From: Haladaptatus caseinilyticus
GTDB lineage: Archaea; Halobacteriota; Halobacteria; Halobacteriales; Haladaptataceae
Reading direction: 5' to 3'
Assembly (NCBI RefSeq): GCF_026248685.1
Contig: NZ_CP111038.1
Coordinates: forward strand, 62,001 to 126,000
Length of the DNA stretch: 64,000 nucleotides
Under the pieces are notes generated by a model. That model saw nothing but the letters and a program-made list of their open reading frames with translations, was not told where the DNA came from and made no database searches. Positions 1 through 64,000 of the stretch are shown here, in pieces; the first letter of the stretch is position 1; the number at the start of each line of letters is the position of its first letter. Position numbers and translations under genes: made by a program.

Positions 1-3000
1 CTCCCAGCACCGGAGATGTTGGACCGGTTGTCAGCACCCGGCATGGCGATTGGTCTGCCGCTCAAAGATCGAAACCAACCACTTGATGACGCGGTGTATG
101 CCCACATATCGACACTCGTTACACACTACATTCGCGCTGCCTCGACTGGCTCGGGCAAGTCAAAAAGCGTCCAGAATGACATGCTGACACTGAGCGAGCA
201 CGTCGGCGGTCCAACAGTGTTGCTCGAGTCGAAAGGCGATGCAATGGTTGAAAACTACCTCAAAGCTCATTACGCGAAATTCGGCACGCTCGATAACGTC
301 TATCACTTTGATGCGCCGGAGATGTTACCAGCCTTCTCGTTTTTCGATATTCGTCCCAAGCTTGCGATGGGCCGCCGCCGTGAAGATGCAATCCAGGATA
401 CCGTCGAGCATTTTCACGAGGTCATGCGGCTGATTCTCGGGAAAGAAACACACGATCGGGCATTTGTTGCGAACGAGATTTTGACGTTCTTGATCAAAGC
501 ACTGTTTGATAAGGAGTACGGGCAAGACGCGTTTAGTCTCGATACGCTTATTGAGGCCGTCTATCAGATGCGCCATGAGCGCATTATTCCGGAAATTTGT
601 GCTGAGAATGCCCACATCGAGCGGGCGTTACTCCAGCAATGTGAGTTGGACGAGTCGCAATTCCAACAGTCAATGGGTGGGGCTGCGAATCGACTGAACA
701 AGCTGGTCGAACTCGAACATCTCTATCAGATCTTCAATCACGTCCCTGAGTGGGATGATGAGGCTGGCGAATACACTGAGAACGTCTTCGACTTTCGACA
801 TTTTCTCGATGAAGACGTAGTGATTCTATTCGACATCGGTGAATTGCGTACCGACTCGCGCAACGCGCTGACGATGGTTCTGCTGAGCAATCTCTGGGAT
901 GCGGCGCAGGGATGGTCCGATGAGAACAGGACAGGAGAGGACAAACCAGTGACGAGTGATGAGAAGATTGCGAACGTTATTATTGAAGAGGCAGCAGCGG
1001 TTGCGACGTCTGAACTCGTCTATGAGGAATTCTTGCCCCAAGGACGGGGCTTTGGGGTGAGCCTTGGCCTGATCATGCAGTACCCCGACCAAGTGAACGA
1101 TCACAGTCGGTCAAATCGACCGTATAAGGAGATTTTGAACAACGTGAAGACGAAAATCATCGGGAACATCGAGGTTGACGATGAGCTCGCGAAATCAATG
1201 GCCCATGAGAATTTGTCTACACAAGACCTTAGCAAGCGGATACAACGGTTGCCGTCTGGCGAGTGGATCGTGCAACTCCCGAGTCCCGGTTTTGGCAAAA
1301 CCGATCCGACAACATTCTCGCTTGCTCCGTTGCCAATTCCCGAGGGACATCCGGAAAGTGATGAGCCACTCGCCGGTGACGCACACCACCTCTTTGAAGA
1401 GATGGCCCGCCCGCAGGTCAGACGCCGAACCCAGACCGAATGCAGTATCCACAATCGTCCGAGCACAATCGGGCATGGGGATGCACGGGATACGCTTGCA
1501 GAGATGGGTGGTGAAGGTGAAGACACTGCAGGCACAGACGGGTCTCAAGAGCACACACCCGACGCTGAAGCTGCCGACGGTGGCACTCCAGCCGAGACAC
1601 CCTTCTTCGGTGGAAGCGATGTGAGTGACGCCACAGACACAGCTGCAGACGGCGAGGTCGAATCGGACACTGAAGACACACCAGCCAGCGACCGACCGAG
1701 TGACGACCCGGATTTCGGACGCGCTTCCATGTTCGGCGCTCCGTCGTCGGAGCAGTCACCAGCCGAAGACCCACCGAACTCCACATCGTCCGAGCAGACA
1801 GAAACAGGCAGTCGAGATGAACGTAGTAGCGAAGGAGAGGCGGGAACCACAGACGCAGGCCAAGAGCCGAGGGACACGGACGACGAGGCCGAACGATCGA
1901 GTGATGCTACACTCTCCGAGCACGTTCGCTACAATACGGAGACCGATTGCTACGTCTGTGATCTCTGTGGCACCGAATATGCCGATGCTGAGAAGCGACG
2001 AGCAAGCGCCTGCTGTCAGTTCGCATCCAAAGACGAGGTCTTCGTTGCCGCTCGTCGAGCGCACAAAACGACTGATTCTACCAGTGATCTTCTCGATCGA
2101 CTCAAGAAAATCGCTGCTCATGCCGAAGACTACGGCATCGAAATCTCTATCCAGGAGTTTGTCTCGCTCGATGTATCTGCCGCTGCACCGCCCACAAATG
2201 GTAACGAGGACGAATCAGAAGACATCCTCGAAACGGAACACCCCCAGTCGTCCGATGACGGCACAGCGACGCGCTTCAGTGACGCAACGACACATGTTCC
2301 AGACGCAACGCTCCGGGCAGAAGGAGTAATGCGTGATGAGGCAGCGTTCCTCGAGCTCGTACTGGATGCAATGAACCACCAACTCGACGAGTATTCGCTC
2401 CAAGAGAGCATGACTGTGCTCGAAGAACCATTTGCTGATCTCGATGTCGAGGCACTCATAGAGAAAGGATTTCTCGAGGAACACCGCTCCTTCCGCCAGA
2501 AGTACTACACCGTATTGCCAGCTGGACGGCGGTTTCTGGATCGCTCGCTAGAGGCCGGTCCAGGTGTCGGCGATCTCGGTGAGAAAACGCCGCACAAGGC
2601 TGGAGTTGTCTTTCTCGACGCCTGGCTCACCCAACAAGAAGACGTCGCCCGCACGGAAGTCTACTATCAACACTGGGAGGACACAGTCTTCGACGTCGCT
2701 GGCTTCGACACTGCAGACGACCTCATCTGGGTCGGTGAAGTGGAAACTCCGAGCAATAATCCAGAGGCGTTGATTGCGGACTATGAGAAGCTGGCGAGCG
2801 TCGACGCCGCTGCCGTGTGGGCCGGTGAAGATAAAGCATTCATCCTAGATGCAATCGAGACACTCACCGATGCCGGGAGAGTCGAGTTCTCGCTGAGTTC
2901 GACCCAACGACGGACGATTAGCTCGCTTCGTGCAGCGATCGGCGGATACGACGATCCGGGGATGACGGCACTCCACACGTTTCGAAGTCTCGAAGCGGAG

Positions 3001-3012
3001 GTCTTCGACTAA
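1..3012 (+). CDS. VirD4/TraG/HerA-like DNA-transfer ATPase, 5' end outside window
   Basis: Predicted P-loop ATPase of the haloarchaeal conjugation/DNA-pumping type. The frame is open from base 1 and the Walker A motif (STGSGKSKS) lies only about 45 codons in (near bases 142-170), so the true N-terminus is probably upstream. A Walker B-like stretch (NVIIEEAAAVA) is near 975-1005, followed by a GLIMQYPDQV segment as in VirD4/VirB4-like proteins. After the ATPase core comes a long acidic Ser/Thr/Asp-rich linker (about 1500-1900), a CxxC...CC zinc-finger-like motif (about 1945-2020) and a C-terminal region that may hold a winged helix and a nuclease-like fold. The stop is 2 bases from the primase start, so the genes are probably cotranscribed. 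The ATPase assignment is firm; a role in conjugation is inferred from context. Confidence 0.8.
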   Translation, partial: LPAPEMLDRLSAPGMAIGLPLKDRNQPLDDAVYAHISTLVTHYIRAASTGSGKSKSVQNDMLTLSEHVGGPTVLLESKGDAMVENYLKAHYAKFGTLDNVYHFDAPEMLPAFSFFDIRPKLAMGRRREDAIQDTVEHFHEVMRLILGKETHDRAFVANEILTFLIKALFDKEYGQDAFSLDTLIEAVYQMRHERIIPEICAENAHIERALLQQCELDESQFQQSMGGAANRLNKLVELEHLYQIFNHVPEWDDEAGEYTENVFDFRHFLDEDVVILFDIGELRTDSRNALTMVLLSNLWDAAQGWSDENRTGEDKPVTSDEKIANVIIEEAAAVATSELVYEEFLPQGRGFGVSLGLIMQYPDQVNDHSRSNRPYKEILNNVKTKIIGNIEVDDELAKSMAHENLSTQDLSKRIQRLPSGEWIVQLPSPGFGKTDPTTFSLAPLPIPEGHPESDEPLAGDAHHLFEEMARPQVRRRTQTECSIHNRPSTIGHGDARDTLAEMGGEGEDTAGTDGSQEHTPDAEAADGGTPAETPFFGGSDVSDATDTAADGEVESDTEDTPASDRPSDDPDFGRASMFGAPSSEQSPAEDPPNSTSSEQTETGSRDERSSEGEAGTTDAGQEPRDTDDEAERSSDATLSEHVRYNTETDCYVCDLCGTEYADAEKRRASACCQFASKDEVFVAARRAHKTTDSTSDLLDRLKKIAAHAEDYGIEISIQEFVSLDVSAAAPPTNGNEDESEDILETEHPQSSDDGTATRFSDATTHVPDATLRAEGVMRDEAAFLELVLDAMNHQLDEYSLQESMTVLEEPFADLDVEALIEKGFLEEHRSFRQKYYTVLPAGRRFLDRSLEAGPGVGDLGEKTPHKAGVVFLDAWLTQQEDVARTEVYYQHWEDTVFDVAGFDTADDLIWVGEVETPSNNPEALIADYEKLASVDAAAVWAGEDKAFILDAIETLTDAGRVEFSLSSTQRRTISSLRAAIGGYDDPGMTALHTFRSLEAEVFD

Positions 3013-3014
3013 CA

Positions 3015-3911
3015 ATGCCCCCACCATGGCGACCCGCGACACGTGAGGACCTCCACACCTACTACACAGAGACGTTTCCCGAGTACGTCGACGCGCTACC
3101 GTCATTCGTTACCCTCGATGGACCGAAGCAGTACGCCATCGCGTTCCGCGAGCCATACCCGATCCGGAAGCAGCACGCCCCCGAGCGGACGTTCATCCGC
3201 CGTGATACATGGCAGACCAATGGATCCAGCGACCGCACGAACCAGCAGTTCAATTCACAGGATCATCTCGTCGAGTTCATCCAGTATCCCGCACGATACG
3301 ACCCCGCTCAAGGGAGTGGCTATGCACTCGCCGATCCGGATCTCCTCGAACGCCCAGAGCCACGTCCCGAGGCCGTCTACTATGCACTCGATCACTGGGA
3401 GCGGCCGTGGGTGCTCGCGGTTGATATCGACGCGAAAGATATCGCAGCACAGCGCGCTTCCTGTGAAACCACCGCTAATGAGACCAACGACGATGCTGAA
3501 ACCGAGCAGCTTCGAGCAGCGGGTATCCTGGATAATGCGCCCGAAGGCTACCCGTACGCGTTCACGGATATCGAGGACGCCCTGGAATACGGATTCATCG
3601 TTCAGGAAATTTTCGAGGACGACTTCGCGGCCACGGAGACATTGGTGGTCTACTCGGGGCAAGGCTGTCATATCTACCTGCTCAATACCGACCACAAGCA
3701 CCGCTATGACGAGCAAAGCCGCGAGGTGATCAACGACTTGTTGCTTGAGGAGTATGAGATCCCCATCGACCCGGTCGTCACGGCTGATCGCCGTCGCGTG
3801 ATGCGCCTGCCGTATTCGCTCCACGCCGACGTCTCCCGTATCGTCCAACCGATCGAGAGCCCTGATTTCGACTTTCGAACCGAGGCCGTTCCCAGTTTTT
3901 TCGAACCATGA
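3015..3911 (+). CDS. PriS-like archaeo-eukaryotic primase catalytic subunit
   Basis: 298 residues with the landmarks of the archaeal small primase subunit: a catalytic DxD motif (VLAVDIDAKD, about 3412-3441), a YSGQGCHIYLL segment (about 3652-3684) equivalent to the sGxGxH nucleotide-binding motif, and VTADRRRVMRLPYSLH (about 3778-3825), matching the conserved R-L-P-x-S-L-H region of PriS. It would make RNA or DNA primers for element replication. It is shorter than chromosomal PriS (usually around 350-390 residues). It starts 2 bases after the ATPase stop and overlaps the next gene by 4 bases, so it is central to a three-gene operon. Accessory-element primase rather than the housekeeping copy is inferred from the neighbours. 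Confidence 0.82.
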   Translation: MPPPWRPATREDLHTYYTETFPEYVDALPSFVTLDGPKQYAIAFREPYPIRKQHAPERTFIRRDTWQTNGSSDRTNQQFNSQDHLVEFIQYPARYDPAQGSGYALADPDLLERPEPRPEAVYYALDHWERPWVLAVDIDAKDIAAQRASCETTANETNDDAETEQLRAAGILDNAPEGYPYAFTDIEDALEYGFIVQEIFEDDFAATETLVVYSGQGCHIYLLNTDHKHRYDEQSREVINDLLLEEYEIPIDPVVTADRRRVMRLPYSLHADVSRIVQPIESPDFDFRTEAVPSFFEP

Positions 3912-5413
3912 CCCGGAAGACTCCACTGAACGACGAGCATATGGCGTATCGCGTAGCAGTACTGCCTCGCGATGAAGGCCAGGTCCAACTCACACAACTG
4001 TTCGAACGTGGGTATCAGCGGTGGACGGTCGATGATACGCAAGAAACTGAAAAACTGCTCGCGGATATCGAGCGGTTCACGTGTGATGCATTCACGCCAA
4101 GCACACGCCGGAAGGCTGCAGAGCGACCGTATGTTGACGATCCAGGAATGGTTGCCATCCTTGCAACCCTCGGTGCGATCTGTATCATGGATCACCCGAA
4201 ACTCGAAGATACACCCCCGCGTCATCTCGCACTTCTTGAGGATTTGCGGGAACTCTATGTGAACAATATCGCCTCGCTCATTCGTGAGTATGATGATTTT
4301 ACCCTGCACCAGGAAATCGGCGAAATTCTATATGCGAAAGAGCCGGGTGAAGACGGCCCGCATTCTGGGCGTGTCTGTACAGACATCACGACACGTCCGG
4401 AGTTCAGCGGAGGCTACTATCTTGAAATCCCACTTGTTGCTGCCTCGCGGAAATGCTTGGCACGGACGGATCGTGATGGCGATCAACAAGGCGAGATCCA
4501 AGCACACGTCGCCGATAACCATCTGTACGTCCCTGTCTCGGATTTCATGCAGAAGTATCGGTCGTATGCCGAGGACGCATTCTCACGGTTGCTTGCGGCA
4601 CAAGAAGAAGCACTCACGCCTGAGCAGCGCAGTTGGTTGACTGCGAACGAGTCGGCGATTACCGAACGGATCGACCGGTTTTTCGCCGCTGGACAAACGC
4701 ACCGAATCTGGCGGAACTGGAGCCGCCAGAAACAGCGACTCCGGACGATCATTAACGCTGTCCACGCGGTGGACGACGATGTCGCCCAACTTGGCCAGAC
4801 ACATACCGCACGCGAACTCTATGCCGCCCTCGAGGCGTACAAGCCTGAGCGTCAATGGGAGCAACATGTGTGTGAGTCTATCTCGACGCCACGCAGTCTC
4901 GGGACGATTCTCTCTACGAACCGAGATCATCCAAGCGTCACTGTCGAAAACGATCGCTTAAACCGGTATACGCTTACTCAGTACAGCGATGGCGCACAAC
5001 CGATCCATGTCGACGATCTCGAGGATCTCTTCGAGCTCCCCTGTCTGGCGGCCATGGATGAGCGGCTGCAGGAGAAAAAACCCGTCCGCAAAGACCTCTA
5101 CAATCTCGTGCGAATGGCGTGGTGGCTGCCCCAGTACCGAGACGCGAGTGCGGGCGAATTCATCAATGATATGAAAGAGTTGTTCGCCCAGTGGCCGTGG
5201 TACGATGACGACGTGACCGAGTACCAGATTCGGTACGAGCTTGAGAACGATATTGGTGGTGAGATCCCCCTCCCAATGAATTGTTCGAATGATGATATGC
5301 AGCGCTATTGCATCGGGTGTGATCAATGTCCATACTCGATCTATGGCAGTCTTCCATTTCCTGATGAGATGTATGATCTGCTTGAGGAGCGGTCTGAAAC
5401 TTCACTCATCTAG
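3908..5413 (+). CDS. PriL-like primase partner with C-terminal four-cysteine cluster
   Basis: 501 residues, mostly helical, ending in a cluster of four cysteines (Cys-Ser-Asn...Tyr-Cys-Ile-Gly-Cys-Asp-Gln-Cys, about 5280-5330) that could hold the 4Fe-4S centre typical of the large primase subunit. It overlaps the PriS-like gene by an ATGA, so the two are translationally coupled. Overall similarity to chromosomal PriL is not obvious by eye; the assignment rests on position beside PriS and the terminal Cys cluster. It could instead be an element-specific primase accessory domain. It is the last gene of the transfer/replication operon. Confidence 0.6.
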   Translation: MTRKTPLNDEHMAYRVAVLPRDEGQVQLTQLFERGYQRWTVDDTQETEKLLADIERFTCDAFTPSTRRKAAERPYVDDPGMVAILATLGAICIMDHPKLEDTPPRHLALLEDLRELYVNNIASLIREYDDFTLHQEIGEILYAKEPGEDGPHSGRVCTDITTRPEFSGGYYLEIPLVAASRKCLARTDRDGDQQGEIQAHVADNHLYVPVSDFMQKYRSYAEDAFSRLLAAQEEALTPEQRSWLTANESAITERIDRFFAAGQTHRIWRNWSRQKQRLRTIINAVHAVDDDVAQLGQTHTARELYAALEAYKPERQWEQHVCESISTPRSLGTILSTNRDHPSVTVENDRLNRYTLTQYSDGAQPIHVDDLEDLFELPCLAAMDERLQEKKPVRKDLYNLVRMAWWLPQYRDASAGEFINDMKELFAQWPWYDDDVTEYQIRYELENDIGGEIPLPMNCSNDDMQRYCIGCDQCPYSIYGSLPFPDEMYDLLEERSETSLI

Positions 5414-5498
5414 GTCCCTGCCATCCGATTCAATCTCTTACTCTATCAGATCACAGTACATTGATTGTTCTCGCTTTTCACTCCATCGAGACCTCGTT

Positions 5499-5710
5499 TT
5501 TGCAAACACGATTTAGCGGCTCTACCTCGATATGATAACGGTTTCAGCGGTTTTGACCCTGTATTTTTCACATAGCATCGGTGATAAGTTTCATATAGCA
5601 TGTTGAACATGAATGGCCTTCAGACCAAAGGTGCTGATTTTGGCACGTAGAGTCTCTCAAACGCCACATTTATCATTTTGCGGTTCGGTTTCGATTTGCA
5701 AACGCGATTT
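5499..5710. repeat. Direct repeat pair TTTGCAAACRCGATTT
   Basis: A 16-base sequence occurs at 5499-5514 and again at 5695-5710 with one difference (A/G at position 10). The copies are 196 bases apart in the same orientation in the gap behind the primase operon. Possible protein-binding or origin repeats; function unknown. Confidence 0.5.
5566..5601. repeat. Close direct repeat TTTCAYATAGCAT
   Basis: 13-base repeats at 5566-5578 and 5589-5601, one mismatch, with a 23-base period (about two helical turns), which suits cooperative protein binding on one face of the DNA. It sits between the other repeat pair. Function unknown. Confidence 0.5.
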
Positions 5711-6397
5711 TACGCCCTTAGAACAGCTTAATCCAGTTTGTATGAATTCTCCGCTAGTATCAAGGCTTTGCGTACCTCCAAAATCGTCCAAAGTAATAGG
5801 GGGGTACGAAGAACAAACGGGACTAGCGCGACTAGGGGAAAGCAAGCGGAACAAGAAATCAGAGTAAATTGCGAAATTATCAGCAACCTAGAAGAAATGA
5901 GCCGAGCAACCTGGACGCTGAAAACAAAGTGGCGTGCGATAGTGCAGAAGAACAATGAGCAGTCAAACGGCGGATAGAACTGATGTGATAATGACCGCTG
6001 TTTTCTCTGAGACGTATTCTCAGAATCCAGATAATTGAAGAAGAGAACGCGTATCGGCTGTTAGTCGATCAACGGATGCTACGATGGAGTGAATCGAGTG
6101 GAACCTCGTCTCGTGAGCAGCATGAAATTGCGACCTCTTATCGTCATCTATCAAAATAAGTATCATAATGAGAATGCAAACTGGCCATCCCGAGAGAGAA
6201 CAGACCAAGTCGCTATTTGGTTTTCGTAGTGTAGCAGCAACCAAACATTCTTGGACACTTGTATCTAATACTCAAAATATTAAAATTATAAATATACAAA
6301 GATAAATTCAAATAAGGAAATGAGTATGAATATGATTGTAAATAGAGAGAAATTATATAACTTTATTTAATTAGGGTCTAAAAATTGTAGCGCCGAT

Positions 6398-7861
6398 ATG
6401 TCAAATGAGAGCACGCATACACGTCGAACGATGTTACAAACAGTGGGCGGTCTCGGAGCGCTAAGCCTGGCAACAGTAACGACCGAAGAGGTCACTGCAT
6501 CAAAACCAAATGAGCGTAAGAAACGGATTAAAGGACACATCGAACCAGATACTCCAAACTGGGTGTACGTTCCATTCGACGTGTCCGACAACGTAACTGA
6601 ACTTCACGTCAGCTACGACTATAATAAATCACAAAAGAACCTACTTGACATCGGTATCTTCGATCCAAGTGGATATGACCGTGACAATGCAGACGGATTC
6701 CGAGGATGGTCAGGCGGCGAGCGCACTGAATTCATGCTTTCACGCTCGGAGGCAACACCTGGCTACTATCCCGGTGAGATTGAAGCCGGCACCTGGAACG
6801 TAATTCTTGGCCCGTATCGCGTCGGCGCGAAGGGAATTGACTATACGATTGACGTTACGTTTCGTGAAGGCGAGTCAGACCCAGCGTTTGAGCCGACTCC
6901 CGCGTCGAACGATCCACTCACCGACACCGCCGGATGGTACCGCGGCGATCTACACCTTCACACCGTCCATTCTGACGGCGATTATACCCCCAAAGATATT
7001 CTCGACGGTGCGAGAGACAACGGCCTCGATTTCATCGTTTCCACCGAGCATAGTACGACGACGACAAGTCTGGTGTGGGGGAACTATACCCGTCCAGATC
7101 AGCGACCACTCATCATCGACGGCGAGGAAATCACAACACGAGCAGGCCATTACAACGCTATTGGCTTAGAGCCTGGCCAATGGATCGACTGGCGCTATCA
7201 GCCGGAAAATGACGTCCTTGATCGATTCGTTGAGGAGGTTCATGATGTCGGCGGCATCACGGTCGCTAATCATCCGTTCTGTCCATACAAAGGCTGTGAC
7301 TGGCGGTTCACCTATGAACACATGGATGCGATCGAGGTGTGGAACGGGCCGTGGTCCTGGGAGGACGAAGCTGCGCTCCAAACCTGGGATCGAATGCTTC
7401 GTGACGGTCACGTGCTCCCTGCTGTTGGTGGGAGCGATGCACACGACCCAGGCGACGTGATCGGTCTTCCACAGACGGTCGTACGGGCAGATCGACTGGG
7501 GCCTGACGGACTCATCGCTGGCCTTGCCAATGGTCACGCCTATATCGCTGAATCAGCCGATGTGACGGTGACACTGACAGCAACGTCTACATCCCAGAAC
7601 GCTTCACTTGGCGAGACCCTCGAAGTTCATCCGGAAACACCGGTCAATGTAACGCTTGAAGTGACCGGAGCGTCCAGCGCCGAAGCGACGTTCCACACAC
7701 AAGAAAGCATTATGAAGATAGTGCCGATAGAGAGCAAACAGCAGAAAACAACGTACAACACGAACGCGAAAGCCACCGATTTCGTACGAGTTGAGGTTCG
7801 GAAACAGAACGGAGATATGGTCGCACTCACGAATCCGATCTTCCTCAAATCGTTCTGTTGA
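6398..7861 (+). CDS. Exported PHP-domain metallohydrolase, CehA/McbA family
   Basis: 487 residues. The N-terminus (HTRRTMLQTVGGLGALSLA) is a twin-arginine signal, so the folded enzyme is exported. After a beta-rich N-terminal domain come PHP metal-site motifs: DLHLHTVHSDG (about 6949-6981), STEHS (about 7037-7051), the NHPFCPY region (about 7269) and GGSDAHDPGD (about 7426-7455). This matches CehA/McbA-type PHP phosphoesterases, which hydrolyse phosphate or carbamate esters with a multinuclear metal site. The extreme C-terminus is a short beta-rich tail. The first ATG fits the Tat signal and follows an AT-rich promoter region. Substrate unknown. Confidence 0.85.
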   Translation: MSNESTHTRRTMLQTVGGLGALSLATVTTEEVTASKPNERKKRIKGHIEPDTPNWVYVPFDVSDNVTELHVSYDYNKSQKNLLDIGIFDPSGYDRDNADGFRGWSGGERTEFMLSRSEATPGYYPGEIEAGTWNVILGPYRVGAKGIDYTIDVTFREGESDPAFEPTPASNDPLTDTAGWYRGDLHLHTVHSDGDYTPKDILDGARDNGLDFIVSTEHSTTTTSLVWGNYTRPDQRPLIIDGEEITTRAGHYNAIGLEPGQWIDWRYQPENDVLDRFVEEVHDVGGITVANHPFCPYKGCDWRFTYEHMDAIEVWNGPWSWEDEAALQTWDRMLRDGHVLPAVGGSDAHDPGDVIGLPQTVVRADRLGPDGLIAGLANGHAYIAESADVTVTLTATSTSQNASLGETLEVHPETPVNVTLEVTGASSAEATFHTQESIMKIVPIESKQQKTTYNTNAKATDFVRVEVRKQNGDMVALTNPIFLKSFC

Positions 7862-8064
7862 ACTCGGGCAATGCCCTTTGGATGGAGACAGCTCCGAGAC
7901 CATATAATAAGATGAACAATGAGTATGATTTGTCTTGGGAGTAAGATCGGATATCTGTTTCCGGATGTTTAAGACGGAATATCCCCCCTGATCTCAAGGA
8001 GTTGGAGACAACGTCGGCCGAACCGCCGGTGAGCAATAAGTGAGGACAGCAAATAAATCGAGGC

Positions 8065-8343
8065 ATGCCGCTATCCACAGAGATAGATGTTCTCGTCGAT
8101 GCGAACATCTTTATCGCGATTGGGCATCCGACGAACCCGCGGTACAAACGATTCCAACAAGTAGCGCAAACTGCGGGTGTCGTGCTCAAACTACCCCACC
8201 GTGCTATCGGTGAGATCGGTGGCCCAGACAGAAACTGGATTCGAATCGCTCTCGAACAAGGATGGGCCGAGATCATCAACACACCAGCACCAACGGTCGG
8301 GAATGTCAGTGTAGAGAGCGAGTATTCAAGACCAGATATGTGA
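8065..8343 (+). pseudogene. Truncated PIN-domain protein
   Basis: 92 residues opening with a PIN-like first strand (DVLVDANIFIAIG), where the Asp is the first acidic metal ligand. Related haloarchaeal PIN proteins run to about 150-170 residues; here the frame stops soon after the AEIIN segment, so the later acidic ligands are missing. An AT-rich box (aaataaat, 8051-8058) lies just before the ATG, suggesting a leaderless transcript. The stop overlaps the GTG of the next reading frame. Probably an inactive RNase-toxin remnant; a very short natural variant is possible. Confidence 0.55.
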
Positions 8344-8761
8344 ATACAGAGGATATGGCCGCGTTTCGTCGAGCAGGTAACGAACAGGTCAACGTCTTCG
8401 AGGTCAGCAATGTCTACCTGTTCAACACTACTTGAAGGGTCAGGAGGTGTTTGCTCGGCTCAAACCGTACTACAACAACCAGCAGTACCGCTTTGAAGTC
8501 CCGTTCGAGGATTACGACGGGATCCGTGCATTTCTCGATGGCCGTGGGTACGGGCTGGTCGTGGTCGACGCACTTGACGCATTTGTCGTAGTGGTCACGA
8601 AGTACACAGCCCATCCGGAGAATATGTTTAAAGCGTCAGTCATCCAGCGCAGCGTCGACGACTACAGCTGCTTTCTGCTGACTGATCAGGTCGCCGTCGA
8701 GCAGGCTGTCCATGAGGGCGCAACGCGACTCACAGATACTGATCTCGAGAATCCATTTTGA
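8340..8761 (+). pseudogene. Haloarchaeal conserved small protein broken by a one-base frameshift
   Basis: The reading frame from GTG 8340 (beginning NTEDMAAFRRAGNEQVNVFE) runs to ...VYLFN near 8426 and then hits TGA, while the protein-like sequence resumes in another frame from about 8430 (YLKGQEVFARLKPYYN) to the stop at 8761. Restoring one base near 8424-8429 joins both into a protein of about 140 residues. The C-terminal part (EFVVVV-like strand, then ...RLTDTDLENPF) looks well conserved. Function unknown; it overlaps the truncated PIN gene, so they may once have formed a pair. Genuine decay or a sequencing error are both possible. Confidence 0.55.
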
Positions 8762-8911
8762 ACACAGTGCGTACGGAGGACAGTGGCGTCAGGATGGGAT
8801 AGTATGATCGAGGGGTATTCTCGACCGTCGGATAGACACAGCTTATAGTGTGTGCCAAATAGTTCGTTTGAGTGCCAAACTTTTAGTATCCATGCACCGA
8901 AGAAGACGGTA

Positions 8912-9466
8912 ATGAGTAACAAGAACCCACGGTGGCCAGACGGTATGGATGGCGCAGAGCGCGTCCAGCACGTCGCAGCCACACGGACGGCCCCACGAAA
9001 CGCAAGTTGGATCGCCGAGGAGGCAGACGTCTCACGGGATACAGCCGTGAAATACCTCACTCGGCTGGTCGAGCAAGGGGAACTCACTGCGGTTGAAACG
9101 GATGCGGGCACCTGCTACAAACCAGATGGCGTTACACAGTTCCTTCGCGAGGTTCGCCAGCTCGCGGAGAACAACTCGATGGACGACCTGACCGCAGAAC
9201 TCCACGCAATCGGCGATGAAATCGATTCATGGCAAGCGACATACGACGTCGACTCGCTTGATGACTTGCGCCGCAGTCTCGGGAATGACGAACTGGGAGG
9301 CGAGGAGCGGCGTGAGCGACAGGAGATCGTCGAGGAATGGGAATACAACATCGAGATACGGGAAGCACTCCAACTGGCGATCAGCTTGAAAAGTTCGCTC
9401 ACGACGCTTGGAGCGGACCCATCCGTCCACGGAAGTTCCTTTGAAGGACTGTCACAAGAAGGGTAG
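8912..9466 (+). CDS. DUF7342-type winged-helix protein
   Basis: 184 residues from the ATG at 8912. An N-terminal winged-helix segment (SWIAEEADVSRDTAVKYLTRLVEQGEL) is followed by a charged helical half. It resembles haloarchaeal DUF7342 proteins, usually encoded next to a small TumE-like protein as a presumed antitoxin/repressor; a second member is at 15651-16178. Two direct copies of GTGCCAAA (about 8851 and 8871) lie upstream and could be operators. An earlier in-frame start at 8852 is possible but adds a poorly conserved stretch. The expected toxin partner downstream appears degraded. Confidence 0.65.
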   Translation: MSNKNPRWPDGMDGAERVQHVAATRTAPRNASWIAEEADVSRDTAVKYLTRLVEQGELTAVETDAGTCYKPDGVTQFLREVRQLAENNSMDDLTAELHAIGDEIDSWQATYDVDSLDDLRRSLGNDELGGEERRERQEIVEEWEYNIEIREALQLAISLKSSLTTLGADPSVHGSSFEGLSQEG

Positions 9467-9672
9467 TCTAGATGGTGATCTTTCTTGCTGGAGGTCGAGG
9501 CTATACTCGACGTGAAGGCCTTCGTCGTCTCAACGAACGCATAGCGAATACGCCCGGTGTCTCGAACGTTCGGTATGAACCATCCTGATTGCGGCCTCGA
9601 ACCGTGATTGGTGACGTGGATGTTGAGATGTTTCTTTGCGAGGAATTCCCACGGAAGGAAGCATAACTCGAA
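9467..9672 (-). pseudogene. Possible minus-strand protein fragment of unknown family
   Basis: Read on the minus strand, this stretch gives a protein-like run (WEFLAKKHLNIHVTNHG... then RIRYAFVETTKAF) that continues sensibly only if one base is restored near 9510 (giving HVEYSLDL). I do not recognise the family and no clear start or stop fits. It may be the remnant of a gene that replaced the partner of the DUF7342 gene. Confidence 0.25.
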
Positions 9673-9909
9673 GTGACGTGGCGACCACGCGAGGACGTTG
9701 CTGTCCAGCGAGTTCACTGGATTGATGATGCGGTGAGTCTCGGCTGGCACAAAGACGATGACCATGACGATTTGGGAACGACACACTTTCAGTGTGAGTC
9801 TGCCGACGATCGAGTGCACGAACCGGGGCACATCGAAGTGGAAGCCCCGTTGAGCTTTCTCGAAATCTGTCTGAATCGGCTTCCGGACCGGCTCGATGAA
9901 ACGAGATAA
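9673..9909 (+). CDS. Small haloarchaeal protein of unknown function
   Basis: 78 residues from a GTG at 9673. The sequence reads like a real protein (SLGWHKDDDHDDLGTTHFQ, then a GHIEVEAPLSFLEICLNRLP tail) with conserved-looking His and Asp residues, and resembles small proteins that accompany haloarchaeal winged-helix regulators. No ATG is available and an in-frame stop lies three codons upstream, so it may be a 5'-truncated remnant. Proposed partner of the DUF7342 gene upstream; inferred only from position. Confidence 0.45.
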   Translation: MTWRPREDVAVQRVHWIDDAVSLGWHKDDDHDDLGTTHFQCESADDRVHEPGHIEVEAPLSFLEICLNRLPDRLDETR

Positions 9910-9924
9910 CCTGCCATGAAACAC

Positions 9925-10560
9925 CTAGTGCAGGAGTATCGAAACGGGCGGCTTGTGGTGTGGATAGCCTCGAAAGCCCCCGCACGCTCGACGGCTGCGT
10001 CTCGCTGCGCTCCTCTCTGTGTTACGGTGCTTACGTCGCCTCGCTCATCGAGCGCACGGCCCCTTTCAATCCCACCCAGTTCGGACGACCAGGTTAGCTC
10101 TCCCACTGTTTTGACTGGTGATTCTCTCCGGCACGCCCCGCTCGCCGCGTGCCGCCTTCCGGTGAGCACAGCTCACCGACGTCCCACTCACTGTGTTCGC
10201 GGGACCTCCGCATCGCTCGCGACCGACCAGTCCGGGCATGCGGCCTCCGGCCGTTCCGGGCATCTGGTTTCGACGCCAGCACCAAGCGCGCTATCGGTTG
10301 CGTCTCCCGCTGGTCGACGGACACGAAACCGGCTTGTGTGCTGGGCGCTCGCTTCGGGCGGGTCGCCGCGCGGTGCTGGTACTATTCTCTTCGAAAACGC
10401 GCGCTCGCTTCGCGCCCAGGGGGACGCTCGCGAAGGCGCAAGCGAGCGCGCGCAGGAGAATGGATGCGTTGTGCAGTGTAGAGTTGTGACTCGTATAGGA
10501 GCGAGTGTCGGAAAAGACGCGATAGGAGGCGCGCCTTCGGTCGAAATCACATTGTGAGTG
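9925..10560. other. GC-rich structured noncoding region
   Basis: About 630 bases of GC-rich, hairpin-prone DNA with no convincing gene; the open frames across it have low-complexity Arg/Ser/Ala-rich products. It contains an imperfect inverted repeat of about 22 bases (9970-9991 against 10047-10069). Composition differs sharply from the AT-richer DNA around it. Such DNA next to RPA-like genes is familiar from haloarchaeal plasmids; its role is unknown. Confidence 0.5.
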
Positions 10561-10566
10561 ATTCCA

Positions 10567-11424
10567 ATGAGTAGTAAACAGACGATCGGTCAAATAGTTT
10601 CGGTTGACGAACAGGCGATTGAATGTAGTGAAGAGCAATTCGAGAGTGTTGAGAAGACACCTGAGCTGCGGCCGTCGGTTGAGCAGACGATCCAAGGGAA
10701 GGTGGATACGAATCATCCGGATGGGGTCGGCCGTGGACTGACGTTAGCAGCAGAAGAGCGATTGGTGGCACGAGAAACAGAAATCACACGAACGCGTGAG
10801 CGGTGGGATCGGGCACAGGATTCGGAGCGGGAAGTGCAGTGTCGGCGAGCATCGAAAGCAGTGAGTCGAGAACGGCGCTGTGCGTTCCAGGAGCGAGCGG
10901 CAAGTGTAGATCCGTGGTGTGACCCAGAACGAGGAGATCCTCGTGAGGAGTTGGCTCAAGAGCAGTTGGCGGCAGTGAACAAGCAGGCGATGCGATTAGC
11001 AGAGAAGCTCGATGGGTGGTCGCGAGCAGCGATCAGTCGGCGGTTAGCTGAACGGGTTGTAGATGGGACAAGTGTGATGGGTGCAGTCGTGAGTGTGTTC
11101 GAGGAATTGCGGACGGCCCCCGGGCAAGTCATTCCGATCGCGGATGTGCGAGATGTGAATCGCAAAGAGGTGAGCATCGAGGGGCAAGTTACCCAGCTGT
11201 GGACTCCTGGCAGTCCAAAGATCCAGCAAGTTGGACTGATCGAAGACGACAGTGGTCGTGTCAAATTCACCGTGTGGCGAGCATCGCAAAAGACGGTGGT
11301 TGAGGAAGGTGAGACCGTGCAATTTCGATCAGTCGCAAAGAATTGGTACGAGGGGCGGGTTTCGGTGGCAGTAACTGGGTGGAGCGGTATTCACAGTCCC
11401 GAGCGCGGTCGCTGGTGGGAATAG
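10567..11424 (+). CDS. RPA-like OB-fold single-stranded-DNA-binding protein
   Basis: 285 residues from ATG 10567 (a GTG at 10558 is the alternative). The N-terminal two thirds is charged and helical. The C-terminal third is a typical OB fold: VSIEGQVTQLW, then GLIEDDSGRVKFTVW and VQFRSVAKNWYEGRVSVAV, matching haloarchaeal RPA-like proteins. It probably binds single-stranded DNA during plasmid replication or repair. It is flanked on both sides by GC-rich noncoding DNA and is the only gene between 9.9 and 11.9 kb. No zinc finger is visible, unlike some chromosomal RPAs. Confidence 0.7.
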   Translation: MSSKQTIGQIVSVDEQAIECSEEQFESVEKTPELRPSVEQTIQGKVDTNHPDGVGRGLTLAAEERLVARETEITRTRERWDRAQDSEREVQCRRASKAVSRERRCAFQERAASVDPWCDPERGDPREELAQEQLAAVNKQAMRLAEKLDGWSRAAISRRLAERVVDGTSVMGAVVSVFEELRTAPGQVIPIADVRDVNRKEVSIEGQVTQLWTPGSPKIQQVGLIEDDSGRVKFTVWRASQKTVVEEGETVQFRSVAKNWYEGRVSVAVTGWSGIHSPERGRWWE

Positions 11425-11888
11425 TCCGGTAGTGTTGATTTCTTTTTTATTGTGTGCCGAACCGACCCAGGCCCCGCCGCCCCACCCTCCGCTCCGTGCT
11501 CGCTTCGCTGTGCGCGCAGCCACGACCGACGTAATAGTTTGCTGCGTTCTGCACTGGCAGGTAATAGTCAAATCCGGTGAATGCCGAGCGACTGTCCAGC
11601 GTGCTGCGACGAGTTGTGAGGGTGCTGGTTTAGAGACACTCACGGTCAACACAAGGATGGCGGGACGGTCGTCATGGACGTGGTATGGATTGAGACGCCA
11701 CAGTCAGCCGAGAGCACGAATCTGGCGGCGTTTGAGGTCTGCCGTCGTCCCAGTAGGGCCGTCAGTTGCTCAGCCAGAGTAGTGTGAAGAGGGGCACCCC
11801 ACAGGCGGAGATCCGGAGGAAAGACACGGTGGTCACGCCACACGAGAACGAAGGAAATGCGGAAGGTGGACAGTCCAGTCGAGGACAA
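11425..11888. other. Noncoding region after the RPA-like gene
   Basis: Starts with a T-rich run (about 11438-11450) that could terminate transcription, then a GC-rich stretch (about 11465-11520) like the one before the RPA-like gene. Open frames here look non-coding. I see no other feature. Confidence 0.4.
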
Positions 11889-12353
11889 CTATGGTCGCCG
11901 AACTGTTACTGACTTCACAGATGTGCCAGTTTGCTTGACTCTGACCGTTGTCGGCAGTTGCTCTTTCATTGTCACCACTAATCGATATGCATCAGCACTC
12001 TCATCACCAGTACAACTCCCACTAAACCAGGATGATGTATCGGTACTCCCAACTTTCACAGTGAGTGTCTGGGATGTTTCGGAGTATGAAACATCCATGA
12101 GATCTGCTTTGTTGCACGTACTTGACCCAACAAAGAGTGCTCCACGAACGACCACCTGTTTCGACTCCGGTTTGAAAGAGACAATTGGTTGTTCGGTTGG
12201 CCCAGGGAAGTCGGTGGTCCTATCAAAGCTTGATTCATAGATGGTGAATTCATAATCCGCAATGGAGTCAAATCCCTCAGCAGTACCTCCGATATTGAGA
12301 CAGCCACTACCGAGTGCGAGGGCAGTCACAGAAAGGAATACACGGCGTTTCAT
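11889..12353 (-). CDS. Small Tat-type lipoprotein
   Basis: 154 residues. The N-terminus (MKRRVFLSVTALALGSGCL) combines a twin-arginine motif with a lipobox (GSGC), so the protein is predicted to be exported folded and lipid-anchored outside the cell. The mature part is beta-rich and Ser/Thr-rich with two further cysteines (in SSTCNK and GSCTG) that may form a disulfide. This is a common haloarchaeal secreted type of unknown role. It is divergent from the membrane-protein gene at 12515. Confidence 0.7.
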   Translation of the reverse strand: MKRRVFLSVTALALGSGCLNIGGTAEGFDSIADYEFTIYESSFDRTTDFPGPTEQPIVSFKPESKQVVVRGALFVGSSTCNKADLMDVSYSETSQTLTVKVGSTDTSSWFSGSCTGDESADAYRLVVTMKEQLPTTVRVKQTGTSVKSVTVRRP

Positions 12354-12514
12354 AGCGAGATATCTGTGTAGTCAAGAATAAGCTTCGTGATGAGTGAAAT
12401 AACTCTTTGACAGTACTCTCCCTATTATCGTCGCAGCGGCATTCAGAACACCGCCACGCTCTGTCGTGTCTGCCAAGGCATAACGTAAAGACATCTACAC
12501 ACCTCTTAGAAACT

Positions 12515-12880
12515 ATGAATAACCACCCATCACCCGCAACCCGATCCGCATGGACAGCCCGATCGACGCTCATACTCTTTGGGTTTCTTGCACTTACATC
12601 ACAACTCCCTGCCGTCGTTGATATCCACAGCAATGTGGCCTTCCGACTGCTCTTTATTCCGGCGTATCTTGTTTCAAGTCTCTTTTACGAGGGGCTTGGA
12701 CTCGAATACATAATCTATGCTCTTGATGGGGTATTTCCAGGCGAACAAACTGCTTTATGGGAGGTAGGACAGATTGTCACGTATTATCTGTTTGCTGTGA
12801 GTGCCACATGGCTTGGACGGTGGCTCGAAACCCACAAACAGAAGCCGAATCATCAAACGTCGAGCAACAAAGGAGGGTAA
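12515..12880 (+). CDS. Small integral membrane protein
   Basis: 121 residues from ATG 12515. Hydrophobic segments suggest three transmembrane helices (around residues 15-33, 40-60 and 85-105); a charged, Gln/Asn/Lys-rich tail is probably cytoplasmic. No enzyme motif seen. A longer frame beginning at 12407 is unlikely, since the added residues are not membrane-like. It lies 4 bases before the next membrane gene, so they form an operon. Confidence 0.6.
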   Translation: MNNHPSPATRSAWTARSTLILFGFLALTSQLPAVVDIHSNVAFRLLFIPAYLVSSLFYEGLGLEYIIYALDGVFPGEQTALWEVGQIVTYYLFAVSATWLGRWLETHKQKPNHQTSSNKGG

Positions 12881-12884
12881 CTCC

Positions 12885-13148
12885 ATGACAGTCCGATACA
12901 CCATTGCAGCAGCGTTCCTGTTGGTCGGTATTCTGTTGGTGGTCATGAATCTATTTAGTCCACCACAAGTGACGGCTATGGGCTGTTCAGAAACATACAC
13001 GGGTCCAGACACACCTCCTGAACGTCACTGTACAAAAACAACGAGTATCGCCACAGGGCAATTGGTGTATGTCTTGGGAATCGGCGCTGGTGCGATTGGG
13101 ATTGGCTATGCGCTCGTTTTTAGTGATCAATTCATTGACCGGATCTGA
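12885..13148 (+). CDS. Two-helix membrane protein
   Basis: 87 residues with two hydrophobic helices (about residues 6-25 and 60-80) and an external loop with two cysteines (MGCSETYTG...RHCTKT) that could form a disulfide. A strong AGGAGG Shine-Dalgarno (12871-12876) overlaps the end of the previous gene and fixes the ATG at 12885, so translation is coupled to it. Function unknown. Confidence 0.6.
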   Translation: MTVRYTIAAAFLLVGILLVVMNLFSPPQVTAMGCSETYTGPDTPPERHCTKTTSIATGQLVYVLGIGAGAIGIGYALVFSDQFIDRI

Positions 13149-13317
13149 ATTGAGTATCCGTATTGCAAGTCGATTAGCGTCGATCTCGACATCCCGCGTG
13201 TCTTCTACGACGATCGCAAGTTCACTGTGGAGCGTGTCGAACTGGGGTGTCTCACGGTTATGGGAGACGCTACCGAGCAAAACGTCAAAGATAGTCGCCA
13301 GCCAGATAGATATGGAA
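13140..13317 (-). pseudogene. Possible minus-strand gene remnant behind the 13.3 kb palindrome
   Basis: The minus strand reads ATIFDVLLGSVSHNRE... then SELAIVVEDTRDVEIDANRL, which looks like a real helical protein but has no start codon and runs into the 3' end of the membrane gene. The palindrome at 13326-13344 lies directly upstream on that strand, as a promoter/operator would. Family not recognised; low confidence. Confidence 0.25.
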
Positions 13318-13325
13318 ATACGGAG

Positions 13326-13344
13326 GTTAGTATAGTATACTAAC
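13326..13344. promoter_or_regulatory. Palindrome GTTAGTATA-G-TATACTAAC
   Basis: Perfect inverted repeat with 9-base arms and a single central base, containing TATA-like sequence, so probably a promoter with a repressor site on it. Close relatives occur at 48637-48655 and 54096-54116. Confidence 0.55.
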
Positions 13345-13465
13345 TCACTACTAGCTCAAAATCTGAAGCAAGAGGGATAGAATCGACTCACGCAGAACAC
13401 TGCAACTCGCGAAAATCTTCCTCGTATCTATTCCTTATCGCGAGAACTACTTAAACGCGAATTGG

Positions 13466-13815
13466 TTAGTGGCCGTCGCCCTCCTCGACACGGAATGACC
13501 CACTGCAGTTGCTACAACTATACTGCTCCGGGTTACGGACGGTCTTCGAGCGGCGATAGCGCGGAATCCGTCCACCGCAGTCCTCGCAGATGAGCCACCA
13601 CTTCGGCGTGGTGAAGCGTTCGCAGTGCTGCGAAGTATCGAGAGCGTCCGTCCAGCGGGTGAACGTTGCGCCGTGATCCGCGTCGCCGAACTTGTGATAC
13701 TGCCAGGCGTGAATGAGTTCGTGCCGGACGGTGGAACTGAATTGCTCCCATCCGTGTTGTTCGTAGGCCGTCCACGGAGAGATTGCAATCTTGTATGTTG
13801 TGAGGAATCTCCGAC
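13466..13815 (-). pseudogene. SprT-like zinc protease, C-terminal fragment (copy A, 3' part)
   Basis: On the minus strand the sequence gives WTAYEQHGWEQFSSTVRHEL, then IHAWQYHKFG, i.e. the HExxH zinc-protease motif of SprT-like proteins (HELIH), followed by a zinc ribbon (CEDCGGRIPRYRRSKTV...CSNCSG) and the stop at 13466. No start codon is in frame: upstream the frame closes near 13815. The missing N-terminal half lies 800 bases away at 14613-14872 in the same orientation, with a BKACE-type gene between. The parts overlap by about six residues but differ in sequence, so they may come from different paralogues. SprT/Spartan-type proteins cleave DNA-protein crosslinks. Confidence 0.7.
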
Positions 13816-13866
13816 AAGTGCTACGATCTAATTATACTATCCGCTAACAAACTAGGGAGCAACCTA

Positions 13867-14604
13867 ATGACTGATCAGATCACACTGCAGGCTGCACTCA
13901 ACGGTGGTCGTACACATCCTAGCGTCCCCCACACGCCAGAAGAACTTGCAGTCGAGGCTCGCGCGGCAGTCGACGCCGGAGCCACGTCACTTCATCTGCA
14001 CCCGTATGATGAACACGGCCGTGAGACACTCACACCAGGACCGTGTGCTGCGGCGCTCCACGCAGTCCGCTCTACATGCCCAGGAATCCCGATTTCGCTT
14101 AGTACGTCCGCGGATATCGAACCTGATCCGGAGCAGCGATATGAACTCATTTCAGCCTGGACTGAGCTTCCAGACCTCGTAACGGCTAATCAAGGTGAGA
14201 GGGGAATTCACGAGCTCTGCGAATTGCTCACTGAACGAGATATTGGGATTGAGGCGGGTCTATTGTCCCTCAAGGACGCGCGCATCTTCGTCGAATCGGG
14301 CATCGCCCCACAGTGCGTACGGGCAATGGTCGAGCCACTGGATTCGAACCCAGATGACGCAGTCGCCCACGCAGAAGCTATTGAAAGGACACTCAATGAA
14401 GCTGAAATCGATCTTGAGCAAGTCCATCACGGAGATGGGATTGCATCATGGGCAGTGAATCGACGTGCTGTGGCGCGAGGACATGCTATTCGCACGGGTC
14501 TGGAGGACACGACAGTCCTGCCTGATGGACATGCTGCTTCGGGAAACGGTGAGCTTGTTGACGCCGCAACCTCACTATTGGCAGAAAACGAAACACAGGA
14601 CTAA
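13867..14604 (+). CDS. BKACE-family (DUF849) beta-keto acid cleavage enzyme
   Basis: 245 residues with the TIM-barrel signature of 3-keto-5-aminohexanoate cleavage enzymes: an N-terminal ALNGGRTH, VDAGATSLHLHPYDEHGRE with the metal-binding His pair, then SLSTSADIEPDP and VEPLDSNPDDAV. These enzymes condense a beta-keto acid with acetyl-CoA. It is shorter than typical members (about 270-310 residues) but has a full-looking barrel. It stands alone, antiparallel to and between the two halves of a broken SprT-like gene, so it looks like a single-gene insertion. Substrate cannot be told from sequence. Confidence 0.8.
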   Translation: MTDQITLQAALNGGRTHPSVPHTPEELAVEARAAVDAGATSLHLHPYDEHGRETLTPGPCAAALHAVRSTCPGIPISLSTSADIEPDPEQRYELISAWTELPDLVTANQGERGIHELCELLTERDIGIEAGLLSLKDARIFVESGIAPQCVRAMVEPLDSNPDDAVAHAEAIERTLNEAEIDLEQVHHGDGIASWAVNRRAVARGHAIRTGLEDTTVLPDGHAASGNGELVDAATSLLAENETQD

Positions 14605-14612
14605 TCCATCTA

Positions 14613-14872
14613 CGTTAGTGCGATTATTCTCTCGTTCGTCACGGGGTCATATTTCCCGGTCCCTGCTTGCCCTTGGCTCGGCGTGAAACCTCCCAATCGA
14701 TCGCGTTGACCGGCAGTTCTGGGAAGTGCTCGGTGGCGACGTTCGTTGCGTGCTGTCGTGCTTGGTCGAGGAGGGCTGTTGGTGTCTCGGGAGTATCGTC
14801 GGTCTCTGTGTTCGTGCTTTCCGTCAGCGTTCGCTGATTGGTGATATCCGAGAACATCAATCGCTGTGCCAT
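14613..14872 (-). pseudogene. SprT-like protein, N-terminal fragment (copy A, 5' part), frameshifted
   Basis: Begins with ATG at 14872 (MAQRLMFSDITNQRTLTEST) and contains the conserved ATEHFPELPVNAIDWEVSRR stretch seen in the other copies. Near 14650-14660 the frame shifts: one frame ends at GNMTP-stop, while the matching continuation (GKYDPVTNERIIALT) is in another frame and stops at 14610-14612. The catalytic HExxH half is missing here and is found at 13466-13815 beyond the BKACE gene. It lies 24 bases after the SWIM gene, the same order as at 18.3-18.8 kb. Confidence 0.65.
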
Positions 14873-14896
14873 GGATAAAAACAGCTGAAGCGGTGG

Positions 14897-15244
14897 TTAG
14901 TTCGGTAGTTCCTTTCGTCCCGTCCTCACGCACGGCCAGCACGGGAAGCCACCGAGGCCCTCACAGTCACAGTCTTCGAGTTCGTCTTCGTCTTCCGAAG
15001 GGAACGCGTCAAGCGTCCCGTCGTCAGTTGCGTTTTCGACGGCGGCCATGTGTTTGCAAAAGGCGTTACGGTGGACGTGATGCGGGCACGTGCAGGCCAT
15101 CAGTTCGTGGGTCACGTCGTCGATGGAGACTGTGTACTGGTGGTTTGCGGGGTTTTCGTTGATGACTTCAATGGGTCCGGGGTATGGATATTGAAGGATT
15201 GGTTTACTGGAGAACCCCTCACTCGTGGTTGTTCCAAACTTCAC
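14897..15244 (-). CDS. SWIM zinc-finger protein with altered N-terminus
   Basis: 115 residues, GTG start. The core has the SWIM motif CxC...CxH (CTCPHHVHRNAFCKHMAAV) and ends in a Cys-rich signature (DCDCEGLGGFPCWPCVRTGR) shared by all four SWIM proteins in this window. From about residue 31 onward it is nearly identical to the protein at 18408-18791, but the N-terminus is unrelated and overlaps the 3' end of the TumE-like gene by 26 bases, so the original start was probably replaced by recombination near 15190. SWIM fingers bind DNA or protein partners; here the gene is paired with an SprT-like fragment. Confidence 0.65.
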   Translation of the reverse strand: MKFGTTTSEGFSSKPILQYPYPGPIEVINENPANHQYTVSIDDVTHELMACTCPHHVHRNAFCKHMAAVENATDDGTLDAFPSEDEDELEDCDCEGLGGFPCWPCVRTGRKELPN

Positions 15245-15647
15245 CTACTCGGTCATCCACATGCTCGAGAACGGAATCGATGACAGCAACAAAATCGGCT
15301 GGGAAGTCTCGGTCAACAGCATCTTCGGTACGTGCCTTCGGTGGTTGATGGAAGTGATCTCGGGAATTATGCGGATTCTCATGCCGATCCCACCGACACA
15401 TCCACGCCGTGCCATCTCTCTCCTCACGATAGGTGATATTGAAATCACCATTCGTGTAGACACGGATCTCGAATACAACCTGTTGGATTGTGTCAGGAAA
15501 GTACTGAAGATCTAACCACGCAACGACCGATTCCGGACGCTCGTGTGGAAAGACAGAGACAGATTCAACGAGTGAGAGCGTACCCAATCGACGAGCAATG
15601 TGACGTAACAGTGTCTCATCGAGTATTTTCTCGGTATCGTCGCTCAT
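15219..15647 (-). CDS. TumE-like (DUF6516) toxin-antitoxin component
   Basis: 142 residues. The central segment (VYTNGDFNITYREERDGTAW, then WDRHENPHNSRDHFHQPP) carries the RDHFHxPP-type motif I associate with TumE/DUF6516 proteins, small beta-rich proteins coded beside a winged-helix partner. The ATG at 15645-15647 is 3 bases after the DUF7342 stop, so the two form an operon. Its 3' end overlaps the altered SWIM gene. Which partner is toxin and which antitoxin cannot be told here; the winged-helix partner is presumed to repress the operon. Confidence 0.6.
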   Translation of the reverse strand: MSDDTEKILDETLLRHIARRLGTLSLVESVSVFPHERPESVVAWLDLQYFPDTIQQVVFEIRVYTNGDFNITYREERDGTAWMCRWDRHENPHNSRDHFHQPPKARTEDAVDRDFPADFVAVIDSVLEHVDDRVGEVWNNHE

Positions 15648-15650
15648 CGA

Positions 15651-16178
15651 TTAGGCGGACGCTTGCGTGGTGTTGTCGTGGTTCTGCCGTGCCTGTTCGA
15701 GTTCTTCGATTCTCCGTCGAACGGTTTTCCACTCTTGCAACTCCGACCAGACATCCTCGATATCAGCATAGTCAGCATGATCGAGCGCATCCACGTGGTC
15801 GGGTCCCTCGACATCGTATTTTTCACGGTAGCGCCGCTCTTTTTCGATTTCCGTTTTCAATCGTTGTTCAAGTTCCTCCACGGGGAGTCCGCCTAACCGA
15901 TGAATTCGTCGCCATTGGAAGTAATCCTCGTCACGGACGAATTCGTCTGGTGCCTCGTTGGTCTGCGTTAGCATCCCGATTTCCGTGAACCACTGCAGAT
16001 AGTCTCGAGCGGTTTCCTTCGAGACATTTGCTCTCTCGGCAATCGCAGCAACTCGTGTTGGATCATACAACTGCAGGGCAGTGGTGTACACCCGATCTCG
16101 CGTTGACTCGTCTTCCCACGTTTCAGTCCATTCCTCAGCGAGACTTGGTGGCGTGGGTGGGGTGTCGTCTGAGGTCAT
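15651..16178 (-). CDS. DUF7342-type winged-helix protein paired with TumE
   Basis: 175 residues. Residues about 35-75 form a winged helix (RVAAIAERANVSKETARDYLQWF), followed by a long charged helical half. It is a divergent paralogue of the protein at 8912-9466. It is the first gene of a two-gene operon with the TumE-like protein, matching an antitoxin/autorepressor role, though this is inferred from gene order. Confidence 0.62.
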   Translation of the reverse strand: MTSDDTPPTPPSLAEEWTETWEDESTRDRVYTTALQLYDPTRVAAIAERANVSKETARDYLQWFTEIGMLTQTNEAPDEFVRDEDYFQWRRIHRLGGLPVEELEQRLKTEIEKERRYREKYDVEGPDHVDALDHADYADIEDVWSELQEWKTVRRRIEELEQARQNHDNTTQASA

Positions 16179-16264
16179 ATCCTATTCTTCGCACTACTAC
16201 ACCATATATCTTGTTCGCGCTTAAAATATTGAGTAGTGGATGCGAGGTATCGATTCTCGCAATA

Positions 16265-16770
16265 TTACTGACCATCGCTCTCCTCAACGCGAATTGCACC
16301 GCCGCACTCACTACAGCTGTACTGCTCCGGGTTACGTACCGTCTTCGACCGGCGATACCGGCCGATCCGTCCACCACAGTCCTCGCACACGAGCCACCAC
16401 TTGGGTGCAGTGAAGCGTTCGCAGTGTTTCGAGGTATCGAGAGCGTCCGTCCACTGGGTGAACGCTCGCCCGTGATCTGCCTCACCGAACTCGTGATATT
16501 GCCATGCGTGAATCAGTTCGTGCCGGACGGTGGAGCTGAATTGCTCCCAGCCGTGCTTCTCGTAGGCCGTCCAGGTCAGCACGATCGTAATTGCCTCTGT
16601 TGCAGGGTCGTACTTCGTAACGCCCGCTTGTCGTTGCGCCTGATGTGAGACCTCCTACTCGATCGTTTCGACCGGCAGGCCAGGGAAATGCTCAGTGGCG
16701 AGGTCGGCCGCATGGCATTGCGCACAGTTGAGCAGATCCCGCTCGGTATCTCGTGGGACACTGGTAATTG
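16265..16770 (-). pseudogene. SprT-like zinc protease interrupted by a TAG codon (copy B)
   Basis: The 3' half (16265-16654) reads as a good SprT-like domain: VTKYDPATEAITIVLTWTAY, then the HELIH active site and a CEDCGG...CSECGG zinc ribbon. Upstream the same frame continues as ATEHFPGLPVETIE, then TAG at 16655-16657, then EVSHQAQRQAG. In copy A this position is Trp (DWEVSRR), so TGG has become TAG. The extreme N-terminus (before about 16770) also lacks the usual conserved start. A shortened product starting from a GTG inside (about 16582) would retain the HExxH but lose the DNA-binding-like N-terminal half. Confidence 0.7.
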
Positions 16771-16820
16771 ATACTGAGTGTTGAGAGAAACCGATGTAAT
16801 CGAAATTCTGAGGTACTAAT

Positions 16821-17369
16821 CTATGGTGGATTCTCTTGAAGATCGCGGACATACATTTCTGGTGGGTCAACATTTGATGACGGCATCCCGACTTTACTAG
16901 GGTCAAGATCAAGAAGCCCATCTCGTTCAAATTTTTTAGCAGCGTAAAATGCTCGTGCATCGTCGTTTTTCGGGTGAAACAAGACTTTCACGCGATCGAT
17001 TGATTCGGGAAGAGCCTTCAACCCCCGTTCGAGTAATTTTGTTCCGACTCCTTCTCCATGGTGGTCAGGATGAAGATAAATATGTCGTAGATCAGCTTCG
17101 TTTGCACTCAAATAGGGAGAATCCGTCGTGTTCCACGTGATATACAGATACCCGATGATCCCGGCAGCATCGTCGTCGACTACGAGAACAACACCTTCGT
17201 CATCAGTGAGCCGCTCGTTCAATTTTTCGGAGTGATAAAATTCGCTGCTTGTCACGTGGTCCCGAACGGTGTCAGTGCCAAGATAGTCAGAGTACGTTGC
17301 AATCCATGATTCCTGTACAGTTGTTCGAATACCAGGAAAATCGTCTTCACGTGCGTTTCGAATCATCAA
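16821..17369 (-). CDS. GNAT-family N-acetyltransferase
   Basis: 182 residues with the GNAT core: an N-terminal IRNAREDDFPGI strand-helix, the middle strand (EADLRHIYLHPDHHGEGVG) carrying the acetyl-CoA pyrophosphate loop of R/Q-x-x-G-x-G/A type (HHGEGVG), and a C-terminal FYAAKKFERDG segment. Substrate unknown. Its 3' end lies next to the broken SprT-like gene, with which it overlaps no conserved part. It is divergent from the HTH regulator at 17539, with a 14-base palindrome between. Confidence 0.85.
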   Translation of the reverse strand: MMIRNAREDDFPGIRTTVQESWIATYSDYLGTDTVRDHVTSSEFYHSEKLNERLTDDEGVVLVVDDDAAGIIGYLYITWNTTDSPYLSANEADLRHIYLHPDHHGEGVGTKLLERGLKALPESIDRVKVLFHPKNDDARAFYAAKKFERDGLLDLDPSKVGMPSSNVDPPEMYVRDLQENPP

Positions 17370-17419
17370 CTACGATGAGTCACGACAAGGGATTAGAATT
17401 TGTGTCGTGATAGTGCAAT

Positions 17420-17433
17420 AACTATCGATAGTT
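17420..17433. promoter_or_regulatory. Perfect palindrome AACTATCGATAGTT
   Basis: 14-base perfect palindrome between the divergent GNAT gene and HTH regulator gene. Possible operator shared by both promoters; a related half (ACAATTATAGTTAAT) follows it. Confidence 0.45.
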
Positions 17434-17538
17434 GGACAATTATAGTTAATCAATATTTGCGATTACTACCCAATAACGACAGATATGAGACTCAAAAGAG
17501 CAGAGGAATATAGTATAATCTATGCTTGGTAATTGCAC

Positions 17539-18270
17539 ATGCGCGAATTTCGATTCACGGTTGAGTTTGATAGTGGAGCAGATCCTGTCGCAGATGTATT
17601 TCTCAATCATCCAAGTTTACAGGCAAAATCAATCTCAATTTCCGTCTCTACACACGGAATGTGGCGTGTTGACCGCATTACTGGGACTGATGACGGGATT
17701 ACAGCACTCACATCAGCACTTGTCGACGATCAGTATTGCCCCGAATGCGTTGGTGAACACGAAGAGTGTGACGCACAATGGGAGTACGAAATAATCAGTC
17801 GAGATACTGGTGGTGTATTTTTATATTCGTTTTTAGATACAGTTTCGTACTGTCATTCAATTCCATTTCTTGCGGCGACAGGCATGGGCAACGGATCGTT
17901 CTTCGATACATATCGTCACCAGGGCATCTACAATTGGCGCATCTTACTTCGAGAGCACCAACGCATTAGTGAGTTATTTGCGCAAGTCCAAGAGAACGTT
18001 CCATCAGGGGTGTCGATCACGCTCCAGCAATTGAAAGAGCCCACACGGTGGGGCAATGGGGCCAAGACGCTCGCGGATCTCCCCCGGAACCAACAACAGG
18101 CGATTGAGACTGCTCATCAATTGGGATATTATGCAACTCCGCGCTCTGTAACGCTTGAAGACATCGCGACTGAACTCGAAATTCCTCGATCAACGCTTCG
18201 CTATCGTCTTCGCAGTGCTGAGGAGTGGGTTATGGATAGTTTTGTAGCCCAGCATCGCCTTTCGGAGTAG
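17539..18270 (+). CDS. Bat-type HTH_10 transcriptional regulator
   Basis: 243 residues from ATG 17539. The N-terminal part is beta-rich with a CPECVGEHEEC cysteine cluster that may bind metal. The C-terminus (residues about 180-235) is the bacterio-opsin-activator-type HTH: QQQAIETAHQLGYYATPRSV then LEDIATELEIPRSTLRYRLR and the SAEEWVMDSF helix. Such haloarchaeal regulators sense a signal by the N-terminal domain and bind promoters by the HTH. Divergent from the acetyltransferase gene, which it may control. Confidence 0.8.
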   Translation: MREFRFTVEFDSGADPVADVFLNHPSLQAKSISISVSTHGMWRVDRITGTDDGITALTSALVDDQYCPECVGEHEECDAQWEYEIISRDTGGVFLYSFLDTVSYCHSIPFLAATGMGNGSFFDTYRHQGIYNWRILLREHQRISELFAQVQENVPSGVSITLQQLKEPTRWGNGAKTLADLPRNQQQAIETAHQLGYYATPRSVTLEDIATELEIPRSTLRYRLRSAEEWVMDSFVAQHRLSE

Positions 18271-18305
18271 AAAACAACACCAGAATCATCTAGCGCTCGA
18301 AGATG

Positions 18306-18386
18306 GCACCTGTCAGTCGGTGCATCCGCGCTTTCCGTGAGCGTTCGCTGGTCGGTGATATCCGAGAACGTCACTTGGCGTGACAT
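18306..18386 (-). pseudogene. SprT-like N-terminal stub (copy C)
   Basis: Begins MSRQVTFSDITDQRTLTESA, clearly the same N-terminus as copy A (MFSDITNQRTLTEST), but diverges after about 26 residues. It sits 21 bases after the intact SWIM gene at 18408-18791, showing the ancestral SWIM-SprT order. The rest of the protease is absent, deleted next to the 3' end of the HTH regulator. Confidence 0.55.
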
Positions 18387-18407
18387 AAATGAAAAGAGTG
18401 AACGGGA

Positions 18408-18791
18408 TTAGTTCGGCAGTTCTTTGCGACCCGCACGAACGCACGGCCAGCATGGGAAGTCACCGAGGCCGTCACAGTCGCAGTCTTCGGGTTCGTCTTC
18501 GTCTTCCGAGGGGAAGGCCTCAAGCGTCCCATCGTCGGTTGCGTTCTCGACTGCAGCCATATGCTTGCAGTAGGCGTTGCGATGGACGTGATGCGGGCAG
18601 GTACAGGCCATCAGTTCCTCGGTCACGTCGTCGATGGAGACCACGTATTGGTGGTCTGCGGGGTTCTCGTGGCTCTCATTGGTGACGTCGATGAGTCCGG
18701 GGGCATCGACGTCGAAGGAGAACTGTTCCCATTGTGCGCGTTTCTGTGCCGTCTCGTCAGCTTCAAGGGCTGCGGATTGCTTTGTACTCAT
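18408..18791 (-). CDS. SWIM zinc-finger protein, intact copy
   Basis: 127 residues and the best-preserved SWIM protein here. N-terminal half: KRAQWEQFSFDVDAPGLIDV, a small beta domain. Middle: SWIM finger CTCPHHVHRNAYCKHMAAV (CxCxnCxH). C-terminus: DCDCDGLGDFPCWPCVRAGR, a second Cys cluster with two CxC/CxxC pairs that may bind another zinc. A GC-rich hairpin lies about 30 bases before the ATG, and a tandem operator repeat further upstream is shared with the divergent winged-helix gene. Downstream is the stub of its SprT-like partner. SWIM domains bind nucleic acids or proteins; the partner suggests DNA repair, but this is inference. Confidence 0.78.
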   Translation of the reverse strand: MSTKQSAALEADETAQKRAQWEQFSFDVDAPGLIDVTNESHENPADHQYVVSIDDVTEELMACTCPHHVHRNAYCKHMAAVENATDDGTLEAFPSEDEDEPEDCDCDGLGDFPCWPCVRAGRKELPN

Positions 18792-18820
18792 GGTCTTCTA
18801 GCACGTTTCGGAAGACCGGT

Positions 18821-18842
18821 GCCGGGTGCTGGAACACCCGGC
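18821..18842 (-). promoter_or_regulatory. Leader hairpin upstream of the SWIM gene
   Basis: Perfect 8-base inverted repeat GCCGGGTG / CACCCGGC with a 6-base loop, 30 bases before the SWIM start on the minus strand. It resembles the GC-rich leader hairpins at 54-61 kb, two of which also precede SWIM-cassette genes. Likely in the 5' untranslated RNA. Confidence 0.5.
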
Positions 18843-18884
18843 GCGTTTCTACACACGCCCGAGGGCACCGTTCTTCCTACCATA

Positions 18885-18941
18885 TCCCATGTGGGAGTCG
18901 GTATTAAAGATTTCGGTGTCCTACGTAGGAGTTGGTATTAA
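18885..18941. promoter_or_regulatory. Tandem promoter/operator repeats between SWIM and winged-helix genes
   Basis: Two 23-base direct repeats at 18885-18907 and 18919-18941, 34 bases apart, each made of a palindrome (TCCCATGTGGGA, TCCTACGTAGGA) followed by AGTYGGTATTAA, which includes a TATA-like box. The second palindrome is perfect. The likely regulator is the small winged-helix protein encoded 26 bases downstream. Confidence 0.55.
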
Positions 18942-18966
18942 GTAGATGGCTGCAATACTATGGACT

Positions 18967-19212
18967 ATGACTGAAAACGAAAGTGAACGCGACGAGCAGG
19001 GACGATTTGTGGAGCAAACGAGTGATGAGGATATTGTTCGCGTGATTCGTGAGTCCGAGTTTCCAGCAGTGACTGCTCGGTGGGTCGCAGATACGGTTAG
19101 GATGAAACGACGCCCAGTGCATCAGCGGCTCGAGGAGTTGCATGAGCAGGGTGCGTTAGAACGCGGGAAATTGAGCCCGCGGGTGGTTATCTGGTGGATT
19201 CCAGGAGGGTAG
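18967..19212 (+). CDS. Small winged-helix DNA-binding protein
   Basis: 81 residues from ATG 18967. An acidic N-terminus (MTENESERDEQGRF) leads into a compact winged helix (FPAVTARWVADTVRMKRRPV, then HQRLEELHEQGALERGKL) with a basic wing ending in VVIWWIPGG. Size and position suggest a local repressor acting on the tandem palindromes just upstream and controlling itself and the divergent SWIM gene. Confidence 0.65.
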   Translation: MTENESERDEQGRFVEQTSDEDIVRVIRESEFPAVTARWVADTVRMKRRPVHQRLEELHEQGALERGKLSPRVVIWWIPGG

Positions 19213-19403
19213 AAAGTATATTACGTGCTTCTCATGAGAACTGTCATCAGACCATGGTTTACATCGTAGGAGTGATTATCTGGTATCATTGTATCCTGCT
19301 GTTGGCTTTGGGGCGGGTCACCCGCCTAGTCTCTCAGGGTGGGGAAGAGAATGGTGTTAAAGTCGAGTAAATATTACTGGGTAGGGATGTCTACACAGCG
19401 GTA
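19213..19403. other. Short noncoding gap with a GC-rich palindrome
   Basis: Contains GGCGGGT-C-ACCCGCC at 19312-19326, a perfect palindrome-like hairpin, before the DUF5677 gene. It could be an operator of that gene. Nothing else seen. Confidence 0.35.
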
Positions 19404-20513
19404 ATGAGCGAGAAGGAAACTGAAATCGATGATTGGTACATCACCGCCACAAAAGGAGTAATGGAACGCGTCGTCAAAGAAGTCGAATCCTACGACGGCG
19501 AGATTGATGACGAAGCCGAGGAGGAGATTCTTGACATAGGAGTTGACGTCCTCCTCGACGAGCTAGCGCGTAAGTACGACAAGGCAATCAAGGAGGAGAA
19601 GAGCAACCGCGACCAGATGGAAGAGAGCATCCGGGGCACGTGGGAGCACGCACTCGACTTCCTCGACTTCTTCATCCTCGTCAACCAGAAGTCGCGTCGA
19701 CTCATCGAGCAGGTCTCAGGTGTGGACGAGAAGGACGAAGACTATCAGTTCGACGCCCTGATGAGACTTCACGTTCGCGCGTTGCGGGTGAGTCGGGAAG
19801 TCGCGGCATTACTCCGGGCAGGATTCGCCGACGGGGCGATGGCCCGATGGCGAACCCTGCACGAGATCGCGGCCGTCGCCACGATCATCGCCGAAGAAGG
19901 CGAGGTGGCGGGCGAGCGGTATCTGAAGTTCAAGACCGCAAAGGACTTATTCCGGGTCAAGAACAACTACGACGACTACTTCGAGAAGCTCGGGTTCGAC
20001 GAGATTCCCGAGGAAGACGTTGAGGAGTTAGAGGCGCAGACCGAGGAACTCATTGACAAGTTCGGCGAGGACTTTGATAATTTCAACGGATGGGCGACAG
20101 CGTTCGTGGAGGGTGGTGGCGGGGTGACGATTACGGACTTGATCGAGGAAGCCGAACTGGAGGAGTATCTGCCATTCTACGCGCTGGCGTGCGATTCCAT
20201 CCACGCGGGGTCGAAGGGGACCCTGTTCCAGATGGGTTTGCACGAGGCCGAGATGGGTGGCGAGGAAGAGGTGTTGCTGGCTGGGCGCTCAGACATCGGG
20301 TTCACCGATCCGGCGCAGTTAACCGCGATCATGCTCCGGGAGACAACCGAGGCATTGCGGGCGTTGGTTCCGGATGAGAACTGGCAGGCGCACTGGGAGA
20401 TGTACTTTCGGGCGATGGACGTGTTAGTAGACGAGATCGCCGATGCGTTCTGGCACGTCGATCAACTGCTCTCCGGGATGCGGGGGGCGGGCGTCCGACC
20501 GGATGTGGCGTGA
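19404..20513 (+). CDS. DUF5677-family helical protein
   Basis: 369 residues, largely alpha-helical and strongly acidic. The region around residues 130-160 (RVSREVAALLRAGFADGAMA, then RWRTLHEIAAVATII) carries the R-x-L-x-E motif of DUF5677 proteins, and a later SIHAGSKGT segment matches the conserved His region. Family members are common in defence and mobile islands and are thought to resemble HEPN nucleases, but no activity is established here. It opens the defence island. Higher GC than its right-hand neighbours suggests separate acquisition. Confidence 0.75.
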   Translation: MSEKETEIDDWYITATKGVMERVVKEVESYDGEIDDEAEEEILDIGVDVLLDELARKYDKAIKEEKSNRDQMEESIRGTWEHALDFLDFFILVNQKSRRLIEQVSGVDEKDEDYQFDALMRLHVRALRVSREVAALLRAGFADGAMARWRTLHEIAAVATIIAEEGEVAGERYLKFKTAKDLFRVKNNYDDYFEKLGFDEIPEEDVEELEAQTEELIDKFGEDFDNFNGWATAFVEGGGGVTITDLIEEAELEEYLPFYALACDSIHAGSKGTLFQMGLHEAEMGGEEEVLLAGRSDIGFTDPAQLTAIMLRETTEALRALVPDENWQAHWEMYFRAMDVLVDEIADAFWHVDQLLSGMRGAGVRPDVA

Positions 20514-20553
20514 TGGTCATTTATGTTCTGATTAGTTTTGAGAGGATTAGAAG

Positions 20554-21741
20554 CTAAGAAGTGAATGGGCCGTATGCTTTGGTTTGTGTCTCGAATGCAG
20601 TGATATGATATCGAAATGAATCATTCAAGATTTGTATCCCAACCTTGATTTCGTGATTTCCGTCCTTCTTAAACGTGTAGTCAAACTTGATGGGGATTTT
20701 CGTATCCAAACTGTCTTTCCGGGGGGCGGGGCAACCGTCCCCGTCTGCGGGATAAACTTCTACTACCTTTTCATCAACCATCGCGTACGAATACCACTTC
20801 AGTTCACTTGGCAATGTTCCAAATACATCTTTCAAGGTTGAATCACTGATAAATTCTATCTCCAGCTCAATCGGAACTGGCTTTTCAATGTGTACGGATG
20901 TTGGAACAAATGGGGACGCTCGTAATTGGGCAAATCCATCTCCACGCCAATCGGACCAGCCGAATCCAACCTCGTCAAGGTAATCTACAGAATCGAATTT
21001 TTCGAAAGAAGGGGCATCTTCAGGATCAACACCGCGCTTATAGAGTTCTCTTGGAAGCCGCTGGCTATACAACGATCCGTCGTGTGTTTCAAATTGGTAA
21101 ATGTCTATTAACTCAGCAGTAGATACGGTTGAGTAGTCGTCAGGGAAGGTGTCAGAATAAATATTACCAAGAAATCCAACAATATTCTGATACGATTCTT
21201 CGTACAAAATCTCCACAAGTCGGCTGGTTACTTGTTTTACTTGATCAAGTATTTTGAGAGGATGATCATCGTAACCCAACTCAAAATGCGGACTTACTTC
21301 GTGGGCAAAATCATTTCTTATTCCTCTCACGTCGTTCATCTCCGCATTTAGTGACCCAGTGATTATATTGAGTTCTGCCATCATTTTTTGTCTGTCAAAT
21401 TGTCTCATACCCTCCATGATAGAACGCATCTCTTCTTGACCATTTGCTGGATCGAAATGTCGGAAAAGAATTCTTACTGAGAGATACTCCACAACGGCAT
21501 GAGATAGAAGAACAAAATGGCTATATGAGCGGTGACTATCCCAGAATAATTCCTCGCGCTTATTAAATAAAAAAGATTCGCGCGCATCGTGCCACGTCAA
21601 GATGTCTCTTCTAGCAGCCTCATATAACTGCTCGTATGAAAATAAGTACCGAATATGATCAAATCCTTCAAAATACCTTGCAAGATCAGTGGCATCATCT
21701 CTAATCATTGCCTTTGCCGCCTCAACTTCGTCGTGAGACAT
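20554..21741 (-). CDS. HEPN-motif protein of unknown family, putative defence RNase
   Basis: 395 residues. The N-terminal 200 residues are helical and include R142-N-D-F-A-H147, the RxxxxH motif of HEPN ribonucleases, in the usual setting (RGIRNDFAHE). The C-terminal half is beta-rich (VPIELEIEFISDS, PIKFDYTFKKDGNHEIKVG) and may sense a ligand or partner. The gene is AT-richer than its left neighbour, and converges with DUF5677. No antitoxin gene is adjacent, so it may be a stand-alone abortive-infection effector. The HEPN call rests on the motif and helical context. Confidence 0.55.
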   Translation of the reverse strand: MSHDEVEAAKAMIRDDATDLARYFEGFDHIRYLFSYEQLYEAARRDILTWHDARESFLFNKREELFWDSHRSYSHFVLLSHAVVEYLSVRILFRHFDPANGQEEMRSIMEGMRQFDRQKMMAELNIITGSLNAEMNDVRGIRNDFAHEVSPHFELGYDDHPLKILDQVKQVTSRLVEILYEESYQNIVGFLGNIYSDTFPDDYSTVSTAELIDIYQFETHDGSLYSQRLPRELYKRGVDPEDAPSFEKFDSVDYLDEVGFGWSDWRGDGFAQLRASPFVPTSVHIEKPVPIELEIEFISDSTLKDVFGTLPSELKWYSYAMVDEKVVEVYPADGDGCPAPRKDSLDTKIPIKFDYTFKKDGNHEIKVGIQILNDSFRYHITAFETQTKAYGPFTS

Positions 21742-21798
21742 TATTTGTGTATTTCACTTGGAATATATAAAAGTAGCCAACAGAGATTTGATTGACCT

Positions 21799-21858
21799 CA
21801 TCTGTACGGCCTAACTGACGAAGAAATCAGGATTGTGGAAGAAGCAATCGATAAGTAG
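21799..21858 (+). pseudogene. C-terminal scar of a type IIG/ISP-like DNA methylase
   Basis: Twenty in-frame codons before TAG at 21856-21858 read HLYGLTDEEIRIVEEAIDK. A terminal LYGLTxEEIxIVEEA is characteristic of large restriction-modification methylases. Upstream the frame is closed within a few codons, so only the last residues survive, a scar of a deleted or replaced restriction system. Confidence 0.5.
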
Positions 21859-21973
21859 AACGGTCAAAATTGATGGTTAAGAGAATTTGAATGAATCATT
21901 TTATCTACAGTACAATCTTGTCTTATTCAACGATAGAAGGACTGGAGTTGTGATTTTTACTGCAGGCCGGAAG

Positions 21974-22222
21974 TTACTGGGATCCAGGCACCAAGTCGCG
22001 ATGCCGGAACCAGACATCGATTTCCTCGCCATCGGTTTCGATGCGGTAACTGTAGGAGTCTAGTTCCCGCCCAGTCTCGTCTCCGAGAGTGTCCTGCAGG
22101 ACGTCCGTGATGGTGCCTTCTTTCCCGTGGTGTTCGCCATCGGGATCAGTCTCTGAGACGTAGACCTGTACGTCGTCGCCTGGTTGGTAGGGGTCGCTCG
22201 CTGGTTGGGGCACGTCCTCCAT
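21974..22222 (-). CDS. Small acidic beta-rich haloarchaeal protein
   Basis: 82 residues from ATG 22222. The sequence (YQPGDDVQVYVSETDPDGEH, HGKEGTITDVL, then YSYRIETDGEEIDVWFRHRD) has the look of an SH3/KOW-like small barrel. Its GC content is higher than the flanking AT-rich DNA. I cannot name a function; similar short proteins are frequent in haloarchaeal genomes. Confidence 0.6.
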   Translation of the reverse strand: MEDVPQPASDPYQPGDDVQVYVSETDPDGEHHGKEGTITDVLQDTLGDETGRELDSYSYRIETDGEEIDVWFRHRDLVPGSQ

Positions 22223-22516
22223 CGATACTCGGTATTCTGTGTGGTGAGTTTTTATCGGTATCGGACATGTGTAGAACACCAAAAAGTCGATTCGCAACCG
22301 TTCCGATACTCTGAAAACAAGTATTAGAAACAATACCGATGATAATCCTGTCGAGAATCAAATCACCCGAACGTAAAAGACCGGATTTGGCTAATTTCCT
22401 TTCTAACGCTGTGTAATCCTGATTTAGGAGCAAAGAAAATATACACTAAGTAGGCAGTTCACTTTCACTGTGCTATGCAAACACTTTATTTGTAGCAGTT
22501 ACTGAGGTATCTAGTA

Positions 22517-22957
22517 ATGTCATTCGATTCAAATGACTTTCGACTGAGCGCAGATCGAAGCGGCTACGACCTATTTATCTCCCACTCATGGGAATATGAT
22601 GAAGACTACGAAGGGCTCATCGAGTTGCTCAAGGACAAAAATCACTTCTCTTTTCGAAACTACTCGGTAACGGAAGAGGAACGAGTTGAGGGGAAGTCCG
22701 ATGCAGCACTCGAACGCCATATTAAGAACAAACAGATCAAGCCCGCATCGGTCGTGATTGTGATCGCAGGGATGTACTCTTCATACAGTGATTGGATTGG
22801 TAAAGAAGTACGAATCGCAGAGGATCTTGATAAGCCAATTCTAAGCGTTAGACCGTGGGGTGCTGAGCGAACATCCTATATCGCAGATAAGGCCGACGCA
22901 AAGGTAAACTGGAACAAAGATAGTATCGTTAGCGAGATTCGAAACCTTGCACCATAA
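22517..22957 (+). CDS. TIR-like (DUF1863/MTH538, ThsB-type) sensor protein
   Basis: 146 residues forming one TIR-like domain: first strand DLFISHSWEYD (residues 18-28), a VVIVIAGMYSSYSDWIGKEV segment (79-98) with the conserved S...S-x-W and Glu97 at the catalytic position, and DKPILSVRPWG (105-115). This is the MTH538-like TIR class used by Thoeris ThsB to make an NAD-derived signal on infection. It ends 3 bases before a membrane-protein gene, so the two form an operon. No ThsA (SIR2/SLOG or macro) gene is present, which suggests the membrane protein is the effector. Role as a sensor is inferred from family and pairing. Confidence 0.78.
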   Translation: MSFDSNDFRLSADRSGYDLFISHSWEYDEDYEGLIELLKDKNHFSFRNYSVTEEERVEGKSDAALERHIKNKQIKPASVVIVIAGMYSSYSDWIGKEVRIAEDLDKPILSVRPWGAERTSYIADKADAKVNWNKDSIVSEIRNLAP

Positions 22958-22960
22958 CGA

Positions 22961-23593
22961 ATGGCGGAATCGAGTGAGCAACAGCAAGATCGTAGTCATG
23001 ATACAGAAGTAGAGGCAGCCAACGAAAACAGAGACCCGAACACTGTACTCGAACTCTGGAAGCAGTATGAGCAAACAGCGCGTGACGTGAGTAATCGAAG
23101 GCTCAAGAACAACCGTTTCTACCAGCGTCTTCTCGGAGCGACCGTTGCGGGGGTTGGTGTCGCTGCGAAGTTCAATGCAATCGGACCGTTTGTATACGTT
23201 GTTGTTGGCCTGATCGGTGTTGCAATCTCTCTTCTATGGATGATGCACATTGTTTCGTATAAACAGCTGAACAGCGGGAAGTACGATGTTTTGCATGACC
23301 TGGAATCTGAGCTACCGTATCAACCGTTTAGCCAGGAGTGGAAGAAGCTCGACCGTGGTCGAGACCCAACGACGTTCATTACACACACGAGCGTTGAAAT
23401 CTGGTGGCCGAGAGTCGCACTCTGGGTATTCGGAGGAATGGTACTCTACGGTGGAATCCAGAAGCTGCAAACTGGAGGATCTGCTTCTTGGTTGCTTGGA
23501 GTATGGACGGGATTGATGCTGATTTACTGGTGGGCAGCGTTTCGTGGGAGAAAACCGTTCAAGGCAATTGGGAAATGCTGGAAGCAGCGTTAA
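22961..23593 (+). CDS. RipA-like four-helix membrane protein, putative TIR effector
   Basis: 210 residues. A polar N-terminus is followed by LELWKQYEQTARDVSNRRLK and NNRFYQRLLGA, the signature I associate with the RipA-family octameric membrane proteins, then two transmembrane helices (about residues 60-80 and 85-105), a soluble segment, and two more helices (about 150-170 and 175-195). It is the second gene of the TIR operon, 3 bases downstream. A pore-forming or membrane-disrupting effector triggered by a TIR-made nucleotide signal is a reasonable inference. Confidence 0.65.
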   Translation: MAESSEQQQDRSHDTEVEAANENRDPNTVLELWKQYEQTARDVSNRRLKNNRFYQRLLGATVAGVGVAAKFNAIGPFVYVVVGLIGVAISLLWMMHIVSYKQLNSGKYDVLHDLESELPYQPFSQEWKKLDRGRDPTTFITHTSVEIWWPRVALWVFGGMVLYGGIQKLQTGGSASWLLGVWTGLMLIYWWAAFRGRKPFKAIGKCWKQR

Positions 23594-23682
23594 ACCGACG
23601 AATAGTGTTGATAGTCATTAGATCATTTCCAATAGCGTCCGACTCCCGTGCAGACAGCCGAAGCAACCGATGTAGTCGAAAA

Positions 23683-24738
23683 TCAGCCTTCGAGCACGAG
23701 CTCTTCTACGAAGTTGATCCACTGGTCATGATCCAGTTCATCTCCAGGAACACATCTGATTTGGAGTCGAGTTCGGTTCCCATGAATTTCTGTGTCTAAT
23801 CCGACTCGCTCACTATCCCCAATCAGATTGGCAGCCGCCTCAAGCAGGTTCTGTTCGTCTTCGAATAGAAAGTCGTAGATATCGATCTGCACCGATTGGG
23901 CCCAAGTTCGTAAGAGCACTCGATTTGTCCCGTCCATTCGGAAGGCAATGTAGAGTTTTTGTGTCCAACTTGGACCGTCTAAGCCTCTTACTTCGCTCAT
24001 TATTTCGACCAGCTGTTGTACAAGTACAGCCGTATCCTCATTTGTCCGCTCTTCAAGATGCCAGCGCTTGCCATCTACTTTCCATGGCGTGTCCGAGGGT
24101 GTGTCTCCTGTTTCGAACTTCGCTAAATCAGAGGTCGGCACGAGAGTTTTCGAGTCGAGATACAGGCTATTCGTCCCATCCTTGAACAGCGAAAACTGAA
24201 CAATATTAGCATCGATTCCCTGTTCTCGCAACCATAATACGACACTGCCGATCCGTTCGTGAACCCGATTCCCAACAAGAAAAATACGTTGAGTCGCGTT
24301 GAGCTCGTAATCATCGTCACAGAATTCTTCGAGCGTTTCAGCAAAGGTTGCACCTTCGCCATGGAGATCCATACCCCACTCGGACTGGAGAAACATCTCA
24401 AACTGTTGTTTGATATCGTCGTACGACCAGCGAGAAACGTATGAGACGTACTTTAGAGCCTGAAAGTCGACCGACCCGCGTAGAGCGCCGCGTTTGAGCT
24501 CAATGACGACAAGATTCCCTGCACGGTCGATCGCAAGAATATCGATTCCATCATTGAGATCTGCGACGCCAACTTCACGACCGATCACAAGGAAATCTTC
24601 ACCCAGTATTTCGGCTGTATTGTCGATTACCCATTCACGAAGGTCGTCCTCACTGAGCTGCTCCGTGCTTAATTCGGTCGCAGTGAGTTCGGTTGCTTCT
24701 CTCCCCTCTATTCTGAGCATATTGGATGAATACACCAA
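23683..24738 (-). CDS. NucS-like PD-(D/E)xK nuclease domain protein
   Basis: 351 residues (start at 24738 or at the second Met, 24720). The N-terminal part has LREWVIDNTAEILGEDFLVI, then GIDILAIDRAGNLVVIELKRG, i.e. the D...E-x-K catalytic core of the NucS/DUF91 endonuclease fold, followed by ALKYVSYVS. The C-terminal 200 residues contain alternating strands of unknown function. NucS cleaves mismatched or branched DNA; members in defence islands may restrict foreign DNA. It converges with the TIR operon and is divergent from the PLD-SNF2 gene, so it may belong with the latter. Confidence 0.75.
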   Translation of the reverse strand: MVYSSNMLRIEGREATELTATELSTEQLSEDDLREWVIDNTAEILGEDFLVIGREVGVADLNDGIDILAIDRAGNLVVIELKRGALRGSVDFQALKYVSYVSRWSYDDIKQQFEMFLQSEWGMDLHGEGATFAETLEEFCDDDYELNATQRIFLVGNRVHERIGSVVLWLREQGIDANIVQFSLFKDGTNSLYLDSKTLVPTSDLAKFETGDTPSDTPWKVDGKRWHLEERTNEDTAVLVQQLVEIMSEVRGLDGPSWTQKLYIAFRMDGTNRVLLRTWAQSVQIDIYDFLFEDEQNLLEAAANLIGDSERVGLDTEIHGNRTRLQIRCVPGDELDHDQWINFVEELVLEG

Positions 24739-24902
24739 ATCGTCTTAAAATCTGATTAAAGTAGTCGACGAATGAATTAGATTATTATTAGTTCTCAACC
24801 TTACTCTGCTCTCCAGAATAATAGTAGAGAATTTATTTTCAGCTCATTGCGGTGGAGTCACGTACAAAACGTTAACTCATATGATGAGACACATAGTATC
24901 AA

Positions 24903-27900
24903 ATGCCCTATCTTGATCCTCTCATTGATAATACAGAGCGAACTCTGGAGGAAACATATAGAGACGTCATCTCCGAAAGCGAAGAGGTACGTATCGCAAC
25001 CGGCTATTTCTATCTCTCCGGCTTCGATCTGTTCAGAGACGACCTCAAGAAGCTCCTTGAGCCAGAGGAACTCGGTCACGCACCTCTGCGGATTATCATG
25101 GGGAGGCAGACAAATACACGAACAGTTGAAGAGATCGAAGAGGGTCAAAGTCTTCAGGAGCGTTTTCGAGAGGAATTCAAATCGGATATTGAGGCGCTCA
25201 ATAACGCACAGATGGGACGACTCGATCGACTTCGATACTTCATCGAACGAGGGCTTGTCGATGTCCGGGTTCGAAACCCCGAGAAGGGATATTTTCATGC
25301 AAAGGGTGCATCTTTCAGGGAAGCGACAGACGACCCATCGATGCGAGAGGGAGATATAGATCGACGTGACCCGGCTGTTATCGTCGGATCATCCAATTTC
25401 ACCCAGAGCGGTCATCAGAACAACATCGAACTGAACCTCACGAGTGCAGATCCGCAGAAGGTCGAAGCGTTCGAGGACTGGTTCGATAACCAGTGGGCAA
25501 ACTCCGAGGAGTTCTCTCGGGAGATCATCCGAATCATTGAGAACAGTAGCAAGTACCAGAATTGGAAGGAATCCGAAAAAGAAGACGACACCAAAGAGGA
25601 TGAACGAGAACTCGGGACGTATATCGAACCGTTCGAGCTCTACAAGCTGATGGCCTACGACGCGCTCGGTGGGAGCGTCAGCAGCCGAGATAGCCCACTC
25701 TACTACTTCCAGACAATCGGATACGAAAGTGCCAGAGAGAAGCTTGCCAGGTACAACGGGTGTATCATCTCTGACTCAGTCGGTCTCGGGAAGTCCTTTA
25801 TCGGCAGTGAGCTGCTGCACGATTACCGCCAAGACGGGAAACGCTGTCTACTCATCGTCCCTGCAAACCTGGTCGAGCAGTGGACCGAATTGCTTCAAGC
25901 CGCGACTGACGAGAATGGTGACCCGTTCTTCGGGCTTCGAGTGGATAAGACACACCTCGATGTAATGAGTATCAGCAAGTTCCAGGACTATTCGTACGAA
26001 GAGGTGCAGGAACTCCGCGAGCAGTTCGACGTCTTGCTCATCGACGAGGCACACCGGTTCCGTAACTTCGGAAAGTGGCGTCCGAAACCCTCCGATGACG
26101 ATGATTACAAGGGGACGAGACGGCACGCCAACCTCCGTCTCCTTCGAGACAAGACGATGATTCTCTTGACGGCGACGCCACTGAACAACAGTGCGACCGA
26201 TCTGAAGAACCTCATCGGGCTGTTCACAGACAAAAACGAAATTCGAAACAAGGCAAACCTCGATTTCACCGCGTTCGACCGGTACATCGACATCGCAGAA
26301 CAACGGAAGCGAGTTGCCGCCGGGAAGGAACAGATGTCTCAAGATGAAGTAGAGGGACTGACTGAGCAACTTCAGAATGAATCCGGAGAGATATCGAAGA
26401 TTCTGAACGAGGTGATGGTCCTTCGAACTCGGAAGCACGTCAAAGAGACGCTCCTGAAGAAGGACGACGACTTGGAGATGAGTTTCAAACCTCCAAAAAT
26501 TCAGAAGGAAGAATACACGCTTCCTCCAGCATATCGCCCGGTCTACGATTCACTCCCGGAAGTGATGGACGCGCTTCACCTGCCACACATCACCATCAAA
26601 AATCCGCAGGCGGGCAGTACGCTGAAGGCACTCTACAAACTGAACCTGCTCAAACGCCTCGAATCGTCGACGTTCGCGTTCGTCCAAAGTATCGAGACGC
26701 TATACGAGAGTGAACAGGGCCTCCTTGCAGTTCTCAACTCCCTGCCCGATGAGGAGAGCATTGACACCCTTCGGACCATTCAGGATGGCGGCGGGGCAGT
26801 CACACTCGATGACTACGTACAAGACGGCGAAGCCGCAGAAGATCTAGCACAAACGCTCGAAGAGTTCGGGTTCGATGCAGATTCACTCCGATCTGGCGAT
26901 GGAGACTCCAGCGACGAACTTGCGGACTTGACTGTCGCAGAGGTGAAGGCGCGTGTCTACGAGGACCTTGCACTCCTTTCGTACTTCCTTCAGCTGTTCA
27001 TCGCTGACGTTGCGAAGGATGCAGACAACCTCAACGACCACTCTGTTCACGTTCGCCAGTGGCTCGGGAAAAACCACGTCGGATTCATTCCCGATGTCCC
27101 TGAGGACGAAGTCGATCCGTTGCTCTTCCCGAGTCAGAACCTCGCTGAGGTAACTACGGAGACGAAAGACTTCTACGATGCAATCTTCCGGCTCCGTGAC
27201 TTCCGTGACCCGAAGATAGACCGACTGAATGGTGTCCTCGCAGGATATGACAACAAAGTTCTCGTGTTTACGCAGTACCGCGCGACTGCTGACTACGTCT
27301 TCCGGACGCTTCTCGAAGACCCTGACTCACCGCTCACAGAGCAGAACAGCACCGTCATCAAAGGCGGAGACGACGACAAACAAGAGAAGATTCGCCGTTT
27401 TGCTCCTGACGCATACGGCTATCGTGAAACACTCGAACGGACTGGCGATGGAGAATTGCAGTATGTCGTCGCCACCGACACGCTCAGTGAGGGTGTGAAC
27501 CTGCAGGACGTTCACACTGTCATCAACTACGACCTTCCGTGGAACCCAATGCGTATCGTCCAGCGTGTCGGTCGCATCGACCGCATCGGGAGTACCGCTG
27601 ACAAGCACGTCCACAACTTCTACCCCGACGGCGACATCGAGGCGGCTATCAAGCTCCTCAAACGCCTCCAAGCGAAGATCAACGACATCGCCCTCATTGT
27701 CGGGAAAGAGAACAACATCCTCGACCCGAACGAAGACGAGATTCTGGAAAAGGCTGGCGTCAAGACGCAGAAGACGATTGGCGAACTCGAACTCGATGAG
27801 ATCAAAGACACACTCCAACGCTCTCGTGAGGTTGACGACTACAACGATCTCGATGATACGTCGAAGAATCCCCTCCTGCGGAGTGCAGGCAGTGATGAGG

Positions 27901-28694
27901 ACGAAGCGTTCGAGCGCCTGATGCTCAAACAGGAGTTGAACGACGACTACGGACTTGGAGAAGAAGACTTCGAGTACGCAGAGGAGTACTTCGAAACCGC
28001 TCCGAAAGACCGCGACCTGTTGTACACAAATGTCGTCGATTCCGAGAGTGGGCACGCACCGGGGGTCTTCGGCCTCGCACACCTCTGGTTCGATGACGAG
28101 TCTGATGCACCACTTGGCCGAACCCGGCGGGCGCTCTACTCGAAGCGCACTGGGAAAGATGTGGACGAGGTGAGCGCGATTCGGTCGCTCAAGATTAACC
28201 CCGACACAAAGGGTCGAAAGATGACTAGTCACGACAAGCGATACCTCGAAGAACGCAATGCTATCGAAGGGGTTGTCGAGAGACGTATCGAGGAAGCAAA
28301 GCAGGGACTCATCGGAACGAAATTCGAGGAAGGAGACGACTATTCAGTCGAGCAGGAGAAAATCATCTCCTACCTGCGGCACCTCAAGCGAAATTCGTCT
28401 GGTGAATTAGCAAAACCAGTTGATGGGCACACCGAGATTTCGGAGGTTGCAACAATCGTCTTGGAGCGCGTCAAGGAGGTCAAACTGAAGAATACTGACG
28501 AGGATCGAATCCTTCGTGAGACGTTCCGTCAAGAGGACAAGGGACTTGGAGAGTGGGACCTTGACGAGTTCTTCGAGACGTTGGTAGATTTCCTCGATGA
28601 GAATATTGAAGATTCGACCGAGTACCAGTCGAAATTGGCAGGGACAGGTGATGTAGATGCCCGTGTTCTCTGTTGGGGCGTGTTGAATCGGTAG
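24903..28694 (+). CDS. PLD-nuclease/SNF2-helicase fusion, putative defence protein
   Basis: 1263 residues. N-terminal phospholipase D-type nuclease: VRIATGYFYLSGFDLF, then FHAKGASF (about residue 130) and VIVGSSNFTQSG (about 159-170), an HxK plus Ser/Asn set. Helicase domain 1: Walker A DSVGLGKS (about 290), DEAH box LLIDEAHRF (about 380), motif III TATPLNN (about 422). Helicase domain 2: VLVFTQYRATADYVF (about 783), SEGVNLQ (about 865), and QRVGRIDRIG (about 887). It resembles the large RapA/SNF2-like helicases of restriction-like systems (DISARM DrmD, type ISP). It converges with a large adenine methylase, so both probably act in one system: the methylase marks self, this protein translocates on and cuts unmodified DNA. 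Confidence 0.8.
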   Translation: MPYLDPLIDNTERTLEETYRDVISESEEVRIATGYFYLSGFDLFRDDLKKLLEPEELGHAPLRIIMGRQTNTRTVEEIEEGQSLQERFREEFKSDIEALNNAQMGRLDRLRYFIERGLVDVRVRNPEKGYFHAKGASFREATDDPSMREGDIDRRDPAVIVGSSNFTQSGHQNNIELNLTSADPQKVEAFEDWFDNQWANSEEFSREIIRIIENSSKYQNWKESEKEDDTKEDERELGTYIEPFELYKLMAYDALGGSVSSRDSPLYYFQTIGYESAREKLARYNGCIISDSVGLGKSFIGSELLHDYRQDGKRCLLIVPANLVEQWTELLQAATDENGDPFFGLRVDKTHLDVMSISKFQDYSYEEVQELREQFDVLLIDEAHRFRNFGKWRPKPSDDDDYKGTRRHANLRLLRDKTMILLTATPLNNSATDLKNLIGLFTDKNEIRNKANLDFTAFDRYIDIAEQRKRVAAGKEQMSQDEVEGLTEQLQNESGEISKILNEVMVLRTRKHVKETLLKKDDDLEMSFKPPKIQKEEYTLPPAYRPVYDSLPEVMDALHLPHITIKNPQAGSTLKALYKLNLLKRLESSTFAFVQSIETLYESEQGLLAVLNSLPDEESIDTLRTIQDGGGAVTLDDYVQDGEAAEDLAQTLEEFGFDADSLRSGDGDSSDELADLTVAEVKARVYEDLALLSYFLQLFIADVAKDADNLNDHSVHVRQWLGKNHVGFIPDVPEDEVDPLLFPSQNLAEVTTETKDFYDAIFRLRDFRDPKIDRLNGVLAGYDNKVLVFTQYRATADYVFRTLLEDPDSPLTEQNSTVIKGGDDDKQEKIRRFAPDAYGYRETLERTGDGELQYVVATDTLSEGVNLQDVHTVINYDLPWNPMRIVQRVGRIDRIGSTADKHVHNFYPDGDIEAAIKLLKRLQAKINDIALIVGKENNILDPNEDEILEKAGVKTQKTIGELELDEIKDTLQRSREVDDYNDLDDTSKNPLLRSAGSDEDEAFERLMLKQELNDDYGLGEEDFEYAEEYFETAPKDRDLLYTNVVDSESGHAPGVFGLAHLWFDDESDAPLGRTRRALYSKRTGKDVDEVSAIRSLKINPDTKGRKMTSHDKRYLEERNAIEGVVERRIEEAKQGLIGTKFEEGDDYSVEQEKIISYLRHLKRNSSGELAKPVDGHTEISEVATIVLERVKEVKLKNTDEDRILRETFRQEDKGLGEWDLDEFFETLVDFLDENIEDSTEYQSKLAGTGDVDARVLCWGVLNR

Positions 28695-28742
28695 TCGATT
28701 CGGAGGTTAACTAGTTTTCAGGAAAAAGAGTCCTTAGCCAAC

Positions 28743-31700
28743 TTACGGATGCGGGCCGGTTTCAGCGAGTTCATCGAACTTCTCGAAGACGAGGTCAAAA
28801 TATTCTTCAGTCATTCGGCGGGGGTTGCTCACTCGATGGAAGTCTTCAAGGACGAACTCAGTGTCTCGTCGATTCAGTCCGTAGGCATGGAACGCCGCCG
28901 CGTCGATTTCGGCTTGCAGTCGCATTCGTTCGTCTTCGTCGGTTGCCGGTTCGATACCTCCGAGACGTTCGCGCATCTCGGCAAAGGCGTCTCCATAGCA
29001 GTTGAGGCGGGCAGCACGTTCAGAGATGTAGTGGAACCAGTCGTCGCCGTCGGTGAGACGGGGCATTTGGGATTCCTCGAATTTGTACTTGACAATATGT
29101 GCGTCAACTTTCGTTCGCAACAGGAAATCAAACGGAATGCTGTTGAGTAGACCCAATGCGACAAACAGTTCGTTATCAGAGAAGACACGACTGTAGGCAC
29201 TGTGCATCGGATAAGTTCCGAGATCGTCCTTATCTGGATCTACCTTGAACGGTCGAACAGTATGGAGTGTATGGACTGCAACAGACTCTTTGGGAACCAC
29301 CCCTGCGATGAGTGTTCTCTCGTCGGTTGCACGCGCAATTTCACGGAGAACGATTCGGTACTCAGTAGAGTCCAAGAGAACGTCTTCGGGAGAGAGTTCT
29401 TGTCGGTCGAACTCTTCAGTGAGCAGGTCGTTGACGAATCCCTTCTGTGACCGAGTATTCAAATGACTAAATTCAGCATCGTTAGAGAACTTGTTGTAGA
29501 TGGCTTTTTTGAGGCTGATGTCGTCGTCACGGGAACGGAAGTTCTTCCCGCGAATGCGAGCCTTTGCACTCTTTTCTTCGGAGACGTCCTCGTCAACACT
29601 CCAAAGAGAAATGTCTTCTAGGCCTCGCACAAACTCGCTATCGTAAGCGAACTGGAAGACATTCTTTCCTTGGTAGACTGGGAAATCTCCGTCTTCTTTA
29701 TTCTCTACGAAGCGGTCAGAATCCCCTGCACGGTGCAATTCAGCATACAGCGAAGCGTACCATGTGCTATCTATGTCTTCAGATACGGGGGGGTGTTCTA
29801 GAATTTTTGAAAGTACGTCTACCTCGGCTTTTGTTTCGATGTTAGGGAAGATCCGTGCTTGAGGAGAGTAGTTCTTAAGCACTTTTGATGGAATCTCAAA
29901 CGATTTCTGATTGATGTTCTGGAGAACGTTCACCGAGGTCTGGTGGAAGACTCCGTGAACAGAGTCAGTCGAGCCACTATTCTGTAGGGTTACAATACCG
30001 AAATTGTATCGGCTATCTATCGCTGGGAAAATGCCGCGGTTTTCAAAGCCAATCACATTCTGGACTGTCGACTCTTCCAGAGCGTGAAGTCTGAGGTCTT
30101 TCCCTGCTGCTCCGTTGAAAATCACCCCGGGAAGGATTTGTGCAACGTATCCATCCTCAGAGATAATATCGAAGACCCGTTCAAAGAAGAGCATCGAGAG
30201 GTCGTTTTCGTTGCCGACAGCCCGCCCATCAACCTCCGGGTTTTGGAGCTTGTACTGACCACCGTCGTTGAAATATTTCGCTCGACGTGCCATCTCTTTT
30301 TGATGTTTGTCCCACCCCTCAGCAATGGATGAGTCTTCAAGCAACTCCTCCATCTTCGAATCCTTGTCCTCTGGCATCCGAGTTCGGAAGGTTTCATCGA
30401 ATTTGGAGAAGTAATCGTCACGATTGGAAGTAAGCACGTCCCATGGGGGGTTTCCGATAATCACATCGAACCCCCCGTCTCGGTATACCGTTGCAAATTC
30501 CAAAACCCAGTGGAATGGACTGTATGCCTTTAATTCTTCAGCAGAAACATCGTTAATCCCCGTATCGCTGAACTGCTTCAGAACTTTCTCATTGAGCGTT
30601 TGACTGTGCGTATCGATTCGAGACTCGGCTAGGTTTCGTGCATTTGCTGCATCTGATCCAGTAGTTGCACTACGATGTCGCTCAACGGCATCAATGATGT
30701 CCTCATACAGATCCTTCACACTGACACCAATGCCTTCTCCAAAGTTCGATAACGCGGCGTCGCCCTGTTCCTCACGAGCGACTTCCATGATTTCTGTAAA
30801 CCCAATTAGAGAGTTCCCCTGCCGAATGTTGAAGTCAATATTCGGGAGCGGCTCGACTTCCTTCGGATTGTTTTCAATGTCAGCGACCATCGATAACCAC
30901 AGGCGGAGCTTACAGATCTCAACTGCGCCGTCGTCGATGTCGACGCCATAGAGGTTGTGGAGGATAATCTGCTTCTTCGCGTACAGGGTCACGGTCCCAT
31001 CCGTCGCGTCGATAGTGTCTAACTCATTTTCTATTCGACCGGGGAGTTCCCACGGACGGTCGTCACGAAGGGCTTGGAAATACTCCAAGCACTGGAGATA
31101 CACGTCGAGAAGAACCTCCTGTGCGGCCAAGAGAAATGCCCCACTGCCGACTGCGGGGTCGAGAACGCGGAGTTTCTTCAGCGCATCGAAGTAGAGGGTC
31201 TGGACGTGGTCTTGATTCACGGCCTCGAGGTTCACCGTTTGGGCAACGCCGCCGTCCGCCACAACGGGCGTATCACTCTGACTGGCCGAAGCCACATCGA
31301 GTGAGAAAATGTCGTCGATCGCGTCGTAGTCAGTCCCGTGTTCTTCGTTCACCCGGTCAAGGAGCCACGGATGGACGGTTCGTCGGGACATAAAGCCGGT
31401 AATCTCTTCAGGCGTGTAGTACGCGCCCATCTCCTTCTGGTTGACTGTCTGCTCGAAGATGTGCCCCAAGATGGCGGGCGAGAGGTTCTTCGGGTCCACG
31501 ATGTCGAGCCGTTCGTCCACGTTCCAGTTCCAGTCTGAGAGGAAGTCGAGAATCTTTCCGAAGAGTTCTGCCGTCTGTTCGGGGGAGTCTCCGAGCCTGG
31601 CGTCTTCGAACTCCTCTTCGATGGGGTTCTTGCTGAACAGGCCGCCGTTGAGGTAGGGGAGGACGCCGAAGTCGTCGTCCTTCTTCCCTTCTGCGAGGAT

Positions 31701-32060
31701 CTCGAAGAACAGCGGTTCGTAGAACTCCTCGTACACGTCTCCCTTCGCGTCGAACTCTTCGTGCTTCTCGTGGAGGTAGTCAGACTCGTAGTCGAGCAGA
31801 CCCTTCTTTTGGATAAAGTAGAGAAAGATCATCCGGTCGAGCGTAACCTGCACGTAGCGCTGTTTAGCGTCGCCACGGTCATCATCGATACCAGCGACCT
31901 CTTGGACGAGTTCGGTTCGGAGTTTCTCGAAATCCTCGTAGAAATCGTTGACAACCTGCTTTGTATCGTAGAGAGAATCAAAAATTGTCTCAGGTTTGTT
32001 GAACTCGATGGCGTTGAGTTTCTGGAGGATGGTGTTTTTGTCCCCGTGAGTGCTCGTCAT
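28743..32060 (-). CDS. Large N6-adenine DNA methyltransferase, Eco57I/PglX-like
   Basis: 1105 residues from ATG 32060 (a longer frame to 32216 adds non-conserved residues). Methylase motifs: EMGAYYTPEEITGFM, then motif I LDPAVGSGAFLLAAQ (SAM binding, about 31130-31165) and motif IV GNPPWD (about 30445-30465). The C-terminal 400 residues would hold target recognition. The N-terminus shows no clear D...ExK nuclease motif, so it is probably a modification enzyme rather than a self-contained type IIG enzyme. Its 3' end meets the PLD-SNF2 gene 48 bases away. Its architecture resembles PglX of BREX, but pglZ and brxC are absent. Confidence 0.82.
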   Translation of the reverse strand: MTSTHGDKNTILQKLNAIEFNKPETIFDSLYDTKQVVNDFYEDFEKLRTELVQEVAGIDDDRGDAKQRYVQVTLDRMIFLYFIQKKGLLDYESDYLHEKHEEFDAKGDVYEEFYEPLFFEILAEGKKDDDFGVLPYLNGGLFSKNPIEEEFEDARLGDSPEQTAELFGKILDFLSDWNWNVDERLDIVDPKNLSPAILGHIFEQTVNQKEMGAYYTPEEITGFMSRRTVHPWLLDRVNEEHGTDYDAIDDIFSLDVASASQSDTPVVADGGVAQTVNLEAVNQDHVQTLYFDALKKLRVLDPAVGSGAFLLAAQEVLLDVYLQCLEYFQALRDDRPWELPGRIENELDTIDATDGTVTLYAKKQIILHNLYGVDIDDGAVEICKLRLWLSMVADIENNPKEVEPLPNIDFNIRQGNSLIGFTEIMEVAREEQGDAALSNFGEGIGVSVKDLYEDIIDAVERHRSATTGSDAANARNLAESRIDTHSQTLNEKVLKQFSDTGINDVSAEELKAYSPFHWVLEFATVYRDGGFDVIIGNPPWDVLTSNRDDYFSKFDETFRTRMPEDKDSKMEELLEDSSIAEGWDKHQKEMARRAKYFNDGGQYKLQNPEVDGRAVGNENDLSMLFFERVFDIISEDGYVAQILPGVIFNGAAGKDLRLHALEESTVQNVIGFENRGIFPAIDSRYNFGIVTLQNSGSTDSVHGVFHQTSVNVLQNINQKSFEIPSKVLKNYSPQARIFPNIETKAEVDVLSKILEHPPVSEDIDSTWYASLYAELHRAGDSDRFVENKEDGDFPVYQGKNVFQFAYDSEFVRGLEDISLWSVDEDVSEEKSAKARIRGKNFRSRDDDISLKKAIYNKFSNDAEFSHLNTRSQKGFVNDLLTEEFDRQELSPEDVLLDSTEYRIVLREIARATDERTLIAGVVPKESVAVHTLHTVRPFKVDPDKDDLGTYPMHSAYSRVFSDNELFVALGLLNSIPFDFLLRTKVDAHIVKYKFEESQMPRLTDGDDWFHYISERAARLNCYGDAFAEMRERLGGIEPATDEDERMRLQAEIDAAAFHAYGLNRRDTEFVLEDFHRVSNPRRMTEEYFDLVFEKFDELAETGPHP

Positions 32061-32148
32061 CTGTTCTTTCGAGAACGAAAGTTGCTGGTACTTCGTCCGT
32101 CCGTGAGCGTCCCACTTAGAATATGGATTTCTTTCATTTGTCGTCGGA

Positions 32149-32379
32149 TTGGATGTAGTATTCCTGACTATACTGCCCAAAATAGGAATCATACTGCTGG
32201 TAGCATCAGTTCTCACATTTATACTACGGTATTATCCTGTCTATAGAGAATTGCGTCTGTATCGAGCAATGGCAACTAGTAATACTCAAGATGAAAATGA
32301 TCGCACTATAAGAATTTTTGACATATTTGTGCTATTTGTCGTGATTTCTTATATGGTTTATAGATATAAAATAAATTAG
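32149..32379 (+). CDS. Possible small two-helix membrane protein
   Basis: 76 residues from a TTG, AT-rich, with two hydrophobic stretches (ILPKIGIILLVASVLTFIL and IFDIFVLFVVISYMVY). Its 5' end overlaps the discarded N-terminal extension of the methylase on the other strand. It has no ATG before the second half, so it is uncertain; AT-rich sequence can give membrane-like frames by chance. Confidence 0.3.
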   Translation: MDVVFLTILPKIGIILLVASVLTFILRYYPVYRELRLYRAMATSNTQDENDRTIRIFDIFVLFVVISYMVYRYKIN

Positions 32380-32406
32380 AATTCTGGATAGTTCCAAAAT
32401 AATAAT

Positions 32407-32613
32407 TTATTCTTTGCAAGTAACTTCTTGAATCTCATCGAAAACCTCTGGAAGCCACTCACGTAGAACGATAATGTCATCCTCGAATTTCTTCCGAACG
32501 CGATTCCTTACAAGTGATTCCACTTTGTAGCGGTAGTTATCAGATACGTCTACCTCTCCGGTAATAATGTCTCGCTCTCGTTGAGTCATTAGTGCGCGGC
32601 CTTCGTTAGTCAT
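32407..32613 (-). CDS. Small conserved haloarchaeal plasmid/virus protein
   Basis: 68 residues from ATG 32613, highly charged (TNEGRALMTQRERDIITGEV, then YRYKVESLVRNRVRKKFEDD). The pattern of an N-terminal RERD segment and basic R-N-R-V-R-K region is common in short haloarchaeal virus and plasmid proteins; it may bind DNA. A 30-base palindrome lies about 55 bases upstream. Function not known. Confidence 0.6.
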   Translation of the reverse strand: MTNEGRALMTQRERDIITGEVDVSDNYRYKVESLVRNRVRKKFEDDIIVLREWLPEVFDEIQEVTCKE

Positions 32614-32666
32614 TCTTATTTCCAATTTCTCTCTCCCATGTTAAGTCTCTCTTGGTATTTCGTATA

Positions 32667-32696
32667 TACTAAATTTGGTGTATACCATATTTAGTA
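32667..32696. promoter_or_regulatory. 30-base imperfect palindrome between divergent genes
   Basis: Outer arms TACTAAAT (32667-32674) and ATTTAGTA (32689-32696) are perfect; the inner TTGGTGTATACCA half is nearly symmetric, giving 26 of 30 matching positions. It lies between the divergent small gene at 32407 and the five-gene plasmid operon at 32872. Possible operator or centromere-like site. Confidence 0.6.
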
Positions 32697-32871
32697 AATA
32701 CTAAGTGGACGGCTAGTAGACATACTACCAAGAAGCGCGGGACGCCTTCCCAGAAAGGCCGGTGGTAGGACACCGACCGCGCTTCGGACCACACCGAAGC
32801 ATGACTAGCAATACCCTTTCCGTAGAAAAACGCATCGACTACCAACCACTTTGTATCGGAGGACACGACTA
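32697..32871. other. Leader region of the plasmid operon
   Basis: 175 bases with GC-rich self-complementary stretches (gaagcgcgggacgcc...ccgcgcttc, about 32731-32787) and an AGGAGG-like element (32857-32862) that fixes the start of the next gene. Structured leader is likely; no small gene is evident. Confidence 0.4.
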
Positions 32872-33363
32872 ATGGCGTCCTTCGACGAGAAACCCAACGG
32901 CGGACTCCTCTCCCTTGAGGCCCAATTCGGCGAGAAAGTCTTCCACCCCATCAAGCGCCTCGAACCCACACCCGAAACTGCCGCCCAGGACCCCGACCAA
33001 CCCACACCCACTACCGACGAGCCAATCACCCGCGCATACCTCGTCGAACTTCGCGTGGGCTTTCAAACCCGAACCAAGACCACCAACCAAGACCCCTACC
33101 TGTACTGCATCTACGCCACGCCGGACTGCCAGCAATTTTTCGAACGTCGCTGCCCGATCGACTACGGCGAGGCGGGCTTCCAGATTCCCGAGGACACCGA
33201 CACCTACCGGTCGGTCGCCACCACCAAAACGGGCAATCCGAAGCTCCCCTCCACACCACCGGGTGAAACCCACGCCAATACCCGCGCACACTACCAGCGT
33301 ATCCTCGCACGGTGCTACGACATCGACGCCACCACCCACACTACAACTGAGGTACCCGTGTAG
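32872..33363 (+). CDS. Haloarchaeal plasmid protein of unknown function, first of five
   Basis: 163 residues from ATG 32872, preceded by ggagg (32858-32862). Beta-rich middle (AYLVELRVGFQTRTKTTNQD, then YLYCIYATPDCQQFFERRCP) with a CxnC pair. Pro/Thr-rich linker segments are typical for halophiles. I recognise no enzyme motif. It opens the GC-richer operon that runs with short overlaps to 35389, a set that looks like the conserved backbone of a haloarchaeal plasmid. Confidence 0.6.
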   Translation: MASFDEKPNGGLLSLEAQFGEKVFHPIKRLEPTPETAAQDPDQPTPTTDEPITRAYLVELRVGFQTRTKTTNQDPYLYCIYATPDCQQFFERRCPIDYGEAGFQIPEDTDTYRSVATTKTGNPKLPSTPPGETHANTRAHYQRILARCYDIDATTHTTTEVPV

Positions 33364-33419
33364 ATGTACCCCACCGAACGCCCTTCCCAAAGAGCGCCAG
33401 CCATCGGCGGTGATGGCCG

Positions 33420-33800
33420 ATGACCCGCACGTCCACCTCGATCACCGCCGAGGAGATCGACGACACGTTCGAACGCTGTCCGCACTGTGGCACCTATGCG
33501 GTGCAGATCACCGACTCCCATTACTGTGACACCCAGTTCACAAGCAACCTCACCGACGCCGAACGCGATCAGCGCATCGCTGCCGACCCCTATCCTGCCG
33601 ATGAGACGGTCGCTATCGTCGATCAATTTGTAGGCGACGCCTTCGCCTATCACGAACTCGACGCAGACGACGACCCACACTGTACGCTGCAGACCGACAA
33701 CCCACTCGCCTATTGCACTCGTGAAGCGGCACAGGACGACCAGTACGCACCGTGCCAGCTCTGTCAGCGCCTTCGCGAAAAACGGGAGGGAGACCAATGA
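33420..33800 (+). CDS. Zinc-ribbon-containing plasmid protein
   Basis: 126 residues with a CPHCGTYAVQITDSHYC zinc-ribbon-like knuckle near the start and a second set (HCTLQ...YCTRE...CQLCQRL) at the end, so probably two zinc sites. Function unknown. Its stop overlaps the ATG of the next gene (ATGA at 33797), giving coupled translation. Compact zinc proteins of this type often bind nucleic acid. Confidence 0.6.
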   Translation: MTRTSTSITAEEIDDTFERCPHCGTYAVQITDSHYCDTQFTSNLTDAERDQRIAADPYPADETVAIVDQFVGDAFAYHELDADDDPHCTLQTDNPLAYCTREAAQDDQYAPCQLCQRLREKREGDQ

Positions 33801-34129
33801 CCGACCGAGAGATGGTGCTCGCCATAGAGTGTGCAGATCCGATCCAAATTCACACCGAGCAACGCACGCTCACGGGCGTGGTCTATCAGTGTGAGCATTC
33901 GGAACCCGAACTCACCTGTCGTGGGCCAGAGCCGGGCGAGCACGTCCTGTACGTCGCCACCCCAACCCACGACCTGTATCGCCTGCTGTTCGCCTACTAC
34001 GACAAAATCGAGCATACCGAAACCACACTCGAACACTACGATCTCTCGCCAAATGGTCGGTACACCTGGCTTCGGACGGGTGCGCAGGTCGAGTGCATCA
34101 CCAACCCGAAGGGAGGTGAGCAGGCGTGA
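33797..34129 (+). CDS. Small plasmid protein of unknown function
   Basis: 110 residues from ATG 33797, beta-rich (IQIHTEQRTLTGVVYQCEHS, then EHVLYVATPTHDLYRLLF). No recognised domain. Overlaps both neighbours by four bases, so it is clearly part of the operon. Confidence 0.55.
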   Translation: MTDREMVLAIECADPIQIHTEQRTLTGVVYQCEHSEPELTCRGPEPGEHVLYVATPTHDLYRLLFAYYDKIEHTETTLEHYDLSPNGRYTWLRTGAQVECITNPKGGEQA

Positions 34130-34533
34130 GTACCGACCAACACGCGATCATCCCCAAGCCATTGAATCCGCGCGATGCCGACGGACTTGTCCAGCAGCTT
34201 GCACCAGGAGATCGCGTTCGCATTACCACGACTGAGTTGCCACGAACGATTTGCACGGTCCAAGAGACACGCCCCATCACGAGCCACGCTCCACAGCTCG
34301 TCCTAACAGCGCCACCGATGACGACGACGGCACAGGACGACAGCCAGCAAGCCACCTTCCACTGCACGGCCACCCACGCCGATTCGCCCATGACTGTTCT
34401 CGAGTACATCCACACCGCCACTGACACGACTGCCCGCTGTCTCGGGTCGCTCACTACCATTGCGCACTTCCCGCGACTCTCCACGCCAACAGAGGACATT
34501 GCGGCCACAGCGGAGGTGGCTGCCAATGAGTAA
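34126..34533 (+). CDS. Small plasmid protein of unknown function, GTG start
   Basis: 135 residues from GTG 34126 within the GTGA overlap. The N-terminal LNPRDADGLVQQLAPGDRVR, then ITTTELPRTICTVQETRP suggests a small beta-barrel; the rest is Thr-rich. Overlaps the coiled-coil gene by 8 bases. Confidence 0.55.
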   Translation: MSTDQHAIIPKPLNPRDADGLVQQLAPGDRVRITTTELPRTICTVQETRPITSHAPQLVLTAPPMTTTAQDDSQQATFHCTATHADSPMTVLEYIHTATDTTARCLGSLTTIAHFPRLSTPTEDIAATAEVAANE

Positions 34534-35389
34534 CACCACTCCGTCCGGAGTGTCCAGTGCGCTCGAAAACGTCTCGGTCACCGACCTCGCTAAACACGTT
34601 CAGTCGCTCACCGACCGTGTTGACGATCTCGAACAGGAAGTCGCCGAGAAAGACGAGCGAATCAACGAACTCGAGCAGCGAGTCGATGAGCTAGAGGACA
34701 AGGCAAACGAAGCGGAAGCCCACCGGAACGCAATCGTTCGACAAACACAAACACGTGACGAGCGGATCGATGAGTTGCAAGCCCGGGAGTTCGAGAAAGG
34801 TGCCCACCTGCTCGCCGACAACGTTGACGCTGATCGGATCACTGTCAACGGCAACAAACTCGAACGCATCGCCAAAGACGACGGGGAGGCCTACTTCCGA
34901 CTCCCCGGTGAGGACGATGCGCTCGGTCGCGGGGGTGCCGTCGCGCATTCAACAGCCGACCTGTTGCCGGTTCAGCGGTTGGCCCGCTATGACGACGAGA
35001 TGCTGGCGTCCGTCACAAATCGCAAGCCCGACGAACTTGCAGGGAAATCGTGGCGCAAACGGGATGAAGCAGGTCGCTACTCACTCTGGTCAAAGGGGAG
35101 TGGCGAGATACGGTCTTACTTAGACGCGTCAGACCTGGCCGAGTGGATTCGCCTGAAAGAGTCCGGGGTGAGTAAGAAATACTCACAGGAACTCGCTCGG
35201 CGAACAATGGACGCGATGCACGAACTCTCGAATGGTCGTCTCGGGAAAACCAAGCGCCAACGGTCCAAAGATGGATTGAGCTACCAAGAGACGCGTCTCG
35301 TCCTGAAAGCCGATGTCGAGCTTCCCGGTGAGATCACGAGCACCGACACGGACGATAACCCGACCACAGACGGGGTTGCCGGAGAGTAG
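34526..35389 (+). CDS. Coiled-coil plasmid protein, last of five-gene operon
   Basis: 287 residues from ATG 34526. Residues about 20-95 form a long coiled coil (VDDLEQEVAEKDERINELEQ, repeating heptads), then a globular part with REFEKGAHLLADNVD, and a basic C-terminus (RLGKTKRQRSKDG). Such a coiled coil plus basic domain suits a DNA-binding oligomer, perhaps in replication, partition or plasmid silencing. I know of similar proteins on haloarchaeal plasmids without assigned function. Confidence 0.6.
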   Translation: MSNTTPSGVSSALENVSVTDLAKHVQSLTDRVDDLEQEVAEKDERINELEQRVDELEDKANEAEAHRNAIVRQTQTRDERIDELQAREFEKGAHLLADNVDADRITVNGNKLERIAKDDGEAYFRLPGEDDALGRGGAVAHSTADLLPVQRLARYDDEMLASVTNRKPDELAGKSWRKRDEAGRYSLWSKGSGEIRSYLDASDLAEWIRLKESGVSKKYSQELARRTMDAMHELSNGRLGKTKRQRSKDGLSYQETRLVLKADVELPGEITSTDTDDNPTTDGVAGE

Positions 35390-35678
35390 CGTGGTCGGGA
35401 CGAAATCACCCTCGAGAGGGTAACAACTCTAACACAAACACCCAAACAAACGCGGTCATGGACGTCCCGAATTGACACAGTTCGGGACAGACGCCGTACG
35501 GTTACTCGTGAGTACGGCAGTTGTATCGGCATCTATCGGCTACAAACCAGCGGGAGGGGGAGAGCGGATACCGGCCACCGTGTCTGTGGTCGGAACCGCG
35601 AGGTTGAATCAACCGAGAAGCCACCGTCGGATCGGGAATGACGATGATGCTTAAGTGACGCGACCCATATTCTCTACT
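35390..35678. other. Noncoding gap between plasmid operon and toxin-antitoxin pair
   Basis: About 290 bases. A short imperfect inverted sequence (gaccaccctcgagagggta, about 35400-35420) follows the operon and may help termination. Nothing else is evident. Confidence 0.3.
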
Positions 35679-35930
35679 ATGGCAGCTGAAATCTCCGATC
35701 GTGTCCGTGAAATCGCCGACGCACGAGGTGTCCCCGAGTCGGAGGTTTTCGAGCAAGCACTGGAACTCGGAATCGCGGATCTATGGGAGAGCGTCGTCCT
35801 CGGAAAATACGTGGATGGCGAGCTATCTCGCGAGGAGGCGGTTGAACTGGTTGGACTCGAAAACGTCCAGCGAGCCGATCGCGAAGCAGCAGCCGTTGAA
35901 GAGGATGTCGACTGGGGTCTCAGTTCGTGA
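35679..35930 (+). CDS. Antitoxin-type ribbon-helix-helix/UPF0175-like protein
   Basis: 83 residues from ATG 35679 (MAAEISDRVREIADARGVPE). Helical, acidic, with DRVREIADARGVPESEVFEQ as a probable DNA-binding half and EELSREEAVELVGL-like helix as in UPF0175-type antitoxins. Overlaps the PIN-domain gene by GTGA, the usual antitoxin-first order. Presumed to neutralise the toxin and repress the operon. Confidence 0.65.
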   Translation: MAAEISDRVREIADARGVPESEVFEQALELGIADLWESVVLGKYVDGELSREEAVELVGLENVQRADREAAAVEEDVDWGLSS

Positions 35931-36406
35931 CGATTGTTGCGGTCGCGGATACAGGCCCACTTATCCACCTTGCAGAAATCGACGCACTCGACTTGCTGAC
36001 GGCAATTGATGAGTTGTTAATCCCTGAAACAGTGTATGCAGAACTGGAAGAAGGCGGGATTCCACCCGAGTTCTCAGATCTTGAGTGGGAAGGGATCGAG
36101 GTTGTAGATCCTATCGAGAACAGTGCTGAACTGGATGCAGGAGAGCGAGCGGCACTGGCAGTAGCCCTCAAGCGAGACAACGTCGTCTTTCTTACCGACG
36201 ATCTGGCAGCACGAGAGTTCGCTCAGGATCAGAATATCGAAGTCCACGGTTCGATTGGCATTATCGCACTTGCGTATCATCGAGATATCGTACCCAGCGA
36301 TGATGCTGCGTCGCTTATGCGGGCCCTTCAGGCGGAAACGAGCCTCTTTATCACCGACGCAATCATTGAGCGTGGAATCGAACTGCTACAGTCAAATTCC
36401 GACTAA
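35927..36406 (+). CDS. PIN-domain RNase toxin, DUF3368/VapC-like
   Basis: 159 residues, GTG start. PIN ligands: VADTGPLIHLAEI (first Asp), ELDAGERAALAVA (Glu in the DxGE motif typical of DUF3368), and VFLTDDLAAREFA (Asp pair). Acts as a metal-dependent RNase held inactive by the protein encoded just upstream. Full length for the family. Confidence 0.8.
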   Translation: MTIVAVADTGPLIHLAEIDALDLLTAIDELLIPETVYAELEEGGIPPEFSDLEWEGIEVVDPIENSAELDAGERAALAVALKRDNVVFLTDDLAAREFAQDQNIEVHGSIGIIALAYHRDIVPSDDAASLMRALQAETSLFITDAIIERGIELLQSNSD

Positions 36407-36433
36407 ACCGCGAATGCGGGTCATCAGCTCTTC

Positions 36434-36643
36434 AAGACGGTCCAGCGCTCGGAACAGAATACCGAGTTAGTCACCTTCCGCGAGAAACGTGCCGAGAGTC
36501 AGCAGGTCGAAGACAAGTACCTCGACGTCCTCGAGCATGCGAAGAACGTCGCCAAGACGAATGACGCGATGGTCGCACGGTTGGGCTATCGAGAGGTGGC
36601 GACGCATTACGGCTGTGCGTACACAACGATGGCTATTGGGTAA
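36434..36643 (+). pseudogene. Relic of an unknown haloarchaeal gene (copy 1)
   Basis: In-frame run LVTFREKRAESQQVEDKYLD, then HAKNVAKTNDAMVARLGYRE and VATHYGCAYTTMAIG-stop. It matches codon for codon the copy at 42790-43158, but breaks where that copy reads CAYTNDGYRVMEEM. No start codon. Family function unknown; its strong conservation between copies shows recent duplication or shared origin. Confidence 0.55.
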
Positions 36644-36651
36644 TGTAAGAA

Positions 36652-36885
36652 ATGGCCGAGCATGTGCCCGAAATGTCAACCGTCACAGATATCCAAATTG
36701 ACGTGCCTCATCGAACCATCATAGAGTATGTCGACGAACACAGCATCGATCTCGTGGTAATTGGAATCCATGGACGGACGAGGTTACGTCACACCCTCCT
36801 TGGGAGTGTTGCCGAACAGGTTGTACGGACGTCCTCGGCACCAGTCCTTGCAGTGCGCGCTGATCAACAGCTCCTAGAGAATTAG
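36652..36885 (+). pseudogene. Universal stress protein, C-terminal fragment
   Basis: 77 residues whose latter part is the conserved end of UspA-type proteins: EYVDEHSIDLVVIGIHGRTR, then LLGSVAEQVVRTSSAPVLAV (the G-x2-G-x9-G-[S/T] ATP-binding pattern is partly present as GIHGRTRLRHTLLGS). The N-terminal half is missing. The first residues (MAEHVPE) resemble the MAERVPG segment of the relic upstream, so the fragment seems fused to it by recombination. Confidence 0.65.
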
Positions 36886-37211
36886 TGACCCATGGTTTCC
36901 CCTGTGAGTCCATCCACTGGTGTAAACCATTCCACCATCGAATTCACTATGACTGGCTTTACAGGATGCGTACCTTACGATCAGCACATTTGTTAAAACC
37001 GGTCACTAATGGAGGGCTTCAAGAGGTGATGATTTTCGTCGTATAGAGGCGCAGTCTGTAACAGACCCATCCGCTATACCAAAAATAGTTGGGAAATTTA
37101 CATGAGACTGAGTTCGTCATGACTTGAAAGAAATGGCTCAATATGTTTCTCACGCCATCCAAGGGTTGACAATACACTCACTGCTACATGAACCAGTAAG
37201 ATGGAGTAGAG
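36886..37211. other. Noncoding gap
   Basis: About 325 bases without a convincing gene or repeat. It separates the stress-protein fragment from the metabolic cargo genes. I see nothing definite in it. Confidence 0.3.
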
Positions 37212-38522
37212 CTAATTATCAGGAATAAGGCGATAGAGACCACCATCATCGCTTCCGAACCCAAGTGCGTATATCTCTCCACGATTATCCATGCTAAATG
37301 AAAATAGTTGATCCAGTTTTGACCTGTCAGTGTTGGCAATTTCGAGTAATTGTGGAGTCCATTGCCGGCCATTTTCGGAGGGCGTCGCGACAAATAGGCG
37401 ACCGTTTGGCACCAAATCACCAAAAATATAGACCCCATTCAATTTTTGCAATGTTGAACCACGATATACATATCCTCCAATCACCGACACACCGCTGATA
37501 GGGGCAGTAGAGTGCGGATATTCAATAATGGGGTCAATGAGGGGTTCGGCCCTGCCGTTTCCCGACGTTACCGCATCCGGACAACTGGCAGCACCGATGC
37601 AGTGATTTCCCTCCTTGATTTTCCAACCGTAGTTTCCACCCTTCTTGACCAAGTCCACTTCTTCATAGCGTGTATCTCCAACGTCTCCGACGAAGAGATC
37701 AGGCCCGTCAAAGGACATTCGCCATGGATTTCGAAACCCCCAAGCATAGTGTTCATCAAGTCCATTCTTGCCGACGAGAGGGTTGTCATCGGGGATGGCA
37801 TAGTTCCGGCCATCTTTCTGGCGATCGATATCAAGGCGAAGGATGCTTCCAAGGAGATCGTTGTTCACGTCCTGTCCGCTGCTCTTGCTGCCCAAACCAC
37901 CACCGTTTCCCCCGCCATCGCCAACGGAGACATAAAGATATCCGTCAGGTCCAAACTTGATCGCTCCGCCATTGTGGTGATGATTTGGTTCCGGGATTTC
38001 TAGGATCGTTCGTTCAGAATCACGGAGCACATGTGTCCCATCCTTAGAGGCCCTGAATTCCGCAAGAACGAATGTATGGCTATAATCTTCGGGAGTCCCC
38101 GGTCGTTGAGGAGCACTATATCGAATAAATACTCGACGATTAGTGGCAAAATTCGGATGTAGAGCGATACCCAATACTCCTCTTTCCGTCCCATAGACGA
38201 TAGCATCTTGCAAATCCAGAAACGGTTCTTCACGGAGACCATCTGCATCGTGAGTATAGACAACACCGACCTGATCAACGATATAGCGGCGATTGGCAGC
38301 AGGTGCAAATGCTATATCTAGTGGTGTTTGCATACCGGTGACTACTGTGTGAAGGCCAATTGGTGTGGGAAATGACTCTGTAGTTTGACCATCTGGCGAT
38401 GGAGAGATCTGAGAACCGTATGCATTCTGACCAGAAGTGGAGCCGATCAGCCGGAAAGAAGTCAAAACACCTACTCCACTACTGACAACTCCTTGTAAGA
38501 ACTGTCTTCGATCAGAATTCAT
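37212..38522 (-). CDS. Exported PQQ-type sugar dehydrogenase (GSDH family)
   Basis: 436 residues. Tat signal at the N-terminus (SDRRQFLQGVVSSGVGVL). The body is a six-bladed beta-propeller of the glucose/sorbosone dehydrogenase family: LDIAFAPAANRRYIVDQVG, ERGVLGIALHPNF, NHHHNGGAIKFGPDGYLYVS, GNSG-type calcium loop, HYAWGFRNPWRMSFD and NYGWKIKEGNHCIG. These enzymes oxidise aldoses outside the membrane with PQQ. Not clearly in an operon; an arylsulfotransferase-like gene follows upstream on the same strand after 250 bases. Confidence 0.85.
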   Translation of the reverse strand: MNSDRRQFLQGVVSSGVGVLTSFRLIGSTSGQNAYGSQISPSPDGQTTESFPTPIGLHTVVTGMQTPLDIAFAPAANRRYIVDQVGVVYTHDADGLREEPFLDLQDAIVYGTERGVLGIALHPNFATNRRVFIRYSAPQRPGTPEDYSHTFVLAEFRASKDGTHVLRDSERTILEIPEPNHHHNGGAIKFGPDGYLYVSVGDGGGNGGGLGSKSSGQDVNNDLLGSILRLDIDRQKDGRNYAIPDDNPLVGKNGLDEHYAWGFRNPWRMSFDGPDLFVGDVGDTRYEEVDLVKKGGNYGWKIKEGNHCIGAASCPDAVTSGNGRAEPLIDPIIEYPHSTAPISGVSVIGGYVYRGSTLQKLNGVYIFGDLVPNGRLFVATPSENGRQWTPQLLEIANTDRSKLDQLFSFSMDNRGEIYALGFGSDDGGLYRLIPDN

Positions 38523-38771
38523 TGTCTATCCATATGTCTAATCGACTGCAACCGTATTCAGCCGTGAGGATCGTTCAGGTCACCCACCCACATTACAGAG
38601 AGGTAATCCGAGCAACTCATGTTTTGGTGAGACGTTACCATCGGTATCTAAGCAGTTCGCTGATATCGATTGCCAAACCAGGACAGGCGACACTGCGGCG
38701 TTTCAGCCCAGCAATCTTCGACGATGAGACGTCCCTTGTGAAAATATCCACTAATTACGTGGAATCGGATG
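38523..38771. other. Noncoding gap upstream of the sugar dehydrogenase
   Basis: 250 bases expected to hold the promoter of the dehydrogenase gene on the minus strand. No gene or repeat recognised. Confidence 0.3.
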
Positions 38772-40031
38772 TCACAGTGACGACCACCATGGTTTTACTA
38801 TCAGTATTCCACCCAGCACCCAGCAGATAATCGCTAGGAATGCGGAGAATACGTGCACTTCCGTGATCCAAAACGGAGTTGGAATTACGTGCTGAACACC
38901 AGTAAGTAAAGAGGAGAGAATTGGAATATTGGTGCTATGCCCGCCGAGCACGCTACTCGTGTCCCCGAACTGATACGGCTGACCGAATGATTCACCGTAT
39001 GGTACACGATCAGCTTCGTATGGTAATGCAGGAACCTGATAGCTACTGACGACACTTCCATTTCGAGCAATTTCGACTACACGATTGTTTCGACTGTCAG
39101 TGATCAATGTATTTCCGTTTGGCAAGCGGTCAGCATCTCGTGGCCAATCGAGGCTGATTTCACTTGCTTCGTAGACAGTCCACACTTCCTCCCATTGGCC
39201 TGTTGATTCATTACGATGAAGTTCGACAACTCGGTTGTTTTCCGAGTCAGCGATGAGAACAGCTCCGTCCCCAAGCCAGTGGGGATTGTGTTGCTTATTG
39301 AGTACCGTCGGGTCTCGATTCTTGTTGATTACTTCGACAACGCCCTTCTCTCGTTCTACAATAATCAGCTGATTCGTGTTTCGCACCGAGACGAGGTATC
39401 GGCCAGATCCAATACGATCAACATCGTTGATATGAAGCCAGTCAGTTGTCGTTGGATCTGGTGGTGCAGTCTAATACTGACTCGCATTCCAGACCCAGGT
39501 TTGTTTTCCTGTGGATAGATTATAGCTGTAAATACTCTCGTATTCCATATCGGCTACCAGCAATTCACCGGACGGAAGCATTTCAGCGTCGTGTACTTCA
39601 CTGTCTTTTCGAGTCCGCACCGGGTAGCTCCACTGGCCACCGATTTTCTTCCCTGACTGTGGATCGATGAACCGGACACCCGTCCGTTTACACGGAGAAT
39701 CGAATCGACCACATTGCCGGTAGGGTCCATCGGCAAAGGTCGCTAATACGGATCCGTTTTCCAAATATGATACGCCTTGATAACTAATAGCGTTCCCGAC
39801 ACTCCATCGCTTGCTTCCGTTATTCTCAAGCGCTGTAACGCTTCCACCCCAACCGGGTCCTTGGACACCGACAAGAACACTTGTGTTGGTAGTTCGTGAA
39901 ATTTTAGTCGTGTCCGGAGCGGTTGCCCAGCTCACGCCAAGCGTTATTCCAAGTATTACTGTTCCGACTACTATGAGTAGAACTCCTGATTTAGCCGAGG
40001 TTGTATGACTCCATAGTTTCACTTTCCCCAC
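38772..40031 (-). pseudogene. Arylsulfotransferase-like membrane protein interrupted by TAG
   Basis: One continuous frame of about 419 codons broken by TAG at 39471-39473. Before it: MGKVKLWSHTTSAKSGVLLI membrane anchor and propeller blades ending GKQTWVWNASQY. After it, without a shift: TAPPDPTTTDWLHINDVDRI, YLVSVRNTNQLIIVE, HNPHWLGDGAVLIADSENNR, DADRLPNGNTLITDSRNNRV and a final transmembrane helix. The WLHINDVD and repeated D-x-x-x-x-RV motifs mark the ASST-like propeller family common in haloarchaea. TAG probably replaces an acidic codon (GAG). Many other genes here end normally in TAG, so this is a nonsense mutation or sequence error, not recoding. Confidence 0.7.
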
Positions 40032-40299
40032 CCAAGTGTGCTACTGGTCAAGATTTCTATGTACTTGGTACTGTCGGCAGTAATATTGTCTTCCTCCACT
40101 TAGGGTGCCGTTTCTTTTATAGAAAATCCTCACTCAAGGGCCTTCACCCTCGGAAAGCAACCTTGTCTACATTCACATAAGATCGAGAACAAAATGAGCA
40201 ACAACACTTTTGTAAAACACCATAGATTCACCTTTGGCGAATAGTCCTTGGGAGATCGTATATTCAGAGTAATGGGTAATGGATTATGGGGGTTCGCTC
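40032..40299. other. Divergent promoter gap
   Basis: 270 bases between the divergent arylsulfotransferase-like and phosphatase genes. AT-rich stretches near 40080-40130 and 40190-40240 could be promoters. No operator-like repeat noticed. Confidence 0.3.
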
Positions 40300-42765
40300 A
40301 TGAGTAAGGATGGAAAACCACCGGAAAACAGTGACGAGAAGCTACTGAACCGGCGGAATGTTTTGAAATCATCGATGGCCATTGGAACAGGGATGACGAG
40401 CCTTTCTGGCTGTTCTTCAAAAATAGAAAGTCCCGTTTCGTGGGATACGCTTCGCGAGTCACGATTATATCCTGTTGGGTCTCTCCCTCGAGACGCGACT
40501 AGACAATGGATTGGGCCTTCGTTTTGGGCGAATCGTCTTCAAGATTGGAGACTTCATGATGGTCGTGTTGAATGTTTATGCGGAAAAAAGGGGTACGAAA
40601 TTAGAACTGTAAACGTACTCACTCGGGAGATCGTCGCAGGACACCTCCCCGGTCATATTCAGGCTACAATTGGTATCACCGGGAATGAAAATCAAAAGGG
40701 GTTTTGTGGATTCTTACTGGGTATCGGAAATGGGCAATTGGACTACCGAGCTGCAGCGTTGGCCCAACATGGATCTGGAGTTGGTGGTGGCATTCTTTGT
40801 ACGCTAGATCGGTCTGGTAAACTCAGTTTCCGAGAACATACAAACGAATCGAAACCGCTTGAATTCGCAGAATTACAAACAACAAAAGAATATTCAGAGT
40901 CGCCGCCTATAGTGGTCGGATCCCACGATGAGATCCGATTGTCTCTCGATATAATACCCGAAAAATCCGGCTTTTTTACAGTCCAACTCATCGCCCACGA
41001 CGCGTTCACCGAAGCGTTCCTCGGAAAGGCGATTATGCACCATGTACCTGATTCTCGTCTTCTCGGGGGGATCTCTCTCGTTTCCTCGCCAGAACCGAAT
41101 CAATCAGGTACCCGCTGGTGGTTCCAAGATCTGCAGACCGGTGGTGAAAAGGTTGCTACCTACCCAGATCGAACGTTCGGTCCGATCGCTGGAACTCAGT
41201 ATTCCGTCGATAGTGAACAGAAGGTACTACGACTTTCAGCGCAATTTTTACCCATCGGGAGTGGCCATGATTTTGATCTTTTTCTGGAATACCGGCCTAC
41301 TAACACGAATCAAAAGTGGATACGGAGCGCGAACACGGGATTACAACCAGGATACACGACGCTGTTCCGTATAGACGACTGGGATTCGTCACATGAATGG
41401 GAATACCGAGTAGTCTATAAGCCAGACGAGGATACAGCATCGATATTCTCTGGTCGGATCCAAAAAGATCCAGGTCCGAACGCAGACGACTTCAGAATCG
41501 GATTGTTCAGCTGCGCTGCACCCACCGCTCAAGGATTGGAAGTTCATCGGAAGAATGGGGATTTCTTTGCCGACCAAGTGGGACGATACACAGACGAATA
41601 TATCTATTTTCCATACAATCAGCTAGTTCAAAACGCTCAATCACAGGATGCGGACTTTTTAGTGTTTTCCGGTGATCAAATTTACCAGGATAACCCCACA
41701 GAAGTAACCGGTAAAGAGAACCCAACGTTAGATTACTTATACAAGTGGTATCTCTGGATATGGGCATTTCGAGATCTCGTTCGGGATATCCCATCAGTAG
41801 TATTAGTTGATGATCATGACGTGTATCAACAAAACCTGTGGGGGGAAAAAGGAAAACAAGCCCCTCAAAATAATGCCCGTAAAGGAGGGTATGTTGGGAA
41901 AGGAGATTTCATCAACCTTGTCCAGCGTACACAGTGCAACCACAATCCCGATCCATTCGATCCCACCCCAGTCAAACGAGGAATTGATGTCTACTACACC
42001 TCATTCCTATATGGTGGGGTGGATTTTGCTCTCGTCGAAGATCGGAAGTTCAAGAGTAATCCACCGAAAGAAAAAGTGCTCAAACAGTTAGATTTCGATG
42101 GTGTCCTTCTCGGTGAGCGTCAAAAGCAATTTTTGCACAAATGGATAGCAAAACTCGACAACGACTCAGTGCCAATCTGTCTGAGCCAAAGTCTGTATGG
42201 ATGCGTTGAAACCACGCCCGACGGTCTTCCGGCGATAGATTTAGATTCAAATGGATATCCGCCACGTCAGCGAGACGACGCCGTGAATATTTTACAAAAG
42301 GCAGGTGCGTTGGTTCTCTCCGGTGATCGTCACCTTGCTTCACTTGTTCGCCATGGGGTCGATCACCATTCGGATGGGATGCTTGAATTCAGTGGGCCTG
42401 CCTGTGCAGCAATTTACCAGCGATGGTTCAACCCGAAATGGTCGCTCAAAAACGGACGAAGCCAGCCAAATACCGGTGACTTTACAGACATTTTTGGCAA
42501 CAAAGTACGTGTATTAGCCGTTGCTAACCCAAAAATCGACTTCGATACGTATCGTTCCAACCGACATGAACGTGGACAAGCAATCAGAGACCGAGATTTG
42601 AAACGTGAAGGGTATGGACTCGTTCAAATCGATCATACAGAGAACCAGTGTCTCATAGAGTGTTGGCCACGAGACGAAGACCCAACCAGTGATACAGCCA
42701 CGCAATTTCCAGGTTGGCCCATCAGTCGTTCGTTCAATCAAATAAAGAAATCAGGTAGCAAATAG
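40300..42765 (+). CDS. Exported PhoD-type alkaline phosphatase/phosphodiesterase
   Basis: 821 residues from ATG 40300, preceded by gggggt (40287-40292); an alternative ATG is at 40279. Tat signal NRRNVLKSSMAIGTGMTSL ends in a lipobox-like LSGCSS, so it is probably lipid-anchored outside the cell. The C-terminal half is PhoD: DFLVFSGDQIYQDN, VVLVDDHDVYQQNLWGEKG, LVEDRKFKSNPP and LVLSGDRHLASLV, which hold the calcium/iron ligands. The N-terminal 300 residues are beta-rich and extra compared with short bacterial PhoD. Liberates phosphate from esters or diesters. Confidence 0.85.
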   Translation: MSKDGKPPENSDEKLLNRRNVLKSSMAIGTGMTSLSGCSSKIESPVSWDTLRESRLYPVGSLPRDATRQWIGPSFWANRLQDWRLHDGRVECLCGKKGYEIRTVNVLTREIVAGHLPGHIQATIGITGNENQKGFCGFLLGIGNGQLDYRAAALAQHGSGVGGGILCTLDRSGKLSFREHTNESKPLEFAELQTTKEYSESPPIVVGSHDEIRLSLDIIPEKSGFFTVQLIAHDAFTEAFLGKAIMHHVPDSRLLGGISLVSSPEPNQSGTRWWFQDLQTGGEKVATYPDRTFGPIAGTQYSVDSEQKVLRLSAQFLPIGSGHDFDLFLEYRPTNTNQKWIRSANTGLQPGYTTLFRIDDWDSSHEWEYRVVYKPDEDTASIFSGRIQKDPGPNADDFRIGLFSCAAPTAQGLEVHRKNGDFFADQVGRYTDEYIYFPYNQLVQNAQSQDADFLVFSGDQIYQDNPTEVTGKENPTLDYLYKWYLWIWAFRDLVRDIPSVVLVDDHDVYQQNLWGEKGKQAPQNNARKGGYVGKGDFINLVQRTQCNHNPDPFDPTPVKRGIDVYYTSFLYGGVDFALVEDRKFKSNPPKEKVLKQLDFDGVLLGERQKQFLHKWIAKLDNDSVPICLSQSLYGCVETTPDGLPAIDLDSNGYPPRQRDDAVNILQKAGALVLSGDRHLASLVRHGVDHHSDGMLEFSGPACAAIYQRWFNPKWSLKNGRSQPNTGDFTDIFGNKVRVLAVANPKIDFDTYRSNRHERGQAIRDRDLKREGYGLVQIDHTENQCLIECWPRDEDPTSDTATQFPGWPISRSFNQIKKSGSK

Positions 42766-42789
42766 CAGGTTATTTGTTCAACTTCTCTA

Positions 42790-43158
42790 TCTTCGAACAC
42801 CGAACTCGTGCACTTCCGTGAGAAGCGCGCTGAGAGTCAGCAAGTCGAGGACAAGTATCTCAATGTCCTCAAGCATGCCAAGAACGTCGCCAAGACGAAT
42901 GACGTGATGGTCACACGGTTAGGCTATCGGGAGGTTGCGACGCACTATGGATGTGCGTACACAAACGATGGCTATCGCGTCATGGAAGAGATGGCCGAGC
43001 GCGTTCCAGGCGTGAGCTACAAAGAGTCACGAACGCTGTGTGTGGACGATGCAATGGGCGTCGGTGGTCACCACATCGAACTCACGTTCGCCCACCCCGA
43101 CTTGGCGGGATGGATGCGAGCCCACGAAGCAAACGCGGGAGGAAACGGAGGGCGCTAA
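42790..43158 (+). pseudogene. Relic of an unknown haloarchaeal gene (copy 2, longest)
   Basis: Reads NTELVHFREKRAESQQVEDK, then KNVAKTNDVMVTRLGYREVA, YTNDGYRVMEEMAERVPGVS, RTLCVDDAMGVGGHHIELTF, HPDLAGWMRAHEANA and a stop at 43158. A GTG at 42808 could start it, giving 116 residues, but homologous codons extend upstream, so the 5' end is probably missing. Copy 1 (36434) keeps the first half and copy 3 (48659) the last part. Winged-helix-like segments (GYREVATHYGCAYTNDGYRV) are possible. Function unknown. Confidence 0.5.
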
Positions 43159-43177
43159 TTATAGCGTTTTAATCACG

Positions 43178-43195
43178 GGGGGTCGCAGAACCCCC
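43178..43195 (+). terminator. G/C hairpin after relic copy 2
   Basis: GGGGGT-cgcaga-ACCCCC stem-loop, 20 bases after the stop. No strong T-run follows, so termination is uncertain. The flank ATAATCACGGG recurs after relic copy 3 (about 48795), indicating that the 3' flank belongs to the duplicated unit. Confidence 0.4.
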
Positions 43196-43576
43196 GCTCG
43201 AACCACACCACCACACGAGATTCACACCGCTATGCCGGTGAAACATGGTGGTAGTAATCGGTTGGTTACGGTGGGGTGCGTCTTTCTCTGCGTCATTTTC
43301 TGCGAAACGGAGGGGGTCGCTCTCGCGATCCCTCTCTATTACAATATTATAATCGACTCCTTTTACTGCCGACACAAAAGTCCAATTGTTGATCCAATAT
43401 TGAGAGTTCTTTTCTGTCGTTCGATGTTTTGCTTCGCAATCGAGACGTAAACTAGCAGTCGATGTCTATCCTCATCTACTCGTTTTATTATAGTCATTTT
43501 GCCAAAGCTAGACTGGTTCTACAGAAGATGCCCACAGCCATATAACCAGTTATATTATTAGAAAAGCGAAGGTATC
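43196..43576. other. Noncoding gap before the OB/HNH gene
   Basis: About 380 bases. AT-rich toward the 3' end (43540-43575), consistent with a promoter. No gene seen. Confidence 0.3.
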
Positions 43577-43597
43577 ATATTCACGGCTGGTGAATAT
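43577..43597. promoter_or_regulatory. Operator-like palindrome ATATTCAC-N5-GTGAATAT
   Basis: Perfect 8-base arms (43577-43584 and 43590-43597) with a 5-base spacer, ending 14 bases before the start codon of the OB-array/HNH gene. Placement over the likely transcription start suggests a repressor site. Confidence 0.6.
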
Positions 43598-43611
43598 TAA
43601 GTCCTAAAAAG

Positions 43612-46470
43612 ATGGGTTCGCCGATCATATCGGGAGTAATCGACCGAATTAGTGGAAGCGGAAACGGGATACTTCGAGTCGACAACACTGAATTCAATCT
43701 TGGCCCTCTTCCCCATACCGCCGTCGGAAATTCCGTGGTTGCAGTACCACTTTCTGGAACCTGGGCTGTTTGTCTCACGCCCTATACTGAGAAAGACGAG
43801 TATCTTTCAGAGTTCTTGGAAACGACAGGGAAAAACCTGAACGAGGTAATGGAGGCATTCGCAAATACGGAAGGGCCAATCAATAAGTACTTTCAAACAG
43901 ATCTTCCAAATCAGTTTCCAGAAGACCTTGTAGTGGGATTAACCTTGGACGTTAAGATTGTAGTCAGCGATTCTGCTGTAAGTTATGTCATATTCAACGA
44001 AGGAAACGTTATAGAAGTCGATGTTCCGTTCCTCCCACCAGGTTACGAGACAACCATTGAGATTACAGACTCAACTTCGCTGATTCCGACGGGAGTAGTA
44101 GCCGAGTCAATAATAGAAGATGGACCTGATTCAGGGACGGAAATTACTGTTGATATTATGGGGAAAAAAGGGTCTACTGCATATGCGATCCACGAATCCG
44201 TTCCTGTGGTTTTACCGGAGTGTGCTGCCACTGTGGGAGATCAAGTCCACGTCCAAGTCGTATCGGAAGAAACAGGCTCTATACGGGCAGAAGTAGCGGC
44301 GTTATCGGAGGACAACCGGTTGGCACTCGGCGACTCGTTAGAAGTGAAACTTGATATATCTCCTGCTAATAAAAAGATAGCACGGATTATAGAAGATTTA
44401 CCAGTTCTGATTACCCCGCCGGCTCTCCCGATACATGGTGAGGTACCACTCGTAGTCACGGACGTTAAACCGAACACGGTTATCGCGGAAATCGACTTTA
44501 CAGCATGGAATGGGGTCAAATTCGAGATCGGTCAAATACTAACACTTAAGGACTTCAATTGGTATGAGAACCGATTAATAGGGGAACACGATGGCGTGCA
44601 GTTTACTATTTCTGTTTCTGAGAAACCGCCTACTGTTCCAAAGGCTCTCGATGTCGTGATCACCGATATCTCTCCAAGTGAGATATCAACAAGTATCGAG
44701 CCCCATCCGCGACTTGAATCTCTCGATGAGGAGGACTTAATCACGTTATCAATCGACGAAAAGCAAGAAGGGTATCTACTCGGGGAACATCGACGATTTC
44801 CGGTATGGATTCCGTTCGATGGGGAAATAGTGCCATCTGAACTATCCGTTACCATTACTCAAATTACAAATCACGGTATCTTCGCCTCGCTCGCTACACT
44901 CCCGGATCGAGCACTGCCAGGTCAAGGTGAAATCGTTCCTGCGAAAGTCGAAGACGAGGATCTGGCTACTGCGACTGCGTTTTTGAAAACATCCGGTGAG
45001 ACCGATCCATATGCTGTTCCAGTAATCTTTCCAATTACTACTGACGTCAAAGGAGAAGTCGGCGTCGAAATCGTCGCCGAAGATGATCCGTATCTACTTG
45101 GGGTTCTCCGATTAACTGGCGGGGGAGCAGACACAAAATTAGTTCCGAATTACCTATCGGAAACCCAGCGAGCAATCATCGCAGTTCGAAATCGATTGCT
45201 TGGCAAAGCCGTGTCGGCTTGGACAGCCGCTGCCAAAGAGACAAATAACGAACTCAGAGAAGTGGAGGCCCGACGGGCAGCAGCGTATGGAAAGGCAGAA
45301 ATGGCACTAAATGATGGTCAATATGAGACGGCCGAATCGAATATTAAGGATTTCAAATCATACTTGTCTAATACTAATATTCTGGAAAAGTATCACCACA
45401 ATCTCGATCTCGAATTGGATGTTTATACCCAGTTAATAACAGCGACCCGCAGGCGTGCACCAGATTCAGCTACTGGATTACAGCGAATCGCATATAACAT
45501 CAGCTCCAGAACTCAGATTAATCAGGCGGCAGCTAAGATCCCGATTACTTCGTGGGATCAAGATCCTGACTGGAACATGGTTTTCCCACACCCGTTTGTG
45601 GTTGACCGTATGAGCCAACTCTGTGAAAAGTTCGATTCGATACCAGATGCCGCGAAAAACATCCTCACGAATGTGGCTACGTTAGAGGAGATGCAATGGT
45701 CGGTACCACCCGCCTCTGAAGCGGAACCTCAACCGACTGGTTCGCTTGACAAACCTTCGATCCCCTTGGAATTGTCTGAAGTTAGTGAGCAAAATTCCCA
45801 GTCACGGGGGCAGCAGGACAATGAAGAGGAAACTTCATCACCACCCAACAAGGAACGAAACTCGGAAAAAGTTTCCAGCAGTGAGCCAAACAATAGGAAT
45901 TCACTTGAACACGATTCTGAAGCAAGTACAGTGACCACTACTGGTACTGTCGAAAACAACAAGCTATCGGAGACTACAGACGCCAATTCGTCGGAGAGTG
46001 ATGGCACAGTTTCCGTTAGAGGGTCCAATTCGACAATGGGGCCAATAGATGAATTGGTAGTCGAAAAGGAGAGTCCAAAGACTTCTAGGGTGTCTAATGA
46101 ACTTCGGTCGTTGAGACGAAAAGCCGAACAGGCTGCCTCAACTGATCCGACACGAGATACGTCTCAAACTGGTGGTGGATCAAGATACCAGCGAGCACAG
46201 CCAATTAAGGAGTTCGTGAAGACACGTGCTGATGGCATGTGTGAGGCCTGTGGAGAAGCCGCGCCCTTCGAGAATAGAGCTGGGGAACCATATTTAGAGG
46301 TTCACCACATCGACGAACTTGGAAAAGGCGGTGAAGATCATCCGTCAAAAGTCGTTGCGTTGTGTCCAACATGTCATAAACGGATTCATCACGGACAAAA
46401 AGGCGGAAAGATTAACGAAGAACTTCGTGACAAACTCCAAAATGGACTAGCAGAGGTTGGGACTAAATAA
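43612..46470 (+). CDS. Tandem TRAM/OB-like array fused to a C-terminal HNH endonuclease
   Basis: 952 residues. Residues about 1-500 comprise several repeated small beta-barrel units resembling TRAM/OB folds (GVIDRISGSGNGILRVDNTE; VVIVTDVKPNTVIAEID-like; VVITDISPSEISTSIEPHP; VTITQITNHGIFASLATLP), each with a strand-turn-strand start and a xVxVxI pattern. Residues about 510-690 are helical (RAIIAVRNRLLGKAVSAWTA...). About 700-850 is a low-complexity Ser/Glu/Asn linker. Residues about 858-952 are an McrA-like HNH: RADGMCEACGEAAPF, YLEVHHIDELGKGGEDHP, VVALCPTCHKRIHHG, with two CxxC zinc knuckles and the HH catalytic pair. Probably a nuclease targeting nucleic acid bound by the barrel array. I know no described system with this architecture. 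Confidence 0.7.
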   Translation: MGSPIISGVIDRISGSGNGILRVDNTEFNLGPLPHTAVGNSVVAVPLSGTWAVCLTPYTEKDEYLSEFLETTGKNLNEVMEAFANTEGPINKYFQTDLPNQFPEDLVVGLTLDVKIVVSDSAVSYVIFNEGNVIEVDVPFLPPGYETTIEITDSTSLIPTGVVAESIIEDGPDSGTEITVDIMGKKGSTAYAIHESVPVVLPECAATVGDQVHVQVVSEETGSIRAEVAALSEDNRLALGDSLEVKLDISPANKKIARIIEDLPVLITPPALPIHGEVPLVVTDVKPNTVIAEIDFTAWNGVKFEIGQILTLKDFNWYENRLIGEHDGVQFTISVSEKPPTVPKALDVVITDISPSEISTSIEPHPRLESLDEEDLITLSIDEKQEGYLLGEHRRFPVWIPFDGEIVPSELSVTITQITNHGIFASLATLPDRALPGQGEIVPAKVEDEDLATATAFLKTSGETDPYAVPVIFPITTDVKGEVGVEIVAEDDPYLLGVLRLTGGGADTKLVPNYLSETQRAIIAVRNRLLGKAVSAWTAAAKETNNELREVEARRAAAYGKAEMALNDGQYETAESNIKDFKSYLSNTNILEKYHHNLDLELDVYTQLITATRRRAPDSATGLQRIAYNISSRTQINQAAAKIPITSWDQDPDWNMVFPHPFVVDRMSQLCEKFDSIPDAAKNILTNVATLEEMQWSVPPASEAEPQPTGSLDKPSIPLELSEVSEQNSQSRGQQDNEEETSSPPNKERNSEKVSSSEPNNRNSLEHDSEASTVTTTGTVENNKLSETTDANSSESDGTVSVRGSNSTMGPIDELVVEKESPKTSRVSNELRSLRRKAEQAASTDPTRDTSQTGGGSRYQRAQPIKEFVKTRADGMCEACGEAAPFENRAGEPYLEVHHIDELGKGGEDHPSKVVALCPTCHKRIHHGQKGGKINEELRDKLQNGLAEVGTK

Positions 46471-46504
46471 GTTGAATTTTAAATGGCCTAAATTCTTCTA
46501 TGAT

Positions 46505-47143
46505 TTAGAGGCCGAGGATATCGATTGCACCTGCCTGAAGTCCAAGCATGGCAAGTTTAGCAGCAACACTTGTACTATACCCTTTAGCATCGTCAATAAA
46601 CTGCCTCAGCCTACCTGGATCAGGATCATCACTTTCTAATTCATCGTCAAATTGTTCAGTAATCTCTTGGAGTTCATCTTGATAAGCAGCAGCTTGTGGA
46701 TCAAGTTGTATCAATTCCATGATGGATTCAATAGTCACTTGCTGGTTTACTTCTTGCTGGACATTTTGATTTGAATCGACAGATACCATCACCATTCGGT
46801 TCGTGGTATCGTTTCCATTTTTCCGCTCAGGGAGTTCGTAATCTAACGCATTTGCAATTCGCTCACATCCGGATCGAATTTCATGTAGAGCTTCGTCACG
46901 CCGTTTGGAAGGTATATACGTACTAAATTCGGGAGTGTTAACAGATCCTCCTTCTGTACGTCCTTCTACTTGTTTTGTGTCGATGATTATTTCATTGTCC
47001 TTGAACTCATCTTGTAGTTTTAATAGTACGCGATTGAAATCCTCGGCCAATGGCTCGGTCGCATCCTGATATTCGTTTTCAATTGCTTCTGTACTTCGCT
47101 CGAAAATCCGTCCTAATTCGGATATCCAGTAATCTATTTTCAT
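46505..47143 (-). CDS. Unknown helical protein in defence context
   Basis: 212 residues, AT-rich. An N-terminal part with strands and helices (YWISELGRIFERSTEAIENE; IIIDTKQVEGRTEGG), then MVMVSVDSNQNVQQEVNQQV and VTIESIMELIQLDPQ, and a C-terminal hydrophobic Gly/Ala helix (TSVAAKLAMLGLQAGAIDIL) that could insert into membrane. The 'VSVDSNQNVxQxVxQxVT' segment followed by a helical tail is reminiscent of small effector proteins in bacterial defence islands, but I cannot name the family. Converges with the OB/HNH gene. Confidence 0.5.
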   Translation of the reverse strand: MKIDYWISELGRIFERSTEAIENEYQDATEPLAEDFNRVLLKLQDEFKDNEIIIDTKQVEGRTEGGSVNTPEFSTYIPSKRRDEALHEIRSGCERIANALDYELPERKNGNDTTNRMVMVSVDSNQNVQQEVNQQVTIESIMELIQLDPQAAAYQDELQEITEQFDDELESDDPDPGRLRQFIDDAKGYSTSVAAKLAMLGLQAGAIDILGL

Positions 47144-47297
47144 GTGAAAAATATAGCAGTTAGAAGTATTTATATTCAGTTATTTACTGTATTGACTACT
47201 CTGTATCTAATTAAGAGTATAGAAATTGACTCACCGTCAACTCTGATCTGGCACCGCTTGAAACAAGAGTTGTATTAACAACTACATTCCACAATTT
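47144..47297. other. AT-rich gap
   Basis: Probably the promoter of the unknown gene at 46505 (minus strand). No gene or repeat. Confidence 0.3.
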
Positions 47298-47852
47298 TCA
47301 AACAAATGATTGTAAGCTCGACTCGGTATACTGCCCTAATTCCTCCTCAATATCCGATTCCCGCCACCCAAGCGGCGACAACACACTTGCTGCTGCACGA
47401 ACCAACAATTCTCGATAGATCCCGACATCATACTCACCAAGCTCCTCACTCGCCAACAGCACCCGCTCTCGCGACTGCTTCGCATCGTCCACCACCACAT
47501 ACGACACACTCTGCCCAGGCGCACGTCCCAATCCCAAATCAGCCGCCCGCTCTAGTGCCGCTACACTCCGTGTCGACTGTGTATAGTCCTCCCGTCGCTT
47601 CGAAACCCGATTCGTGATCACCAACTCATTCGGATCAACTGCCCCACGCTCAAGTCGATCGACCCACGACCGTAGTTCCTCACAAACCGCCTCTGGATCA
47701 CGATACGCATAGACCGCTCGAATCAACGCTTTCTGCGCATCGTCGAGATACGATAGCGAACACCGCTGACGACACTCGATTCCCCGATATTTGAACTCGT
47801 CTTCCCCGGCTTCTTCATTTCTATGAGTATCAACTACTGTTCGGATATCCAA
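47298..47852 (-). pseudogene. Family-B DNA polymerase, C-terminal fragment
   Basis: 184 residues. From EAGEDEFKYRGIECRQR onward it matches the last 170 residues of the full polymerase at 51239-53338 (for example WVDRLERGAVDPNELVITNR and LERAADLGLGRAPGQSVSYV), in the same orientation. The first 14 codons are out-of-frame sequence of the neighbouring nuclease gene, which it overlaps by 19 bases. It has no catalytic motifs and is the product of a partial duplication or recombination. Confidence 0.75.
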
Positions 47853-48550
47853 GTGTAGCCGCGTGGCATGGCATATAACACGTTCGTTTCATTTGCCATC
47901 TCTTCGATTTGCTGTCGTGCGAGACGACCTATCCGGGAGTACTCGTGGTAGTTACGCTCTCTTTCCGAGACAGGCTCGGTGTAGAGATAATTCTTATTTG
48001 AATAGAGTGCGAGATACGTCTCGACCGAATCCGGTAAGTCGGTTAGACGTTCGAGATCTTCTTTGATTTTGTTTGGGCCGAAGTCGAGTTCGTCTTGAAT
48101 CTCTCCATCTTCGTGGTGCGATCCGAGTCTTGTTGACCGTGCATGGGTCGGGAATTTATCCTTGTTTTTCACAAATTTGAGTTCAATGACTGCGCTAAAA
48201 TCACGCTCATCGAATTTCTTCACGCCGTCAATCCATCGAACTGGATGCGTTAGCCGTTCGTTCAGGACAACAATATCGAATCGATTGTTTTTCTCTTTGG
48301 AGACTTCACCATGAACCCGAGTGAGACCTTGTTCTAAGAATGCCGATTGAACAGCCTGCCATTGGTCTTGCTTGTAGCTGGTAGTGTTTTCGAAACTGGT
48401 CTGCTCAACCTCTGCAGAGAGACAATCCTGCGTTCGGAGTTTGTTTCGTAGACATTCGTGATGTCGAGCTTGGAGATCGTACTCGGTGACGAAATCTGCA
48501 GGGTTATCTACGAATTCGCGTGCGATCTCTTCGACGACTTCTGAGTACAT
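47834..48550 (-). CDS. Putative PD-(D/E)xK nuclease
   Basis: 238 residues. NNRFDIVVLNERLTHPVRWI, then FSAVIELKFVKNKDKFP gives a D...E-x-K arrangement typical of restriction-like nucleases; the N-terminal EYDLQARHHECLRNKL segment matches the first helix of such folds. The protein ends ETNVLYAMPRGYTWISEQ. The 3' end overlaps the polB fragment by 19 bases. No methylase partner is adjacent. It may act with the DUF262 protein or alone; family not recognised. Confidence 0.55.
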   Translation of the reverse strand: MYSEVVEEIAREFVDNPADFVTEYDLQARHHECLRNKLRTQDCLSAEVEQTSFENTTSYKQDQWQAVQSAFLEQGLTRVHGEVSKEKNNRFDIVVLNERLTHPVRWIDGVKKFDERDFSAVIELKFVKNKDKFPTHARSTRLGSHHEDGEIQDELDFGPNKIKEDLERLTDLPDSVETYLALYSNKNYLYTEPVSERERNYHEYSRIGRLARQQIEEMANETNVLYAMPRGYTWISEQ

Positions 48551-48636
48551 ATTTTGTTCTCATAAATGCACGCTATTAGTAGCATAGTCCAGTGAATAGA
48601 AAAGGTGAATCGAGCAAGATTTCTCTTATCGCCGTT

Positions 48637-48655
48637 GTTAGGATAATATACTAAC
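48637..48655. promoter_or_regulatory. Palindrome-like GTTAGGATA-A-TATACTAAC
   Basis: Near-perfect inverted repeat with one mismatched pair, related to the sites at 13326-13344 and 54096-54116. It sits between the nuclease gene (minus strand, start 48550) and relic copy 3. Confidence 0.5.
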
Positions 48656-48658
48656 CAT

Positions 48659-48789
48659 GCAACTTACAGAGAGTTCCGAATGCTGTCAGCGGGCGACGCA
48701 ATGAGAGTTAACGGCAATCCGGACTTGGCAGGATGGATGCGCGTCCACGAAGCTAATACAGAGACCACGAACGATGGTCGCGGATTATG
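48659..48789 (+). pseudogene. Relic of the unknown haloarchaeal gene (copy 3, 3' end)
   Basis: Reads REFRMLSAGDAMRVNGNPDL, then AGWMRVHEANTETTNDGRGL and a stop at 48789. It corresponds to the RTLCVDDAMGVGG...HPDLAGWMRAHEANAGGNGGR end of copy 2 with an internal deletion. It is shortly followed by the same ATAATCACGGG flank. Confidence 0.5.
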
Positions 48790-49089
48790 ATGGTATAATC
48801 ACGGGAGTTTTTCGAACCTCCATTTTGACGACGCCACTATCCGAGATCAATCACTTAGTCCAGATGGAACATTGTGGTATAATCGACTACCTCACCAGTG
48901 ACTTTCGAAGACGACTTGATTGAGAACATGCAGAAGTGTCCCGAGCTAACGGTTGAATGCCAACTTAAGGTCATCTATTGCGGGATGAGGGCCGGACATA
49001 GGTCGCATATTCAGTACTGCGAGATTCTGAATCAGAAATGATGAGAGCGAACAAATTATTATCCTAGTAATTAATCGTTCTTACTAATC
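48790..49089. other. Noncoding gap upstream of the DUF262 gene
   Basis: 300 bases; AT-rich near the gene start (aaattattatcctagtaatta, about 49052-49072), a likely promoter. A repeated ATAATCRC(G) motif occurs near 48795 and 48877. No gene. Confidence 0.3.
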
Positions 49090-51201
49090 ATGGAAACCAG
49101 AACGGTACACTTGGATTCTCTTCTAACAGACGGATTATTCGATATTCCCAGTTACCAACGAAGTTACTCCTGGAGAGAACTGCAACTTCAAGACTTACTG
49201 GAGGATTTGCTCTATCTTCCCAAGGGAAAGACACACTTCTTTGGGAACATCATTTTAGACAAGCAAGAGGAGCAATTCCGAACGGACCGTGGCAGACGGT
49301 TTGAGAAATTTGATGTTGTTGACGGGCAACAACGCTTGACCTCTGCGGTCATTTTTCTCCATGTGGCCGCACAATTCGATGATACGGTGGCCAATACACT
49401 TGACGAGGATAATCTTCTTTTTCCGGTCACAGAACGACCGAGATTGCTCCCGCAAGACCAGGACAAGGAATATTTCCGCGATAGCCTACTAGGGTCCGCC
49501 ACAATTGAGACCGAGACGCCGTCTCAAGACCGACTCAAACAGGCCTACGAATTCTTTGAGCACGAATTCCAACAATTGGACGATGGCAGAACAATTCAAA
49601 AGCTGGTCGAGAAGCTTCGGTATGATTGTCGAATAAATGTCGTAGAAATAGACGACGAATCAGAAGCTGCTTCGATCTTCGAGAGTTTGAATGATCGTGG
49701 GAGGTCTCTGTCGACCCTAGATAAGACGAAGAGTTTCCTGATGTATATGGACGATCGCTCCAGCAATAATGGAGCATTAGAGGAAAAAATCAAGGATAGG
49801 TTTGGGAGCATCTACCGGGAGCTATTCGTGCTCACTACTGGCCACGAGCGGGTCAATGATTTCGATGAAGACAGTTTCCTGCGATTCCATTGGGGTATCT
49901 ACGATGGATACGATTCTAATGAGTACTTCAACGGATTTGAAACCTTGAAAAACCGGTTACGAGAGCAATATCGAGCTGGAGATCTTGAACAAGTGCAGAA
50001 AGAGATTGATCACTATGTCCAAGATCTCCGAGAAGCTGCTTCGGCATTTGCGGCTATTTTCGAGCCAAAAAACCGCCCGGAGAAGGTCCAACCGTTATTG
50101 ACGGAATTATTGGAGCTTGGGAGACTGGCGAATGTTCTTCCCGTACTGATGGCATCATATCTCAGATTCGGCGATGATGAACCAGAAGCATTCGCCAAGA
50201 TCATCAAAGCGTGTGAAACGTTGGTCTTCAGAATGTATGCGATCGATAGCCGCCGTTCAGATACAGGGAGAGGCCGATTAGTCCGGCTCGCCCATGAGAT
50301 ACATAACGACCGGTCGCTCGAACCTCCGGAGATTGTGATGAAGATCGATACTATAACGGATCGGTACACTTCCGATGACCGATTTGAACGAAATCTTCGC
50401 GACCCTGGCTTCTACAACAGCACCACCAGTCGAGACGCCAAGTATCTGCTCTACAAGTATGGCCAACAAATCGATTCAGAGGCTGGCGAAGAAGTACTCA
50501 AGGACGTCTCACATATCCTCTCACCTGAGTTCCAAGTTGAACATATTCTTGCCCGACAACTGCCGGAAGCTGCTATTCCGGAGAATTTAGTCGGTGAATT
50601 TGATGAACACGTTCATCGACTGGGCAACCTGACTATTGCCAGTCGATACTGGAATAGCTCCTACGGCAACTTGCCATTCGCAGAAAAGAAACGAGCCAGT
50701 GGCAGTCGCGAGAAGGACTACGAATCCTCAGCCCTCCGAGTGCAACGGGAGTTGGCTGACTACAAAAAGTTCTTTAGAGTAGAAATCGACGGTCGAGAAG
50801 ATATCCTTGTGGAGTTTGCCCTTGAAAATTGGTCGATAGAGCCACCAGAGATTGAGCAATCGATAGAGGATGTCCCTGAAGACTTTGTTGGATATTTCCC
50901 CCCTAGTTTCTTCGAACGGTTGACCAACAAGCAAGAAGCGATGTTTCGTATTTTGTACGATGCTGAGGCTCCAATAGGGACAGACGAGCTAATCCAACGA
51001 ATAGAAGAAGAATATGGGGAAACTGTCGATGGAAGTAGCGGATTGTCGGGGATTCTCGCGGGATTAACTGCCAAACATTCCAAGGAGTTCAGACGTTCAA
51101 TCATGCCGGCTCAGTGGATGGGAGACCAGTACGAATGGCGACTCGCATTAGATGAAGAACAGGAACAAATATTCAAAGAGAAGTTAAAAATAGAGAGATA
51201 A
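49090..51201 (+). CDS. GmrSD-like DUF262/DUF1524 restriction protein
   Basis: 703 residues. N-terminal DUF262 (ParB/Srx-like NTPase): FDIPSYQRSYSWRELQLQDL, FFGNIILDKQ, FDVVDGQQRLTSAVIFLHV (the DGQQRLT motif is diagnostic). C-terminal DUF1524 HNH-type nuclease: QVEHILARQLPE, then HVHRLGNLTIASRYWNSSYG, NLPFAEKK. Both subunits of GmrSD are thus fused, as in single-chain members. A winged-helix-like tail follows (TDELIQRIEEEYGETVDGSS). Family members cut modified (for example glucosylated or hydroxymethylated) phage DNA using NTP. It lies between two copies of the polB 3' end. Confidence 0.85.
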   Translation: METRTVHLDSLLTDGLFDIPSYQRSYSWRELQLQDLLEDLLYLPKGKTHFFGNIILDKQEEQFRTDRGRRFEKFDVVDGQQRLTSAVIFLHVAAQFDDTVANTLDEDNLLFPVTERPRLLPQDQDKEYFRDSLLGSATIETETPSQDRLKQAYEFFEHEFQQLDDGRTIQKLVEKLRYDCRINVVEIDDESEAASIFESLNDRGRSLSTLDKTKSFLMYMDDRSSNNGALEEKIKDRFGSIYRELFVLTTGHERVNDFDEDSFLRFHWGIYDGYDSNEYFNGFETLKNRLREQYRAGDLEQVQKEIDHYVQDLREAASAFAAIFEPKNRPEKVQPLLTELLELGRLANVLPVLMASYLRFGDDEPEAFAKIIKACETLVFRMYAIDSRRSDTGRGRLVRLAHEIHNDRSLEPPEIVMKIDTITDRYTSDDRFERNLRDPGFYNSTTSRDAKYLLYKYGQQIDSEAGEEVLKDVSHILSPEFQVEHILARQLPEAAIPENLVGEFDEHVHRLGNLTIASRYWNSSYGNLPFAEKKRASGSREKDYESSALRVQRELADYKKFFRVEIDGREDILVEFALENWSIEPPEIEQSIEDVPEDFVGYFPPSFFERLTNKQEAMFRILYDAEAPIGTDELIQRIEEEYGETVDGSSGLSGILAGLTAKHSKEFRRSIMPAQWMGDQYEWRLALDEEQEQIFKEKLKIER

Positions 51202-51238
51202 TTCACAAGCCCTACGAACGTCGCTAAACGTGGAATGC

Positions 51239-53338
51239 TTAGAGAAACGAGTTGAGACTGACTTCGTCATAACTCGCGAGAAATTGCTTAATGCGTTTCT
51301 CACGCCAGCCTAGCGGTGACAACACACTCGCCGCAGCGCGAATCAACAACTCCCGATAGAACCCGACATCATACACGTCTAATTCTTCACTCGCCAACAG
51401 CACCCGTTCTCGCGATTTCTTCGCATCATCAACCACAACATACGACACACTCTGACCTGGCGACCGCGCCAACCCCAAATCAGCCGCCCGCTCTAACGCC
51501 GCTACACTCCGCGTCGATTGCGTGTAGTCCTCCTTCTTCTTCGAAACGCGATTCGTAATCACCAACTCACTCGGACCGACCGCCCCTCGCTCAAGTCGAT
51601 CAACCCACGACCGTAGTTCCTCACAAACCGCCTCTGGATCACGATACGCATCGACCGCTCGAATCAACGTTTGCTGCGCCTCGTCGATATACGAGGGCGT
51701 ACTTCGCTGACGACACTCGATACCTCGATACTTGTACTCATCTTCGCCAGCGACCTTTCCGAAATACTTCGTCAACGCACCAGCATCCGAATCACGCAAC
51801 GGCACGAACGATATCCAGTCGTAGTGGGCTTCATGCTCAAGCCGAATTGCCACCTCTTCAGAAATCTCAGAGACAAGCTTAGACAACGAGGTCTGTTCCT
51901 CGCCGTCGATTGGCGTCACCCACACGCTATCGACGATCCCATGCACAATGCGCCACCCGTTCTCCTCGAGCACTGCTTTCGTCTCCAACAGAATCTCCCG
52001 TGCATACGCATTGATCGCTTCGTGGCACTCGATCCGCCCGAATTTCGCATTCGAAAACCCCTGATAACCGAAACACGACACTAGAATCCACTTGATCGCA
52101 CTGGACTGGCCTTCCAGTTCATCGCGACGTTCTTCATCCTCAGTCTCGCGAATCTCGGCTTTGATCGCATCACGGTCCTCGATCAACGGCTCAAGCACGT
52201 CCGGAAGATACCCCCGCTCGTCACAAATCGAATACCCGATGCCCGGCACGTCCTCCCGACCAGCATGGCACTCACACCGAATCTTCTCGGGACTCACGTT
52301 CCGCGTGACGATGATATTGGGATACAGCGAGGAGAAGTCGAGTTCGTGGACATCCTCGTGTAACCCAACATCCGGCGCGAACGTGAACCCACCCCGGTCG
52401 GCATCGTGCAGTTGGCGCATCGTCTTGAACTTCTCGTGCCGCCACGACCGCCAGGGCACGAGCACATCGCGCTCGCGAGCTTCCTGGATCTGGATCCCGG
52501 TCAGAATATTCCCGATCGATGACCACGCTAACTCCTGCAGTGGCTTACCCGACTGTTCGACGAGATACAGACAGCCGTCGAGGTTTGTCTGATTCCACAT
52601 GAACGTATTCGAGCCGTCGATGATCACCCGCCCAGGAAGATTGTAGCGTGCTGGAGAGTGCCCGACTTGCCCGTAGCTTTCGTAGGTTGATTCACCTGCC
52701 AACTGCTGCCACCCTGGACGTCGTCCAAGCTGGAACTCCACGTCGAGCCGATCGGCCTGCTGGAACAGGACTGGAATGAGGTCGCTCGTATTTAAGAACA
52801 GAACGTCGGGGTCAACACGCTCAACACGAGCCGACAGTGTGGTTAGCACGTCCTCCCCACTCCCGGTCACCGTCTCATCCTCGATCGTGAGTTCCGTGAC
52901 TTGATCACTCGCAAGCTCCGTCTCCGAGACAGCAATCTGCATCTCCGAGAGTTCGCGGGTCGGGAGTGGGTCAATCTCCGTTTCGAGACAGTAGCGAAAC
53001 TCCCGCGAGAAATCGACGTTGTAGCAGCGATACTCACCAGGCGAACCCCACTTGCTCACCATTCGGGCCACCGAGTTGACCGCCTTGAGGTCAACCACAT
53101 CCACTCGAAGTACTTGCTCGGGAACGTGGCGGAAGCTCACGCGTTCATCAACCGTAGCAACCCGACCAACAGCGGGATGGTCACGGAGTGCAGCACGCGC
53201 TGTGGAAAAATCACCGTCACCATGAACAGAGACGTAGATTGTCGGCGTATACGACTCATCGACTTCACACTCCACCCCCATCTCGGTCACCGACCAGGTG
53301 AGGACGTCGCCGTCGAGGTAGTCGATTTTGTACACCAT
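51239..53338 (-). CDS. Family-B DNA polymerase, plasmid type
   Basis: 699 residues. Polymerase motif A: ELDFSSLYPNIIVTRNVSPE (about 52290-52345). Motif B: AIKWILVSCFGYQGFSNAKF (about 52030-52095). Motif C: HGIVDSVWVTP (about 51915-51950), where the usual DTDS is reduced to VDS, retaining one Asp. The N-terminal exonuclease region is short and its acidic residues are not obvious, so proofreading may be absent. Shorter than chromosomal haloarchaeal PolB (about 850-900 residues without inteins). Probably a mobile-element polymerase. Starts 4 bases after a small upstream gene with which it is cotranscribed. Confidence 0.82.
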   Translation of the reverse strand: MVYKIDYLDGDVLTWSVTEMGVECEVDESYTPTIYVSVHGDGDFSTARAALRDHPAVGRVATVDERVSFRHVPEQVLRVDVVDLKAVNSVARMVSKWGSPGEYRCYNVDFSREFRYCLETEIDPLPTRELSEMQIAVSETELASDQVTELTIEDETVTGSGEDVLTTLSARVERVDPDVLFLNTSDLIPVLFQQADRLDVEFQLGRRPGWQQLAGESTYESYGQVGHSPARYNLPGRVIIDGSNTFMWNQTNLDGCLYLVEQSGKPLQELAWSSIGNILTGIQIQEARERDVLVPWRSWRHEKFKTMRQLHDADRGGFTFAPDVGLHEDVHELDFSSLYPNIIVTRNVSPEKIRCECHAGREDVPGIGYSICDERGYLPDVLEPLIEDRDAIKAEIRETEDEERRDELEGQSSAIKWILVSCFGYQGFSNAKFGRIECHEAINAYAREILLETKAVLEENGWRIVHGIVDSVWVTPIDGEEQTSLSKLVSEISEEVAIRLEHEAHYDWISFVPLRDSDAGALTKYFGKVAGEDEYKYRGIECRQRSTPSYIDEAQQTLIRAVDAYRDPEAVCEELRSWVDRLERGAVGPSELVITNRVSKKKEDYTQSTRSVAALERAADLGLARSPGQSVSYVVVDDAKKSRERVLLASEELDVYDVGFYRELLIRAAASVLSPLGWREKRIKQFLASYDEVSLNSFL

Positions 53339-53342
53339 CGCC

Positions 53343-53591
53343 TCATCCCTGACCGTTCAAATCGTCCTCGACGTGATCAAGCCGGTCTTCCAAATCGTCG
53401 AGTTGTCGCTGCTGTTCGATGAGGATCGAGATGAGGATCGGCGTCTCGACGAACAATGGCTTGTGGACCGTGCTGGGATCGGTATGCAACTGAGCATACT
53501 CGAAGAGTCGATCAAAGACTGCTTGATCAGTCGGTCGAAGCGCTCGTCGATACTCGTCCCATCCTGCTTCAATATGGCTGGTTTGGCTCAT
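53343..53591 (-). CDS. Small coiled-coil protein upstream of polB
   Basis: 82 residues: EAGWDEYRRALRPTDQAVFD, then ILISILIEQQRQLDDLEDRL, a helical protein ending in a short coiled coil. The stop lies 4 bases before the polymerase ATG, so they form an operon; similar small genes often precede this polymerase type in haloarchaea. May be a polymerase accessory protein. Confidence 0.65.
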   Translation of the reverse strand: MSQTSHIEAGWDEYRRALRPTDQAVFDRLFEYAQLHTDPSTVHKPLFVETPILISILIEQQRQLDDLEDRLDHVEDDLNGQG

Positions 53592-53720
53592 TGCAGGTAA
53601 ACACGACTACCAAGATCCCCTTAGGCAAGCCAGGGTCGCTTCCGAATATTCCAATACAGAACGTATCAACATCGACCAGTCCGAGTGACTACCGTGCTGG
53701 GCAGCGCAGCAAAGGGTGGA

Positions 53721-53984
53721 TCACTCGCTCTCCATTGGTGGTGGAGCCTGGTCCATGTCATCAATAGAAACCCACCGGACACTCACGCTGTCTCTGACCA
53801 TTCGGCCACGTTGAGTCCCACATTTTGTGCACCAAATCTCGATGAAGACGAGCTGATGTGGAACGAATTGGCCGATACATTTGTGCTGAATTCCACATCG
53901 GTCTGACTGACAGCTGGAACGAGGGTATCGATAGTTCGATTCCGCCTCAGCTGACGCAGTTTGACGCGACTCTACCGCGGTCAA
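53721..53984 (-). CDS. Possible small zinc-binding protein
   Basis: The C-terminal 50 residues (QLVFIEIWCTKCGTQRGRMV, then RDSVSVRWVSIDDMDQ) look like a real small protein with a WCTKCG knuckle. The N-terminal extension seems non-conserved, and the correct start is unclear. Could be a fragment. Confidence 0.4.
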   Translation of the reverse strand: MTAVESRQTASAEAESNYRYPRSSCQSDRCGIQHKCIGQFVPHQLVFIEIWCTKCGTQRGRMVRDSVSVRWVSIDDMDQAPPPMESE

Positions 53985-54095
53985 TCAGGATCAGAACGTT
54001 CGGCAAGGGCGGTGGAATCCGATACTGTTCCATCCGTTTCCGATTCGGATTTCCGAAAGTCCGGTTCTCGACGGGCAAGGCATTGAACAGGATTA

Positions 54096-54116
54096 GGTTA
54101 GTATATTATACTAACC
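54096..54116. promoter_or_regulatory. 21-base perfect palindrome with TATA core
   Basis: Arms GGTTAGTATA and TATACTAACC around one central base. The same motif, slightly shorter, is at 13326-13344 and 48637-48655. It lies 80 bases upstream of a hairpin leader and the small zinc genes, and probably is an operator-promoter. Confidence 0.6.
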
Positions 54117-54194
54117 ACAGACACAAGATATCGGCAGTGAATCGTGTTAAACGCGCTCGTTAATTGACAATTTGACCTAACCCAGGCGTTTTTT

Positions 54195-54217
54195 CGCCCC
54201 CTAAGGGGTGCGGGGCG
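54195..54217 (+). promoter_or_regulatory. Hairpin leader E1 (CGCCCC...GGGTGC...GGGGCG)
   Basis: T-run followed by CGCCCC, CTAAGGGGTGC, GGGGCG. The C-run can pair with the inner GGGG (tight loop CTAA) or with the outer GGGGCG, but not both. The 40 bases after it (gagcgtctcga...agtgatt) are shared with E2 at 58.2 kb. Precedes the small zinc-ribbon gene. Confidence 0.55.
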
Positions 54218-54252
54218 TTCCAGACTGAGCGTCTCGATGAAGAGTGATTTCG

Positions 54253-54429
54253 ATGATACGCAGCAACAGCTACGCGACCGGCTTCGATGAAGACGTACCG
54301 AGCGAACTAACCAACCAGTGTCCCAGATGTGGCGGCCGGGTCACTACGAACGTGGTTGTGACCAGCTGTGAGGACTGTAGGCTTGTTATCGACGACCAGT
54401 GGCCTGTTCAGGGAGCGAAATTTGCATGA
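54253..54429 (+). CDS. Small TFB-like zinc-ribbon protein
   Basis: 58 residues from ATG 54253 (a GTG at 54244 is possible). LTNQCPRCGGRVTTNVVVTS, then CEDCRLVIDDQ matches the N-terminal zinc ribbon of transcription factor B (CPxCGG...CEDCGLVI), but the rest of TFB is missing. It may be a truncated tfb gene or a stand-alone ribbon that competes for RNA polymerase. Overlaps the next gene by ATGA, so both are expressed together. Confidence 0.6.
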   Translation: MIRSNSYATGFDEDVPSELTNQCPRCGGRVTTNVVVTSCEDCRLVIDDQWPVQGAKFA

Positions 54430-54572
54430 GAGATCTCTTGACGCAGCTTCTTGGCCGGTCACAAAGCACCGTCATTGCGGAGTGTCGCCAGTGTGGTACA
54501 GTGGTTGAGGTCGAGGCGACCAACTGTCCGAACTGTGACCACGATGGGATCGCAGTCTATCGATTTGATTAA
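54426..54572 (+). CDS. Small CPxCG-type zinc-finger protein
   Basis: 48 residues: AECRQCGTVVEVEATNCPNC with CxxC...CPxC, as in the very short zinc-finger proteins abundant in haloarchaea. Start ATG 54426 overlaps the previous stop. Role unknown; possibly protein or nucleic-acid binding. Confidence 0.65.
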   Translation: MRDLLTQLLGRSQSTVIAECRQCGTVVEVEATNCPNCDHDGIAVYRFD

Positions 54573-54649
54573 CAACTCTTGGATAGCCTCCCAGTGTGCT
54601 TGTAAAGCTAAACCGAAACCTCATATATATGGATTCACTATTACTTACC

Positions 54650-55588
54650 ATGGTAGGGAAAGCACAGCTTCGGGTTCTTGGCGCAGTATCCGATGAACAA
54701 TCACTTACGGCGCTGCATGAGCAGACGGGATACAGCATGAGTCGCATCCACGAGGTTGTTGAAGGACTCGAAGCGGATGGTCTCGTCGTCACCCGGCATG
54801 GCGACCGTAATCGCCGACTCGTTTCTCCGGTTGAAACCACTGTCTACACAACGTACCGGCGACTACAAGTCCAACACCCTCATATCGACTTCCCAGCACT
54901 CCTCTCGCATCGTACACTACACGTCTGCTGGTTTCTAGATCAGCCACGAACGGTTCGTGAAATCACCGATCGTCTTCCGATAACACGCCAACGTGTGTAT
55001 CAGCTGCTCAAGCCATTACGAGAGCGCGCAATCATAACCAAGGATGGACCACGATTCGAGATCGCTGATGATCTCGGCGAACTCGTCGCCTTCGCACACG
55101 CGGTCGTCGAGCATGAACACCAACAGCGGGCACGAACCCTCGCATCGAGTGCAACTGTCCTTTGGTGTACGCCTGCTGAAGCCCTCGTTGCCGTCGAAAC
55201 TGAGGACGACCGGGAGCGGTTAGTCGAGACGAACCGGTGGATTGTAACGGGACTTGCTCGATTCGCGGGCTATGGACTCCAGTTCTTCTCGGCGAACCAG
55301 CCTCCGCTGTTTTACTCTGAACTCGACACCGAGTTGAGCGTCGAACAACTCGTCTGCCATACACTCCGGACAGGTACTGACCAACGGCGAACGAGCTATG
55401 CACTCCTCTTGGTTGTTAGTGCAGGCTACGATGAAGACCGACTCCGAACCATTGCAGCCGACTACGACCTCGAATCGATCGTCGAGGAGATGCTCTCGTT
55501 TCTACAGAGCGAGGCGGTCGATTCAAGATATATTCCGACTGAACGTGATTTCGAGATGCTCAAACAACAGTACGAGGTGACTGCATGA
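54650..55588 (+). CDS. Winged-helix regulator paired with nucleotidyltransferase
   Basis: 312 residues from ATG 54650 (alternative 54629). Two winged helices: AQLRVLGAVSDEQSLTALHE with YSMSRIHEVVEGLEADGLVV, then RTVREITDRLPITRQRVYQL. A beta-rich C-terminal domain follows (ATVLWCTPAEALVAVETEDD, AGYGLQFFSANQPP). The gene overlaps the downstream nucleotidyltransferase by ATGA, the arrangement of a known haloarchaeal pair (wHTH plus DUF6036). Probably antitoxin/repressor of a toxin-antitoxin unit. Confidence 0.7.
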   Translation: MVGKAQLRVLGAVSDEQSLTALHEQTGYSMSRIHEVVEGLEADGLVVTRHGDRNRRLVSPVETTVYTTYRRLQVQHPHIDFPALLSHRTLHVCWFLDQPRTVREITDRLPITRQRVYQLLKPLRERAIITKDGPRFEIADDLGELVAFAHAVVEHEHQQRARTLASSATVLWCTPAEALVAVETEDDRERLVETNRWIVTGLARFAGYGLQFFSANQPPLFYSELDTELSVEQLVCHTLRTGTDQRRTSYALLLVVSAGYDEDRLRTIAADYDLESIVEEMLSFLQSEAVDSRYIPTERDFEMLKQQYEVTA

Positions 55589-56446
55589 CCGTCTTTCGTG
55601 GCCGTGAGGCAGTCGTCTCGTTCCTACAGGACGTGAACGACGAGTTGAACCAAGATGTCGCAGTCTATCTCGTGGGCGGAAGCGCAATGACGGCACACAG
55701 TCTGAAAGATCAGACGAAAGATATCGATCTTGTTCTCGGTGTTTCGACGGAATTCGAACACCTTCGGGATGCACTGCTCGAAATGGGATTCAACATCGAT
55801 AGTGAACCGACAGCTGCATTCGACGATGTTGGTCGTACGTTCCAACTGTCGAGTGACATGGGCGTACAAGTTGATCTGTTCGAAGAGCAAATCGTGGGGC
55901 AAACTTCGGTTGTCAGCAACAATGCGGGATAGAGCAGAACACGTCTACACGGATACGTCCATCCGGGCATTTACATTGGCAAAAGAGGATATGTTTCTGC
56001 TGAAGGGTGTCGCTGGTCGTGGGTACGACCCCGAGGATATGCTGACGCTGATTCGGACGGGACTCTCGTTCGAAATAGTGCGTACAGAACTCGAGCAGCA
56101 ACTTCCCGTCAATAGAGGGACAGTCGAAGCACGACAGGTACTGGACTACGCACACCCACTGATGACGCTCGAACAGACGATATCACGGTTCGATGGTCTC
56201 CCATCCACGTTCACTGATGAGGTTGGACGACTTGCAGATCAGGCGTTCACCGAGCGGGAAGTCCTTGTTGCACTCACGGATGGCGAACGTCCTATAGACG
56301 ACGTCTGTCGTGAAATCGTTGATAAAGAACAGTCTGTGGATGATACCGATACTGTTGAGGCAGCTATCGACCGTCTTGAAGAGAAGCAGATCGTGGTACG
56401 TGAAAGAAAAAGGGTATCGATTGCCGAGTCTGTATCAATCTCATAA
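55585..56446 (+). pseudogene. DUF6036-type nucleotidyltransferase with a frameshift
   Basis: The first frame (55585-55932) shows the nucleotidyltransferase core: VAVYLVGGSAMTAHSLKDQT then KDIDLVLGVS and GVQVDLFEEQIVG, but then goes out of frame. Reading continues in another frame from about 55900 (KLRLSATMRDRAEHVYTDTS) to 56446. Removing one G from the GGGG at 55896-55899 restores a protein of about 286 residues. The C-terminus is helical (EREVLVALTDGERPIDDVCR). Enzymes of this type act as toxins that add nucleotides to RNA or protein. Decay or sequence error in a homopolymer. Confidence 0.7.
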
Positions 56447-56737
56447 CTAGTTTTCCTTTCTAGAGGTAGAGTCTCGATAAGCGTTGACAATGTACCATCT
56501 CCACTCGATGCTTCACATAGACGCTCGCTCATACCCCACTCGTATACCCAGTATAAAAATGACTATACGAATATAGACTTCGAAGGGTACCACAGAAATG
56601 CCCACGCGAGAGCTTCCGGACAAGACACCCGGAAGACATATCCCGAAACATTCGAATCTGTACTAATCTCCAGAAACGCTCCCAGTAGAGCCGAAGCTCG
56701 GGAATTCCGATTAAATACGAACACGTTCGCTCGTCAG
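56447..56737. other. Gap with probable decayed Fic coding sequence
   Basis: Frame with the downstream wing-helix fragment continues upstream as an open but poorly recognisable sequence (about 56580-56737), probably a decayed part of the same Fic-type gene. No other feature. Confidence 0.3.
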
Positions 56738-56962
56738 TTGCACCAATATCCATATTTCACAGCACCCGACCTTGTGAAGTACCTCGATGTCTCGCGTCGA
56801 CCCGCGTATAAGATTGCCGACGACCTCGAAGCGGATGGTCTCATCGAGGAGATCACTGGAAAACAACATGGAAAGGAGTACAAAGAGTCGATGTGTTCGA
56901 CATCCTCGAGTGAGAAGCAAACAGACAGGAGACGACGTACAGCTGTTTTTTGTACCCCCTGA
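56738..56962 (+). pseudogene. C-terminal winged helix of a Fic-family protein, fragment
   Basis: QYPYFTAPDLVKYLDVSRRP, then AYKIADDLEADGLIEEITGK, QHGKEYKES matches the C-terminal winged helix of haloarchaeal Fic-domain proteins. The catalytic Fic motif (HPFxxGNGR) is absent. The 3' end runs into the leader hairpin E3. Confidence 0.5.
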
Positions 56963-56976
56963 CGGGTGCGGGGTAC
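56952..56976 (+). promoter_or_regulatory. Hairpin leader E3 (GTACCCC...GGGGTAC)
   Basis: T-run, then GTACCCC, CTGACGGGTGC, GGGGTAC. The outer stem is perfect and shows compensating changes relative to E1 (CGCCCC/GGGGCG), while the inner GGGTGC is conserved. Ends 25 bases before the SWIM start. Confidence 0.55.
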
Positions 56977-57001
56977 GCTGTATGTGCCTCGTGGAGAGCC
57001 A

Positions 57002-57442
57002 ATGTCCAGTGAAAACCACGTCCTGTCCCATCTGAGGTACAGTAAGCGAGTCGCAAAGCGCGCCCAGTACGAAGCCCTCGAATGTTCACTCACAGCGAGG
57101 GGTGTCCTCGTTCGCAATACGAGTCACGCGAATCCAGTCGACCATGAATATCTCGTCACCGTTCGCGACGGGATACCGATTGCCTGTGAGTGTCCTGCGG
57201 ACGACCGTTACGATGGGGCATGCAAACATCGGGTTGGCGTTGCGATTCGAACACCACTCCTGCAGGCAGCGACAGACCACTCCCTCGTCGCAGACGGCGG
57301 GACACAGATTGAGAAGGATGCTGAAACCCATATAGAAGACAGTTACACGGATCAGCCAGCGGACTGTGACTGTGATGGGCTTGGTGGATTTCCGTGTTGG
57401 CCTTGTGTACGATCCGGGCGTCGCGATCTCCTGGAAGAGTAG
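57002..57442 (+). CDS. SWIM zinc-finger protein
   Basis: 146 residues from ATG 57002. N-terminal KRAQYEALECSLTARGVLVR corresponds to KRAQWEQFSFDVDAPGLIDV of the 18.4 kb copy. SWIM finger: CECPADDRYDGACKHRVGVA. C-terminal signature: DCDCDGLGGFPCWPCVRSGR. A linker of about 40 residues between them is longer than in the other copies. A hairpin leader precedes it. It is followed by another leader hairpin (57489) and the 163-residue protein gene, forming a unit repeated at 59.9-60.8 kb. Confidence 0.75.
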   Translation: MSSENHVLSHLRYSKRVAKRAQYEALECSLTARGVLVRNTSHANPVDHEYLVTVRDGIPIACECPADDRYDGACKHRVGVAIRTPLLQAATDHSLVADGGTQIEKDAETHIEDSYTDQPADCDCDGLGGFPCWPCVRSGRRDLLEE

Positions 57443-57488
57443 TACAAATCACGTGTGAATCTGCGCTTCTTGCAGGAGGATTTTATTA

Positions 57489-57511
57489 GCGCCGGCGATG
57501 GGTGCCGGCGC
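57489..57511 (+). promoter_or_regulatory. Hairpin leader E5 (GCGCCGGC-gatgggt-GCCGGCGC)
   Basis: Perfect 8-base stem with a 7-base loop containing GGGT; the sequence GGGTGC is shared with E1-E4. Preceded by cttcttgcagga and a T-rich stretch, also present in E6. Lies about 60 bases before the ATG of the 163-residue protein. Confidence 0.6.
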
Positions 57512-57571
57512 ACAAATGAAGTGTTGTGTGATGGAGTTGTGTCGAATCAGTGTGTTGGCAGGGTAACCAAA

Positions 57572-58063
57572 ATGCACCAGGTAATTTACGCACTCGTAGA
57601 GGCATCGACCGAAGAAACGGCACTTGCATGCGGAAAAGCAGCGTTCGACCGATTGGTCGGCGCTGGTCCTGACAATGCTGCCATCTTTGATTACTACGTC
57701 ACGTTTGACGATGAGCGGTCGTCCGTCGCAGGGAAAGCTCGGTGGGGCGAACTTCCGGTCGTCGCACCAGTCGACTCCGACGAAGGAACGGAACTCTTAG
57801 AACGTGGCTGGGAGGCAACCAGACAGGAGTTCAAACGAAATCTCGAGCGGGTAAGAACGGCGGTCACCGAGTTTAGTGACGATGAACTCATGCACGACAA
57901 AGATCTCTCTCGACACGCCTGTTACAATCTTGGCGCGTATCGTGGCCCGTCGCTCTACCTCTACACCGAGTTCGGCGACGCAATTCGTAATCGTGAACAC
58001 CTCGATCACGTGCTCGATGCCGACGAGCAACTGTGGATCATCCCGGCAGACGTCCACTATTAA
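57572..58063 (+). CDS. Conserved haloarchaeal 163-residue protein (copy 1)
   Basis: Begins MHQVIYALVEASTEETALAC; contains FDRLVGAGPDNAAIFDYYVT, LLERGWEATRQEFKRNLERV, ACYNLGAYRGPSLYLYTEFG and ends EQLWIIPADVHY. Alpha/beta with an overall ferredoxin-like look. I do not know the function; it is well conserved and repeated twice more here (60324-60815 intact; 62972-63274 truncated). It always follows a hairpin leader and, in both intact copies, is followed by a GATTAACCAAC inverted repeat. An upstream extension of the frame to 57455 includes the hairpin and is not the start. Confidence 0.72.
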   Translation: MHQVIYALVEASTEETALACGKAAFDRLVGAGPDNAAIFDYYVTFDDERSSVAGKARWGELPVVAPVDSDEGTELLERGWEATRQEFKRNLERVRTAVTEFSDDELMHDKDLSRHACYNLGAYRGPSLYLYTEFGDAIRNREHLDHVLDADEQLWIIPADVHY

Positions 58064-58094
58064 GCAACCAGTAGTCACATCCTCTTCGCTCAGC

Positions 58095-58139
58095 GATTAA
58101 CCAACACTAGCGGAACTTTGTGAGTAGTGTTGGTTAATC
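58095..58139. terminator. 15-base inverted repeat GATTAACCAACACTA
   Basis: Perfect arms at 58095-58109 and 58125-58139 with a 15-base loop, 32 bases after the stop of the 163-residue protein. Related to 60851-60891 after copy 2. Could be a terminator, or an operator of the following gene. Confidence 0.5.
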
Positions 58140-58182
58140 TGGGCAAAGTACCATTCTCCCGAGTTAATTACGAGCATTTTTT

Positions 58183-58205
58183 CGCCCCCTGAAGGGTGCG
58201 AGGCG
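58183..58205 (+). promoter_or_regulatory. Hairpin leader E2 (CGCCCC...GGGTGC...GAGGCG)
   Basis: T-run, CGCCCC, CTGAAGGGTGC, GAGGCG: same plan as E1 with one weakened outer pair. Its 3' flank (gagcgtctcga...cagtgatt) matches that of E1. It precedes the DUF234-type ATPase gene. Confidence 0.5.
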
Positions 58206-58284
58206 TTCGAAAGTGAGCGTCTCGACAAACAGTGATTCTTATGGTTTGAATATGAACCAGAAAGATGACTGTACTCGCAGTAAT

Positions 58285-58329
58285 GATACTTCAAAGTACG
58301 ATACTTCAGAGTACGGTTATACGAAGTAC
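58285..58329 (+). repeat. Three tandem 15-base repeats ending AGTAC
   Basis: GATACTTCAAAGTAC (58285-58299), GATACTTCAGAGTAC (58300-58314), GGTTATACGAAGTAC (58315-58329), immediately before the ATPase start. The GTAC and ATACTTC/GAAGTA halves are partly complementary, suggesting multiple operator half-sites. Confidence 0.5.
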
Positions 58330-58357
58330 TATATTGGGCGAGATGCTAGTGACGAGT

Positions 58358-59749
58358 ATGGCCGCCTTCGTCAACCGAACTGAGGAACTCTCTCGGCTTC
58401 ACAGCCTCTACGAGGCAGATGAGGCAACGCTTGCAGTCATCTTTGGGCGACGACGACTCGGCAAAACCGAACTCGTCAAGCACTCGCTCCAAGACGACAA
58501 TGACGCAGTCGTCTACCAAGCGAAGCAGAAAACATCTAACCTCCAACTCCAGCAGTTCATCGAAACCGCATCAGAAACGTATCCCGGGCTCTCACGGATT
58601 CGTGAAGACTGGGATGCAATTCTCGGCTACCTCACTGAACAGGATGCGACCATCGTCCTCGACGAATTTCCATATCTCGTCGAACAGGATCAGAGTCTTC
58701 CCTCCGTTCTGCAGGCGATGTTCGACCACGAACTCGACGACTCGACCGCGACCATCGTTCTCGTCGGGTCCTCAATCAGCATGATGGAGGAAGCAGCCCT
58801 CCTCGGGAACAGCCCACTCTATGGCCGTTCGTCACTGAAGTTGGATATCAGGGAACTCCCGTTCGACGCTGCCATGGAATTTTTCCCCGAGAACTACACA
58901 GCCGACCAACAGGTTCTCATGTGGGGTATCTTCGGTGGCGTCCCGTACTATCTCGAAGAAGTCGCTCCCGACGTAAGCCTCGGAGAGAACATTCACCACA
59001 CGATCCTCTCACGTCACGGGTCGCTCCACAACGAACCCGACTATGTCCTCCGGATGGAACTCGCCGAACCGACCCGGTACTTTTCGATATTAGAAGCTAT
59101 CGCCGGCGGGAACACGAGCCGTAACGGGATTGCTGGCACGACCGGCATCGACTACAATCAACTATCGAAGTACCTCCAGCGACTGTCACGACTTCGATTG
59201 GTCGACCAGCATGTCCCGGTGACCGAACAGAAAGAACGGAGCAAGCGAAGTCGCTATCGCATCCGCGACTACTTTTTCCGCTTCTGGTTCCACTTCGTCT
59301 ACGGCACCGGTGACCGATACGACGAACTCGGAGATAACGCCTACGAGGCTGTAATCGAACCAGAGCTTCCGGACTTCGTCAGTCAGGTCTTCGAAGATCT
59401 CTGCTGTTCAGCCGTTCGGACACTCTATCCGGAGTACACAATTACAGAGAGGGGACAGTGGTGGTATGGTGAACACGAAATCGACGTCGTGGGGCTCACA
59501 AACGAAGAAACACTCATCACAGGCGAGTGCAAGTTCCAGCAATCGCCGCTTGGATACGACGCGTTCTCAAATCTTCTAAATCACGTCGAAGAACTGCGCT
59601 GGACACCAGCCAACGGAGGAGAGCGAACGCATGAGTACGCGCTGTTTTCACGGAGCGGGTTCAAGCCATCCGTGGAAGAAGCTGCCGCAGAGCGCGATAA
59701 TCTCCGACTGTTCACGGTCGATGACGTCGTCACGGCACTCAAACGGTAG
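58358..59749 (+). CDS. Archaeal-type ATPase with DUF234 nuclease-like tail
   Basis: 463 residues from ATG 58358 (MAAFVNRTEELSRL), the usual start of this family; an ATG at 58343 is possible and the frame extends to 58265 across repeats. P-loop GRRRLGKTELV (Walker A), TIVLDEFPYL (Walker B), IVLVGSSISMME (sensor). C-terminal DUF234: YRIRDYFFRFWFHFVYG, ending with a PD-(D/E)xK-like stretch (GEHEIDVVGLTNEETLITGE, CKF). Full length. These ATPases are widespread in archaeal mobile regions; function not settled, possibly DNA-related or toxin-like. Confidence 0.82.
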   Translation: MAAFVNRTEELSRLHSLYEADEATLAVIFGRRRLGKTELVKHSLQDDNDAVVYQAKQKTSNLQLQQFIETASETYPGLSRIREDWDAILGYLTEQDATIVLDEFPYLVEQDQSLPSVLQAMFDHELDDSTATIVLVGSSISMMEEAALLGNSPLYGRSSLKLDIRELPFDAAMEFFPENYTADQQVLMWGIFGGVPYYLEEVAPDVSLGENIHHTILSRHGSLHNEPDYVLRMELAEPTRYFSILEAIAGGNTSRNGIAGTTGIDYNQLSKYLQRLSRLRLVDQHVPVTEQKERSKRSRYRIRDYFFRFWFHFVYGTGDRYDELGDNAYEAVIEPELPDFVSQVFEDLCCSAVRTLYPEYTITERGQWWYGEHEIDVVGLTNEETLITGECKFQQSPLGYDAFSNLLNHVEELRWTPANGGERTHEYALFSRSGFKPSVEEAAAERDNLRLFTVDDVVTALKR

Positions 59750-59836
59750 CACTATGTCCGACACCGCTCGTCATTGTTTTTTCGAGACGGTACATCTCTA
59801 GTATATGGTATTCATTTTCGACGCGCTCGATCTCAT

Positions 59837-60205
59837 ATGACTGAAATCGAGTGGACACCGAAAGCACTCGAACTTTTCGAGGAACTTGAAATCGAACCAC
59901 AAGAACGGTTTGTCAAAAAACTCGACAAGGTAAAAGATCCCATCACCTGTGAGAGTCCTGCAGATACTCGGTACGAAGGAACGTGCAAACACCAGATTGG
60001 CGTTGCAATCCGAACTCCACACCTGCAAGCGGCGACAGACCATTCCCTTGTTGCAGACGGTGGAACACAAATTGAGAACAACCCTGAAGCCAATGCGGAA
60101 GACAGTGACTGTGACCAACCAGCGGACTGTGACTGTGATGGGCCTGGTGGATTTCCGTGTTGGCCCTGTGTGCGATCCGGGCGTCGCGATCTTCCTGACG
60201 AATAG
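59837..60205 (+). pseudogene. Chimera of ParE/RelE-like N-terminus and SWIM C-terminus
   Basis: 122 residues. Residues 1-34 (MTEIEWTPKALELFEELEIE, PQERFVKKLDKVKD) look like the first helix-hairpin of a haloarchaeal ParE/RelE-type toxin. At about residue 36 it switches to SWIM sequence (ITCESPADTRYEGTCKHQIG) matching the 57 kb copy, with the first CxC changed to CES, so the SWIM zinc site has lost a Cys. The C-terminal Cys cluster (DCDCDGPGGFPCWPCVRSGR) is intact. Product of recombination between a toxin gene and a SWIM cassette; may or may not be expressed. Confidence 0.6.
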
Positions 60206-60240
60206 TGTGAATCTGCACTTCTTGCAGGAAGATTTTATTG

Positions 60241-60263
60241 GCGCCGGCGATGGGTGCCGGCGC
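60241..60263 (+). promoter_or_regulatory. Hairpin leader E6 (copy of E5)
   Basis: GCGCCGGC (60241-60248), gatgggt, GCCGGCGC (60256-60263): identical to E5, with the same upstream cttcttgcagga and downstream acaaatgaagtgttgtgtga flank. Precedes copy 2 of the 163-residue protein. Confidence 0.6.
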
Positions 60264-60323
60264 ACAAATGAAGTGTTGTGTGATAGAGTCGTGTCGAACC
60301 AATGCGTCGGCGAGGTGACTGAT

Positions 60324-60815
60324 ATGCACCAGGTAATTTATGCACTCGTAGAAGCATCGACCGAAGAGACGGCACTTGCATGCGCAAAAGCGGCGTTCGA
60401 CCGATTGGTTGGCGCTGGCCCCGACAATGCTGCCATCTTTGATTACTATGTGATGTTCGATGACGAGCGGTCGTCCGTTGCAGGAAAAGCTCGGTGGGGC
60501 GACCTTCCGGTCGTCGTACCAGTCGACTCCGAAGACGGAGCGGAACTCCTCGAGCGTGGTTGGCAGGCTACTAGGCAGGAGTTCGAACGGAATCTCGAAC
60601 GAGTGAGAACGGCGGTCACTGAGTTCAGTGATGAGGAACTCATGCACGACAAAGATCTCGCCCGCCACGCTTGTTACAATCTCGGCGCGTATCGTGGCCC
60701 GTCGCTCTACCTGTACACTGAATTTGGCGATGCGATTCGCAATCGTGAACACCTCGATCATGTACTCAGTGCTGATGAGCAGGTGTGGATCATTCCGGCG
60801 GATGTCCACTACTAA
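60324..60815 (+). CDS. Conserved haloarchaeal 163-residue protein (copy 2)
   Basis: Nearly identical to the 57.6 kb copy, differing at scattered positions (for example RWGDLPVVVPVDSEDGAELL). Start ATG 60324. Part of a tandem duplicate of about 1 kb with SWIM end, hairpin leader and downstream inverted repeat. Function unknown. Confidence 0.72.
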   Translation: MHQVIYALVEASTEETALACAKAAFDRLVGAGPDNAAIFDYYVMFDDERSSVAGKARWGDLPVVVPVDSEDGAELLERGWQATRQEFERNLERVRTAVTEFSDEELMHDKDLARHACYNLGAYRGPSLYLYTEFGDAIRNREHLDHVLSADEQVWIIPADVHY

Positions 60816-60850
60816 GCAAACACCGCGAAGGAATCCTCCTCGCTCAGAGA

Positions 60851-60891
60851 TTAACCAACAGTACGACTCTACTGCGATCGACGTTGGTTAA
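60851..60891. terminator. Inverted repeat TTAACCAAC...GTTGGTTAA
   Basis: 9-base perfect arms (60851-60859, 60883-60891) after copy 2 of the 163-residue protein. It is the diverged counterpart of 58095-58139; the arms shortened while the central spacer changed, so selection may act on the arms. Confidence 0.45.
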
Positions 60892-60939
60892 GTCGAGCAA
60901 CGGTCCTCCTTCACGAGTGAAGCGACAAGAACGGTTTTT

Positions 60940-60960
60940 CACCCCTCAAAGGGTGCGGGG
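60940..60960 (+). promoter_or_regulatory. Hairpin leader E4 (CACCC...GGGTGCGGGG)
   Basis: T-run, CACCC, CTCAAA, GGGTG, then CGGGGG. Inner stem CACCC/GGGTG is perfect; outer CCCC/GGGG is also possible, again giving two competing pairings. Lies 28 bases before the ATG at 60988. Confidence 0.5.
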
Positions 60961-60987
60961 GCAGACAGAGACCTTCGCAGGATACAC

Positions 60988-61613
60988 ATGACTGAGCCTA
61001 ACACAGTACCTGAGACAGACATCGAATCGGATCCAAATCGCGAGTCGTCAACCGAAACGGAGTACGTCGAACGAACTGATGTCGGCGTTTCACTCATACT
61101 GAGTACGATAATGGCCTCCATCTCGTCGATCAGACGATTCGAGACGTCGGTCTCGAGTTTTTGACTGCGACAGCAGATATCTCGCCACCGTCGATCTCAG
61201 AAGCGTATGTTCTCCCGCAGTTCGCGGGTATGGATTATGCATTCACTGCCATCGATGCGATCTATGTCTGGAACTGTGGTGGCTACCAAGTTGCTCGCGA
61301 TCCGGAGGACTATCCGCTGTTCATTGCCGTCCACGAGTCCGAAGTCGACACCTGGACGGAATTTTTCGATCGATTCGGAATCCCAACTGCGAAGGAACGC
61401 CAGCCCGCCGATGACCTCAACGGCGCCATCCAGGTCGTCCTCGAACCACGGTCACAGATCGAGGCCGAGATGGTCGACGGACGACCCGTCATCTCACTCC
61501 AGGAAACCGTGACGTTCGCAAACGAGGACTACGCGACCTTTGAATCAGCACTCGACATGCTCGGACGGATGTACAACGACATCGACACTGATGCGAACTA
61601 CCGCATGGACTGA
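60988..61613 (+). pseudogene. Unknown haloarchaeal protein with a one-base deletion
   Basis: Starts MTEPNTVPETDIESDPNRES and runs to ERTDVGVSL near 61096, then loses the frame. In another frame the protein-like sequence goes on (TEYDNGLHLVDQTIRDVGLE, then LTATADISPPSISEAYVLPQ) and continues without break to the stop at 61613 (ALDMLGRMYNDIDTDANYRM). Adding one base near 61094-61098 gives a protein of about 208 residues. Mixed alpha/beta; no known motif. Either recently inactivated or a sequencing error. Confidence 0.55.
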
Positions 61614-61643
61614 CTGGAATTCCCTACAGCTCTCTACAAAGGT

Positions 61644-62156
61644 TCAATCGTTGCAGCAGCACTCGTAAGACTGCTGACTGAAATTCTTCACGTGGTCATG
61701 GGTCGTCACGGAAAGACTGAACATCATTTCAGCTTGCTCAGCGGTTGCAACCGTATCGCGATAATACGCTGCCGATCGATTGTCAGTGTAGAGCGTCTGG
61801 AGACGGCGAGCCGTCTCCTCGGAGAAGACACCGAGTGCCGCGGCACGGTCGTAGGCTCGGGTATGGTTCTGAAAGTTGTCGATCGAGTCGTTCGATGCAG
61901 ATAGGACATAGAATTCCAAGCTCCGCTCGATGGCTGCGAACGACATCTCGATGACGCTCGTATGGTAGCCATCGTGTTTACGGAGGGTACGGCATGCGTC
62001 GAGAAGACGGCACGCCTTTCGGAGCTGTATGACCGGCGGCTGATTCGCCTCCGGATCGAGGTTTTCTTCGTACTCGGGTGCGCCGGTCGTGTAGCCGCCA
62101 AATGCATCCTCAGCTCGATCAAGCGCGTCGAGAACCGACGATGAATCCTCAGGCAT
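61644..62156 (-). CDS. HEPN-like partner of a nucleotidyltransferase
   Basis: 170 residues, helical: RKACRLLDACRTLRKHDGYH, then VIEMSFAAIERSLEFYVLSA, and YTDNRSAAYYRDTVATAEQA. The DNRSAAYYR segment sits where MNT-partner HEPN proteins carry their active R-x4-H/Y. Overlaps the MNT gene by 8 bases. In HEPN-MNT systems the HEPN protein is an RNase toxin that MNT AMPylates and inhibits. Lacks the exact RxxxxH, so activity is uncertain. Confidence 0.68.
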   Translation of the reverse strand: MPEDSSSVLDALDRAEDAFGGYTTGAPEYEENLDPEANQPPVIQLRKACRLLDACRTLRKHDGYHTSVIEMSFAAIERSLEFYVLSASNDSIDNFQNHTRAYDRAAALGVFSEETARRLQTLYTDNRSAAYYRDTVATAEQAEMMFSLSVTTHDHVKNFSQQSYECCCND

Positions 62157-62844
62157 TGGTCAACACCTCCTCCTTGAGATTCCGGAGTGCCTCGCTCTCG
62201 TGGAGCGTGATCGCATCCGTGAAAATATCTGTGAGTCGGTCGGCATAGCCGTGGGCCGACTCAATTGACTCAACCATCACTTGGAACTCGTATCGCTCCC
62301 CGTCGAACCGTTCCTGTCCGAGTTCCGTTGCGATCTCGTTCGCCCGATGCTGCTCGCCGCGTGAATCTTCCACCAACACCCACAGATCAATATCGCTCTG
62401 CCTGTCCGCTTGTCCTCGGGCGACACTCCCGAAAACGAGGACACCTCGGACGTCGTCCAGTCCCGTGTGGAGTCGGTCGAGCGCCGTTCGGATAGGCTCG
62501 TGAAACTCCGACTGTGGAATCCGAAGGACTGGATCATCCGGCTTGGTTACTCTGGACCGATTGATACCGACTGGACGCCGATTGCCCTCGGCCTCTGCGG
62601 TCACGAGGCCGTTGTCCTCAAGAATATCGACGGCACTCTTGATGGAGTACGTCGAGTGTTCGGTGAGCCGACTCAATTCCCGAATTGTGAAAGTCTCGTA
62701 TGGGTTATCGATGAGCAGTCGAAGGATATCGTTCGTGGCTTTATATCGAAACAACTCCGGATTCGGTGCCGGAACTGGAAGCTGGATAGCTCCCCCCTCA
62801 TTCGACCTCGTGGTCTCGTCGTCCGAGCCATTCTGTTTTGCCAT
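62149..62844 (-). CDS. Winged-helix plus MNT nucleotidyltransferase antitoxin
   Basis: 231 residues from ATG 62844. N-terminal winged helix (ATNDILRLLIDNPYETFTIR, ELSRLTEHSTYSIKSAVDIL), C-terminal minimal nucleotidyltransferase with VRGVLVFGSVARGQADRQSD (the G-S-x9-D-x-D core: GSVARG...DIDLWVLV). First gene of the operon with the HEPN partner. The fused winged helix probably autoregulates. Function as antitoxin is known for the family. Confidence 0.78.
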   Translation of the reverse strand: MAKQNGSDDETTRSNEGGAIQLPVPAPNPELFRYKATNDILRLLIDNPYETFTIRELSRLTEHSTYSIKSAVDILEDNGLVTAEAEGNRRPVGINRSRVTKPDDPVLRIPQSEFHEPIRTALDRLHTGLDDVRGVLVFGSVARGQADRQSDIDLWVLVEDSRGEQHRANEIATELGQERFDGERYEFQVMVESIESAHGYADRLTDIFTDAITLHESEALRNLKEEVLTNA

Positions 62845-62854
62845 ACCTAACACG

Positions 62855-62971
62855 TTTGCTCTGACAATACAATATTTAAAGTATCTTACGATGTACTACT
62901 GGGCAGGACAACTCCTCGTCAGAGAACACTGTTTGTCGTCGCCTTGAGGGCTCTGAGGCGAACTCCCAGTC
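62855..62971. other. Short gap upstream of the MNT gene
   Basis: AT-rich stretch (62865-62885, aatatttaaagtatcttac) is the probable promoter of the MNT-HEPN operon. No gene. Confidence 0.35.
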
Positions 62972-63274
62972 GTGGCCCCAGTTGATTCAGCCGGCGGCGA
63001 GGAGCTTGTAGAACGTGGCTGGGAGGCAACCAGACAGGAGTTCGAACGGAATCTCGAACGAGTGAGAACGGCGGTCAACGAGTTCAGTGATGATGAGTTC
63101 ATGCACGACAAAGATCTCGCTCGGTACGCCTGTTACAATCTTGGGGCGTATCGTGGGCCATCACTCTACCAGTACACCGAATTTGGCGACGCGATTCGCA
63201 ATCAGGAACATCTTGAGCATGTACTCAATGCCGACGAGCAGCCGTGGATCATTCCGGCGGATGTCCACTATTAG
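62972..63274 (+). pseudogene. Conserved 163-residue protein, 5'-truncated (copy 3)
   Basis: Reads VAPVDSAGGEELVERGWEAT, then REFERNLERVRTAVNEFSDDE, AYRGPSLYQYTEFGDAIRN and ends EQPWIIPADVHY at 63274. It matches residues about 64-163 of the two intact copies; the first 63 residues and the leader hairpin are missing. The junction with the MNT promoter region is at about 62965. Confidence 0.65.
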
Positions 63275-63330
63275 TTGGTGAGAAATTGTTTCAATTTTCG
63301 TTCGAGACGGAAACGTACTTCTCTGTTACG

Positions 63331-63723
63331 TTACTTACCATACGCGTCGAGGAGATCCCACTCCTCGCGCATCAGTTCTCGAACGCCGTGGTCAAGTATC
63401 CCCTCACCGAGTGAGGTAGCCTGGTAGTACGAGTAGAGCCCGTCGCTGCCGGGTGTCTTCTGTTTTCGATTCTCGACGAGTCCTACATCGACGAGTGCAT
63501 CGAGATGATAGTGGAGTGTGTTTGAGGGAAGGTCAAGGCTCCGTTCGAGTTCTTTTGCACTGTGAGCTCCTGTTTCGGTGAGAAAATGGAGAATTCGGAA
63601 GCGGGTTTCATTCCCGATAGCTCGCTGCATGGCTAGATACTGTTCGAGAGAGAGGAGACTGTGTTCCGGCAAGAGTCCTGCCAGATCATCCGCGTCGGGG
63701 GACGAACGATCGGTTTCAGCCAT
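63331..63723 (-). CDS. ArsR-type winged-helix transcriptional regulator
   Basis: 130 residues. QRAIGNETRFRILHFLTETG, then HSAKELERSLDLPSNTLHYH, LDALVDVGLVENRKQK is a classic ArsR-like winged helix, preceded by a short acidic N-terminus. No metal-binding Cys is visible, so it senses something else or acts with a partner. Divergent from the gene at 63819; the AT-rich interval between (63724-63818) holds both promoters. Confidence 0.8.
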   Translation of the reverse strand: MAETDRSSPDADDLAGLLPEHSLLSLEQYLAMQRAIGNETRFRILHFLTETGAHSAKELERSLDLPSNTLHYHLDALVDVGLVENRKQKTPGSDGLYSYYQATSLGEGILDHGVRELMREEWDLLDAYGK

Positions 63724-63818
63724 ATTAAGTACTTACTCACACAGATGCATAAGTACTCGCTGACTCAGCACTTACAGAAAAACAGCCTATTTATATACTG
63801 ACGCGAAATGGAAGTGTA

Positions 63819-64000
63819 ATGCGCGACCGTCTACTCGACGAACTCGGCGAGCTAGCTCACTCACACTTTCTCGTCTATCTGATGGGGCCATACAAGACAT
63901 TTGACGTCGATGCACTTCTGGACACGGCTGAAACCGACGAGCGGGAGATCCTCCGTTCGATCCCAGAAACAGTGGACTTCGGTGCACTTGTCGGATCGGA
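63819..64000 (+). CDS. Haloarchaeal protein, N-terminus only, cut by window end
   Basis: Starts MRDRLLDELGELAHSHFLVY, then LMGPYKTFDVDALLDTA and continues past base 64000. The LVYLMGPYKTFDV segment is reminiscent of a haloarchaeal family I believe is called DUF7509, next to ArsR-type regulators. Divergent from the regulator, which may control it. Confidence 0.5.
   Translation, partial: MRDRLLDELGELAHSHFLVYLMGPYKTFDVDALLDTAETDEREILRSIPETVDFGALVGS

Follow-up and report, generated by a model that had tools for sequence, protein, structure and literature searches.

The minimal mobile elements of Neisseria (Saunders and Snyder 2002) are described, in the passages of PMC3082526 devoted to them, as whole-gene cassettes that lie between two conserved genes. 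According to the same passages, these cassettes contain no mobility genes, vary between strains and are exchanged via homologous recombination in their flanks. Integron cassette arrays and CALINs occur in Archaea, as reported in part of PMC9668308, an article whose main text does not contain the string Halobacteri-. For a multi-copy module composed of a SWIM gene and an SprT-like gene, we found no description in the sections of the open-licence literature that were covered, PMC11899642 included; most subscription papers fall outside that body of text. Such a module is present in a 64-kb stretch of DNA from Haladaptatus caseinilyticus, hereafter the window, which corresponds to positions 62001-126000 of the 142-kb contig C3 in a genome (G000) of seven contigs. 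To our knowledge, there is so far little explanation of how single metabolic genes pass from one archaeon to another in the absence of mobility genes. The repeat family described here offers a concrete and testable route, in that dispersed, co-oriented operon copies represent portable homology: any gene lodged in a module copy could be swapped among plasmids and between species without a dedicated transposase. Our comparison between species suggests that, by way of these repeats, single genes can be exchanged among plasmids in this manner.

The starting point is an SprT-like gene on the minus strand that is divided in two by a gene on the plus strand. The C-terminal part (13466-13813) is in frame from module nucleotide (nt) 827 to the SprT stop codon and matches PF10263 with 33.9 bits against a cut-off of 25.6; its translation contains HELIH, HExxH being a metalloprotease motif. 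With its 3' tail, this part belongs to a module fragment that spans 13326-13801. The N-terminal part (14606-14872, minus strand) comprises an ORF at 14639-14872 with a one-base frame shift near its end, and homology continues to about 14606-14613. Measured against an intact SprT from H. pallidirubidus, the N part stops at residue 108 and the C part begins at residue 99 (module nt 863 and 827, respectively); the same split in H. pallidirubidus itself falls at residues 108 and 103. The two parts overlap by about 6-10 residues, and in both species the overlapping copies are unlike in sequence, which agrees with the short, dissimilar overlap noted in an earlier sequence-only reading of this DNA. 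The frame shift in the N part has its counterpart in H. pallidirubidus in a stop codon in each part, and the divided SprT gene at this locus is non-functional as a whole. A distance of 24 bp separates the SprT start from the upstream SWIM zinc-finger gene of the same module (14897-15244, minus strand), whose standard 5' end has been replaced.

The gene between the two parts (13867-14604, plus strand) is a complete ORF of 245 amino acids that encodes a member of the beta-keto acid cleavage enzymes (BKACE; PF05853, 96.3 bits against a cut-off of 24.8, covering 237 of the 245 residues in Pfam). The sequence-only reading had described precisely this arrangement, a complete BKACE gene between oppositely oriented SprT-like parts, and had remarked on the absence of a visible transposase; both observations hold. 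No ORF of 70 or more amino acids besides BKACE is present in the 804-bp gap between the SprT parts, and we detected neither a transposase gene nor terminal inverted or direct repeats nor a palindrome at the edges of the insert. The distance from the SprT C part to the BKACE start codon is about 60 bp and that from the BKACE stop codon to the end of the SprT N part about 6 bp; the insert thus consists of one gene with minimal flanks. The upstream region (13802-13866, plus strand), which is conserved in H. pallidirubidus, contains a TATA-like element, TTATACTAT, that is a putative promoter element. In the alignment with the 3-keto-5-aminohexanoate cleavage enzyme 2y7d of the BKACE/DUF849 family, the HLH and ED positions, which we take to be zinc ligands, are retained. 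The best score against NCBIfam equivalogs was 58.1 bits, far below the cut-offs of 350 and 382, so that the protein was not assigned as an equivalog of KCE, 3-oxoadipate or 3,5-dioxohexanoate activity. The dN/dS of BKACE relative to H. pallidirubidus is 0.2, and purifying selection evidently still acts on the gene.

Elsewhere in the H. caseinilyticus genome, where further copies had been proposed as worth looking for, BKACE has only one weak chromosomal match and is otherwise a single-copy gene. It occurs in four of the nine Haladaptatus genomes and is missing from G008 and four further congeners. The orthologues in H. salinisoli, H. halobius and Halosolutus lie in loci of 8.7-10.7 kb that gave no module match. 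A BKACE gene in a Pseudonocardiales metagenome bin (L033, 5001-5705) is 72% identical to the haloarchaeal one, hinting at a transfer between domains. We also observed that a second radA copy sits about 350 bp from the BKACE gene of H. halobius; second radA copies above the family cut-off are found in five of the nine Haladaptatus genomes (G002:C2:1242952-1245014, G003:C8, G006:C3, G004:C7 and G000:C1).

The module to which the split gene belongs measures 1.3 kb and consists of the SWIM gene followed by the SprT gene. In the nhmmer profile of 1301 nt, about 93 nt of upstream sequence precede a leader hairpin that begins at nt 94; SWIM occupies nt 182-571 and SprT nt 596 to about 1165, and a terminal palindrome, GTTAGTAT-NNN-ATACTAAC, concludes the unit. 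Only L107 and L114 are near-complete (nt 9-12 to 1301), other nhmmer matches being shorter. At E 1e-5, the nine Haladaptatus genomes, which were treated as congeners, contain 39, 5, 90, 58, 97, 13, 35, 23 and 53 SWIM matches, compared to 0-2 in each of 19 genomes from two further genera within the family. Within H. caseinilyticus, SWIM is matched 45 times at E 0.01, a count that includes one weak chromosomal match, and the SprT C part 19 times. The SWIM scores with PF04434 are 18.1 and 19.6 bits, the cut-off being 19.6, and the C, C, C and H positions of the CxCx(n)CxH pattern are nearly invariant across 23 copies; an AlphaFold model of SWIM with a mean pLDDT of 43 was set aside as a basis. 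Among copies with at least 55% identity and at least 70 codons, SWIM has no internal stop in 65 of 71 (median dN/dS 0.17) and SprT none in 11 of 21, the other 10 containing stops (median dN/dS 0.14). The low SprT median indicates that most of the SprT divergence predates the decay of this gene. The module family accounts for many of the broken SprT annotations in Haladaptatus. A side observation is that L072 (13055-13392) and G003 C10 (L104 region) contain the same insert of 338-339 bp between SWIM and SprT, at module nt 574/605.

The palindrome at the module's 3' end lies at 13326-13344 beside BKACE, and further sites in the window are located at 48637-48655 and 54097-54115. In ten copies, it follows the last matching SprT position at a distance of 117-275 bp. 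Genome-wide, 54 sites with at most three mismatches were found and none with the reversed control; the sites listed are confined to contigs C2-C7, and the 2.65-Mb contig C1 has none of them. In several families, similarity breaks off exactly at the outer edge of the palindrome, a candidate operator or recombination site. A role as a universal crossover site was rejected, as the palindrome also occurs in other plasmid contexts and is absent from the BKACE edges. A sequence of about 100 bp immediately to the left of the palindrome (13152-13257) recurs at at least some twenty places in congeners and is therefore probably another repeat family. At the opposite end of the module, the leader is exemplified by the second copy in the window (about 18792-18880, minus strand), where a conserved hairpin, GCCGGGTG..CACCCGGC, is found upstream of SWIM. 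The leader of L107 has a different sequence and is again self-complementary; with this one alternative version, a claim of covariation in the hairpin was dropped. Rfam gave no match for window positions 9000-20000, which include the leader.

The sequence-only reading had treated the BKACE insertion as a lone event. This does not hold; BKACE is one cargo of many, and the repeat family is present in all nine Haladaptatus genomes searched. Directly beside the BKACE module lies a two-gene cargo (15219-16178, minus strand) that encodes a 142-residue protein without family hit and a DUF7342 winged-HTH protein, and this is followed by a second module copy (16259-18961) that is split like the BKACE copy, by two other genes. 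Its 3' piece (16259-16752, minus strand; SprT, module nt 678-1170) and its 5' piece (18311-18961, minus strand; module nt 11-671, comprising the leader, SWIM at 18408-18791 and the start of SprT) enclose a cargo span (16821-18270) with a GNAT acetyltransferase gene (16821-17369, minus strand) and a gene for an HVO_2928_N/HTH_10 regulator (17533-18270, plus strand). Adjoining the leader, a divergent gene (18946-19212, plus strand) encodes a small protein without family hit that is predicted to be winged-HTH-like.

The same pattern extends over the other arrays. In 757 kb of DNA from H. caseinilyticus and five congeners, an nhmmer census recovered 179 module fragments, mostly incomplete copies with one or few unrelated genes between them. 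Of the neighboring fragment pairs separated by less than 12 kb, 142 are co-oriented and 4 point in opposite directions. In H. caseinilyticus, 44 gaps of 250-3500 bp separate neighboring fragments; from 79 listed ORFs, 36 proteins were chosen by hand for a Pfam scan, and 28 of those 36 matched a family at 1e-5. The families include Usp, PIN, MazE-type antitoxin, SufBD, M20 peptidase, alcohol dehydrogenase, SnoaL, short-chain dehydrogenase, epoxide hydrolase, PHO4, MFS and carbonic anhydrase, and only one of the 36 scanned proteins, a TnpB, is transposase-related. Among these cargo genes, BKACE does not stand out. Pairs of fragments that are split within 60 nt of the module register number 12 of 109, compared to 7.0 after shuffling; this modest excess implies that many arrays are not clean insertions into a whole module. 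Breakpoints are concentrated at module nt 800-850 (14 ends and 9 starts among the 109 pairs), where the BKACE site is also located; several of these entries represent one junction present at two places (e.g., C4_12842 and G3C10b_30073). Within this interval the position of the breakpoint varies by some 50 nt between cases, and no shared motif at the cargo ends was seen by eye. A base-precise insertion site was rejected, given that the breakpoints fall on differing bases. The pile-up is not accounted for by plain homologous recombination.

The nearest plasmid relatives of the window contig are Haladaptatus records. In one of them, the H. pallidirubidus plasmid NZ_CP085307.1, the SprT C part, BKACE, the SprT N part and the end of SWIM follow each other in the same order over 1457 bp with 83% identity. 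The occurrence of identical structure and junctions in an independent complete plasmid excludes an assembly artefact and upholds the collinearity of the SprT halves with BKACE. When the 17 kb around this block were compared with the whole window, paralogues of the module were the only further likeness, and the block in H. pallidirubidus is thus at a different locus. A syntenic site without BKACE was found once, in G008. There, the left flank, the palindrome and the SprT C part correspond to the window (12343-13774 matching L135 12502-11074 over 1434 bp, 86%), as does a block on the SWIM side (14982-16624, 1657 bp, 87%); the next stretch of SprT follows after 31 bp in G008 and after about 870 bp in H. 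caseinilyticus. The G008 copy, which begins at module nt 703 and is itself interrupted farther upstream by a CNNM/CorC protein gene, is continuous across the BKACE site (module nt 703-1301). Comparison with relatives thus yielded the uninterrupted SprT copy that had been suggested as a check, and it supports the original view that BKACE was inserted inside an SprT-like gene. Downstream of the block of wHTH, hypothetical and SWIM genes, four genomes differ: BKACE is found here, whereas G008 has the CNNM/CorC protein, G002 a FilR1-type regulator, and G003 a 461-residue protein and a Na/Ca exchanger.

The extent of divergence is not the same in BKACE as in its flanks. Between H. caseinilyticus and H. 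pallidirubidus, dS is 0.32 for BKACE (48 of 184 synonymous sites), 1.14 for the SprT C part (31 of 53) and 0.65 for the SprT N part (20 of 46), with gyrB (0.59; 181 of 445) and radA (0.59) as reference genes. The difference between BKACE and the other sequences is significant in Fisher's test for the C part (p = 2e-5), the N part (p = 0.03) and gyrB (p = 5e-4). With common junctions and unequal divergence, crossovers or conversion near the junctions must have parted BKACE from its flanks, although other causes of a lower silent rate in BKACE are conceivable. The involvement of recombination between paralogues, which the sequence-only reading had placed on a par with simple insertion, is thereby supported. 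The closest relative of the H. caseinilyticus SprT C part is the syntenic copy in G008 (89.1%), level with one copy from G003, whereas the C part that accompanies BKACE in H. pallidirubidus is not among the ten best matches listed; the N part from H. pallidirubidus ranks twelfth in the list for that side, with the query itself counted. In a tree of 25 copies of the SprT C part, 15 of 22 inner branches remained open and the ranking was not settled further. The ends of blocks that the genome has in common with congeners fall on module fragments in 34 of 74 cases, compared to 10.7 (sd 2.8) for random placement with a maximum of 21 in 1000 runs, a statistic that partly favors the exchange model by construction, since alignments can run into any module fragment. 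This test was restricted to array zones; from the 62 blocks, 25 were left out that touched the edge of a stretch or had no module within 1.5 kb.

We consider it probable that genes were lodged in a dispersed repeat and then swapped by homologous recombination between its copies. An operon module with leader, SWIM, SprT-like metalloprotease gene and palindrome has multiplied on Haladaptatus plasmids, and single genes or gene pairs would have become lodged in or between its copies through joining events. Module pieces on both sides of a gene, together with the many co-oriented copies, would provide the homology for ordinary homologous recombination, which we infer to be the mover of the cargo genes. 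A gene could then reach other loci and species through a double crossover with another copy, or through circles that integrate and are lost at direct repeats, and the same recombination could also delete it; such circles would leave co-oriented fragments behind. BKACE (13867-14604) would be one such cargo. An alternative that dispenses with the repeats is a single old, illegitimate insertion of BKACE into SprT followed by vertical inheritance. The identical junctions in two species and the disabled SprT parts (through the frame shift here and stops in H. pallidirubidus) fit this scenario; however, the H. pallidirubidus block is not syntenic, BKACE is less and the SprT C part more diverged than chromosomal gyrB, and the syntenic copy in G008 lacks BKACE, all of which make an undisturbed inheritance quite unlikely. 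Another possibility is that dead module copies tolerate random insertions like a neutral sponge, the arrays reflecting general gene turnover on plasmids. The stops in 10 of 21 SprT copies, the diversity of the cargo and the only modest enrichment of clean splits are in line with this explanation. Nevertheless, we regard it as unlikely: with SWIM open in 65 of 71 copies and a median dN/dS of 0.17, the copies are not simply dead, and random insertion does not sit well with a co-orientation of 142 to 4 or with block ends concentrated at modules.

The co-oriented arrays of single genes, toxin-antitoxin-type genes among them, the palindrome at the module end and the pile-up of breakpoints at nt 800-850 are reminiscent of site-specific capture as in integrons, for which either the leader hairpin or the palindrome would serve as the recombination site. 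This is very unlikely, given that no match to an integron integrase (TIGR02249) was found in the whole genome at E 1e-3, that the breakpoints are ragged over some 50 nt without a common cargo-end motif visible by eye, and that the BKACE edges lack the palindrome. Transposition through an unseen or trans-acting transposase could explain the overlap of the SprT halves as an old target duplication of about 20 nt, but the copies of the overlap differ in both species, terminal repeats at the BKACE edges are lacking, and the single TnpB among the 36 scanned cargo proteins is the only transposase-related one; we regard transposition as extremely improbable. A bolder extension of exchange between repeats is that the module itself, including its leader hairpin and palindrome, is a novel type of mobile gene-capture system, in which SWIM, intact in most copies, and SprT promote recombination between copies and so build integrase-free arrays on archaeal megaplasmids. 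Elsewhere, links to recombination and to DNA-protein crosslink repair are known for SWIM-domain and SprT-type proteins, and for this reason the idea appears worth keeping, even if there is quite a low probability that it is correct.

Exchange between dispersed copies, as we prefer to read the data, resembles both of the described systems. As in integron arrays and CALINs, single genes are placed between co-oriented repeats, and the cargo varies between species and includes toxin-antitoxin-type genes. Unlike in integrons, the Haladaptatus repeat is not a short attC site but a protein-coding module with ragged breakpoints, and an integrase match is lacking. The likeness to minimal mobile elements consists in different whole-gene cassettes that occupy one place across four genomes, and the exchange by homologous recombination that characterizes these elements agrees with the comparative data from Haladaptatus, namely the mismatch in divergence and the position of the block ends. 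The difference lies in the flanks: these are formed by a multi-copy module in co-oriented plasmid arrays, with the cargo inside broken copies, rather than by two conserved genes. The Haladaptatus repeats would therefore work like a minimal mobile element without being one in the strict sense.

What the first reader, a model, noticed from the sequence alone, without database searches (positions are those of the whole stretch)
24903..32060. Convergent PLD-SNF2 helicase and large adenine methylase, a possible split restriction system
The 1263-residue PLD-nuclease/SNF2 fusion and the 1105-residue Eco57I-like methylase meet tail to tail with 48 bases between. Neither BREX (pglZ, brxC) nor the remaining DISARM genes (drmA, drmB) are present. 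The combination resembles type ISP enzymes cut in two, with an added PLD nuclease. The adjacent NucS-like nuclease (23683-24738), divergent from the helicase, could be a third component.
Basis: partly seen in the sequence, partly recalled or inferred. Interest (0 to 1): 0.62.

Follow-up and report, generated by a model that had tools for sequence, protein, structure and literature searches.

The report
Two-gene archaeal restriction system, switchable relatives
The window holds a two-gene DNA-restriction-like defence (a nuclease-helicase plus a methylase) that is conserved across salt-loving archaea and, as an operon, in bacteria; in at least ten related archaea a dedicated recombinase appears to flip part of the methylase gene to change which DNA site it recognises, although the copy in this window lacks the flip cassette and has lost the start of its methylase gene.

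Summary
In detail: a 1263-aa PLD-SNF2 protein and an Eco57I-type adenine methylase meet tail to tail with 48 bp between. The pair is a real system. In 292 haloarchaeal genomes, 35 of 36 close PLD-SNF2 genes have the methylase beside them; distant bacterial relatives form a tight two-gene operon. DUF499 is absent, PglZ has no match above cut-off, and no DISARM or ARMADA partner is nearby.

Two corrections. The window's methylase lacks a ~96-aa N-terminus present in every full-length close homologue, so this copy may be impaired. The NucS-like neighbour belongs to a subclade not linked to the system elsewhere.

The main result lies in relatives. In 12 loci of 10 haloarchaea, a second methylase half without a start lies inverted beyond the first, with perfect or near-perfect 38-80 bp inverted repeats at the junction and a dedicated tyrosine recombinase. 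Both states are seen: two Halorubrum loci align as one 19.5-kb piece (98.9%) only after inverting 1.6 kb in silico. Silent halves are under purifying selection. Helicase identity tracks the methylase N-half (rho 0.96), not the specificity half (rho -0.02). Likely mechanism: an archaeal restriction system switching specificity by DNA inversion; the window copy is a fixed, truncated member. No wet-lab evidence exists.

The parts
24903..28694 (+). PLD (HKD) nuclease fused to SNF2 helicase, 1263 aa; predicted restriction/translocation subunit
24966..25496 (+). PLD-like nuclease domain (PF13091); single HxK motif at 25287-25307, N/E motif at 25386-25433
25704..26516 (+). SNF2/ResIII ATPase domain; Walker A 25782-25796, DEAH 26043-26054
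27216..27590 (+). Helicase C-terminal domain; motif VI 27561-27584
28743..32060 (-). Eco57I-type N6-adenine methylase, 1105 aa from the ATG at 32060 (open frame extends to GTG 32216 through unrelated sequence); 5'-truncated relative to 1186-1226-aa homologues
30816..32060 (-). Methylase N-half remnant (res. 1-415), 86-98% identical to the sister locus L069; contains motif I (31134-31163) and the sites homologous to crossover edge A (31074-31094) and edge B (30918-30947)
28746..30815 (-). Methylase C-half (motif IV NPPW at 30438-30455, target recognition region); only 34-54% identical to L069 over most of its length, i.e. exchanged relative to the N-half
32116..32130 (.). Approximate truncation breakpoint: similarity to homologous methylase genes ends here (about 32122)
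23683..24738 (-). NucS-like / PDC-S11 nuclease, divergent from the helicase; neighbour, probably not a component

Best explanation
This is a two-component, restriction-modification-like defence system. The methylase carries its own target recognition region, reads an asymmetric DNA site and marks adenine N6 on self DNA. It recruits, through its N-terminal half, the PLD-SNF2 protein, which translocates on unmarked DNA by its SNF2 motor and cuts it with its PLD (HKD) nuclease. In a haloarchaeal subclade the specificity is switchable: a segment of about 1.5-1.7 kb, carrying the promoter and the first ~435 or ~485 codons of the methylase, lies between 38-80 bp inverted repeats and is flipped by a dedicated tyrosine recombinase. 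The one start and N-half is thereby joined to either of two C-halves with different recognition regions, while the helicase partner stays the same. Shown by sequence: co-occurrence, module structure, repeats, both orientations, coupling of helicase and N-half, selection on silent halves. Inferred: enzymatic activities, cleavage, that the recombinase drives the flip, and the change of methylation motif. The window copy is a single-copy member without cassette or recombinase, whose C-half has been exchanged relative to its nearest relative and whose methylase has lost its first ~96 codons; it may be defective or in decay.
For: Pairing: 35/36 close helicase loci have the methylase adjacent, 33 of them convergent; it also holds for named genomes and as a tight co-directional operon in distant bacteria and archaea. 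Inversion: repeats identical right up to the junction, ~50% identity beyond over the next 66 bp and chance level upstream; L072 and L073 become one 19.5-kb alignment at 98.9% only after in-silico inversion; opposite states in Halobaculum saliterrae's two copies and in closed plasmids. The recombinase (PF00589, 2.2e-10) sits behind the distal half in the complete invertible loci, and the ten best recombinase hits in 292 genomes all lie at such loci or their split contigs. Arms are identical within most loci but only 94.6% identical between loci. Draft contigs end exactly at the repeat edge in Halosimplex carlsbadense, Halosimplex salinum and Halomarina oriensis. Silent halves: dN/dS 0.04-0.13 where dS is at least 0.1. 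Helicase vs N-half rho 0.96, vs recognition region -0.02, 27 loci. Window truncation.
Against: No experiment shows methylation, cleavage, defence or flipping. Opposite states are seen between species or paralogues, not within one clone; contig breaks at repeats could be an assembly effect of a 54-bp repeat. The AlphaFold model of the methylase is weak (pLDDT 66). PbeA, a PLD-helicase partner of Dnd, halts replication without cleaving DNA (PMC6459918), so PLD cleavage is not assured. The window copy itself has no switch and a truncated methylase.
Confidence: 0.8

Rival explanations
1. The window pair is a decayed restriction remnant: the methylase lost its 5' end and the locus is no longer active, only the helicase-nuclease remaining intact.
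For: All full-length homologues have the missing N-terminus; it is nowhere else in the genome; upstream sequence is unrelated.
Against: No stop or frameshift in 1105 codons of the methylase nor in 1263 of the helicase; an in-frame ATG and upstream GTG exist; both catalytic motifs are intact. The function of the first 96 residues is unknown.
Confidence: 0.45
2. It works like BREX, Pbe or BREX-related systems: the methylase marks self and the PLD-SNF2 protein blocks replication of unmarked DNA without cutting it.
For: Helicase resembles DrmD, BrxH, HmaA and PbeA; methylase fold resembles BrxX; PbeA of Dnd-Pbe has the same domain order and acts without cleavage (PMC6459918).
Against: No PglZ above cut-off, DUF499 absent, no PbeB-D-like partner seen; HKD residues are invariant, suggesting catalysis is needed.
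Confidence: 0.2
3. The inverted methylase halves arise from ordinary duplication and homologous recombination or gene conversion, not from programmed site-specific inversion.
For: The two halves share ~75% DNA identity over about 300 bp beyond the perfect repeat, a possible substrate for homologous recombination.
Against: A dedicated recombinase at the complete invertible loci; identity drops sharply exactly at the repeat edge; two distinct site types (edges A and B) each with its own recombinase clade; flips are precise to the base.
Confidence: 0.1
4. The NucS-like nuclease at 23683-24738 is an obligate third component of the system.
For: Adjacent in the window; a related subclade is directly downstream of the methylase in about seven loci.
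Against: Absent from most loci; the window's own subclade sits on other contigs in genomes that also have the helicase (G026, G090) and in many that do not; TBP-like, HSDR_N, CD-NTase and TIR genes occupy the same slots elsewhere.
Confidence: 0.08

Closest known systems
DUF499-centred BREX-related Type-2 systems (HKD-SNF2 helicase + N6-MTase + DUF499 + DUF3780; PMC12839542; also PMC7641849)
   Same: N-terminal HKD nuclease fused to SNF2 helicase, paired with an N6-adenine methylase; predicted RM-like
   Different: No DUF499 ATPase in this genome and no third gene in the core; methylase matches Eco57I/type IIG models, whereas the earlier report describes a COG1743 methylase
Type ISP (LlaGI/LlaBIII) restriction enzymes
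   Same: Nuclease + translocase + gamma-class methylase with built-in target recognition; works-like comparison
   Different: Two polypeptides; PLD instead of Mrr-like nuclease; SNF2/RapA-like motor; no sequence hit to ISP chains in the PDB searches
Type IIG (Eco57I/MmeI-like) enzymes
   Same: Methylase scores best against PADLOC type IIG models; stand-alone 1290-aa haloarchaeal relatives
   Different: Relatives carry an extra PD-(D/E)XK-looking N-terminal region (no Pfam nuclease match); this family lacks it and has the PLD-SNF2 partner
DISARM class 1 (DrmD/DrmMI) and ARMADA (ArmA/ArmB)
   Same: SNF2 helicase next to a PglX-like methylase
   Different: No DrmA/DrmB or YprA-like helicase near the pair (one search finds one MZB helicase far off on the chromosome)
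Inverting Type I hsdS systems (SpnD39III and others; PMC7394358) and invertible pglX of BREX (from memory)
   Same: Recombinase plus inverted repeats switch methylase specificity
   Different: Here the start-bearing N-half of a one-piece methylase is flipped between two C-halves, in archaea, with a PLD-SNF2 restriction partner
PbeA of Dnd-PbeABCD (PMC6459918)
   Same: PLD + ResIII + Helicase_C domain order in haloarchaea
   Different: Pbe depends on phosphorothioation and PbeBCD; here the partner is an adenine methylase

Membership tests
Type ISP restriction enzyme | Nuclease, helicase, methylase and target recognition in one polypeptide | tested here: not met
   Two genes, convergent, 48 bp apart
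Type ISP restriction enzyme | Mrr-like PD-(D/E)XK nuclease domain | tested here: not met
   PLD (PF13091) instead
BREX | pglZ present | tested here: not met
   No PglZ match above cut-off in the whole genome; two sub-threshold hits of about 21 bits
DISARM class 1 / ARMADA | DrmA/DrmB (DUF1998) or YprA-like helicase with the pair | tested here: not met
   Single MZB/DUF1998 protein at C1:2424906, far from C3; no such family recurs beside the pair in relatives
Type-2 BREX-related (DUF499) system | HKD nuclease N-terminal to SNF2 helicase | tested here: met
Type-2 BREX-related (DUF499) system | DUF499 ATPase | tested here: not met
   No PF04465 in the genome
Type-2 BREX-related (DUF499) system | DUF3780 protein | not tested
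   No profile search for DUF3780 was run
Two-gene PLD-SNF2 / Eco57I-methylase pair (this report) | Helicase and methylase adjacent in independent genomes | tested here: met
   35/36 close loci; 15 of 19 distant loci from the named-genome scan plus three distant haloarchaeal loci
Two-gene PLD-SNF2 / Eco57I-methylase pair (this report) | Full-length methylase including the ~96-aa N-terminus | tested here: not met
   Missing in the window copy
Specificity-inverting RM system | Second methylase half, inverted repeats and recombinase at the locus | tested here: not met
   Not in the window nor a related recombinase in its genome at E 1e-8; met in 12 relative loci
Specificity-inverting RM system | Change of methylation motif on flipping | not testable with these tools
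   Needs methylomes
Type IIG enzyme | Nuclease domain in the methylase polypeptide | tested here: inconclusive
   No nuclease family in P0002/P0010; the model of the N-terminus is low confidence

The most novel reading that the evidence does not exclude
Haloarchaea carry a plasmid-borne, specificity-switching restriction system: a PLD-SNF2 nuclease-motor that co-evolves with a fixed methylase N-half, while a dedicated tyrosine recombinase inverts that N-half and its promoter between two divergent specificity halves, so that sibling cells differ in methylome and in which viruses they restrict. The window holds a fixed, truncated member of the same family.
Probability: 0.75. Interest if true: 0.73.

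Novelty: new variant of a known kind. Interest (0 to 1): 0.62.

Why it matters
Specificity switching by DNA inversion is well known for bacterial Type I systems. The archaeal RM, immune-system and tyrosine-recombinase papers that I searched for these terms (PMC10609329, PMC6471742, PMC12988326, PMC8371274) gave no passage describing it for archaeal methylases. A precise invertible cassette with its own recombinase, found in both states on closed haloarchaeal plasmids, makes archaeal epigenetic phase variation directly testable in culturable strains (Halorubrum, Halobaculum, Halorussus). It also defines a minimal PLD-SNF2 plus methylase restriction pair spanning bacteria and archaea, now annotated only as 'helicase-related protein' and 'DNA methyltransferase / BREX-1 PglX', and suggests that the helicase docks to the methylase's N-half.

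Tried and rejected
Looked for direct and inverted repeats in the window around the pair: none, so the window is not itself invertible in this assembly. Looked for the missing methylase N-terminus elsewhere in the genome: absent. Considered the upstream block 32110-32870 as a mobile element end: only its distal ~140 bp recurs on three other contigs, so no clear culprit. BREX, DUF499 and DISARM partners: rejected. NucS-like gene as third component: rejected for the window's subclade. Tested whether the recombinase family also flips stand-alone type IIG-like methylases: it lies next to three of them (L189, L191, L192) but no long exact inverted repeat was found there. AlphaFold of a full-length methylase (L141): overall confidence too low to judge the N-terminal domain; the fold search supports a gamma-class N6-MTase with a recognition domain (CamA, BrxX, M.TaqI). 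Goldfarb 2015 (BREX, invertible pglX) and Makarova 2011 are not held in the library, so those comparisons rest on memory.

Full report
WHAT IS THERE. Catalytic signatures are intact in both. PADLOC's best matches are 'HKD+Snf2' C3a139 (1.2e-75) for the helicase and type IIG methylase models (7e-72) for the methylase, with DrmD, BrxH, HmaA, PbeA and DrmMI, PglX families behind them. The genome has no PglZ match above cut-off, no DUF499, and only one MZB/DUF1998 helicase, on another contig.

IS THE PAIR REAL. In 292 haloarchaeal genomes (class-level sample), 36 close copies of the helicase occur in 33 genomes. The methylase lies next to 35 of them, convergent in 33 and co-directional in two. The exception (L095) lies on a 7.5-kb contig. 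A scan of one genome per species in the named GTDB collection gives the same picture. Distant homologues (24-36% identity; Leptospiraceae, Sulfurimonas, sphingomonads, cyanobacteria, Gracilibacteria and others) carry the methylase on the same strand, usually 0-60 bp downstream or overlapping, in 15 of 19 loci; most of the exceptions lie on short or truncated contigs. Three distant haloarchaeal copies (L104-L106) have the methylase directly upstream. So the pair is an old two-gene unit, and the convergent layout is haloarchaeal.

THE WINDOW'S COPY IS TRUNCATED. Full-length close homologues are 1186-1226 aa and share a conserved ~96-residue N-terminus. In the window, similarity stops at about 32122, upstream sequence is unrelated, and the missing part is not elsewhere in the genome. 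The frame is otherwise open. Whether an internal start still yields a working enzyme cannot be decided here. Against its nearest relative (L069, helicase 90% identical), the methylase is 94-98% identical over most of the N-half and then falls to 34-54% over most of the C-half. The specificity half has been exchanged at about residue 415.

THE SWITCH IN RELATIVES. In seven loci of the class sample, and twelve loci of ten genomes when the named collection is added (two genomes carry two copies each; one locus, L128, ends at a contig end within the second half), a second methylase piece without start and N-half lies inverted beyond the first. Its homology begins abruptly. In eight loci with edge A (codon 436), the two arms are identical over 54 bp in six and 96-98% identical in two; identity is about 50% over the following 66 bp and at chance level (0.17-0.32) upstream. 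In three loci with edge B (codon ~486), the perfect repeat is 38-80 bp. Between loci the same arm differs (mean 94.6% identity), so the two arms of a locus evolve together. The segment between them, about 1.5-1.7 kb, holds the intergenic region and the N-half. A 222-225-aa tyrosine recombinase (PF00589) follows the distal half in all such loci of the class sample and is absent from the other loci examined there. In a search of 292 genomes, its ten best matches (73-100% identity) all lie at these loci or their split contigs.

BOTH STATES EXIST. After in-silico inversion of the segment they align as one 19.5-kb block at 98.9% with one gap. The expressed half of one is the silent half of the other. 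Halobaculum saliterrae carries two copies in opposite states. Closed plasmids show both states. Draft contigs of Halosimplex carlsbadense, Halosimplex salinum and Halomarina oriensis end at the repeat edge, and a contig of the window's own genus (G123) ends within the repeat at both ends, as mixed populations would cause, though an assembler can also break at a 54-bp repeat. Silent halves keep open frames in most loci and show dN/dS of 0.04-0.13 at dS of at least 0.1, as low as expressed halves; a never-expressed half should drift towards 1. One locus (L075) has a broken silent half.

WHO TALKS TO WHOM. Over 27 loci, pairwise helicase identity correlates with identity of the methylase N-half (residues 100-430) at rho 0.96, and with the recognition region (700-1050) at -0.02. 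Pairs are not independent, so rho is descriptive, but the contrast is stark: the N-half belongs to the helicase, the C-half is exchangeable. This is the basis for inferring that the N-half recruits the motor-nuclease.

MECHANISM. By family knowledge (SNF2 motors translocate on duplex DNA; HKD enzymes of the BfiI/SauUSI kind cut DNA; gamma-class N6-methylases with a built-in recognition domain need no HsdS), I infer an RM-like cycle: methylase marks self and, on unmarked sites, loads the PLD-SNF2 protein. Each of these steps is inferred. A Pbe/BREX-like replication block without cleavage remains possible (PMC6459918).

THE OTHER NEIGHBOURS. The window's NucS-like gene (PDC-S11) belongs to a subclade present in about a dozen of the 292 genomes, on other contigs even where the helicase exists. 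A different subclade sits directly downstream of the methylase in about seven loci. TBP-like, HSDR_N, CD-NTase and TIR/8xMP genes also occupy the helicase-methylase gap or flank. These are best seen as interchangeable defence-island cargo.

COMPARISON. The pair works like a split type ISP or Type I enzyme, but fails the ISP membership tests (separate polypeptides, PLD not Mrr-like). It resembles Type-2 BREX-related systems (PMC12839542) in the HKD-SNF2 architecture but lacks their DUF499 core. It resembles DISARM/ARMADA helicase-methylase pairs without their YprA-type helicase (PMC12458937). The switch resembles inverting hsdS systems (PMC7394358), with a different flipped unit. The archaeal surveys that could be searched (PMC10609329, PMC6471742, PMC12988326) gave no hit for inversion of methylase genes, and the passages shown from PMC8371274 do not describe it. 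Goldfarb et al. 2015 could not be read, and I recall inverted pglX copies being described there, so the principle of invertible methylases next to recombinases is not claimed as new.

VERDICT. Observation confirmed; interpretation partly supported; window copy a truncated, fixed member. The family-level finding is a new variant of known kinds, of good interest and directly testable.

Noticed in passing
window 22517-23593: ThsB-type TIR protein (22517-22957) followed 4 bp later by an 8xMP membrane protein (22961-23593): a possible Thoeris-like pair with a membrane effector. TIR plus 8xMP also stand just upstream of the helicase in L074 and L075.
   Followed up: partly
L071, L077, L084, L094 (between helicase and methylase); L076, L103, L105, L150 nearby: A ~181-aa TATA-binding-protein homologue (PF00352) recurs with the system; an extra TBP inside a defence locus is unexpected and could regulate it.
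   Followed up: partly
L080, L081, L087 (also L122, L137): A ~390-aa protein with an HSDR_N (Type I R subunit) nuclease domain lies directly upstream of the helicase on the same strand.
   Followed up: partly
L070:12497-14433: Two consecutive nucleotidyltransferase-like genes (they look like CD-NTases) sit between helicase and methylase.
   Followed up: no
L189, L191, L192: Relatives of the inversion recombinase (63-64% identity) lie next to stand-alone type IIG-like methylases; in L189 and L192 a divergent ~1400-aa PglX-like methylase stands beside them. No long exact inverted repeat was found, so their role is unclear.
   Followed up: partly
window 32730-32870: About 140 bp upstream of the gene cluster starting near 32872 recur at 85-90% identity on three other contigs of the genome (C4, C6, C7), hinting at a multicopy element next to the truncated methylase end.
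   Followed up: partly
L101, L102: Two loci have a co-directional methylase upstream of the helicase and a second full-length, 46%-identical methylase downstream: two methylases around one helicase without inversion.
   Followed up: no
L148: A Nanohalarchaeota metagenome-assembled genome carries the pair (helicase 54% identical) on a 1-Mb contig, suggesting transfer between host and symbiont lineages or a binning error.
   Followed up: no
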